Positions 1 through 32,305 of a stretch of DNA of 32,305 bases are shown here, piece by piece. The stretch comes from an uncultured Erysipelotrichaceae bacterium (lineage in GTDB: Bacteria; Bacillota_I; Bacilli_A; RF39; UBA660). Numbering within the stretch: position 1 is the first letter of the stretch; each line of letters opens with the position of its first letter. The stretch lies in assembly GCA_902797995.1 (NCBI GenBank), contig CADBUX010000014.1, forward strand, positions 1 through 32,305, written 5' to 3'. The notes under the pieces were generated by a model. That model was not told the DNA's origin. It was given only the letters and a program-made list of their open reading frames with translations, and did not search any database. Both the position numbers and the translations under genes were made by a program.

Positions 1-705
1 AATCATCTTAACATATTCAGATATACCGCCTTCATATAAAAATTCATCTTTCTTATCAACTTCACGCTCATCAATAAGAATAAGTTTTAAATCACGATTT
101 AAGAAAGCAAGTTCACGAACTCTTTGTTTTAAAGTATCATAATCAAAAACAGTAGTTTCCTCAAAAATCGTAGGATCTGGTTTAAATGTAACACTTGTAC
201 CTGTTCTTTCTATTGAACATTCTCCTATTTCTTTTAAATCATCAACTGGATGCCCACCATTTTCATATCTTTGAAAATATACTTTACCACTTTTATAAAC
301 AGTAACTTCAAGCCATGAAGATAAAGCGTTAACTACAGATGCCCCAACACCATGTAGACCCCCAGAAACTTTATATCCGCCACCACCAAACTTACCACCT
401 GCATGAAGAACTGTATAAACAGTTTCAACAGTAGATTTACCAGTTTTTGGGTGAATATCAACAGGAATACCACGACCATTATCCTTAACAGTAATAGTAT
501 TTTCTTTTCCTATAGTAATTTCAATAGTATCACAGTAACCTGCCAAAGCTTCATCAATTGCATTATCAACAATTTCCCATACTAAATGGTGAAGTCCCCT
601 ACTACCTGTAGTACCAATATACATACCAGGTCTTTTACGAACAGCTTCTAACCCTTCAAGTACCTGAATCGCAGAACTATCATATTTTACATCTTTTTCA
701 TTCAC
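1..705 (-). CDS. gyrB: DNA gyrase subunit B, N-terminal part (runs off window)
   Basis: The 235 codons present encode the N-terminal GHKL ATPase domain of the type II topoisomerase subunit that, with GyrA, adds negative supercoils. Visible signatures are the GHKL block [11 protein letters not shown] around residues 40-50, the DNGRGIP motif, the glycine-rich [10 protein letters not shown] loop and [16 protein letters not shown]. The start is a GTG (705-703) with AAGGAG just upstream; it overlaps the recF TAG by one base, so the two are translationally coupled. ATG triplets nearby are out of frame. GyrB is preferred over ParE because of the recF neighbour, the standard dnaA-dnaN-recF-gyrB order. 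The C-terminal TOPRIM part lies outside the window. Confidence 0.96.
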
Positions 706-1799
706 TACTTATCACTCCTTTTTACAATTTGTCCTTCTTTTACAGTAAATACACTAGCACGTTCTATTATCCTGTCACTAATATTATTAATATCAGTAGT
801 AGTAATAATGAATTGTATATTACTCTTAATAAATCTAAGTAAGTTCTTACGTCTTTCTAAATCAATTTCACTAAAGATATCATCAAGTAAAACTATTGGA
901 TAATTACCCTTAACTTCTTTAAATAAATTAATTTCTGATAACTTAAAAGATAAGATAGCAATCCTTTGCATACCTTGAGATCCATAAAACTTAAGATCCT
1001 CATCTCCTAAATAAAAAGAAAAATCATCCTTATGTGGTCCAAAATTAGTAGCACCCTTCTCAATATCTGAAAAATAGTTTTCCCTATAAAAAGACATATA
1101 ACCTTCTTTACTATCAAAATTAATACTTTTTTTATAAACAACTCTAAGTCCAAAAATCTTCATAATTTTATAAAAAGTATTATCTAAATACTTATTAATA
1201 TCATTAAAATACTCTTCCCGATAATCATAAATAAGCATAGCTCTATCAATTAAATTTGAAGTAAGTATATCAAGATAATTATAATCAATATTAGAGTAAT
1301 GTTTTCTAATATATTCATTACGCATCTTTAAAATCTTATTATATTCATTTAAAATAACTAAATACTTATTATATAACTGACATAATTCAATATTAATAAA
1401 ATTTCTTCTAATTAAAGGAGATTTCTTAACAATATCAAGATCATCAGGAGTAAACATAATAACATTCATATTAGATACATAATCTGATATCCTTTTTACA
1501 TAAGTATTATTTAGTTTTACTTTTTTCTCATTATTTCCGTATAAAACTTCCATTTTTTTAAGAGAATTACCTATTTTTAAAGAACCTTTAATCTTGAAAA
1601 ATAAACTACCTCTTCTTATAAGTTCTTCATCAGAGAATCCTTTACTTGATTTAGAAAACGCTAAACTATAAATACTCTCTAAAATACTAGTCTTTCCTTG
1701 TGCATTCTTACCAATAAAGATATTAACATTTTTGTTAAAATCTATATTAATTTTTTCAATGTTTCTAAAATTAACAATTTCTATTTTTTTTAGATACAT
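705..1799 (-). CDS. recF: DNA replication/repair protein RecF
   Basis: SMC-like ABC ATPase that binds gapped DNA and helps RecO/RecR load RecA. The 364-residue product has the usual length. It begins with the canonical [15 protein letters not shown] strand, followed by Walker [10 protein letters not shown] (about residues 30-38), a signature-like region around [17 protein letters not shown], and Walker [13 protein letters not shown] near residue 310. It overlaps gyrB by one base (TAGTG). No good ribosome binding site stands at the normal distance: a GAGGG lies over 20 bases upstream of the ATG. The start is nonetheless set by the conserved N-terminus, and an in-frame stop lies just upstream. 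The yaaA (S4-domain) gene usually between dnaN and recF is absent here. Confidence 0.96.
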
Positions 1800-1880
1800 A
1801 TTTAAATTTTATATTTAAATCCCTCAAATTCGCACCAACTCCCAGAACTAGTACTCCAGTACTTACTATTACATTATATC
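1800..1880 (-). promoter_or_regulatory. recF-gyrB promoter and 5' leader
   Basis: On the minus strand an extended -10 element TGaTATAAT occupies 1881-1873; the -35 is poor (T-rich). Transcription would start near 1866, giving a leader of about 65 nt before recF. Its 5' end holds AGTACTGGAGTACT, which can fold into a 5-bp hairpin, followed by an unusually G-rich stretch (CTGGGAGTTGGTGCG) for this genome. No start codon with a ribosome binding site is seen in the leader. Confidence 0.55.
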
Positions 1881-1893
1881 ACAAAAAAGGCAT

Positions 1894-1930
1894 AAAAAAA
1901 ACGATTTTTATACATTTAATCGTTTTTTTG
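1894..1930 (-). terminator. Intrinsic terminator after the 1935-2804 gene
   Basis: A stem of AAAAAAACGATT (1894 on) and AATCGTTTTTTT (ending 1929) with an 11-base loop lies 5 bases past the stop codon. T-runs flank it on both strands, so it may work in both directions. Confidence 0.75.
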
Positions 1931-1934
1931 GAAT

Positions 1935-2804
1935 TTATCTTGAAATACCATTTTTTTTATCATTATCAGCTCTTTTCAAATTATCTGTTTTATTAAATAT
2001 ACAACCAAATCTATCATCAGTATTAGCAGTAGATTTAAGAACAGATAATTCTAAATTGCCATTTTCATCATATAAATCGCTAATATAATTTTTTTCAAAT
2101 TTTCTGTCAGACATCATCCAATCATTACTAGCCATAGAATAACCTAAATCAGATAAATTCTTAATAAATTTAGAAAAATCAACATATCCTGAAATACGCC
2201 TATCTAAAAAAGCATTGACAGGTTCAGTAAAAAACATTGTATCAGATGAAGTAAGATTGGCTGAAACCTTAACAATAGAATCTTCTATCTTTTTTGATAT
2301 ATCATTATCAATATGTTTGCCATCTTTATCTACTACCCTAACAAAATTAAAATTAATAGCTAAATCAATATTACCTGGATAAAATTCACTCATTCCATCT
2401 CTTAATTGTGCTATTTTTGTAGCAATACCATGGGGAGTAATTTTATTATCTTCAGAAACTGATATACTATTTCTAGAAACCTCATCTAAAATATTATTAA
2501 TATTACTTTCTTTAGGAAGCTCCTCTTCATTTGTAATTATAAACAAGTCATCAGTAGACTTAATTTCACTTTGCTTTTTCATTTCTTCTTTAAAAAACTC
2601 GGAACTTTTGATTTCACATTTTTCATCAAAATAATCTCTAAAGAAATTACCATACTCTTTATTAATTTCTTTAACTTGTTTCATATATTTAGATGCATCA
2701 TCTTGATTAATTATCTGTTTAATTACCAATCCATCTGAAACATTAATCCCAACAAAATGAATTAATCCTTCATTATCTAAATTAATTATATACTTTGATT
2801 TCAT
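1935..2804 (-). CDS. Unknown protein in the dnaN-recF interval
   Basis: I do not recognise this 289-residue protein. It has no signal peptide or membrane segment and looks cytoplasmic, with mixed strand and helix. Residues 1-35 (MKSKYIINLDNEGLIHFVG...) look strand-rich; residues 60-105 are acidic and probably flexible; residues 120-250 look like a folded domain, with PHGIATKIAQLRDGM and IDLAINFNFVRVVD. The start ATG is well placed behind GTAGGAGGT. It has its own promoter and terminator, so it is a single-gene unit, co-directional with the replication fork. It occupies the place where yaaA is normally found but has no S4-like sequence. Its function cannot be inferred. Confidence 0.8.
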   Translation of the reverse strand: MKSKYIINLDNEGLIHFVGINVSDGLVIKQIINQDDASKYMKQVKEINKEYGNFFRDYFDEKCEIKSSEFFKEEMKKQSEIKSTDDLFIITNEEELPKESNINNILDEVSRNSISVSEDNKITPHGIATKIAQLRDGMSEFYPGNIDLAINFNFVRVVDKDGKHIDNDISKKIEDSIVKVSANLTSSDTMFFTEPVNAFLDRRISGYVDFSKFIKNLSDLGYSMASNDWMMSDRKFEKNYISDLYDENGNLELSVLKSTANTDDRFGCIFNKTDNLKRADNDKKNGISR

Positions 2805-2866
2805 AAAATATACCTCCTACATAACCAACCTCAGAATATATACATTCAATTAACTATACTAACAAC

Positions 2867-2895
2867 ATTATAAATATTTTTTCTGTATTTGTCTA
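2867..2895 (-). promoter_or_regulatory. Promoter of the 1935-2804 gene
   Basis: Minus strand -35 TAGACA (2895-2890), 17-base spacer, -10 TATAAT (2872-2867). It faces the plus-strand promoter whose -10 is at 2917-2922; the two start regions are about 45 bases apart and their -35 regions touch. Confidence 0.65.
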
Positions 2896-2922
2896 TAGTA
2901 ATAATTCATTTTATGGTATAAT
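2894..2922 (+). promoter_or_regulatory. Divergent promoter of the 2984-3751 gene
   Basis: Extended -10 TGgTATAAT (TATAAT at 2917-2922). The hexamer 17 bases upstream (TATAGT, 2894-2899) is a weak -35. The leader to the ATG at 2984 is about 55 nt. Confidence 0.5.
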
Positions 2923-2983
2923 CATATTACACAATAGTATAACAAACTAAACTAAAAATTATATAACCAAGGAGTTGAAAAAG

Positions 2984-3751
2984 ATGGATAATAACTATTA
3001 TATAAACAAGTTTAAAATGAAAATTAATAAAATGAGTTATGAATTTAACAGATTATATCAAAAATTACAAATTATAAGCTCAGAACAAATATATATTAGT
3101 AATATTTTTGAAACGTACAGAAATAAAGTATTTGAAATAGAAAATATGTTATTAAAACAATCTATAAACTTATGGGATGATGATTTTATACTAAGAGACG
3201 CAATAATGGTTACAATGGACTTAAAAACAGAAGAAGCAAAAAACATTCTATCAGATGCTGCTGATAGACTATCAAAAATGCCCACAATAGCCATTGCCGA
3301 TAGAAATTTAAATAAATTACCCATGATGGTAATAAAACCAAAAATAAACAAATTTAACAAAATTAATGAATCAATTAGTAATTACAATATAATGAATAAT
3401 TTGAAAGAGACACTATTAACTTATTACAACGACATTCCTATTGAAATATATAGACCTGGTGATTTTAACAAATCTTACATAAAAATGAAAAAATGTATTG
3501 AACAAATAGGATTAGACATCTCTTTAAAAGAACAAGAACAAGATATATTGAACTTAATATCAAACAAAGAAAAACAATGCTTAGAATATCATAATAATAA
3601 TAATAATAAACAAGATGCCCCTACCACAATAGACTTTTTAGAAATCAAAGATAATATACAAGACACAAAATTAACATTAGAATCAATAAAAAAATACAAT
3701 AATTATAACGAAATATCAGAAAATGTAGAAAATTCACATAAATCAAGATAA
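2984..3751 (+). CDS. Unknown helical protein A, paralogue of the 10849-11562 product
   Basis: I chose the ATG at 2984, 9 bases after GGAG, over an upstream in-frame TTG at 2975 that lies too close to that site; this gives 255 residues. No known family is recognised. It is predicted mostly helical, without signal or membrane segments. It is clearly homologous to the 237-residue protein at 10849-11562. Shared in order are ETYR (43-46), LWDDDF (63-68; FWSDEF in the other), a TYYNDIPI block (146-153; WYYSNIP), SYIK (164-167) and CLEY (199-202). After CLEY comes H-N5-K, encoded by an AAT triplet repeat, then a divergent polar tail. It is transcribed from right to left-arm fork direction reversed, i.e. 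head-on to the fork leaving oriC, unlike its neighbours. Confidence 0.8.
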   Translation: MDNNYYINKFKMKINKMSYEFNRLYQKLQIISSEQIYISNIFETYRNKVFEIENMLLKQSINLWDDDFILRDAIMVTMDLKTEEAKNILSDAADRLSKMPTIAIADRNLNKLPMMVIKPKINKFNKINESISNYNIMNNLKETLLTYYNDIPIEIYRPGDFNKSYIKMKKCIEQIGLDISLKEQEQDILNLISNKEKQCLEYHNNNNNKQDAPTTIDFLEIKDNIQDTKLTLESIKKYNNYNEISENVENSHKSR

Positions 3752-3765
3752 AATATTCAAATAAA

Positions 3766-3809
3766 GAAAAAGACACTTCTATTCAAGAGCTAATAGATGA
3801 GTCTTTTTT
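3766..3809 (+). terminator. Terminator after protein A gene
   Basis: AAAAAGAC...GTCTTTTTT outer stem with an inner TCTATT/AATAGA stem and a small internal mismatch, ending in a T-run. The same structure has A/T runs on both sides and could also stop transcription coming from comK on the other strand. Confidence 0.65.
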
Positions 3810-3830
3810 ATTAATATTACTTTTATCATT

Positions 3831-4286
3831 TTAATCGTTTTTTTTACCATTTTTTCTATTACTAGAAATAGCATCTAACATATTACATCTAAATATTTGG
3901 TTTTTAACAGAAAAATATGGACAATCAATAATAACAGAGTCACCATTATTAAAAATAACCTTACTTTTCCTATTATGTTTCTCAATATTTTTAATGTTTT
4001 TATAAGAAATCCATCCAACATTATCAGATGCTAAAGCTTCTGTAGGAAAAAATATAAGTTTCTGAGTTTCTTCCACAATAACAGGAATCTTATAAACACT
4101 ACCTAAAATGTTCTTAGAACCAATGATTCTTCCATCAAAACTACTTCCAAAATAATTACAACTATGTTCCATTACTTCATAAGGTGTATCGTTAATAATG
4201 TATTCATCATTCTTTTCAATTACTCTAGATTTATTCTTATCAAATGGAAGAATAGCAAGTGTTTCCTCATTTATTTCATATTTCAA
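3831..4286 (-). CDS. comK: ComK-family competence transcription factor
   Basis: ComK is the master activator of DNA-uptake competence genes in Bacillus; it binds AT-rich K-boxes. This 151-residue product carries the family pattern throughout: KYEINEETLAILPF (2-15), HSCNYFGSSFDGR (41-53), IPVIVEETQKLIFFPT (67-82), GWIS (91-94), KVIFNNGDS (109-117) and NQIFRCNML near 129-137. I place the start at a TTG (4286) behind GGGGGGTGA; a GTG 12 bases further upstream lies inside that site, and a longer frame upstream is unlikely because it runs through the promoter. It is shorter than Bacillus ComK (about 190), lacking much of the C-terminal tail. Regulatory context: own promoter with a palindrome at the start site. 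Whether it drives competence depends on com genes elsewhere. Confidence 0.85.
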   Translation of the reverse strand: MKYEINEETLAILPFDKNKSRVIEKNDEYIINDTPYEVMEHSCNYFGSSFDGRIIGSKNILGSVYKIPVIVEETQKLIFFPTEALASDNVGWISYKNIKNIEKHNRKSKVIFNNGDSVIIDCPYFSVKNQIFRCNMLDAISSNRKNGKKND

Positions 4287-4336
4287 AAAAATCACCCCCC
4301 AAAAAAACAAATTTTGCAATTGCAAGAACCTTATAC
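4287..4336 (-). promoter_or_regulatory. comK promoter and possible operator
   Basis: Minus strand extended -10 TGgTATAAG (TATAAG at 4335-4330); the -35 is weak. The perfect 12-base palindrome TTGCAATTGCAA (4314-4325) covers the expected start site and looks like an operator for a dimeric protein. Just downstream, AAAATTTGTTTTT fits the loose ComK box pattern AAAA-N5-TTTT, which could mean autoregulation, but such matches are common at this AT content. The stretch 4337-4389 between this and the dnaN terminator shows nothing else I can name. Confidence 0.45.
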
Positions 4337-4389
4337 CACAAAATAATGTCGAAAAAGATAGAAATTTGTAGAAAAAGTTAAAAAATTGC

Positions 4390-4426
4390 AAAAAAAAAGC
4401 AATATTAACAGTAAAATGTTAATATT
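4390..4426 (-). terminator. Terminator after dnaN
   Basis: Perfect 9-bp stem AATATTAAC/GTTAATATT (4401-4409 with 4418-4426), 8-base loop, followed on the minus strand by GC and a run of nine T. It separates dnaN from comK. Confidence 0.8.
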
Positions 4427-4436
4427 ACTAGTTTTA

Positions 4437-5552
4437 CTAATAAGTTCTAATAGGTAAAATTAATGAAACAAGATCATCGCTATCATCATTTTTTAACAAA
4501 ATAGGTTTAATTTCTCCAACAAATGTAATTATTACATCCTTTGTCTTAATAGTTCTAAGTGCATCCATCATATATTTAGCACTAAAACTTATTTTAATTG
4601 AATCAGAACAATCAACATTCATCTTTTCCTCAACTTTACCTATTTCAAGTGACATAGAAGTAATCTTCATTAGTTTATCTTTGATTTCAAGTGTAACAAT
4701 ATTATTATCATTATCATCATTTAATATACTAGCACGATCAACCATACTATAAAAATCATTACAATTTAGTTTTAATTCAAATAATGATTCACTAGGTATT
4801 AGATTTTTAGTATTTGGATAGGTACCATTAATTAGTCTAGACTGAAAAATAATGTTGTTGAATTTAAATATAATCTTATTTGAAAATAAATGAAGTTCTA
4901 TTTCATCTTCTAAAGATGATAATAATTTCATAAGTTCACTTAAATTCTTACTAGGAATAATTATATCTATATCATTAGAAACACTAGTTGATAATTTGAA
5001 TTTACGAAGGGCAAGCCTATAAGAGTCAGTTGCACTACATTCTAAACTATCACCATTTATTTTTATATTAACACCAGTAAGTACTATTCTAGCTTCATCT
5101 AAAGAACATGCATAATTAGTTTGACTAATCATAGTTTTAAAATCAGATATTTTCATATTAACAAAATCTGTTGATAAGTCTAAATTAATATCAGGATATT
5201 CCCTTGCTTCAATACCATTAAGATTAAATTCACTATTTTCAGTAAATATCATAATTTTATGATCATCAATAATCTCAATATTAATAAATTCAGAATCAAG
5301 CTTTCTAATTATATCTAATATATATTTACCCTTAATAACAATACTACCAGTATCTTCAATAAGTAAATCTTCTCCTGAATTAATAGAAGTTTGAATTGTA
5401 ATATCATTATCAGAAGCAGTAATAACTAACCTATCCTTAAATAAATCAAATTTTATTCCTGAAAGTATTGGTATTATATTTTTAGTAGATATTGCTTTTG
5501 AAGCATTATTAAGAGCTTCTAATAAAACAGTTCTTTTAATTTTTAATTTCAT
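4437..5552 (-). CDS. dnaN: DNA polymerase III beta subunit (sliding clamp)
   Basis: Ring-shaped processivity clamp that tethers polymerase III and recruits many DNA-repair partners. The 371-residue product matches the family length and its three-domain repeat: residues 1-125 start MKLKIKRTVLLEALNNASKAIS and hold the clamp-typical SGIKFDL; residues 130-250 hold SLDEARIVLTGV and DSYRLALRKF; the C-terminus ends in VSLILPIRTY, the normal clamp ending (LPMR). It lies downstream of dnaA as in nearly all bacteria, 143 bases apart, with AAGGAAA before the ATG. The gap carries its own promoter-like sequence and DnaA-box-like repeats, so expression may respond to DnaA. A strong terminator follows, so dnaN is not co-transcribed with recF. 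Confidence 0.97.
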   Translation of the reverse strand: MKLKIKRTVLLEALNNASKAISTKNIIPILSGIKFDLFKDRLVITASDNDITIQTSINSGEDLLIEDTGSIVIKGKYILDIIRKLDSEFINIEIIDDHKIMIFTENSEFNLNGIEAREYPDINLDLSTDFVNMKISDFKTMISQTNYACSLDEARIVLTGVNIKINGDSLECSATDSYRLALRKFKLSTSVSNDIDIIIPSKNLSELMKLLSSLEDEIELHLFSNKIIFKFNNIIFQSRLINGTYPNTKNLIPSESLFELKLNCNDFYSMVDRASILNDDNDNNIVTLEIKDKLMKITSMSLEIGKVEEKMNVDCSDSIKISFSAKYMMDALRTIKTKDVIITFVGEIKPILLKNDDSDDLVSLILPIRTY

Positions 5553-5695
5553 ATTATTTCCTTCTTTCTTTTTTTTATTATTTATATAGTATTTATATTA
5601 TTACTGTTAATATTGTTAATAACTCTTAATAGCTAGTAATATCAACAGATTAATCAAAATTTAATTGTTAACTTATATTAACAAGTTTAACAAAT
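5553..5695. promoter_or_regulatory. dnaA-dnaN intergenic region: second DnaA-box cluster and dnaN promoter
   Basis: This 143-base AT-rich gap has a perfect TGTTAATAA (5614-5622, TTATTAACA on the minus strand), an adjacent TGTTAATAT (5605-5613) and ATATTAACA (5675-5683). A candidate dnaN promoter on the minus strand is -35 TTAACA (5610-5605) and -10 TATAAA (5586-5581) with 18 bases between; its -35 lies inside one of the repeats. Together with the main cluster at 7172-7336 this gives the bipartite layout, with dnaA between two box clusters, known from Bacillus. The promoter is a weak call. Confidence 0.5.
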
Positions 5696-7087
5696 CTATG
5701 TTAATTGCTTTTCAATATTGTGAATTGCATCGCTAAGATCTTTATTTATTTTCATTTCACGTTCAATTTTATTACATGCATGTATTACCGTAGCATGATT
5801 TTTTCCAGAAAATTCTATTCCAATGCGTTCAAATGACTCATCAGTTAGTTTCCTACATAAATACATAGCAACTTGTCTAGGAATAGCAAGATTCGGTGTC
5901 CTTTTTTTAGATTTCATATCCTCAAAAGATATCTTATAGAAATTAGCTACACTCTTTTGTATTCTACGGATATTATTTTGATCTGTAACAGCGTCTTTCT
6001 TAGTAAAATCTTTTAAAGCTTCCATTGCAAATTCTAAAGTAATATCAGTTACGCACATAATTGCAGAATATGCAACAAGTCTTGTAATAGACCCTTCCAG
6101 TTGTCTAACATCATTACCTATATTGGAAGCAATAAAGGATATAACCTCATCATTAATAGTGATTGCTTCCCTTTTTAACTTTTTCTTAATAATGGCAACC
6201 TTTAAATCATAATCAGGAGGACTAATATCAACTTGAAGCCCCCAAGCAAATCTAGTTCTAAGACGATCCTCAAGTACTTTTAAGTCTTCAGGAGATCTAT
6301 CAGATGATACTATTATTTGCTTACTATCGTTATATAAATTGTTAAAAGTGTGGAAAAATTCCTGTTGAGTTTTCTCTGCCCCTCCAAGAAACTGAATATC
6401 ATCAATTAACAAAACATCAACATTACGATATTTATTCTTAAAGAATTCTACATAATCTAAATTATTAGTATTGTTATTTTTACGAGCAAGTCCTGTAAAA
6501 TCATTCATAAAATCATCACTAGTAACATATAAAACCCTTTTTTCAAACTTGTTTTCAATATAATTACCAATTGCGTGCATCAAATGTGTTTTACCAAGAC
6601 CGCTATTACCATATATAAATAAAGGATTATATAAAGTACCAGGATTTTCCGCAACTGCAAGTGCAGCAGCTTGTGCAAATTTATTTGATTCCCCTACTAC
6701 AAAACTTTCAAAAGTATAGTTTTTATTCAAGTTAGAAGAATGATTTTTAATATAATTAACATTAGAGTTTTCTTTAATAGAACTAGAATCACTAATCTTT
6801 TCAATTTTTTCTTTATCTTTTTCTAAAATATCCGCTACATTATCTTTTAGAATATACATTATGTTATCAACAGGAGTTGTTAATAAGTTATTAAAACTAT
6901 TTAAAATAATATCTCTATAATTTCTATCAATATGACTTTTATACCACATAATTGGAATAACAAGTCTAACATTACTACCATCAATACCAATAAAATCAAT
7001 ATTTTTAAACCACGTTTCATAAGATAAAGGGTCGACAATATTACTGATATTATCTAAGACTTTTGACCATAATAATTTATCATCCAT
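5696..7087 (-). CDS. dnaA: Chromosomal replication initiator DnaA
   Basis: AAA+ initiator that binds oriC and melts it. The 463-residue product shows all four domains: I (1-80, LSYETWF), a variable Asn/Lys/Ser-rich domain II (about 85-125), III (126-345) with Walker A GNSGLGKTH (160-168), Walker B LLIDDIQFL (226-234) and the arginine-rich DRLRTRFAWG (274-283), and IV (about 365-463). Domain IV keeps PRQVAMYLCRKLT (403-415), but the DNA-reading motif normally GGRDHTTV is SGKNHATV (427-434); I checked this codon by codon. At the equivalent positions in E. coli DnaA, Asp and Thr contact DnaA-box bases. The start ATG follows a GGGGAGATGG ribosome binding site. It is divergent from rpmH across oriC. 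Confidence 0.97.
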   Translation of the reverse strand: MDDKLLWSKVLDNISNIVDPLSYETWFKNIDFIGIDGSNVRLVIPIMWYKSHIDRNYRDIILNSFNNLLTTPVDNIMYILKDNVADILEKDKEKIEKISDSSSIKENSNVNYIKNHSSNLNKNYTFESFVVGESNKFAQAAALAVAENPGTLYNPLFIYGNSGLGKTHLMHAIGNYIENKFEKRVLYVTSDDFMNDFTGLARKNNNTNNLDYVEFFKNKYRNVDVLLIDDIQFLGGAEKTQQEFFHTFNNLYNDSKQIIVSSDRSPEDLKVLEDRLRTRFAWGLQVDISPPDYDLKVAIIKKKLKREAITINDEVISFIASNIGNDVRQLEGSITRLVAYSAIMCVTDITLEFAMEALKDFTKKDAVTDQNNIRRIQKSVANFYKISFEDMKSKKRTPNLAIPRQVAMYLCRKLTDESFERIGIEFSGKNHATVIHACNKIEREMKINKDLSDAIHNIEKQLT

Positions 7088-7171
7088 AACACCATCTCCC
7101 CACTAAAAATAAAGTATTTACAACCTAATTTCATTCTAATACAATTTAAAAAAACCTACAAGACTAAATAG

Positions 7172-7204
7172 AAATTAACAGACTTATTAACAGACTTATT
7201 AACA
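7172..7204 (+). repeat. Three 12-base-period DnaA-box-like iterons
   Basis: AAATTAACA (7172), TTATTAACA (7184) and TTATTAACA (7196) follow each other on the same strand, separated by the identical trinucleotide GAC, so the period is exactly 12 bases. Two copies are identical over GACTTATTAACA. This head-to-tail array is the most regular part of oriC. Confidence 0.7.
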
Positions 7205-7225
7205 AGTCTTTTCCTTTAATTACAT

Positions 7226-7254
7226 ACTATAAAATAGTTTTTAACAAATTTCAA
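7226..7254 (-). promoter_or_regulatory. dnaA promoter candidate
   Basis: Minus strand -35 TTGAAA (7254-7249), spacer of 17, -10 TATAGT (7231-7226). The spacer contains a DnaA-box-like element (7238-7246) and the three iterons lie just downstream of the start, an arrangement that would allow DnaA autorepression. The leader would be about 135 nt. Confidence 0.55.
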
Positions 7255-7347
7255 GTAAAAAGTTAATAACAGTATTAACAATTTAACAACACATGTTAAA
7301 ACAAAAAATGTTAATTAACGTTAAAACGGTTAATAAGTAAAAAATCA

Positions 7348-7377
7348 TTGACAACTCCCCTATTTTTCATATACAAT
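7348..7377 (+). promoter_or_regulatory. rpmH operon promoter
   Basis: Consensus -35 TTGACA (7348-7353), 18-base spacer, -10 TACAAT (7372-7377), about 30 bases before the rpmH start. It is the only perfect TTGACA among the promoters noted here, as expected for a ribosomal protein gene. Confidence 0.7.
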
Positions 7378-7407
7378 AAAACCGATTAAGTTTGGAGGTG
7401 CATGAAC

Positions 7408-7533
7408 TTGAAAAAAGGAACTTTTCAACCAAATAGCAGACGTATGAAGAAAAAACATGGTTTCTTCGCTCATAATGAAGCTGGTATTGTTAAAAGAAGA
7501 AGAAACAAAGGTAGAAAAAAATTATCAAAATAA
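7408..7533 (+). CDS. rpmH: 50S ribosomal protein L34
   Basis: Small basic protein of the large ribosomal subunit. The 41-residue product shows the L34 pattern TFQPNSRRMKKKHGF followed by KRRRNKGRKKLSK at the end; the middle is slightly unusual (FAHNEAGIV). It is too short for most ORF searches. Two in-frame starts are possible: ATG at 7402, only 3 bases from GGAGG (7394-7398), or TTG at 7408, 9 bases away. The TTG gives MKKGTFQPN, closer to the usual MKRTFQPN, so I prefer it. It is the first gene of rpmH-rnpA-yidC-jag. Confidence 0.95.
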   Translation: MKKGTFQPNSRRMKKKHGFFAHNEAGIVKRRRNKGRKKLSK

Positions 7534-7536
7534 TAG

Positions 7537-7557
7537 TCCACTAAAAGTGGATTTTTG
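7537..7557 (+). terminator. Weak hairpin between rpmH and rnpA
   Basis: TCCACT/AGTGGA 6-bp stem with an AAA loop followed by five T. It is short and lies before rnpA without a new promoter, so it more likely lowers rnpA relative to rpmH (attenuation) or protects the rpmH RNA end than stops all transcription. Confidence 0.45.
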
Positions 7558-7573
7558 ATTATGGAGGAATTAT

Positions 7574-7906
7574 ATGAAGAAACAAAGTATTGTTAAAAAC
7601 TCAAAAGACTTTGATAGAATAATAAAAAAAAGACAAGGTAAAAGTAATAAGTACTTCATAATAAATAAAGAAGATAATAATGAAAATATAAATTTATTTG
7701 GTATAACATTTACTAAACATATAGGTAATGCTGTAACTAGAAATAAGTTAAAAAGAAGAATAAAGAGTATAATAGATAATAACAAAGAAATATATCAAAA
7801 AAGTACTACATATATAATAATAGCAAGAAAAAATGTACTTGATTTAAAATATCAACAAATGGAACAAGAACTAGTAAATCTTTTCTTAAAAATAAAAGGA
7901 GAATAA
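7574..7906 (+). CDS. rnpA: Ribonuclease P protein component
   Basis: Protein subunit of RNase P that helps the catalytic RNA bind and cleave the 5' leader of tRNA precursors. The 110-residue product has the usual length and basic character, and carries the RNR signature in GNAVTRNKLKRRIKSII (about 55-71), preceded by FGITFTKHIGNAV. The start ATG follows TGGAGG. It lies between rpmH and yidC as in almost all Firmicutes; its stop is one base from the yidC ATG. Confidence 0.96.
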   Translation: MKKQSIVKNSKDFDRIIKKRQGKSNKYFIINKEDNNENINLFGITFTKHIGNAVTRNKLKRRIKSIIDNNKEIYQKSTTYIIIARKNVLDLKYQQMEQELVNLFLKIKGE

Positions 7907-7907
7907 T

Positions 7908-8834
7908 ATGAAAAATAAAAAAATAGTAAAAATTCTAATCATATTAGTATTAATGATAACTTTAACAGGATGTACTCATATATTAAAAGATAAAGATGGT
8001 AAAGCAGTAAGAAATGAACAAACAGGTGGGGCAATAACAGAAAATATTATTTGTAAGCCAACTGATAAAAAATCAATTAAAATTTATAAAGACAACAAGG
8101 TTGATATAGAAAAACTACCAGATTGTAACAAAATAAAAATAACTGGAAAATACGAAAATCTATGGAATACATTCTTTGTAAGACCTTTGGGATACATAAT
8201 AATAAAGTTAGGAAACTTAGTAACTTCAACAGCTATATCAATAATTATTATAACTTTAATACTTCGTTTAGCACTTTATCCAAATACAAAAAAAACATTA
8301 ATGCAATCTGAAAACATGAAAAAAGCACAGCCTGAAATTCAAAGAATAGAGAAGAAGTATGAAGGAAAAACAGATAGTGAATCAATGACAAAAAAAGGTA
8401 GAGAACAAATGGCAGTATACAAAAAATACAATATTAAGCCATTATCAGGATGTTTATTTGCCTTTATTCAGTTACCAATTCTTCTAGCATTTTATGAAGC
8501 AATCAATAGGGTACCAGCCATTTTTGAAGAAACATTCTTAGGGTTAAATATGGGAACAACCCCAGGAACTGCAATAGCAAATGGATCATGGCAATATTTA
8601 ATAATATGTATTATTTTAATCGTAATAACATATTTATCTTATAAATTAAACCCATCCATGACCAGCAATGACGCCTTAGGTTCACAACAAAAAATGATGG
8701 CTCCAATGATGACAGTATTTATAGGATTTATGTCATTCACATTACCAACAGCTATAGGCTTATATTGGATAACATCCTCAGCATTTACAATATTTCAAAA
8801 TCTAACTATGAAAAGAGGTAAAAAGCATGAATAA
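7908..8834 (+). CDS. yidC: Membrane protein insertase YidC (lipoprotein form)
   Basis: Inserts and folds membrane proteins, alone or with SecYEG. The 308-residue product starts with a lipoprotein signal, hydrophobic residues 7-20 and lipobox LTGC with Cys22, as in SpoIIIJ-type YidC. The conserved membrane core follows: a first segment around 95-123 with the functional arginine in LILRLALYP (Arg120), a charged cytoplasmic hairpin (125-175), then segments around 178-200, 228-246 and 265-297 with GLYWITSSAF. The basic tail KRGKKHE suits ribosome contact. It overlaps jag by 8 bases. Confidence 0.96.
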   Translation: MKNKKIVKILIILVLMITLTGCTHILKDKDGKAVRNEQTGGAITENIICKPTDKKSIKIYKDNKVDIEKLPDCNKIKITGKYENLWNTFFVRPLGYIIIKLGNLVTSTAISIIIITLILRLALYPNTKKTLMQSENMKKAQPEIQRIEKKYEGKTDSESMTKKGREQMAVYKKYNIKPLSGCLFAFIQLPILLAFYEAINRVPAIFEETFLGLNMGTTPGTAIANGSWQYLIICIILIVITYLSYKLNPSMTSNDALGSQQKMMAPMMTVFIGFMSFTLPTAIGLYWITSSAFTIFQNLTMKRGKKHE

Positions 8835-9435
8835 AAAAAGTTTCACAGGTAAAACAAAAGAAGAAGCAATAACAAAAGCAATGGAAGAATTCAATGCTAA
8901 AGAAGATGAACTAATTATTATAGAAAAAGAAATAAAAAAATCTCTATTTAATAAAAAAGCAGAAATTGAAGCGATAACAAAAGATGAATTAAATAAAGAA
9001 ATAAAAGACTATATCTTAAAAATAGTAAAAGATATGGGAATAAATGCTAAAATAGAAACCAAAACAAGAGAAGAAACTATTATATTTAACTTAATTGCAC
9101 CAGAAACACCTATATTAATAGGTAGAAATGGTAGAACAATTGAAGCACTTCAAAATATAGCTAATCAAATGGTTAATACCAATTTAGGAACATACTATAG
9201 ATTTATTATAGATGCAAATGATTACAAATCAAAAAGAAGGGCAAGACTAGAAAAAACAGCAAAATATACAGCAAAAGAAGTAGCAAAAACAAAAGTTGAA
9301 GCTCATCTTGAACCAATGAATTCATACGAAAGAAGAATAATTCATAATATATTAACTAATTCAAAAGACGTAATAACTGAATCTGAAGGTGAAGAACCAA
9401 ATAGACATGTTGTTATAAAGCCAAAAGCCGAATAA
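8827..9435 (+). CDS. jag: Jag/KhpB family RNA-binding protein
   Basis: Also called KhpB/EloR; an RNA-binding protein that with KhpA affects cell elongation and division in Firmicutes. The 202-residue product has the three usual parts: Jag-N domain (about 1-50, KSFTGKTKEEAITKAMEEF), a KH domain with the GRNGRT loop (about 98-103), and an R3H domain near the C-terminus with LEPMNSYERRIIH. The ATG overlaps the end of yidC and follows GAGGT, which indicates coupling. It is the last gene of the rpmH operon; the terminator begins inside its last codons. Confidence 0.94.
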   Translation: MNKKSFTGKTKEEAITKAMEEFNAKEDELIIIEKEIKKSLFNKKAEIEAITKDELNKEIKDYILKIVKDMGINAKIETKTREETIIFNLIAPETPILIGRNGRTIEALQNIANQMVNTNLGTYYRFIIDANDYKSKRRARLEKTAKYTAKEVAKTKVEAHLEPMNSYERRIIHNILTNSKDVITESEGEEPNRHVVIKPKAE

Positions 9436-9444
9436 GGCTTTTTT
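9423..9444 (+). terminator. Terminator overlapping the end of jag
   Basis: AAAAGCC/GGCTTTT stem (9423-9429 with 9436-9442), loop GAATAA that contains part of the stop codon, then more T. The stem encodes the last residues KPKAE. Confidence 0.75.
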
Positions 9445-9458
9445 TTAATTAAAAACTG

Positions 9459-9467
9459 TGATATAAT
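9459..9467 (+). promoter_or_regulatory. mnmE promoter, extended -10
   Basis: TGaTATAAT at 9459-9467, 25 bases before the ATG; the -35 region is only a T-run from the preceding terminator. Confidence 0.5.
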
Positions 9468-9492
9468 ACACGAGAAAAAGGAAGGGATACCT

Positions 9493-10836
9493 ATGAATGA
9501 TACAATATGTGCAATTTCAACCACTTTAGGAGTCGGAGCTATATCAATAATAAGAGTAAGTGGAAAAGATGCCATAGAAAAGGTTAACAATATTACTAAC
9601 ATAGATTTAACAAAAAAACAAAGTCACACAATTAATTATGCCTATATAAAAAATAATAATGAGATAATAGATGAAGTTTTAATATCGGTAATGAAAGCTC
9701 CAAAAACCTTTACCACAGAAGACACTATTGAAATAAATTGTCATGGAGGTATAGCAACAACTGAAAAAGTGTTAGAACTCCTTTTAAATCAAGAAATTCG
9801 TTTAGCAGAACCAGGCGAATTCACCAAAAGAGCATTTCTAAATGGAAGAATAGATTTAACACAATCTCAATCAGTACAAGATTTAATAAATACAAAAAGT
9901 GATAAAGCAAGGGCATTAGCAATTAATAACTTAAAAGGAACAACAAGTAACAAAATAAGATCTTTAAGAGAAAGATTAGTTAAAATAATAACTAACATTG
10001 AAGTAAATATAGATTATCCAGAATATCAAGATATTGAAGAGATGACGATAGAAAAAATTAAAAATGAAATAGATAATATAGAAAGTGAATTAGAAAGTAT
10101 AATTAAAAATTCAGAAAATAGTAAAATAATAACAAATGGTATTAATGTAGCAATAATAGGTAAACCAAACGTAGGAAAAAGTAGTATTTTAAACAAATTA
10201 ATTGAAGAAGAAAAAGCAATAGTAACTAATATTCCAGGAACAACCAGAGATGTAATAGAAGCTTCCTTTAATCTAAACGGAATAACTCTAAATTTAATAG
10301 ATACTGCAGGAATAAGAGAAACAGATGATATAGTAGAAAAAATTGGGGTAGAAAAGTCAAAAAAAGCTCTAGACAAAGCAGATTTAGTTCTTCTTATACT
10401 AAATAACAACGAAAAGTTAACAGAAGAAGACAAAAAATTACTTGAAATATCAAAAGATAAACAAAGAATAATAGTAGTAAACAAAACAGATTTAGAAAAA
10501 AAATTAGATTTAAATGAAGAAAATATAGTTTATACGAATACAGTAGAAGAGAATGGTATAGAATCACTTCTAAATAAAATAAGCGAAATGTATAAACTAG
10601 AACAACTAGAAACAAACGATTATTATTACGTTTCAAACATACAACAATTAAATAAAATAAAGCAAACAAGAAGAAACATAAAAGATATAAAGCGAGGGTT
10701 AGAAGAATCTATACCTATAGATATGTTAGAAATAGATCTAAGAGAGATTTGGCAAACTCTTGGAGAAGTAATTGGAGAAACATATACTGAAGAGCTTCTA
10801 GATAATTTATTTAAAAACTTCTGTGTAGGAAAATAA
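9493..10836 (+). CDS. mnmE: tRNA modification GTPase MnmE
   Basis: With MnmG it adds the (carboxymethyl)aminomethyl group at C5 of wobble uridine in several tRNAs, using a tetrahydrofolate-derived carbon. The 447 residues show the N-terminal folate-binding domain (1-120, MNDTICAISTTLGVGAISIIRVSG and ending AEPGEFTKRAFLNGRIDL), a helical domain, the inserted G domain with GKPNVGKSS (G1, about 222-230), PGTTRD (G2), DTAGI (G3) and NKTD (G4), and the C-terminal FCVGK with the conserved cysteine. The start follows GGAAGGG. It is normally next to mnmG; here a gene of unknown function (10849-11562) lies between. Confidence 0.97.
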   Translation: MNDTICAISTTLGVGAISIIRVSGKDAIEKVNNITNIDLTKKQSHTINYAYIKNNNEIIDEVLISVMKAPKTFTTEDTIEINCHGGIATTEKVLELLLNQEIRLAEPGEFTKRAFLNGRIDLTQSQSVQDLINTKSDKARALAINNLKGTTSNKIRSLRERLVKIITNIEVNIDYPEYQDIEEMTIEKIKNEIDNIESELESIIKNSENSKIITNGINVAIIGKPNVGKSSILNKLIEEEKAIVTNIPGTTRDVIEASFNLNGITLNLIDTAGIRETDDIVEKIGVEKSKKALDKADLVLLILNNNEKLTEEDKKLLEISKDKQRIIVVNKTDLEKKLDLNEENIVYTNTVEENGIESLLNKISEMYKLEQLETNDYYYVSNIQQLNKIKQTRRNIKDIKRGLEESIPIDMLEIDLREIWQTLGEVIGETYTEELLDNLFKNFCVGK

Positions 10837-10848
10837 GGGAGAATAGTT

Positions 10849-11562
10849 ATGACAGACAAAGAAAAAAGTAATAAAAAACTCAATAACCACAAAGCAGAAA
10901 CAAATGAACTAATACCAATCATTGAAGGTATAATAAAAAATATAAGTAAAATAGAGCCAAATTATTCTCAAATAGACAATATAGTAGAAACATATAGAGA
11001 CAAGATATATGATATTTATACAGAATTAGAAAAGAAATTGATAGATTTTTGGAGTGATGAGTTCTTAATTGGAGACCTAATAAGATATCATTTAGAAACA
11101 ATAATGTATCATAGCGTAGAAGATTTATTATCCCTAGCAACAGAAGTTTTATCAAAAAAGAAAAGAATTTTCTTAGGAAAAAATGTAAATAATAATGTTT
11201 TAAAAGAATTAAAAGAGTCTAACAAATATATAAAAGATTATAGTATTAATAATAATATATATGACACATTAATATGGTACTATAGTAATATACCAGTCAT
11301 AAGTTTTAAACCTAAAGAAATAATTTATTCATATATTAAAATTAGAAATAAATTAAAACTAATGAATATGGGCAATCTATTAACTGAAGAAAAAGAAAAA
11401 AATATAATAGCAATAATAGAAAAAAAAGAAGTAGAATGTCTAGAATATAGAAAAAAATACAATCAAATATTAAATATATTAAAAGAAATAGCAAACAAGG
11501 ATGAAGAAGCAAATATACAAGATAGTATTATAAAACAAAGAAAAAAAGAGTATAAAAACTAA
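10849..11562 (+). CDS. Unknown helical protein B, paralogue of the 2984-3751 product
   Basis: The 237-residue protein has no family I recognise. It lacks membrane segments and is strongly charged and helical. It shares ordered motifs with the protein encoded at 2984-3751: NIVETYR (44-50), FWSDEF (67-72), LSK (101-103), WYYSNIPV (143-150), SYIK (161-164), and EKKE-ECLEY (191-200), with nearly equal spacing, so the two are paralogues rather than chance resemblance. The C-terminal part (200-237) is basic and coiled-coil-like. Start ATG follows GGGAG at good distance, 12 bases after mnmE, so the two are probably co-transcribed. It separates mnmE from mnmG, which are contiguous in most Firmicutes, and is followed by a terminator. 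Confidence 0.82.
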   Translation: MTDKEKSNKKLNNHKAETNELIPIIEGIIKNISKIEPNYSQIDNIVETYRDKIYDIYTELEKKLIDFWSDEFLIGDLIRYHLETIMYHSVEDLLSLATEVLSKKKRIFLGKNVNNNVLKELKESNKYIKDYSINNNIYDTLIWYYSNIPVISFKPKEIIYSYIKIRNKLKLMNMGNLLTEEKEKNIIAIIEKKEVECLEYRKKYNQILNILKEIANKDEEANIQDSIIKQRKKEYKN

Positions 11563-11588
11563 AAAAGATCCAAAAGGGATCTTTTTCT
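11562..11588 (+). terminator. Terminator after protein B gene
   Basis: AAAAAGATCC/GGATCTTTTT (11562-11571 with 11577-11586), 5-base loop, T-run. It starts at the last base of the stop codon. Confidence 0.85.
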
Positions 11589-11616
11589 TGTTAAAATATG
11601 AAAAATATGCTATGAT
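11588..11616 (+). promoter_or_regulatory. mnmG promoter
   Basis: -35 TTGTTA (11588-11593), 17-base spacer, -10 TATGAT (11611-11616), directly after the terminator and about 30 bases before the ATG. Confidence 0.65.
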
Positions 11617-11646
11617 ACAAGCGCATAAAAAGAGGAAGTGGTATAA

Positions 11647-13500
11647 ATGAAATACGATATAATTGTTGTGGGAGGAGGTCACGCAGGTTGCGAAGCGGCT
11701 TTAGCTAGCGCAAGACTTAATAATAAGACTCTCCTAGTTACAGGAAATATTAATAATATTGCAGATTGTCCTTGCAATCCATCAATCGGAGGTTCAGCTA
11801 AAGGAATAGTAGTCCGTGAAATAGATGCCCTTGGAGGAGAAATGGGTATTAATGCTGATAAATCACTTCTTCAAATAAAAAAACTAAATACTAGAAAAGG
11901 TCCAGCAGTTTGGTCACTTCGTTCACAAATAGACAAAGTAGATTACACAATAAACATGATAGAAACTATTAAAAATCAAGAAAATTTAGATATAAAAGAA
12001 ACATTTGCAGAGCATTTAATAATAGAAAATAGTACTGTAAAAGGAATAATAACTAGAGAAAAAGATGAAATAACAGCAAAAGCAGTAATCCTAACAACAG
12101 GAACATATCTAAATTCAAATATTTTAATAGGAAGTACTAAAAAACAAGAAGGACCTCATGGAGAAAAAACAGAATTACATTTAAGTAAAGATCTAAAAGA
12201 ATTAGGTTTTACTATTCAAAGATTAAAAACAGGAACACCTCCAAGAGTAAAAAAAGATACTATAGATTTTACAAAAGCCAAAGTAGAAAGAGGTAGTGAC
12301 GTACCATTACAATTCTCATTCTATGAAAAATCTAATTTTAATATAAATAAACAAGAAGATTGTCATTTAATATATACAACACCACAAACTCATAAAATAA
12401 TAAACGAAAACCTAGAAAAATCTGCGATGTATGGAGGTTATGTTGAAGGAATTGGACCTCGTTATTGTCCATCAATCGAAGATAAATTAGTAAAATTTAA
12501 AGATAAAGAACGGCATCAATTATTTTTAGAACCAGAAAGTAAATACTATGATAGTATATATATTCAAGGATTTTCATCAAGCATGCCCATTGATGTTCAA
12601 TATAAAATGGTTCATAGCTTGCCAGGGCTTGAAAACTGTGAAATTCTAAAATATGCCTATGCTATAGAATATGATGCAATAGATCCAACACAGTTAAAAA
12701 GATCACTTGAAACAAAAATAATAGAAAATCTATTTACTGCAGGTCAAATAAATGGAACAAGTGGTTATGAAGAAGCAGCTTGCCAAGGGTTAATCGCATC
12801 AATTAATGCAAATCAAAAAATAAAAAATAAAGAACCATTAATACTAAGAAGAGATGAAGCATACATTGGTGTACTAATAGATGATTTAGTAACTAAAGGG
12901 ACAGAAGAACCTTATAGATTACTTACATCACGTGCAGAGTATCGCTTACTTTTAAGAGATGATAATGCAGATTTAAGATTATCAGAATATGGAATAGAAA
13001 TAGGATTAATAAAGGACCAAAAAGAATTAATCTTCAAAACAAAAAAAGAAAAGATAGAGAATCTTTTAAAAGAACTAGAACAAACAATAACACCAACGAA
13101 ACAAATAAATGAAATTTTAATAGAAAGTAACATCAAACCAATACAAGATAAAGTGTCTTTACATGATTTATTAAAAAAACCAGATGTAACAGTAGATAAA
13201 TTAAATTATTTCATAAAAGAAAAATATCCAAAAGAAGTAAAAGAAGAAGTAGAAATAATGATAAAATATGAAGGATATATCAAAAAACAAATCGAAGATG
13301 CTGAAAAGCAAAAAGAATACGAAGATATAAAACTAAGTGAAGAGATAGATTATAAAAAAGTACCTAATTTAGCGCTTGAAGCAAGAGAAAAACTAAACAA
13401 AATAAAACCCACTTCAATAGGACAAGCAATGAGAATAAGTGGAGTAAATCCAAGTGATATAAGTGTTTTAATGATTTATTTAAGGAGTAAGCATGAATAG
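11647..13500 (+). CDS. mnmG: tRNA uridine-5-carboxymethylaminomethyl modification enzyme MnmG
   Basis: FAD-dependent partner of MnmE in wobble-uridine modification. The 617-residue length is typical. The N-terminus has the Rossmann FAD motif VVGGGHAGCEAALASARL (8-25), followed by CPCNPSIGGSAKG (family signature with catalytic Cys), TGTYLNS, RLKTGTPPR, and further on GQINGTSGYEEAACQGL (second signature) and SRAEYRLLLRDDNADLRL. The C-terminal helical domain binds MnmE and ends in DISVLMIYLRSKHE. The start follows AGAGGAAG. The gene overlaps rsmG by 8 bases, so they form a pair. Confidence 0.97.
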   Translation: MKYDIIVVGGGHAGCEAALASARLNNKTLLVTGNINNIADCPCNPSIGGSAKGIVVREIDALGGEMGINADKSLLQIKKLNTRKGPAVWSLRSQIDKVDYTINMIETIKNQENLDIKETFAEHLIIENSTVKGIITREKDEITAKAVILTTGTYLNSNILIGSTKKQEGPHGEKTELHLSKDLKELGFTIQRLKTGTPPRVKKDTIDFTKAKVERGSDVPLQFSFYEKSNFNINKQEDCHLIYTTPQTHKIINENLEKSAMYGGYVEGIGPRYCPSIEDKLVKFKDKERHQLFLEPESKYYDSIYIQGFSSSMPIDVQYKMVHSLPGLENCEILKYAYAIEYDAIDPTQLKRSLETKIIENLFTAGQINGTSGYEEAACQGLIASINANQKIKNKEPLILRRDEAYIGVLIDDLVTKGTEEPYRLLTSRAEYRLLLRDDNADLRLSEYGIEIGLIKDQKELIFKTKKEKIENLLKELEQTITPTKQINEILIESNIKPIQDKVSLHDLLKKPDVTVDKLNYFIKEKYPKEVKEEVEIMIKYEGYIKKQIEDAEKQKEYEDIKLSEEIDYKKVPNLALEAREKLNKIKPTSIGQAMRISGVNPSDISVLMIYLRSKHE

Positions 13501-14188
13501 AGAAACATTAAAAAAAGAATTACAAAAGATAGGTATACAACTAACAGAAAATCAAGAAAAGCAATTAGAAAAATACTATGAACTGTTAATACAAACAAAT
13601 AATTATACTAATCTTACAAGAATAACAGAAAAAGAAGCTGTTTATTTAAAACATTTCTATGATTCTTTAACAATAACAAAAGTAATAGATTTAACCCAAA
13701 ACTTATCACTTATAGATATAGGAACAGGAGCAGGATTTCCAGGTTTAGTTTTAAAAATAGTATATCCTAATTTAAAAGTTACATTACTTGATTCATTAAA
13801 TAAAAGAATAGATTTTTTAAATAAAGTAATAAAGGAATTAAATTTAAAAGATATAAAAACAGTTCACTCAAGAATTGAAGATTATAAAGAAGAACAATTT
13901 GATATTGTAACTTCTAGAGCTGTTGCCAAAACTAATATGCTATTAGAATTGTCCTGCAAATTACCAAAAGTAAACGGCTATTTTATATTTCTAAAAGGAA
14001 ATATAGAAGAAGAATTAAAAGAATCAGAAAATGCACAAAAACTATTACACATAAAACTAATACAAAAAGAAGAATTCCTTCTTCCAATAGAAAACAGTAA
14101 AAGAACAATAATTAAACTACAAAAAACTGAGGAAATAAATAACAAATATCCTAGAAATTTTACACAAATAAAGCAAAAACCGTTGTAA
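13493..14188 (+). CDS. rsmG: 16S rRNA (guanine-N7)-methyltransferase RsmG
   Basis: SAM-dependent methyltransferase for G527 (E. coli numbering) in the 530 loop of 16S rRNA; loss gives low-level streptomycin resistance in several bacteria. The 231-residue product shows the Class I SAM motif LIDIGTGAGFPGLVLKI (about 73-89), acidic motif II TLLDSLNKRIDFL, and ITSRAVA-like VTSRAVAKTNMLLEL around 138-152. The N-terminal helical region includes NYTNLTRI. Translation starts within the end of mnmG. The last codons also form a terminator stem. Confidence 0.96.
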   Translation: MNRETLKKELQKIGIQLTENQEKQLEKYYELLIQTNNYTNLTRITEKEAVYLKHFYDSLTITKVIDLTQNLSLIDIGTGAGFPGLVLKIVYPNLKVTLLDSLNKRIDFLNKVIKELNLKDIKTVHSRIEDYKEEQFDIVTSRAVAKTNMLLELSCKLPKVNGYFIFLKGNIEEELKESENAQKLLHIKLIQKEEFLLPIENSKRTIIKLQKTEEINNKYPRNFTQIKQKPL

Positions 14189-14201
14189 AATTTCTTTTTT
14201 T
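14153..14201 (+). terminator. Terminator overlapping the end of rsmG
   Basis: Perfect 12-bp stem AGAAATTTTACA/TGTAAAATTTCT (14153-14164 with 14184-14195), 19-base loop, then six T. The left arm is coding and the right arm holds the stop codon. Confidence 0.8.
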
Positions 14202-14253
14202 GTATTAAAATGATAACATAGGAAAAGTATGTAAAAAGAATAGAGGGATAAAA

Positions 14254-15453
14254 ATGAACTTAGAAAAAGAAATTTTTGATATATCTTTAAAGGATATTAT
14301 TCCAAATAGATTTCAACCAAGAGAAATATTTGATGAAGAAGCATTAAATGAATTATCACAATCAATTAAAGAGCACGGAGTAATTCAACCAATAATAGTA
14401 AGAAAAGTTGGAGACAAATATGAAATAATTGCAGGAGAACGTCGTTTTAGAGCATCACAAATGGCAGGTAAAGAAACAATTCCAGCTTTAGTAAAAGATA
14501 TCGATGATAAAGAAGTAGCAAAAATAGCGTTGCTTGAAAATCTTCAAAGAAGTAATTTAACACCAATCGAAGAAGCAAAAACATATCAAACAATCTTAAA
14601 AATAGATAATATTACTCAAGATGAACTTGCAGTAAACTTAGGAAAATCACAAGCAACAATTGCTAATAAACTAAGATTATTAACACTAGATGAAGAAGTT
14701 CAAACAGCACTACTTAATTCACAAATATCAGAACGACATGCCAGAAGTTTAATAGGATTAGCTAAAGAAAAACAAAGAGAATTATTACACAGAATAATAA
14801 ATGAAAAACTAACAGTAAGACAATTAGATGAAGAAGTAATGAAATTAAATGGTAGAATGACAAATAATGAAGTAGCAGTACCAATTCAAAAACAAGGAGA
14901 ATTACAAATGAATACACAAGTAAAAGAAGAAGTACAACCTACAATTTCAAATGGCTTAAATAATACAGTTCAACCTATACAAACCCCATTATCAAATATA
15001 GTGAATAATACTTCACAATCTGATCAATCTACAATACAAAATATACATAATAATAGCGAATCTCATTATGAAGAACATTTAGATGAAATAAAACCTAACA
15101 CTTCATTAAATATAAACTCTGAAACACCACCAGTAATGGAAAACATATTTGATAAATTAAGAGTAAAATCTGAAGAAACAGAAGAACCACGTGAACCAAA
15201 AATAGATTTATCAAGTATTGCGTCACAACAAGCATTATCAAATATAACACAGACTCACCAAAACGATAATATTCAAGCAAATGAACAAGAAAGTTATAGT
15301 AACATATATGATTTAAGATTTGCTATTAATAATTTTAGACAAGCAATTCAAAATACAGAAAAGTTTGGATTTAAAGTATCAACAAGTGAAGAAGACCAAG
15401 GAGATAAATACAAAATAGTGATAGAAATAGATAAAAATCAAGGAAACTCTTAA
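14254..15453 (+). CDS. noc: Noc-type ParB paralogue (nucleoid occlusion), with long linker
   Basis: In Bacillus, Noc binds NBS sites, uses CTP to spread, and blocks septum formation over the nucleoid. The 399 residues show the N-terminal CTP-binding fold with QPR (21-23), GERRFRA (61-67) and ENLQR (95-99), then a helix-turn-helix. At the four positions known to separate Noc from ParB specificity I find Gln133, Lys139, Thr144 and Arg161, three matching Noc. The C-terminal dimer domain (352-393) resembles Bacillus Noc. Two oddities: the N-terminal amphipathic membrane helix of Bacillus Noc is absent, and residues about 200-350 form an Asn/Gln/Ser-rich linker with one conserved-looking patch (ENIFDKLRVKSEE), making it over 100 residues longer than Bacillus Noc. 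Position after rsmG and before parA is standard. Confidence 0.85.
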   Translation: MNLEKEIFDISLKDIIPNRFQPREIFDEEALNELSQSIKEHGVIQPIIVRKVGDKYEIIAGERRFRASQMAGKETIPALVKDIDDKEVAKIALLENLQRSNLTPIEEAKTYQTILKIDNITQDELAVNLGKSQATIANKLRLLTLDEEVQTALLNSQISERHARSLIGLAKEKQRELLHRIINEKLTVRQLDEEVMKLNGRMTNNEVAVPIQKQGELQMNTQVKEEVQPTISNGLNNTVQPIQTPLSNIVNNTSQSDQSTIQNIHNNSESHYEEHLDEIKPNTSLNINSETPPVMENIFDKLRVKSEETEEPREPKIDLSSIASQQALSNITQTHQNDNIQANEQESYSNIYDLRFAINNFRQAIQNTEKFGFKVSTSEEDQGDKYKIVIEIDKNQGNS

Positions 15454-15467
15454 TTGAGTTTTTTCTT
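15444..15467 (+). terminator. Short terminator overlapping the noc stop
   Basis: AAACTC/GAGTTT 6-bp stem (15444-15449 with 15456-15461), loop containing the TAA, then a T-rich tail. Modest strength. Confidence 0.55.
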
Positions 15468-15510
15468 TTTCTGAAAATAAGTAAAAAACCTTTCAAAAAA
15501 TATAAAATTT

Positions 15511-15519
15511 TGATAGAAT
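15511..15519 (+). promoter_or_regulatory. parA operon promoter, extended -10
   Basis: TGaTAGAAT at 15511-15519; -35 at the normal distance is only TTTCAA. It lies about 35 bases before the parA ATG. Confidence 0.4.
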
Positions 15520-15554
15520 AAAAATAGCGAAAAAAAGGAATAGGTGAAAGCAGT

Positions 15555-16343
15555 ATGGGAAAAGTAATATCATTAATAAATCAAAAAGGGGGAGTTGGAA
15601 AAACTACAACAACCATAAACCTATCAGCATCACTTGCGCTTCTAGGAAAGAAAATATTATTAATAGATTTAGATCCACAATGTAATGCAACAACAGGAAT
15701 AGGTTTGAATAAAGGGGACATTGAAAAAAGTATTTATAATGTTTTCAATGGAACATCTACTATAGATGAAGCAACAGTAAAAACAAAGTATAAAAATCTT
15801 TACGTACTTCCAGCTAACATAAATCTTGCAGGTATCGATATTGAATTAGAACAATCAGATATAATGCCTGGTGTATCAAAGGCTGAAAAACTAAAATATC
15901 AAATAGATAAGGTAAAAGATAACTATGATTATATTCTAATAGATTGTCCTCCAGCACTAGGAATAATTACAACAAATGCTTTAACAGCATCAGATTCAGT
16001 AATAATTCCAGTACAATGTGAATTTTTTGCATTAGAAGGTATAACTCAGCTTTTAAAAGCAATAATGTACACCCAAGCAAATTTGAATCCAAATTTAACA
16101 ATCGAAGGAGTATTACTTACAATGCTTGATGCCAGAACAAATCTAGGTTTAGAAGTTGTTGAAGAAATTCGTAGTTATTTTAAAGACAAAGTATATAACA
16201 CAATAATTCCAAGATTAATCAGATTAACAGAAGCCCCATCACATGGGAAACCAATTATAGCTTACGATCCCAAGTCTCGTGGATCTGAAGCATATTTAAA
16301 TTTAGCTAAAGAGGTGATTAAAGCAAATGCAAGAGCAAACTAA
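15555..16343 (+). CDS. parA: Chromosome partitioning ATPase ParA (Soj)
   Basis: Walker-type ATPase that, with ParB on parS sites, segregates origins and in Bacillus (Soj) also modulates DnaA activity. The 262 residues carry the deviant Walker A KGGVGKTTT (11-19) with the signature lysine, DLDPQCNAT (about 39-47), Walker B LIDCPPALG near 130-138, and the C-terminal SRGSEAYLNLAKEV. Length matches Soj. The start ATG follows AGGTGA. Its 3' end overlaps parB by 17 bases, so the two are translationally linked. Nearness to oriC is the chromosomal ParABS hallmark, arguing against a plasmid-type ParA. Confidence 0.96.
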   Translation: MGKVISLINQKGGVGKTTTTINLSASLALLGKKILLIDLDPQCNATTGIGLNKGDIEKSIYNVFNGTSTIDEATVKTKYKNLYVLPANINLAGIDIELEQSDIMPGVSKAEKLKYQIDKVKDNYDYILIDCPPALGIITTNALTASDSVIIPVQCEFFALEGITQLLKAIMYTQANLNPNLTIEGVLLTMLDARTNLGLEVVEEIRSYFKDKVYNTIIPRLIRLTEAPSHGKPIIAYDPKSRGSEAYLNLAKEVIKANARAN

Positions 16344-17202
16344 AAGAAGAGCATTAGGACGAGGACTTGAAGAATTATTTAATATTGAAGACATAAATTA
16401 TAACAAACTAGAAGAAAAAATAATGGAAACAGTGGATGAAAATGAAGTAAAAGAGCTTCCACTAAGTAAATTAAGAGTAAATCCATATCAACCAAGAAAA
16501 ACATTTAATGAAGAATCTCTTAAAGAACTTGCAGAATCAATCAAAGAACATGGAGTAATTCAACCAATCATTGTTAAGAAAAGTATTAAAGACTATGAAA
16601 TAATAGCGGGAGAACGTCGGTATAGAGCATCACGTCTTGCAGGAAAAGAAACAATACCTGCCATTATAAAAGATTTTACTGATGAACAAATGATGGAAAT
16701 CGCAGTCCTAGAAAATCTTCAAAGAGAGGATTTAAACTCTATTGAAGAAGCACTAGGATTCGAAATGTTAATGAAAAATTTAAATCTTACTCAAGAAGCA
16801 CTTGCCAAAAGAGTAGGAAAAAGTAGAAGCTATATCACAAATATGCTAGGACTATTAACACTTCCAACTAATGTAAAAGAATTAGTAAAAGAAGGAAAAA
16901 TTTCTACAAGTCATGCAAGAACATTATCAAAACTTGAAGACAAAGAAAAAATTGAAGAATTAGCAAATAAAATAGTAAATGAAAACTTAAATGTAAGAGA
17001 ACTTGAACAAACTACAAAAGAAAGTCCTAAAAAAGTAAAACAACATCATGTATCAAAAAATAGAGAATATGAACTATTAGAACAAGATTTAGAAAACTTT
17101 TTAGGAACAAGAGTAAAAATAAAAAATAAAAAACTAGAAATAAATTATGAAAATGAAAATGATTTAAATAGAATACTTGAAATAATTAATTTTAATAAGT
17201 AG
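16327..17202 (+). CDS. parB: Chromosome partitioning protein ParB (Spo0J)
   Basis: CTP-dependent clamp that loads at parS, spreads, stimulates ParA and recruits SMC. The 291 residues begin with ALGRGLEELF (9-18), the short ParA-interacting segment of ParB, absent in Noc. It then shows YQPR, GERRYRAS (95-102), ENLQREDLN (129-137) and a helix-turn-helix GKSRSYITNMLGLLTLP (164-180). Of the four specificity positions, Arg167 is as in ParB, while Met173, Thr178 and Ser195 differ from the usual Thr, Ala, Gly. The C-terminal dimer domain follows a short linker. The start lies inside parA behind GAGGTGA. I found no good parS in the window. Confidence 0.95.
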   Translation: MQEQTKRRALGRGLEELFNIEDINYNKLEEKIMETVDENEVKELPLSKLRVNPYQPRKTFNEESLKELAESIKEHGVIQPIIVKKSIKDYEIIAGERRYRASRLAGKETIPAIIKDFTDEQMMEIAVLENLQREDLNSIEEALGFEMLMKNLNLTQEALAKRVGKSRSYITNMLGLLTLPTNVKELVKEGKISTSHARTLSKLEDKEKIEELANKIVNENLNVRELEQTTKESPKKVKQHHVSKNREYELLEQDLENFLGTRVKIKNKKLEINYENENDLNRILEIINFNK

Positions 17203-17210
17203 GTGAAAGA

Positions 17211-18011
17211 ATGAAACAAGGGTTTCTAAAATATCTAATTGATAAAGATATTCACTTAATAATAATATACGTAGTAATAGGATTTATAGTATATAACATA
17301 ATAAAAACATTAATGGATAAACAAACAAAAAGAATAAAGAACAATCACCAAAAAACAATGCATAAATTACTACAAAATATAGTAAAATATGTAATCATAA
17401 TACTAGTTCTAATTGCAGTATTAAATATACTAGGAATAAATGTTACATCAATAGTTGCAGGAGTAGGAATAGCATCAGTAGTTGTAGGACTAGCTCTTCA
17501 AGATATAATGACCGATATCTTATCAGGAATATCAATTGTCCTTGAAGATCAATTTGATGTTGGAGATTACGTAGAAATAAATGGATTCGAAGGAACAGTA
17601 TTAGAACTTGGCTTAAAAAGCACTAAAATTAAAAACTATCAAAACACAGTAAGAATAATAGCTAACAGAACTATAACAGAAGTAACTAATTACTCAAAAG
17701 CAAATCCAAAGTTTGTTGTAGATGTACCAATTTCTTATGATATTGATAATAAAAAAGCAGATAAAGTAATAAATAATATTTTAAAAAGAATAGAAAAAGA
17801 AGTTGAAAATCAAAAAGAATCTGCACAGCTTTTAGGACTTAATAGTTTTAACGAATCAGATATATCATATAGAATATTAGTATCTGTAAAAGTAAATGAA
17901 CAATTTGCATCAAAAAGACAAATAAATAGAATTATCAAAGAAGAATTCGATAAAGAGGGTATTTCAGTACCATTTAATATAGTAGAGGTAAGAAATGGAA
18001 AAAATATATAA
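17211..18011 (+). CDS. mscS: MscS-family small-conductance mechanosensitive channel
   Basis: Channel that opens under membrane tension to release solutes during osmotic downshock. The 266 residues give three membrane helices (about 14-35, 52-76 and a pore-lining one near 80-112 with VAGVGIASVVVGLALQDIMTDILSGI), then the conserved VLEDQFDVGDYVEINGFEGTVLELGLKSTKIKNYQNTV of the beta domain and an alpha-beta C-terminal domain. Compact YkuT-like form. Start ATG follows AGGTGA, 9 bases after parB. It overlaps the next gene by 17 bases. Presence of MscS within the par operon is a frequent Firmicutes arrangement. Confidence 0.93.
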   Translation: MKQGFLKYLIDKDIHLIIIYVVIGFIVYNIIKTLMDKQTKRIKNNHQKTMHKLLQNIVKYVIIILVLIAVLNILGINVTSIVAGVGIASVVVGLALQDIMTDILSGISIVLEDQFDVGDYVEINGFEGTVLELGLKSTKIKNYQNTVRIIANRTITEVTNYSKANPKFVVDVPISYDIDNKKADKVINNILKRIEKEVENQKESAQLLGLNSFNESDISYRILVSVKVNEQFASKRQINRIIKEEFDKEGISVPFNIVEVRNGKNI

Positions 18012-18180
18012 TATAGGAACAAAAGTAATCATGAAAAAAGCACATCCCTGTGGAACAAACCTATGGGAAATAACAAGACTTGGTGCTGATATAAAATTAA
18101 AATGTATAAACTGTGGAAGAATGGTAATGATACCAAGAATCGAGTTTAATAAGAAATTAAAAAAAATAGTAGAGGAGTAG
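17995..18180 (+). CDS. yyzM: DUF951 family protein (YyzM-like)
   Basis: A 61-residue protein of the DUF951 family, found next to mscS/ychF in many Bacilli; its role is not known. The family pattern is plain: MKKAHPCGTNLWEI (13-26), RLGADIKLKC (28-37), INCGRMVMIPRIEF (38-51), then a lysine-rich end. Three cysteines (CGTN, C-x2-C) suggest metal binding, which is inference. It starts inside mscS (ATG after GAGGTAAGAA) and its stop is 3 bases before the next ATG. Confidence 0.92.
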   Translation: MEKIYNIGTKVIMKKAHPCGTNLWEITRLGADIKLKCINCGRMVMIPRIEFNKKLKKIVEE

Positions 18181-18183
18181 ATT

Positions 18184-19779
18184 ATGGCAAGAAAAAAGAA
18201 AAATGGACCACTTAAATTACATCCAATAACTAGTTTCATTATTTTGATAGTAGCAACAATTATTTTAAGTGCAATTCTTTCATTATTTAATATAAGTGCA
18301 TCTTATGATAGTGTAAATATAACTAATAATGAATTATCACAAAGTATTGCTACAATAAATAGTATGCTAAATTCTAAAGGCATAAAGTTTATTATAAGTA
18401 ATGCTTCAAAAAACTTTGCTAGTTTAACTACACTAAGTACAGTAATAATAACCCTTATGGGTATTGGAGTAGCAGAAGAAACAGGATTGCTTCAAACAGT
18501 TATGAAAAGAAGATTAGGAAAAATCAATCCTAAATTAATAACATTTTTACTAATCTTAACAGCAGTATTTTCAAGTATAGTAAACGAAGTTGGTTATGCT
18601 GTATTAATACCTCTTGGAGCGTTATTGTTCTTATTTAATGGACGTAACCCTTTAGCAGGAATTATAGCAGCTTTTGCCGGAGTAGCCTTTGGTTATAGTA
18701 TAAGTTTCTTTGTTGGAGCAACCGATATGTCACTTATTCCTTATACTCAAAGTGCTGCCAATTTAATAGATGATACCTTCTATGTTCAAATGACATCAAA
18801 TCTATATATAATGATTTTTTCTGGATTAATAATATCAATTATAGCGACAATAATAACAGAAAAATACTTAGTAAAAAAAATAGGCAGATATGTCTCTAAA
18901 ACAAAAGATGATTTAGATAGGACAAAAGAAATTGAATATCTTGATCTTCAATATGAAGAACAAAAGAAATTAAAAGAAGAAGAAAGTGAAAAGAAAGGAT
19001 TAAGATATGCACTTATTGCAGCTATATCAGTTATAGTTATATTTATCTATATGATAATTCCAGGACTTCCACTTTCAGGTGCTTTACTTGATAAAACCCA
19101 AGAGGCCTATGCCTATCAATTATTTGGTGAAACATCATATTTAGAATCTGGATTTACTTATATGTTTGCTTTATTTATGATAATAACAGGTATAGCTTAT
19201 GCAATTGGATCAAAGTCAATTAAAAGTGATAAAGAATTAGTTAAAAAATTAACAACAAGATTAAGTGAACTAGGAATTCTTTTAGTAATGATTTTCTTTG
19301 CATCACAATTTATAGCAATATTTAAAGAAACAAATATAGGTACATTAATAGTAATATTACTAACTAATATCTTAAAAGCATTACCATTATCAGGTATAGT
19401 ATTAGTAATTATAGCCATGATTGTCATAGCAATATCAAATTTATTTGTACCTAGTACTATAACAAAATGGTCAATAATATCTCCGGTTTTAGTACCTGCT
19501 ATGATGCAAATGAATATGTCACCACAGTTTTCACAATTTGTATTTAGAGCATCAGAATCAATGACTAATGGTATAACACCACTTTTAGCATATTTTGTAG
19601 TATATTTAGGATATCTAAATATCTATAATAAAGAAGAAAAAAGAGTATATGGTATACGAGATGGTATAAAACTAATGATGCCTTACTTAATAGCACTTTC
19701 AGTTACATGGCTTGCAATAGTAATTCTATGGTACTTAGTTGGTTTACCTTTAGGACCTGGTGCATATCCAGTACTATAA
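18184..19779 (+). CDS. AbgT-family transporter
   Basis: Polytopic membrane protein of the AbgT family (p-aminobenzoyl-glutamate uptake in E. coli; MtrF and others are antimetabolite exporters). The 531 residues begin HPITSFIILIVATIILSAILSLF, then an extracytoplasmic stretch (about 42-75), and the family core TLMGIGVAEETGLLQTVMKR, SIVNEVGYAVLIPLGALLF and GRNPLAGIIAAFAGVAFGYS, with about 10 or more helices. A charged cytoplasmic loop lies near 235-275. The end, WYLVGLPLGPGAYPVL, matches the AbgT terminus. The substrate cannot be read from sequence. Start follows GAGGAG across the previous stop; likely co-transcribed with parA-ychF. Confidence 0.85.
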   Translation: MARKKKNGPLKLHPITSFIILIVATIILSAILSLFNISASYDSVNITNNELSQSIATINSMLNSKGIKFIISNASKNFASLTTLSTVIITLMGIGVAEETGLLQTVMKRRLGKINPKLITFLLILTAVFSSIVNEVGYAVLIPLGALLFLFNGRNPLAGIIAAFAGVAFGYSISFFVGATDMSLIPYTQSAANLIDDTFYVQMTSNLYIMIFSGLIISIIATIITEKYLVKKIGRYVSKTKDDLDRTKEIEYLDLQYEEQKKLKEEESEKKGLRYALIAAISVIVIFIYMIIPGLPLSGALLDKTQEAYAYQLFGETSYLESGFTYMFALFMIITGIAYAIGSKSIKSDKELVKKLTTRLSELGILLVMIFFASQFIAIFKETNIGTLIVILLTNILKALPLSGIVLVIIAMIVIAISNLFVPSTITKWSIISPVLVPAMMQMNMSPQFSQFVFRASESMTNGITPLLAYFVVYLGYLNIYNKEEKRVYGIRDGIKLMMPYLIALSVTWLAIVILWYLVGLPLGPGAYPVL

Positions 19780-19800
19780 TAAAAACAAGGAGGTAATAAC

Positions 19801-20898
19801 ATGAGTTTAAAAGCAGGAATCGTAGGCCTTCCTAATGTAGGAAAATCAACACTATTTAATGCAATAACAAAAAAAGATATTTTAATAGCAAATTATCCTT
19901 TTGCAACAATAGATCCAAATGTTGGAGTAGTAAATGTACCAGATGAAAGATTAAACGCTTTAGCGGATCTTTATCATCCAAAATCATTAAAACCTGCAAC
20001 CTTTGAATTTGTAGATATCGCAGGAATTGTAAAAGGAGCATCAAACGGAGAAGGACTAGGAAATAAGTTTCTATCTCATATTAGAGAAGTAGACGCTATT
20101 TGTGAAGTAGTAAGATGCTTTGAAGACAAAGAAATAACTCACGTTGAAGGTTCAGTTGATCCTATAAGAGACGTAGAAATAATAAATCTAGAACTAGCTT
20201 TAGCAGATCTAGAAATAGTATCTAACAGAGTAGACAAAATAAAGAAAAAAGCTCAAACAACCAAAGAAAAAGAAGTCCTTATTGAATTAAGTGCCCTAGA
20301 AAAATCAAAAGAAGCTTTAGAAAATAATATACCATTAAGATTAATAAAATATGATAAAGAAGAACTTTTATCATTAAAATCATTTAATCTTTTAACATTA
20401 AAACCACATATATATTTAGCAAATGTAAGTGAAGAAGACATAAATAAAGATAATGAATATGTAGAAAAACTAATAGAGTATGCAAACAAAGAAAACTCAA
20501 AAGTAATAAAAGTATCTGCCAAAATAGAATCAGAACTTGCAGAATTAGAAGATGAAGATAGAAATGAAATGTTAAAAGACTTAGGTATAGAAAAAAGTGG
20601 TTTAGATAAATTAGTAGAAACAACATATTCACTTCTAGGCTTAAAAACCTACTTTACTGCAGGAGAACCTGAAGTAAGAGCATGGACCTATAAAGATGGA
20701 ATGAATGCCAAAGAATGTGCAGGTATAATTCACACGGACTTTGAAAAAGGTTTTATTAAAGCAGAAGTTATGTCATATGATGATTTAATAAAAGCAGGAG
20801 ATGAACAAAAAGTAAAAGAACAAGGCAAATTAAGACTCGAAGGAAAAGATTACCTAATGCAAGACGGTGATATTTGTCACTTTAGATTTAATAAATAA
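19801..20898 (+). CDS. ychF: Redox-regulated ribosome-binding ATPase YchF
   Basis: Obg-family P-loop protein that prefers ATP and binds the ribosome; implicated in stress responses. The 365-residue length is standard. It shows G1 GLPNVGKSTLFNAITK (9-24), YPFATIDPNVGVV (G2 region), the DIAGIVKGASNGEGLGN G3 segment, a coiled-coil insertion (about 140-195), and the C-terminal TGS domain TYFTAGEPEVRAWT with ending YLMQDGDICHFRFNK. The start follows AAGGAGGT. It is the last gene of the parA unit and is followed by a terminator. Confidence 0.97.
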   Translation: MSLKAGIVGLPNVGKSTLFNAITKKDILIANYPFATIDPNVGVVNVPDERLNALADLYHPKSLKPATFEFVDIAGIVKGASNGEGLGNKFLSHIREVDAICEVVRCFEDKEITHVEGSVDPIRDVEIINLELALADLEIVSNRVDKIKKKAQTTKEKEVLIELSALEKSKEALENNIPLRLIKYDKEELLSLKSFNLLTLKPHIYLANVSEEDINKDNEYVEKLIEYANKENSKVIKVSAKIESELAELEDEDRNEMLKDLGIEKSGLDKLVETTYSLLGLKTYFTAGEPEVRAWTYKDGMNAKECAGIIHTDFEKGFIKAEVMSYDDLIKAGDEQKVKEQGKLRLEGKDYLMQDGDICHFRFNK

Positions 20899-20899
20899 G

Positions 20900-20932
20900 C
20901 ACAGTCTAAACAAAGATTGTGTTTTTCTTTTA
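20900..20932 (+). terminator. Terminator after ychF
   Basis: CACAGTCT/AGATTGTG 8-bp stem with one G-T pair (20900-20907 with 20914-20921), 6-base loop, tail TTTTTCTTTT. Confidence 0.8.
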
Positions 20933-20937
20933 AAATA

Positions 20938-20946
20938 TGGTATCAT
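20938..20946 (+). promoter_or_regulatory. Extended -10 promoter of the ATP-grasp gene
   Basis: TGgTATCAT at 20938-20946; a second possible -10 (CATAAT) overlaps. No clear -35. Confidence 0.4.
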
Positions 20947-20971
20947 AATAATATAGAAAAGAGGTAATTAA

Positions 20972-22000
20972 ATGAGTACAACCAAAATAATGTTAGAAAA
21001 AGTAAAGTCAATTAATCCTAAAAGATTAAATCTTTTAGCAGAACGCATCGCTAAAGAAAATAATAAATCAGTATCATATGTAAAAAAAGATATGGTAAAA
21101 AATTTTTTAAAATATAAAATAGGGTATACAGACTATTTTAAAGGCAATTATATAAATCTAACAGAAAAAGAAAAGAAAAACTATGTAACATCAAAGAATT
21201 ATATTAATATTTTAAGATATCTTAATCCAAAAGAATATAGAATAATAACTTTAAATAAATTAATATTTAATCGATTATTTAAAGATTACTTAAAAAGAGA
21301 CTTTATAGATATAAGAACAGCAACAGAAGAAGAAATAAAGGAATTTATAAAAAACAAAGAAAATGTATTTGCCAAACCAATAACAGATTTCGGAGGACAT
21401 GGAATAAATAAAATAAAAGTAAAAGATATTAAAAACATCAAAAAATTTAAAGAAGAAAGAATAAATAAAAAGCAATATCTCTTAGAAGAAGAATTAAAAC
21501 AACACAAAGTATTAAATGAAATAAACCCAGAATGTGTTTCTTCATTTAGAATTATTACTCTTTATAATAAAGGTGAAATTCATACATTTGATCATGTAAT
21601 TAGAATAGGACTTGATGATGATCCAGCATTAGCATGTTTTGATGGTAATATGAGAATAAATGAAGATGGGACTCCTGCAAGTGGTTTTTGGGATGATAAT
21701 GGTACAAGATATGATAAACACCCTTTAACAGGATATGAAATAAAGAATTTAAAGAAAATTCCATATGTACCAGAAGCAATAGAAATGGTAAAAGAAGCAG
21801 CAAAACGAGTGCCAGAATTAAGATACATAGGATGGGACGTAGCAATAACAGAAAAAGGTCCTGCAATAATCGAAGGAAACGAATGTCCAAGTTATGGACC
21901 AACACAAAACTATATGCTTAATCCAAATAAAAAAGGACATCTAAAAGAAATAAGAGATATTATTGGAGAAGAATTTAAAAACATAAAATTAAATAAATAA
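20972..22000 (+). CDS. Sugar-transfer-associated ATP-grasp protein
   Basis: ATP-grasp enzymes join a carboxylate to an amine or similar group through an acyl phosphate. This 342-residue protein looks like the 'sugar-transfer associated' subfamily, often found in envelope polysaccharide loci. Visible are a helical N-terminus (1-110), the nucleotide-binding KPITDFGGHGI around 130-141, the YLLEEELKQH hinge region, and the C-terminal metal/ATP block RYIGWDVAITEKGPAIIEGNECPSYGP (about 287-313). No signal or membrane segment. It stands alone with its own promoter, among housekeeping genes and away from glycosyltransferases, so the substrate is unknown. No convincing terminator follows in 22001-22045. 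Confidence 0.75.
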   Translation: MSTTKIMLEKVKSINPKRLNLLAERIAKENNKSVSYVKKDMVKNFLKYKIGYTDYFKGNYINLTEKEKKNYVTSKNYINILRYLNPKEYRIITLNKLIFNRLFKDYLKRDFIDIRTATEEEIKEFIKNKENVFAKPITDFGGHGINKIKVKDIKNIKKFKEERINKKQYLLEEELKQHKVLNEINPECVSSFRIITLYNKGEIHTFDHVIRIGLDDDPALACFDGNMRINEDGTPASGFWDDNGTRYDKHPLTGYEIKNLKKIPYVPEAIEMVKEAAKRVPELRYIGWDVAITEKGPAIIEGNECPSYGPTQNYMLNPNKKGHLKEIRDIIGEEFKNIKLNK

Positions 22001-22048
22001 AATTATTCAAATAGGGTATTTTTTACTTGAAATAAAACAAAAAAACTC

Positions 22049-22077
22049 TAGACAAACATATAATTTATTGTTATAAT
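22049..22077 (+). promoter_or_regulatory. rpsF operon promoter
   Basis: -35 TAGACA (22049-22054), 17-base spacer, -10 TATAAT (22072-22077). Transcription would begin near 22084, at the base of the leader hairpin. Confidence 0.7.
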
Positions 22078-22083
22078 ACAAAA

Positions 22084-22145
22084 CGAGTAAAAAGATTTAC
22101 TCCTTACTTCGAAAGAAGTCTTAAGTCCAAAAGGAGGTGTGACAA
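22084..22145 (+). promoter_or_regulatory. rpsF leader with alternative hairpins (candidate S6:S18 autoregulatory element)
   Basis: The leader can form GAGTAAA/TTTACTC (22085-22091 with 22096-22102, loop AAGA) and ACTTC-GAAA-GAAGT (22106-22119). CTCCTT (22100-22105) is also the exact complement of AAGGAG (22131-22136), the ribosome binding site; that pairing would break the first hairpin and hide the site. In many bacteria rpsF leaders are bound by the S6:S18 complex, so this position fits feedback control, but I could not align it to the known motif. Confidence 0.55.
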
Positions 22146-22433
22146 GTGAAAAAGTATGAAATTATGTTTATAGTTAAACCAACACTTGAAGAAGCTGCAA
22201 TTAAAAAAGCATTCGAAGACATGAAAAAGGTTTTAACTGATAACAAAGCAACAATCGTTGAAGAAAAAGAAATGGGACAACGTGATTTAGCTTATGAAAT
22301 CAAAAAACATAAAACAGGATACTATTTTCTATTAGTTACTGAAGCACCTGTAGAAGCTATTAATGAGTTTAATCGTATTTCAAACATTAGCGATACAGTA
22401 ATTCGTACACTAATAACAAAATTAGAAGATTAA
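22146..22433 (+). CDS. rpsF: 30S ribosomal protein S6
   Basis: Binds 16S rRNA with S18 on the small-subunit platform. The 95-residue product has the S6 pattern KYEIMFIVKPTLEE (2-15), the GQRDLAYEIKKHKTGYYFLL stretch (about 43-62) and a C-terminus IRTLITKLED. Translation starts at a GTG (22146) behind AAGGAGGTG. It opens the standard rpsF-ssb-rpsR operon. Confidence 0.97.
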   Translation: MKKYEIMFIVKPTLEEAAIKKAFEDMKKVLTDNKATIVEEKEMGQRDLAYEIKKHKTGYYFLLVTEAPVEAINEFNRISNISDTVIRTLITKLED

Positions 22434-22449
22434 TTATAAGAGGTAAAAT

Positions 22450-22923
22450 ATGAATAAAGTAATTTTAATTGGAAGACTTACAAGAGATCCAGAATTAAGA
22501 TATACATCTTCAAACATACCTGTTGCTACATTCTCTTTGGCAGTAGATAGAACATTTACTGGACAAAATGGTGAAAGAGAAACAGATTTTATTAATATTG
22601 TTGTTTGGAGAAAACAAGCAGAAAATTGTAAAAATTATATAAATCAAGGAAGTCAAGTAGCAGTTGAAGGACGTATTCAAACAAGAAATTATGAAGACCA
22701 AAACGGTCAAAAAAGATACGTTACTGAAGTAGTTGCAGATAATGTTCAATTCTTAGATACAAAAGCTTCTCGTGAACAAAGAATGAATAATAATAGTAAC
22801 AATGTAAATCCATATAATCTAGGAGAAACAACAAGCCCAAATACAACAAATGATATCCCAGAAGATCCATTCAAAGATTTTGGAGAAGAAATAAAGATTG
22901 AAGAAAATGACTTACCATTCTAA
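22450..22923 (+). CDS. ssb: Single-stranded DNA-binding protein
   Basis: Tetrameric protein that coats single-stranded DNA in replication, recombination and repair. The 157 residues consist of an OB fold (1-105, [19 protein letters not shown], then [38 protein letters not shown]), an Asn-rich flexible linker (about 110-135) and the acidic tip ending DLPF, which docks partner proteins. The ATG follows AAGAGGT. Location between rpsF and rpsR is canonical. Confidence 0.97.
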
Positions 22924-22937
22924 TAAGGAGGATAACT

Positions 22938-23153
22938 ATGGCAGAATTTTATAAAAAAAGAAAAAAAATATGCTATATGTGCGCCGGAAAAGAAATTAAT
23001 TATAAAGATGTAGATACATTAAAAAAATATATTAATGAAAGAGGAAAAATACTTCCTAGACGTGTAACTGGCGCATGTGCAAAACATCAAAGATATATAG
23101 CAGGAGAAATAAAAAAAGCTCGTATAATTGGTTTATTACCATTTGTAAAATAA
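22938..23153 (+). CDS. rpsR: 30S ribosomal protein S18 (zinc-ligand form)
   Basis: Platform protein paired with S6. The 71-residue product keeps [20 protein letters not shown], then [15 protein letters not shown], the S18 signature, and RIIGLLPFV near the end. CysMetCys spacing (C-x2-C at 12-15) plus Cys and His further on (ACAKH) suggest the metal-binding 'C+' type rather than a zinc-free paralogue; that assignment is inference. The start follows AAGGAGG. Last gene of the operon. Confidence 0.97.
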
Positions 23154-23160
23154 TAAATTT

Positions 23161-23185
23161 AGATGCTAAACAAGCATCTTTTTTA
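23161..23185 (+). terminator. Terminator after rpsR
   Basis: Perfect 7-bp stem AGATGCT/AGCATCT (23161-23167 with 23173-23179), 5-base loop, T-run. Confidence 0.85.
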
Positions 23186-23222
23186 GTACTCAAATACATT
23201 ATTTCTTCTTTTCTAAAATAAA

Positions 23223-23251
23223 ATGACATATCCCTATTTTTTTGATATAAT
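23223..23251 (+). promoter_or_regulatory. Promoter of the DHH-rplI-dnaB unit
   Basis: -35 ATGACA (23223-23228), 17-base spacer, extended -10 TGaTATAAT (TATAAT at 23246-23251). Confidence 0.65.
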
Positions 23252-23274
23252 ATTTAAAGAAAAGGAAGGTAACT

Positions 23275-24237
23275 ATGAGTATAAAAGAATTAAAAAGATT
23301 AATTACCAAAGAAATGATACTCTCTAAAGAAGTATTTTTAGTAGCTCATAACAACATAGATTTAGATGCCTTTGCATCAATGGCAGGTTTTTCTCTAATA
23401 GCAAAAAAATACAGAAATAAAGTATATATAATAATAGAAGATAAACAAATAGAACAAGCTACTAAAATAGCTATGGAAAAAATGGTATCTAAATTAAACA
23501 TAATAAATATAAAAGAAGCAAAAAGTTTAATAACAAATAAATCAATTCTCTTTATCCTAGATACTAACAAACTAAGTAGAATATGTGTTAAAGATATAAT
23601 AGATAGTTTTAAAACAGTAACAGTAATAGATCACCATACAAAAACACCAGATACAATAAATAACGCCAATTTATATATAGATGAGAGAGCAACCTCAGCT
23701 TGTGAAATGGTAGCAGAACTTTTATACAGTTTTAGAGTAAAAGTTCCAAAAAGTTATGCAACGATACTTCTCGGAGGAATAGTTTTAGATACTAATAACT
23801 TTATGTATAAAATGACTAGACAATCTTTTTATTATTGTTATTATCTATCCACCAAAGGAGCAGATGTAAATGAAGCACAGATGTACTTTAAGCAAGACCT
23901 ACAAGACTACGTAAATAGAGCTAAAATGGTTTCAAATACTAGAATAATGGGAGAAGTAGCTATAGCAACAGGTACAAGAGGTAAAATATATACAACTCCA
24001 GAACTTGCTAAAACGGCAGATATTCTTTTAGAGTTTAAAGGAATTAAAACATCATTTGCTATAGGACATATTGATAAAGACAAGGTAGGAATAAGCACAA
24101 GATCAATTAAGACAATAAATGCCGGAAAACTTATGGAAACATTTGGAGGAGGGGGCAGCAAAACAGAAGCCGCTGCCATAGTAGAAAATACCTCAATAAA
24201 GAAAATAGAAGATCAAATAATAGAAAAAATTAGATAG
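23275..24237 (+). CDS. DHH/DHHA1 phosphoesterase in the GdpP position
   Basis: GdpP of Firmicutes hydrolyses c-di-AMP and lies between rpsR and rplI. Here that place holds a 320-residue protein with only the catalytic DHH-DHHA1 part: no membrane helices, PAS or degenerate GGDEF domain. Metal-binding residues are in place: H-N-N-I-D-L-D (25-31), D-T-N (96-98), VIDHH (117-121) and GIVLDTNNF (168-176). In the DHHA1 domain, where these enzymes usually have GGGGH, the sequence is GGGGS (291-295); I confirmed Ser by codon. The enzyme might act on c-di-AMP, on pApA or on short oligonucleotides (NrnA-like); synteny favours the first two. Start follows AAGGAAGG, and rplI begins 11 bases after the stop. 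Confidence 0.85.
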
Positions 24238-24248
24238 AAGGTGAAACT

Positions 24249-24680
24249 ATGAAAGTAATTTTCATAAAAGACTTAAAAAAACAAGGTAAAAAGGGTGAAA
24301 TAAAAGAAGTAAAAGATGGATATGCAAAATTTTTGATAAACGAAGGATACGCTATAAAAGAAACAAAAGAAAGCCTAAGCAATTTAAAAAGAGAAAAAGA
24401 TAAAAAGAAAAAAGAAGATGAAAGACTAAAAGAAGAAGCACAAAAATTAAAAAAAGAATTAGAAAAAGAAAAAATATCATTCACAGTAAAAACAGGTGAA
24501 CACGACAAAGTTTTTGGAAGCATATCAGTCAAACAAATAAAAGAAAAGCTAGATAAATATAAAATAGATAAAAAACAAATCATTATAAATAATCCAATCG
24601 CCTCATTAGGATTTCATGAAGTGCAAATAAATTTATATAAGGAAATAAATGCTAAACTAAAAATAGAAGTAAAGAAGTAA
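24249..24680 (+). CDS. rplI: 50S ribosomal protein L9
   Basis: Elongated large-subunit protein. The 143 residues show the N-terminal domain [29 protein letters not shown] with the family's GYA-x-N/F-L pattern, a very lysine/glutamate-rich connecting helix (about 44-80), and the C-terminal domain [15 protein letters not shown]. Start ATG follows GAAGGTGA. Co-transcribed with the flanking phosphoesterase and dnaB. Confidence 0.96.
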
Positions 24681-24693
24681 GTAGGTGCTTATC

Positions 24694-26052
24694 ATGAATA
24701 GAGAAATACCAAATAATATTGAAGCAGAACAATCGGTTTTAGGAGCTATGCTATTATCTAAATATGCACTTCAAAAAGCAATAGAAACATTAACAAAAGA
24801 CAGTTTCTATTTAGATAAGCATGCCAAAATATTTGAAGCTTTAAAGAGTTTAACAGCCAAAGAAGTTGCTATAGATATAACAACACTAACAACAGAATTA
24901 AAAGATAATGGAACATTAAATGCAATCGGTGGAGTAGAGTATTTAACAGAAATAATAGATAGTACTCCAACCGCTGCAAACATAGACTATTATTTAAGAA
25001 TAGTAGAAGATAAAAGCATACTTAGAAACTTAATCGAAGAAGCAACACAAATAGCAACTTTAGGATACTCTAACGAATTTTCCGTTAGCGAAACTTTAGA
25101 TAAAGCTGAAAGTAAAATCTTAAGTGTTGTAAAAAATAGAAAGTCATCTGATATGAAACAAATGCCTGAAGTAATATCAGAATTTCAAGAAAATCTAGAA
25201 AAGTTGGCAAGCAATAAAGGTAAAATAAGTGGACTGTCATCAGGATTCTATGATTTAGATAGTATAACAGATGGCTTTCATAAAAATGAACTCATCATTT
25301 TAGCAGCTCGTCCTGCTATAGGTAAAACAGCACTTGCTCTAAATATAGCAACAAATGCTGCATTAAAGTCCAAAAAATCAGTTATAATATTTACCCTAGA
25401 AATGAGAGCAGAACAACTACTTTCTCGTATGGTTTCCTCTTTAGGACAAGTAGAAGCAAAAAAAATTCAAAATGGGGCGCTTGATACAAAAGATTGGCAA
25501 AGAGTAAACGAAGCATTAAGTCAATTACAAGATACAAATATTTACATAGATGACTCCCCTGGAGTAACAATCGGAGATATAAAAGCAAAATCAAGAAGAA
25601 TCGCAAGTTCTGATGAAAATTTAGGATTAATAATAATCGACTACTTAACACTAATAGGAAGTATGGGAAGATATGCCGGTAACAGACAGCAAGAAGTATC
25701 AGAAATTTCAAGAGCATTAAAGACACTTGCTCTAGAACTTGAAGTACCGGTAATAACTTTAGCACAATTATCAAGAACACCAGAATTAAGAGAAGATAAA
25801 AGGCCAGTACTTAGTGATTTAAGAGAATCTGGTTCAATTGAACAAGATGCTGATATCGTATCATTTATTTATCGTGATGATTATTATAACGAAAATGCCA
25901 AAATTGATGATAATATGAGTATTTCTGAAATAATTGTTAGAAAAAACAGAAGTGGTAGAATTGGAACAGCAAAACTATTATTTAAGAAAAACACTCAATC
26001 ATTTATGAATTATAAGAACGAAGGAAAGAAAGAGGTGAATGCTAGTGAGTAA
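24694..26052 (+). CDS. dnaB: Replicative DNA helicase DnaB (DnaC in Bacillus naming)
   Basis: Hexameric helicase that unwinds DNA ahead of the fork. I start at the ATG 24694, six bases after TAGGTG; an in-frame GTG upstream lies in that site. The 452 residues begin REIPNNIEAEQSVLGAMLL, the N-terminal collar domain, followed by a linker and the RecA-like domain with Walker A ARPAIGKTALALN (about 200-212), Walker B GLIIIDYLTLI, and LRESGSIEQDADIVSFIYRDDYY. No intein or insertion. It overlaps the next gene by 8 bases. Confidence 0.97.
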   Translation: MNREIPNNIEAEQSVLGAMLLSKYALQKAIETLTKDSFYLDKHAKIFEALKSLTAKEVAIDITTLTTELKDNGTLNAIGGVEYLTEIIDSTPTAANIDYYLRIVEDKSILRNLIEEATQIATLGYSNEFSVSETLDKAESKILSVVKNRKSSDMKQMPEVISEFQENLEKLASNKGKISGLSSGFYDLDSITDGFHKNELIILAARPAIGKTALALNIATNAALKSKKSVIIFTLEMRAEQLLSRMVSSLGQVEAKKIQNGALDTKDWQRVNEALSQLQDTNIYIDDSPGVTIGDIKAKSRRIASSDENLGLIIIDYLTLIGSMGRYAGNRQQEVSEISRALKTLALELEVPVITLAQLSRTPELREDKRPVLSDLRESGSIEQDADIVSFIYRDDYYNENAKIDDNMSISEIIVRKNRSGRIGTAKLLFKKNTQSFMNYKNEGKKEVNASE

Positions 26053-27571
26053 ATTAACATCAATATTTTTGACGATTTTAGCCTTTGGAATAAGTATCAT
26101 TGCAGTAATTTTACAAAGTGCATCTTATGTTTATTATGATGCTAGAAACGTGTACAGAGTCTATTTAAACGGAGAATCGTTAGGAATTATAGAAAACAAA
26201 AAAGATCTTGAAGATTATATTAATAAAAAACAAAACGTTATTAAAGCAAAATATAACGTTGATAACGTATATATACCAAATGGTTTAAAGATTGAACCTG
26301 AAACAACTTATAACGAAAAAATAGAAACTGTAGAAAGTATCTATAATAAAATTGCTAATGAAGAAGACTTCACAATTAATGGTTATACAATAACTATAGT
26401 AGATGAAAAAGAGACTAAAGATAAAAATGATAAAAAACAAACTCAAAAAATAAAAGAATATATTTACGTTCTAGATAAATCAATTTTAAAAGATGCTGTA
26501 GATGACGTAGTTAAATCATTTGTAGATGAAAAACAGTACGAAGATTATTTAAGTGAAACTAAAAAAGATCAAACAGCACTAGGAACGATAATAGAAAACG
26601 TTTACATCAAAGAACAAATATCAATTAAAAAAGATAAAATACCTGCTAATGAGAAAATCTATAGCACTAGGCAAGAACTAGCGAAATACCTTCTTTTCGG
26701 AACCAATGAAAAAAACAAAACTTATAAAGTAAAAGACGGCGATAATGTAAAATCAATTGCTTATAACAACAAAATGTCAACAACAGAATTTTTAATCGCA
26801 AATCAAGATGTTCAAGACGAAAATTCTTTATTATATCAAGGTCAAGAAGTTGTAATTAGTTACATTGATCCAATAATAACAATAGTAGAAGAAACACATA
26901 GTGTACAAAAAGAATCAGTTAGATATAAAACAATAGAACAAAAAGATAGTAGCCTGTATAAAGGTACATCAAAAATTACGCAAAAAGGCCAAAAAGGAAC
27001 AAGTAAAATTACTAGAAAAATAGAAAAACAAAATGGGAAAATAACAGAAGCATTAATAGTTAATACCGAAGTATTGAAAGAACCTGTTTCTAAAATAGTA
27101 AAAGTAGGAACAAAACAATCATCATATAGTAGTTCTGGAACATATACAGGACCAATAGTTATAGATGCTTCAGGAGACTGGGTATGGCCAACTGTAAGAA
27201 ACTATACAATTACAGAGTATTGGGGATATGGGCTTCGTTCATCAATTGGTGAAACATCAAGCAGATTCCATGATGGAATAGATATTGCAGGTTTAGGATG
27301 TGGTTCACCAATCTATGCAGCCAAAGGAGGAACAGCAACTATTGCAGGTTGGTATCCAGGATATGGTAATACAGTACAAATAAATCATGGTAATGGATAT
27401 AGTACTTTATATGGACACATGAATGGTGTATATGTATCTCTAGGACAAACTATAAGCAAAGGTCAACAAGTAGGAATAATGGGAAATACTGGATATTCAT
27501 TTGGATGCCATTTACACTTTAAGGCAGACTACAGAGGCTCTAGTATTAATCCGTTATCACTATACTCATGA
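26045..27571 (+). CDS. Membrane-anchored M23 peptidoglycan endopeptidase with LysM-like and G5 domains
   Basis: I place the start at GTG 26045, six bases after AGAGGTGA; an ATG at 26039 is too close to that site. The 508 residues have an N-terminal membrane helix (about 6-28), a strand-rich extracellular region, a LysM-like segment (about 227-274, YKVKDGDNVKSIA and ending YQGQEVVISY), a G5 domain (about 280-357), and a C-terminal M23 metallopeptidase. Zinc ligands and active residues are visible: FHDGID (His409, Asp413), YGHM (His458) and HLHF (489-492). It cuts peptide cross-links in the cell wall. It sits between dnaB and walJ, and its TGA stop overlaps the walJ ATG. This is the only gene here ending in TGA. 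Confidence 0.9.
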   Translation: MSKLTSIFLTILAFGISIIAVILQSASYVYYDARNVYRVYLNGESLGIIENKKDLEDYINKKQNVIKAKYNVDNVYIPNGLKIEPETTYNEKIETVESIYNKIANEEDFTINGYTITIVDEKETKDKNDKKQTQKIKEYIYVLDKSILKDAVDDVVKSFVDEKQYEDYLSETKKDQTALGTIIENVYIKEQISIKKDKIPANEKIYSTRQELAKYLLFGTNEKNKTYKVKDGDNVKSIAYNNKMSTTEFLIANQDVQDENSLLYQGQEVVISYIDPIITIVEETHSVQKESVRYKTIEQKDSSLYKGTSKITQKGQKGTSKITRKIEKQNGKITEALIVNTEVLKEPVSKIVKVGTKQSSYSSSGTYTGPIVIDASGDWVWPTVRNYTITEYWGYGLRSSIGETSSRFHDGIDIAGLGCGSPIYAAKGGTATIAGWYPGYGNTVQINHGNGYSTLYGHMNGVYVSLGQTISKGQQVGIMGNTGYSFGCHLHFKADYRGSSINPLSLYS

Positions 27572-28302
27572 GAATAACTAATTTAGCAAGTGGTTCCAAA
27601 GGGAATTCCACTTTAATAGAATTAAATAATAAGAATATATTAATAGATATAGGACTTCCTATATCTAATTTAGAAAAAAGACTAGAAAATAAGTTTCCAA
27701 AAATAGATATACTCATAATAACCCATACACATGTCGACCATATCAAAGGCTTGAAATCAATAATAAGATCACAAAACCCTGTAATATATACATTAGAAAA
27801 CGACTTAGGTGAAAAAGTGGTATCAAATAATATAAATTATCAAAAAACTATTGAAGAAGATAATCTTATGATAGAACTTTTTGAAGTTTCCCATGATGTA
27901 CCTTGTGCGGGTGTATATATAAAATATAAAGATAAAGAAATAGTATATATAACAGATACTGGTTACATAAAAGATAAACTATTAAAGAAATACAAGAATA
28001 AAGATGTATATATTCTAGAAAGCAATTATGAAGAAGAAATGTTAAGAAATGGGAAGTATCCTTATCACCTAAAACAAAGAATCAGAAGTGACAGGGGACA
28101 TATTTCTAATGAAGATGCCTGTAAATATTTAAAAAAACTAATTGGAGATAAAACAAAATATGTAATGCTTGCCCATTTAAGTGAAGAAAATAATACAGCA
28201 GAAATAGTAGATGAAAGAATGGAAAAAATAATAAAAGGCCTAGAATTTAAGCCTAAAAAAATAATTCTAAGTCAAGAGAAAAAACATTCAGTAGAGGTAT
28301 AA
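27568..28302 (+). CDS. walJ: WalJ/YycJ metallo-beta-lactamase-fold hydrolase
   Basis: MBL-fold protein of the YycJ (WalJ) group, whose exact substrate is not settled; nuclease-like activity and a link to cell wall and replication control have been suggested in Firmicutes. The 244 residues start MRITNLASGSKGNSTLIE and carry the metal motif THTHVDHIKG (about 50-59), a later YITDTGY, ESNYE, and SEENNTAEIV after a conserved His (LAHLS). The ATG overlaps the TGA of the M23 gene (ATGA), so it depends on translational coupling; no own ribosome binding site is evident. The walRK two-component genes and walHI that normally precede it are not in this window. Confidence 0.9.
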   Translation: MRITNLASGSKGNSTLIELNNKNILIDIGLPISNLEKRLENKFPKIDILIITHTHVDHIKGLKSIIRSQNPVIYTLENDLGEKVVSNNINYQKTIEEDNLMIELFEVSHDVPCAGVYIKYKDKEIVYITDTGYIKDKLLKKYKNKDVYILESNYEEEMLRNGKYPYHLKQRIRSDRGHISNEDACKYLKKLIGDKTKYVMLAHLSEENNTAEIVDERMEKIIKGLEFKPKKIILSQEKKHSVEV

Positions 28303-28303
28303 A

Positions 28304-28753
28304 ATGATAAAAATAATTTGTTTAGGCAGTATTAAAGAAAGCTATTTAAAAGATGCAATAGAAGAATATAAAAAAAGGCTATCAAAGTATACAAAACTAG
28401 AAATAATAGAATTAAAAGATGAAAAAGATACTTCTAATCCATTAAAAAAAGAAAAAGATAGTATCTTAAAACATATAAATGATAAAGACAATCTTATTAT
28501 TCTAGATATAAAAGGAAAGCAGTTAACAAGTGAAGAATTTGCATCTTTTATAAATAATGAATTAACAACACAGAGTAATATAACCTTTGTAATAGGATCA
28601 TCAAACGGATTAGATGAAGAAATAAAGAAACTAACGAATAAAAAAATCTCTTTTTCCCTTCTTACATTTCCACATCAACTATTTAGAGTAATTGTTTTAG
28701 AACAAATCTACAGAAGTTTTAAAATATTAAATAATGAAACATACCACAAATAA
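28304..28753 (+). CDS. rlmH: 23S rRNA (pseudouridine1915-N3)-methyltransferase RlmH
   Basis: SPOUT methyltransferase that modifies pseudouridine 1915 in helix 69 of 23S rRNA. The 149-residue product is only slightly shorter than the usual 155-160. It shows FVIGSSNGL (about 95-103) and the C-terminal knot FPHQLFRVIVLEQIYRSFKI with ending YHK, both family hallmarks. The start ATG is one base after the walJ stop and uses GTAGAGGT inside walJ. The last codons overlap a terminator stem. Confidence 0.96.
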   Translation: MIKIICLGSIKESYLKDAIEEYKKRLSKYTKLEIIELKDEKDTSNPLKKEKDSILKHINDKDNLIILDIKGKQLTSEEFASFINNELTTQSNITFVIGSSNGLDEEIKKLTNKKISFSLLTFPHQLFRVIVLEQIYRSFKILNNETYHK

Positions 28754-28768
28754 TATGGTATGTTTTTA
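28737..28768 (+). terminator. Terminator overlapping the end of rlmH
   Basis: Perfect 10-bp stem AAACATACCA/TGGTATGTTT (28737-28746 with 28756-28765); the left arm encodes the conserved ETYHK end and the loop holds the stop codon. Confidence 0.8.
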
Positions 28769-28797
28769 TTGACTTTTATAATACTTTGTACTATATT
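28769..28797 (+). promoter_or_regulatory. Promoter of the 28824 gene
   Basis: -35 TTGACT (28769-28774), 17-base spacer, -10 TATATT (28792-28797), close behind the rlmH terminator. Confidence 0.65.
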
Positions 28798-28823
28798 ACA
28801 ATTTAATGAAAAGGAGTTATAAA

Positions 28824-29708
28824 ATGACACATGAAATATATGATAAAGTAAAGAAAAATATTGAGCAGTTCATTACACAAGAAATAGATAGAAGAGATGA
28901 TCCTTATCTTTCAGAAAATCAGGAAAGAATAATAGAAAAATTTATAGAAGAAATATGCAATGAGTCAAATCAAAAAATGAAAAGCTGTACTGAAAAAGAA
29001 ACAGAGGCTTATAGAAAACTAATTGGAATAGACAATAACGGAGATTTGCAAACTTATAAACAAGTGTGTAAGCAATTAAATAAACATAACGTAAGACCAT
29101 TAATATTTAACGCTAATAGAAAACTAATGTGGGCTATATATAGAGAAATTCTTTTTGAAGATAAAGTAAAACTCATTCAACTAGAATATAATTATCAAGA
29201 AAACAAAGGAATGATTATACCTGAAGATATAGAAGTTGAAAACCTAAAAAGTATTATCTACTTTGAATATGAAAAACTACGAGAAATAGGCATTAACAAT
29301 GTAAGTGATATAACAAATTATACAATACCTGAAATAACCAGTATAATAAACAACATTAATATACATTCTAGAAGAAAACACAATAAAGAAAAAGTAGCAA
29401 ACGAACTAATAAAAACAATTCATATACTAGGATTTTTATTTAATGGTGAAGAGGGGTATCAAGACCAAATAGAATATTTTGATAGATTAAGAAAAATAAT
29501 AAATGCTGAAATATCAGATAATAGTGATGAAGATAGAAACATCAAGAAAGAACTATATCATAGAAAAGAACTAGTACTATATTATGATAGACTAATAAAA
29601 GAAAAAGAACTATTATTAAGATCACTTGATGAAATAGATAAAGACATATCAAAAACAAAAGAAGAAATAATCCAAAAAGAAAACAAAATAAAAACAAGAA
29701 AAAGATAA
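28824..29708 (+). CDS. Unknown helical protein with C-terminal coiled coil
   Basis: I do not recognise this 294-residue protein. I start at ATG 28824, seven bases after AAAAGGAGT; an in-frame ATG at 28806 lies upstream of that site. It is soluble, strongly charged and predicted almost wholly helical. Residues 1-60 are acidic and may self-associate; residues 85-110 include RPLIFNANRKLMWAIYRE, the least polar part; residues about 245-294 form a Glu/Lys/Ile heptad-like segment, a probable coiled coil, ending in a basic KTRKR tail. It does not share the motifs of the two paralogous proteins at 2984 and 10849. It is a single-gene unit with its own promoter and strong terminator. Confidence 0.78.
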   Translation: MTHEIYDKVKKNIEQFITQEIDRRDDPYLSENQERIIEKFIEEICNESNQKMKSCTEKETEAYRKLIGIDNNGDLQTYKQVCKQLNKHNVRPLIFNANRKLMWAIYREILFEDKVKLIQLEYNYQENKGMIIPEDIEVENLKSIIYFEYEKLREIGINNVSDITNYTIPEITSIINNINIHSRRKHNKEKVANELIKTIHILGFLFNGEEGYQDQIEYFDRLRKIINAEISDNSDEDRNIKKELYHRKELVLYYDRLIKEKELLLRSLDEIDKDISKTKEEIIQKENKIKTRKR

Positions 29709-29740
29709 AAGACATAGATAATACTTTCTATGTCTTTTTT
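29707..29740 (+). terminator. Terminator after the 28824 gene
   Basis: Perfect 12-bp stem AAAAGACATAGA/TCTATGTCTTTT (29707-29718 with 29727-29738), 8-base loop, T-run; begins within the stop codon. Confidence 0.88.
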
Positions 29741-29764
29741 GCATAAAATTAATTGGTGATTGAT

Positions 29765-31033
29765 TTGGATATAGTAAACAAACTACTTTGGAGTACTGCT
29801 ATAAGTTTAATACTTGTAAATAGTATTTATTTTTCATTAAAATTACGTTTTCCTCAATTTAAACTAATAAAAGCATTAAAAAGTATAAAAGAAGATAAAA
29901 AAAAACAAGAAATATCACCTAAAGACACCCTAATAATGGCCTTATCATCCAAAATTGGAGTAGGATCGTTATCAGGAACAGCCCTTTGTATTTATTATGG
30001 AGGAATAGGAACAGTATTTTGGATATTTATATCAACATTTATTCTATCAATAATAAATTATATAGAAAATGCTCTAGCAATTATTTATAAAGAAAAATAC
30101 CGAGGTAATACCAAAAGTGGACCACATTACTACATAAAAAAAGGATTAAATAATAAAGCGCTAAGTACATGTTATGCAGTAATAGTTTTGATTCTGTATA
30201 TATTTCTTTTTTCTTCAATTCAAAATAATACTATAACAACCTTAACAACCAGTATGCTTAATATAAATAAAGTAGCAATATCTCTTATTATAACAACATT
30301 AACAGGGTTAATTATAACCAAAGGTATCAAAGGAATATCAGTAGTATGTAATAAAATATTCCCAATAATGATGACCATTTTTATAGTAATAGGCTTGATA
30401 GTAATAATAAAAAATATACAAATATTACCAAACATAATAATACAAATAATAAAAGAGGCATTCAATAATAAATCAATAACTGGAGGTATTATACATAACA
30501 TAATAATAACCTTTCAAAAAAGTGTATTTGCAAATGAATCTGGAGTAGGAACAAGTGCAATTATATCAGGATCTACAGAAAATAATAATTATCATCTTCA
30601 AGCCAAAATAGGACTAATTCAAACATATTTTATTAATTATATCGTATTAGGAATGACTTCACTGATTATAATAACTGCTAAAACTATGCCGCTAGATATC
30701 ACCAATGGTATAGAACTAACAAAATCGGCCTTTTACTATCACTTAGGACATCCTGGAGAAGTAGCGTTACTTTTAATACTTACTTTGTTTTCGTTTTCAA
30801 CAATGATAACTATTTATTACTATGGAGAAAGTAGTTTAGAGTTTTTAACTAAAAATAAAAAAGCTACGAGTATTTTAAAAATGATAACTATTCTTTCAAT
30901 ATTTATTGGTGGAATAATAAAAGCAACCGCAATTTGGAACTTAATAGATATATTTCTAGCCGTTTTAACAATAATAAATATGTACGCAATCTATAAATTA
31001 AGAGAAACAATAGTTAAAAATCTATTAAAATAG
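29765..31033 (+). CDS. AGCS-family amino acid:cation symporter
   Basis: Sodium- or proton-coupled amino acid carrier of the alanine/glycine:cation symporter family. About 422 residues, with 9-11 membrane helices. Family landmarks, somewhat diverged, are SSKIGVGSLSGTALCIYYGG (about 52-71; usual form GxGNIxGVA), KSGPHYYIKKGL (117-128), and FANESGVGTSAII (about 254-266; usual FSNEAGMGSAPI). The start is uncertain: TTG at 29765 stands five bases after GGTGA; another TTG at 29753 lies before that site and no ATG is near. Only about 25 bases separate it from the previous terminator, and I see no clear promoter, so read-through or a promoter in the terminator loop region is possible. Confidence 0.82.
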   Translation: MDIVNKLLWSTAISLILVNSIYFSLKLRFPQFKLIKALKSIKEDKKKQEISPKDTLIMALSSKIGVGSLSGTALCIYYGGIGTVFWIFISTFILSIINYIENALAIIYKEKYRGNTKSGPHYYIKKGLNNKALSTCYAVIVLILYIFLFSSIQNNTITTLTTSMLNINKVAISLIITTLTGLIITKGIKGISVVCNKIFPIMMTIFIVIGLIVIIKNIQILPNIIIQIIKEAFNNKSITGGIIHNIIITFQKSVFANESGVGTSAIISGSTENNNYHLQAKIGLIQTYFINYIVLGMTSLIIITAKTMPLDITNGIELTKSAFYYHLGHPGEVALLLILTLFSFSTMITIYYYGESSLEFLTKNKKATSILKMITILSIFIGGIIKATAIWNLIDIFLAVLTIINMYAIYKLRETIVKNLLK

Positions 31034-31035
31034 TG

Positions 31036-31041
31036 TATAAT
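31036..31041 (+). promoter_or_regulatory. Possible -10 element for ung
   Basis: TATAAT at 31036-31041 just after the AGCS stop and 20 bases before the ung ATG; the -35 region is weak (GTTAAA). Confidence 0.35.
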
Positions 31042-31060
31042 CATTTATAGAGGTGTACAT

Positions 31061-31723
31061 ATGATAACAAAAAAATGGGATGAAATTTTAAAAGATGAAT
31101 ATGAACAAGAATATTTTGTCAATATGCTAAAGCATTTACAAGTAGAATATAGAGATAAAATAATATTTCCACCCAAAAAAGATGTTTTTAAGGCCTTGAG
31201 ACTAACAGATTATGATAATATAAAAATAGTAATTATAGGACAAGACCCTTATCATGGTACTGGAGAAGCTGAAGGATTATCATTCTCAGTAAGAGATGGA
31301 ATAAGAAAACCACCATCACTAAAGAATATATTTAAAGAATTACATGATGATTTAGGATACACTGAACCGGAAAGTGGATCACTTGTTAAATGGGCACAAG
31401 AAGGAGTGCTTTTGTTAAATGCCATATTAACAGTAGAAAAAGATAAACCTTTATCACACAAAGGATTAGATTGGGAACGTTTTACAGATGCAGTAATTAA
31501 AAAGATAAATGAAAAAGAAACACCTGTCGTATTTGTTTTGTGGGGAGCCTTTGCTAGAAGTAAGAAAGTATTAATAACTAATCCAAATCATTACATTATA
31601 GAATCTCCTCATCCATCACCATTTTCTGCAAGATATGGATTCTTTGGAAGTAAACCATTTTCTAAAGCCAATAATTTTTTAATATCAAAAAAAATTAGTC
31701 CAGTTAATTTCAAGCTAGACTAA
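31061..31723 (+). CDS. ung: Uracil-DNA glycosylase, family 1
   Basis: Removes uracil from DNA arising by dUTP misincorporation or cytosine deamination, the first step of base excision repair. The 220-residue length is typical. Motif A GQDPYHG with catalytic Asp62 (60-66) and the Leu-loop motif HPSPFSARYGFFGSKPFSKAN (starting near 187) are intact; LLNAILTVE and FVLWGAFA are also typical. The ATG follows AGAGGTG. The stop codon overlaps that of the opposite-strand gene by three bases. Confidence 0.97.
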   Translation: MITKKWDEILKDEYEQEYFVNMLKHLQVEYRDKIIFPPKKDVFKALRLTDYDNIKIVIIGQDPYHGTGEAEGLSFSVRDGIRKPPSLKNIFKELHDDLGYTEPESGSLVKWAQEGVLLLNAILTVEKDKPLSHKGLDWERFTDAVIKKINEKETPVVFVLWGAFARSKKVLITNPNHYIIESPHPSPFSARYGFFGSKPFSKANNFLISKKISPVNFKLD

Positions 31724-31728
31724 TTTTT
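31690..31728. terminator. Bidirectional terminator shared by ung and the LemA-like gene
   Basis: Perfect 11-bp stem AAAAATTAGTC/GACTAATTTTT (31690-31700 with 31718-31728), 17-base loop, with A and T runs so that each strand ends in T. It lies across the ends of both converging genes. Confidence 0.8.
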
Positions 31729-32223
31729 AAATATTTCATATTGTTCCAATTTTCTAATTTTAAATGATTTATAACTATCAAATTTAAGGAATTGAAAAAA
31801 TTTATGAAAGTATTTTTTTAAGAAAATTTCGTTATAGTTTAATACATTAGCATTATAATAATCCTTAAGACCATCAAGATTTTCTTCTAATTCATTAAGT
31901 ATTTTTAATTTATCTTTAAGCTTTTTATTCTTACCTTCCTTAACAAATTTATTAATTTCAAAACTGACATTAAATAAAACATCTTCTCTTTCGTATAAAG
32001 AAGCTCCTTCATCATAATTAAAACTATTTTTTATACTTTCATCTTTAATATCACTCAAAAACTCATTAACAAGCTTTAGTTTTTCGTCCAGAGCTTCATT
32101 AATACTATTAGTGCACATTTCAAGAGAGTTTCTAATATCTTTTAACTTTGAGTATTTAAAAAATAAAATTATTGCACAAACAACTATAATTAAAATAAGT
32201 AAGCCAATAACATAAATAATCAC
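31720..32223 (-). CDS. LemA-like membrane-anchored protein
   Basis: About 167 residues from a GTG at 32223, five bases after AGGTGA; a GTG at 32232 lies inside that site. The N-terminus is a single membrane helix (about 2-22) with a short outside end, then a helical domain. The architecture and the C-terminal block DGLKDYYNANVLNYN followed by a short Phe-rich stretch (KFFQFLKF) and a Lys/Glu end recall the LemA family, whose function is poorly known. The match is partial: the usual LemA N-terminal NxLv-x-DxRW-like region is only weakly visible. It is on the minus strand, against the direction of fork movement on this arm. Confidence 0.55.
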   Translation of the reverse strand: MIIYVIGLLILIIVVCAIILFFKYSKLKDIRNSLEMCTNSINEALDEKLKLVNEFLSDIKDESIKNSFNYDEGASLYEREDVLFNVSFEINKFVKEGKNKKLKDKLKILNELEENLDGLKDYYNANVLNYNEIFLKKYFHKFFQFLKFDSYKSFKIRKLEQYEIFKN

Positions 32224-32245
32224 AAAAATCACCTATCTTCTTAAA

Positions 32246-32257
32246 GAATTATATCAT
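32246..32257 (-). promoter_or_regulatory. Extended -10 promoter of the LemA-like gene
   Basis: On the minus strand TGaTATAAT is read in the 32246-32257 stretch, about 25 bases before the GTG. Confidence 0.45.
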
Positions 32258-32260
32258 AAA

Positions 32261-32298
32261 AAAAAGAACTTTAAAATAAAAATCTACAAGTTCTTTTT
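32261..32298. terminator. Terminator at the right edge
   Basis: Perfect 11-bp stem AAAAAGAACTT/AAGTTCTTTTT (32261-32271 with 32288-32298), 16-base loop. It most likely ends a minus-strand gene lying beyond the window, since no plus-strand gene precedes it. Confidence 0.65.
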
Positions 32299-32305
32299 AT
32301 TTCTA

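Follow-up and report, generated by a model that had tools for sequence, protein, structure and literature searches.

Recognition-helix residues 433 and 435 of DnaA co-vary with origin box positions 6 and 5 among relatives of an uncultured AT-rich Bacilli species

Gene order and features of the origin region

The window, the whole 32,305-nucleotide stretch of DNA analysed here, carries recF, a comK-like gene, dnaN and dnaA in this order on the minus strand and rpmH, rnpA, yidC, jag and mnmE on the plus strand, as assigned by profile searches (Table 1). This order, recF..dnaN-dnaA followed by rpmH-rnpA-yidC-jag-mnmE, is the standard origin arrangement of Bacilli, and GC skew within the window turns from negative to positive near 7 kb. 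Box clusters on both sides of dnaA, the rpmH-dnaA-dnaN order and the skew switch together match the description of a Bacilli-type bipartite oriC. The genome comprises 1.07 Mb in 38 contigs; the named records closest to it are MAGs of uncultured gut Bacilli/Tenericutes, and Candidatus Caccenecus is one of the more distant relatives.

Adjoining dnaN, between dnaN and recF, lies a gene for a ComK-family protein (PF06338, 125 bits; 3831-4391, minus strand), a competence regulator unexpected in a reduced genome of 1 Mb. Open reading frames at 2975-3751 (+), 1935-2804 (-), 10849-11562 (+), 28806-29708 (+) and 31720-32232 (-) have no Pfam match, and the first two, located between recF and dnaN, also have no NCBIfam match.

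Table 1. Features of the dnaA region, in window coordinates.
Feature	Position	Strand	Basis
dnaN	4437..5552	-	TIGR00663
dnaA-dnaN intergenic region, downstream origin half	5553..5695		box cluster
DnaA-trio-like run TAA TAA TAT AAA TAC TAT	5586..5603	-	read from sequence
ATATTAACA box abutting the 5614..5622 box	5605..5613	-	T5A6 invariant in six species
TTATTAACA box	5614..5622	-	TATTAACA retained in five congeners and the sister genus
dnaA, 463-aa initiator	5696..7087	-	TIGR00362, 509.6 bits (cut-off 343.9)
SGKNHATV, N-terminus of recognition helix (E. coli 430-437)	5786..5809	-	translation, alignment
F-E, equivalents of E. coli 422-423 (L422, P423 there)	5828..5833	-	alignment to 1j1v_A
dnaA-rpmH intergenic box cluster, putative upstream half of bipartite origin	7088..7400		boxes, GC-skew switch, gene order
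TTATTAACA box	7184..7192	+	exact; TTAACA core aligned in all five congeners
TTATTAACA box, direct repeat 12 bp on	7196..7204	+	exact; congener alignment
TTTTTAACA box	7238..7246	+	congener alignment
TTATTAACT near-box	7261..7269	-	sequence
GTATTAACA near-box	7272..7280	+	sequence, congener alignment
TAATTAACA near-box	7309..7317	-	sequence
TTATTAACC near-box	7328..7336	-	sequence

The boxes and their conservation in congeners

Bases at box position 6 are written C6 or A6, and those at position 5 T5, C5 or G5. An initial annotation of this DNA had reported perfect TTATTAACA copies and no TTATCCACA in the two intergenic regions flanking dnaA. This was confirmed, with one exact TTATTAACA between dnaN and dnaA and two between dnaA and rpmH, and neither TTATCCACA nor TTATTCACA occurs anywhere in the window. 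Likewise, TTATNCACA is absent from the dnaA intergenics of the window (NN = TA only), and the origin has no canonical TTWTNCACA cluster with C6. Further exact TTATTAACA copies in the window lie within dnaA (6878) and at 14677. The frequency of the box, which the annotation had proposed to compare with expectation, proved far above it: three copies were seen in 476 intergenic bases against 0.05 expected from the rate in the same genome (118 copies in 1.07 Mb; Poisson p about 2e-5), and the pooled count over five species of the genus is 15 against 0.69 under a second-order Markov model.

The SGKNHATV-type helix and a TTATTAACA-rich, TTATCCACA-free origin are common to all four congeners, so neither feature is an assembly accident. 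In the five aligned origins the boxes occupy fixed places with a constant A6 and with T5 occasionally replaced by C (at 7196 and 7238). Specifically, the box at 7196..7204 is TTGTTAACA or TTATCAACA in congeners and that at 7238..7246 is TTTTCAACA in two of them, position 6 always being A, while the box at 7184..7192 has a TTTTTAACA-type first half in one congener. In the substitution profile of TTATTAACA across the genus, positions 6 and 7 are the most rigid and C6 is never seen.

Between dnaA and dnaN, the two abutting boxes and the trio-like run are kept in congeners, and the abutting boxes in the sister genus too. The run starts one base past the paired boxes and is a candidate unwinding site. 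Read by hand with the (.A.) x3 search pattern of PMC8287927, which asks for three or more NAN trinucleotides no further than 16 bp from a box, 5586-5622 (minus strand) is a candidate basal unwinding system. As in the B. subtilis system described there, paired boxes are followed by NAN trinucleotides between dnaA and dnaN; unlike it, the window has boxes of the TTATTAACA type and its unwinding role is putative.

That the TTATTAACA clusters are not DnaA sites, the origin lying elsewhere or some other protein binding them, is highly improbable. The origin is placed from sequence in a genome of 38 contigs, which leaves some room for such a reading; against it, clusters stand on both flanks of dnaA where the GC skew flips and the gene order is canonical, the sites are kept in congeners, and relatives hold classical TTATCCACA boxes at the same places.

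Recognition helix of the window DnaA

The profile match of the window DnaA to TIGR00362 is full length (residues 7-462), and its domain IV matches 1j1v_A (E=1.4e-19) and 8btg_A (E=5.3e-27). Translation and a gap-free alignment to 1j1v_A (E. coli DnaA domain IV) upheld the annotated replacement of GGRDHTTV by SGKNHATV at residues 427-434, S-G-K-N-H-A-T-V facing G430-G-R432-D433-H434-T435-T-V; the codons had been placed at 5796-5819, ten bases away from their actual position (Table 1). The window protein shares with the E. coli domain (1J1V) R399, H434 and T436 and the 9-mer frame TTWTnnACA, and differs in D433N, T435A and P423E and in A6 for C6 of TTWTNCACA; relatives mostly have D, S and P at the three replaced positions. 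In the literature, D433 is called highly conserved across all classes (PMC8235120), P423 has been reported to make contacts (PMC7561715) and the recognition helix lies over TnCACA in solved structures (PMC5742627). The informative changes in SGKNHATV are N433 and A435 (E. coli numbering).

Helix classes and box bases across the family

Relatives were gathered by protein search and with a degenerate codon pattern for [KR]-N-H-[AST]-T. This pattern, which misses helix variants with deletions, matched 36 of 386 sampled family genomes in 17 of 150 genera; the genus of the window was itself missed because its Ser codon is TCN. Outside the family, a single one of the roughly 373 other genomes in the phylum sample matched, and there is therefore no outside replicate. 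The Mollicutes could not serve as an independent test of Asn433, since all those read keep Asp433.

For 185 unique dnaA loci of the family, boxes were counted as TTATNNACA in the intergenic regions on either side of dnaA. Residues 433 and 435 are shown by these computations to co-vary with box positions 6 and 5. Among genomes with Asn433 and Ala or Ser at 435, none of 118 TTATNNACA sites has C6, against 321 of 876 with Asp433; Asp433 thus permits C or A at position 6, whereas Asn433 with Ala/Ser435 goes with A6 only. By class, N433/A435 has 0/38 C6 and 87% T5, and N433/S435 has 0/80 C6 and 60% C5. The Asp433 counterparts retain C6 at 20/61 sites (33%) with 59% T5 in D433/A435, and at 301/815 (37%) with 47% C5 and 32% T5 in D433/S435, although 15 of 101 D433/S435 genomes lack C6; D433/T435 has 58% C6. 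Asn433 alone does not remove C6, which N433/T435 genomes keep at 78 of 168 sites (46%), with 41% G5. Ala435 goes with T5 and, combined with Asn433, gives TTATTAACA; Asn433 with Thr435 goes with G5 (TTATGCACA). Box position 7 is A in every helix class.

An unrestricted 9-mer search, from which conserved gene ends and ribosome-binding stretches were set aside, returned as enriched boxes TTATTAACA in N,A, TTATCAACA in N,S, TTATGCACA in N,T, TTATCAACA plus TTATCCACA in D,S and TTTTCCACA in D,T genomes. Relatives with SGKNHATV or GGKNHATV, in which use of TTATCCACA would have spoken against the proposed link, were found to have none. TTATTAACA also occurs in Asp433 relatives, mixed with CC/CA/TC boxes, and the sequences point to the loss of C6 plus fixation of T5 as the specific event, rather than to the presence of TTATTAACA itself.

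The initial annotation had tentatively tied the changes of the Arg, the Asp and the first Thr to the box. D433N and T435A do carry the association, while R432K has no clear effect: Lys432 is common with CC boxes, 22 of the 24 D,T genomes with such boxes carrying it, and in the larger models it raises C6 without reaching significance. G430S can be set aside as well, as the same boxes occur in sister genera whose motif is GGKNHATV.

In N433/T435 genomes (e.g. L200-L202) the main box, TTATGCACA, occurs 44 times against 1.3 expected, and G5 is rarely used by Asp433 relatives.

Association after correction for kinship and base composition

A tree was built from DnaA domains I-III, domain IV being left out. 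It needs at least 10 changes between D and N at 433, with 6 for N with A/S and 10 for Ala435; Asn433 arose repeatedly in the family. With tree, sampling error, intergenic GC, residue 432 and residue 431 as PGLS terms, N433 with A/S435 lowers C6 (z=-4.6, p=4.5e-6; with the window clade removed z=-4.0, p=7.5e-5), A435 raises T5 (z=4.4, p = 1e-5) and N433 with T435 raises G5 (z=6.4), a rule that rests on few origins. When TTWTNNACA was used and residue 423 included, the values were z=-6.2 (C6), 4.5 (T5) and 11.2 (G5). The comparison of motif and 9-mers in relatives suggested by the initial annotation thus yields an association over 185 loci that survives correction for phylogeny and base composition.

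We regard as quite unlikely the explanation that AT-rich drift took the boxes to TTATTAACA, with a tolerant DnaA whose motif changed neutrally and whose specificity never shifted. Intergenic GC does have a strong effect of its own on C6 (z=6.2), TTATTAACA is found in Asp433 relatives too, and it is reported as a putative DnaA box in Mycoplasma hominis, M. mobile and M. arthritidis (PMC2751442), and the sampled Mollicutes keep Asp433. However, base composition as the sole cause is contradicted by GC-matched bins: below 20% GC, C6 is seen at 0/65 sites with Asn433 and A/S against 47/197 with Asp433, and at 20-22% GC at 1/68 against 102/270. The residue effect also persists with GC and phylogeny in the model, and AT drift predicts neither the C5 kept in N,S (TTATCAACA) nor the G5C6 gained in N,T.

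An unlikely explanation, too, is that specificity shifted through fellow travellers (for instance 422/423, 438/439 or backbone positions), N433 and A435 serving as markers for them. Of 9 N,A genomes, 8 have Glu at residue 423, which changes together with 435 in the window clade; P423 is a reported contact, and work on Epsilonproteobacteria implicates 435, 438 and 439. Against this, when non-Pro423 is fitted together with 433/435, it leaves C6 unaffected (z=0.6) and acts weakly on T5 (z=2.2), and residues 399, 407 and 443 are nearly constant across helix classes. Of the candidate positions, 423 thus entered the model, while 438 and 439 were covered by tabulation. Residue 423 (Glu in the window DnaA) may add to T5.

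In a comparison of independent pairs for Asn433(A/S) and C6, 4 pairs were available, of which 4/4 or 3/4 nearly always ran as predicted and none ever ran opposite; with 4 pairs p cannot fall under 0.125 and significance is out of reach. The rules were derived from most of the same data that tested them. Predictions were also written down before 30 more loci were read. Held-out N433/S435 genomes (n=2) had 0/16 C6, as predicted. Held-out D433/A435 genomes (n=3) had T5 at 8/16 sites and C6 at 0/16, contrary to the prediction that C6 would mostly be kept. Asp433 therefore permits C6 and does not guarantee it, and the idea that Asp433 always means C6 boxes was dropped; Asn433 with a small residue at 435 appears sufficient for the absence of C6, not necessary.

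Interpretation and comparison with known systems

Taken as a whole, the locus is probably where chromosome replication starts in an uncultured, AT-rich species of Bacilli in which the specificity of DnaA has shifted and the boxes have followed. We incline, with less assurance, towards the wider proposition that the family has recoded its recognition helix repeatedly, with changes at residue 433, residue 435 or both setting positions 6 and 5 and moving whole origins between TTATCCACA, TTATCAACA, TTATTAACA and TTATGCACA. If true, this would constitute a natural, readable recognition code in an initiator long thought near-invariant at Asp433.

The residue changes would cause the base preferences by changing how the recognition helix contacts the major groove. 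A preference of Asn for adenine would agree with the usual hydrogen-bond chemistry of Asn. Published contacts, however, put D433 at box position 7, which is invariant here while position 6 moves, so that Asn would either reach the neighbouring base or the helix start would shift; a slight shift in the placement of the helix is no less likely than a direct Asn-adenine contact. The origin would otherwise operate as in B. subtilis, DnaA loading on the boxes that flank dnaA and unwinding the trio-like run beside the paired boxes downstream of dnaA.

Species-specific boxes, divergence of helix and box in Epsilonproteobacteria, and TTATTAACA as a putative Mycoplasma box are already known. In Epsilonproteobacteria, altered helix residues (435, 438, 439) accompany a changed box with a TTCAC core, and binding has been footprinted (PMC5043019). 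The window resembles this system in pairing a helix change with a box change, in T5 and in a bipartite origin around dnaA, and the association of Ala435 with T5 recalls an Epsilonproteobacterial position 5 fixed as T with residue 435 usually Ser. It differs in that Epsilonproteobacteria keep D433 and C6, whereas the window has Asn433 and, at positions 4-8, a TTAAC core in place of TTCAC, binding being inferred only. The Mycoplasma species, AT-rich relatives, carry exactly this 9-mer upstream of dnaA, with one or two TTATTAACA per origin recognised purely by sequence match; given that the sampled Mollicutes keep Lys-Asp-His, their TTATTAACA is probably uncoupled from Asn433. Cyanobacteria (TTTTCCACA) and Thermotoga (AAACCTACCACC) likewise have lineage-specific boxes (PMC10225481), yet with the CCAC core kept or a longer site, and that list yields no residue-by-residue code.

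What seems new here is the recurrent loss of the 'highly conserved' Asp433 together with a position-by-position protein-DNA code; our literature search, outside which most subscription papers lay, returned nothing direct on a natural D433N DnaA, on co-evolution of helix and box or on a residue-to-base code. The evolution of DnaA specificity is poorly documented, and a shift is hard to achieve, the initiator and all origin sites having to change together. This family supplies at least 10 Asp/Asn changes at 433 with matching site changes, and a two-residue, two-base code is concrete and testable by residue swaps in laboratory DnaA proteins. Origin finders that use TTATCCACA as the default box may miss or under-score such origins.

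Further helix and box variants in the family

The dnaA of L266 (G322) encodes GGKTHTTV, with Thr at 433 as a third state, and its origin holds one TTATNNACA (AC). L268, L271, L272, L031 and L242 lack one residue where the DnaA helix begins (x-N/H-R-[DN]-H); these variants show few or no C6 boxes even when Asp433 is kept, and the loop preceding the helix may therefore play a part. Assembly or binning effects are the likely source of a dnaA interrupted by an internal TAG and of another dnaA fragment located at a contig end, noted for L258 (G350:C111) and L283 (G276:C17). Finally, in D433/T435 genomes (24 loci) the main 9-mer is TTTTCCACA, the cyanobacterial box, with 91 copies against 3.5 expected, so that position 3 may also be influenced by residue 435 or one close to it.
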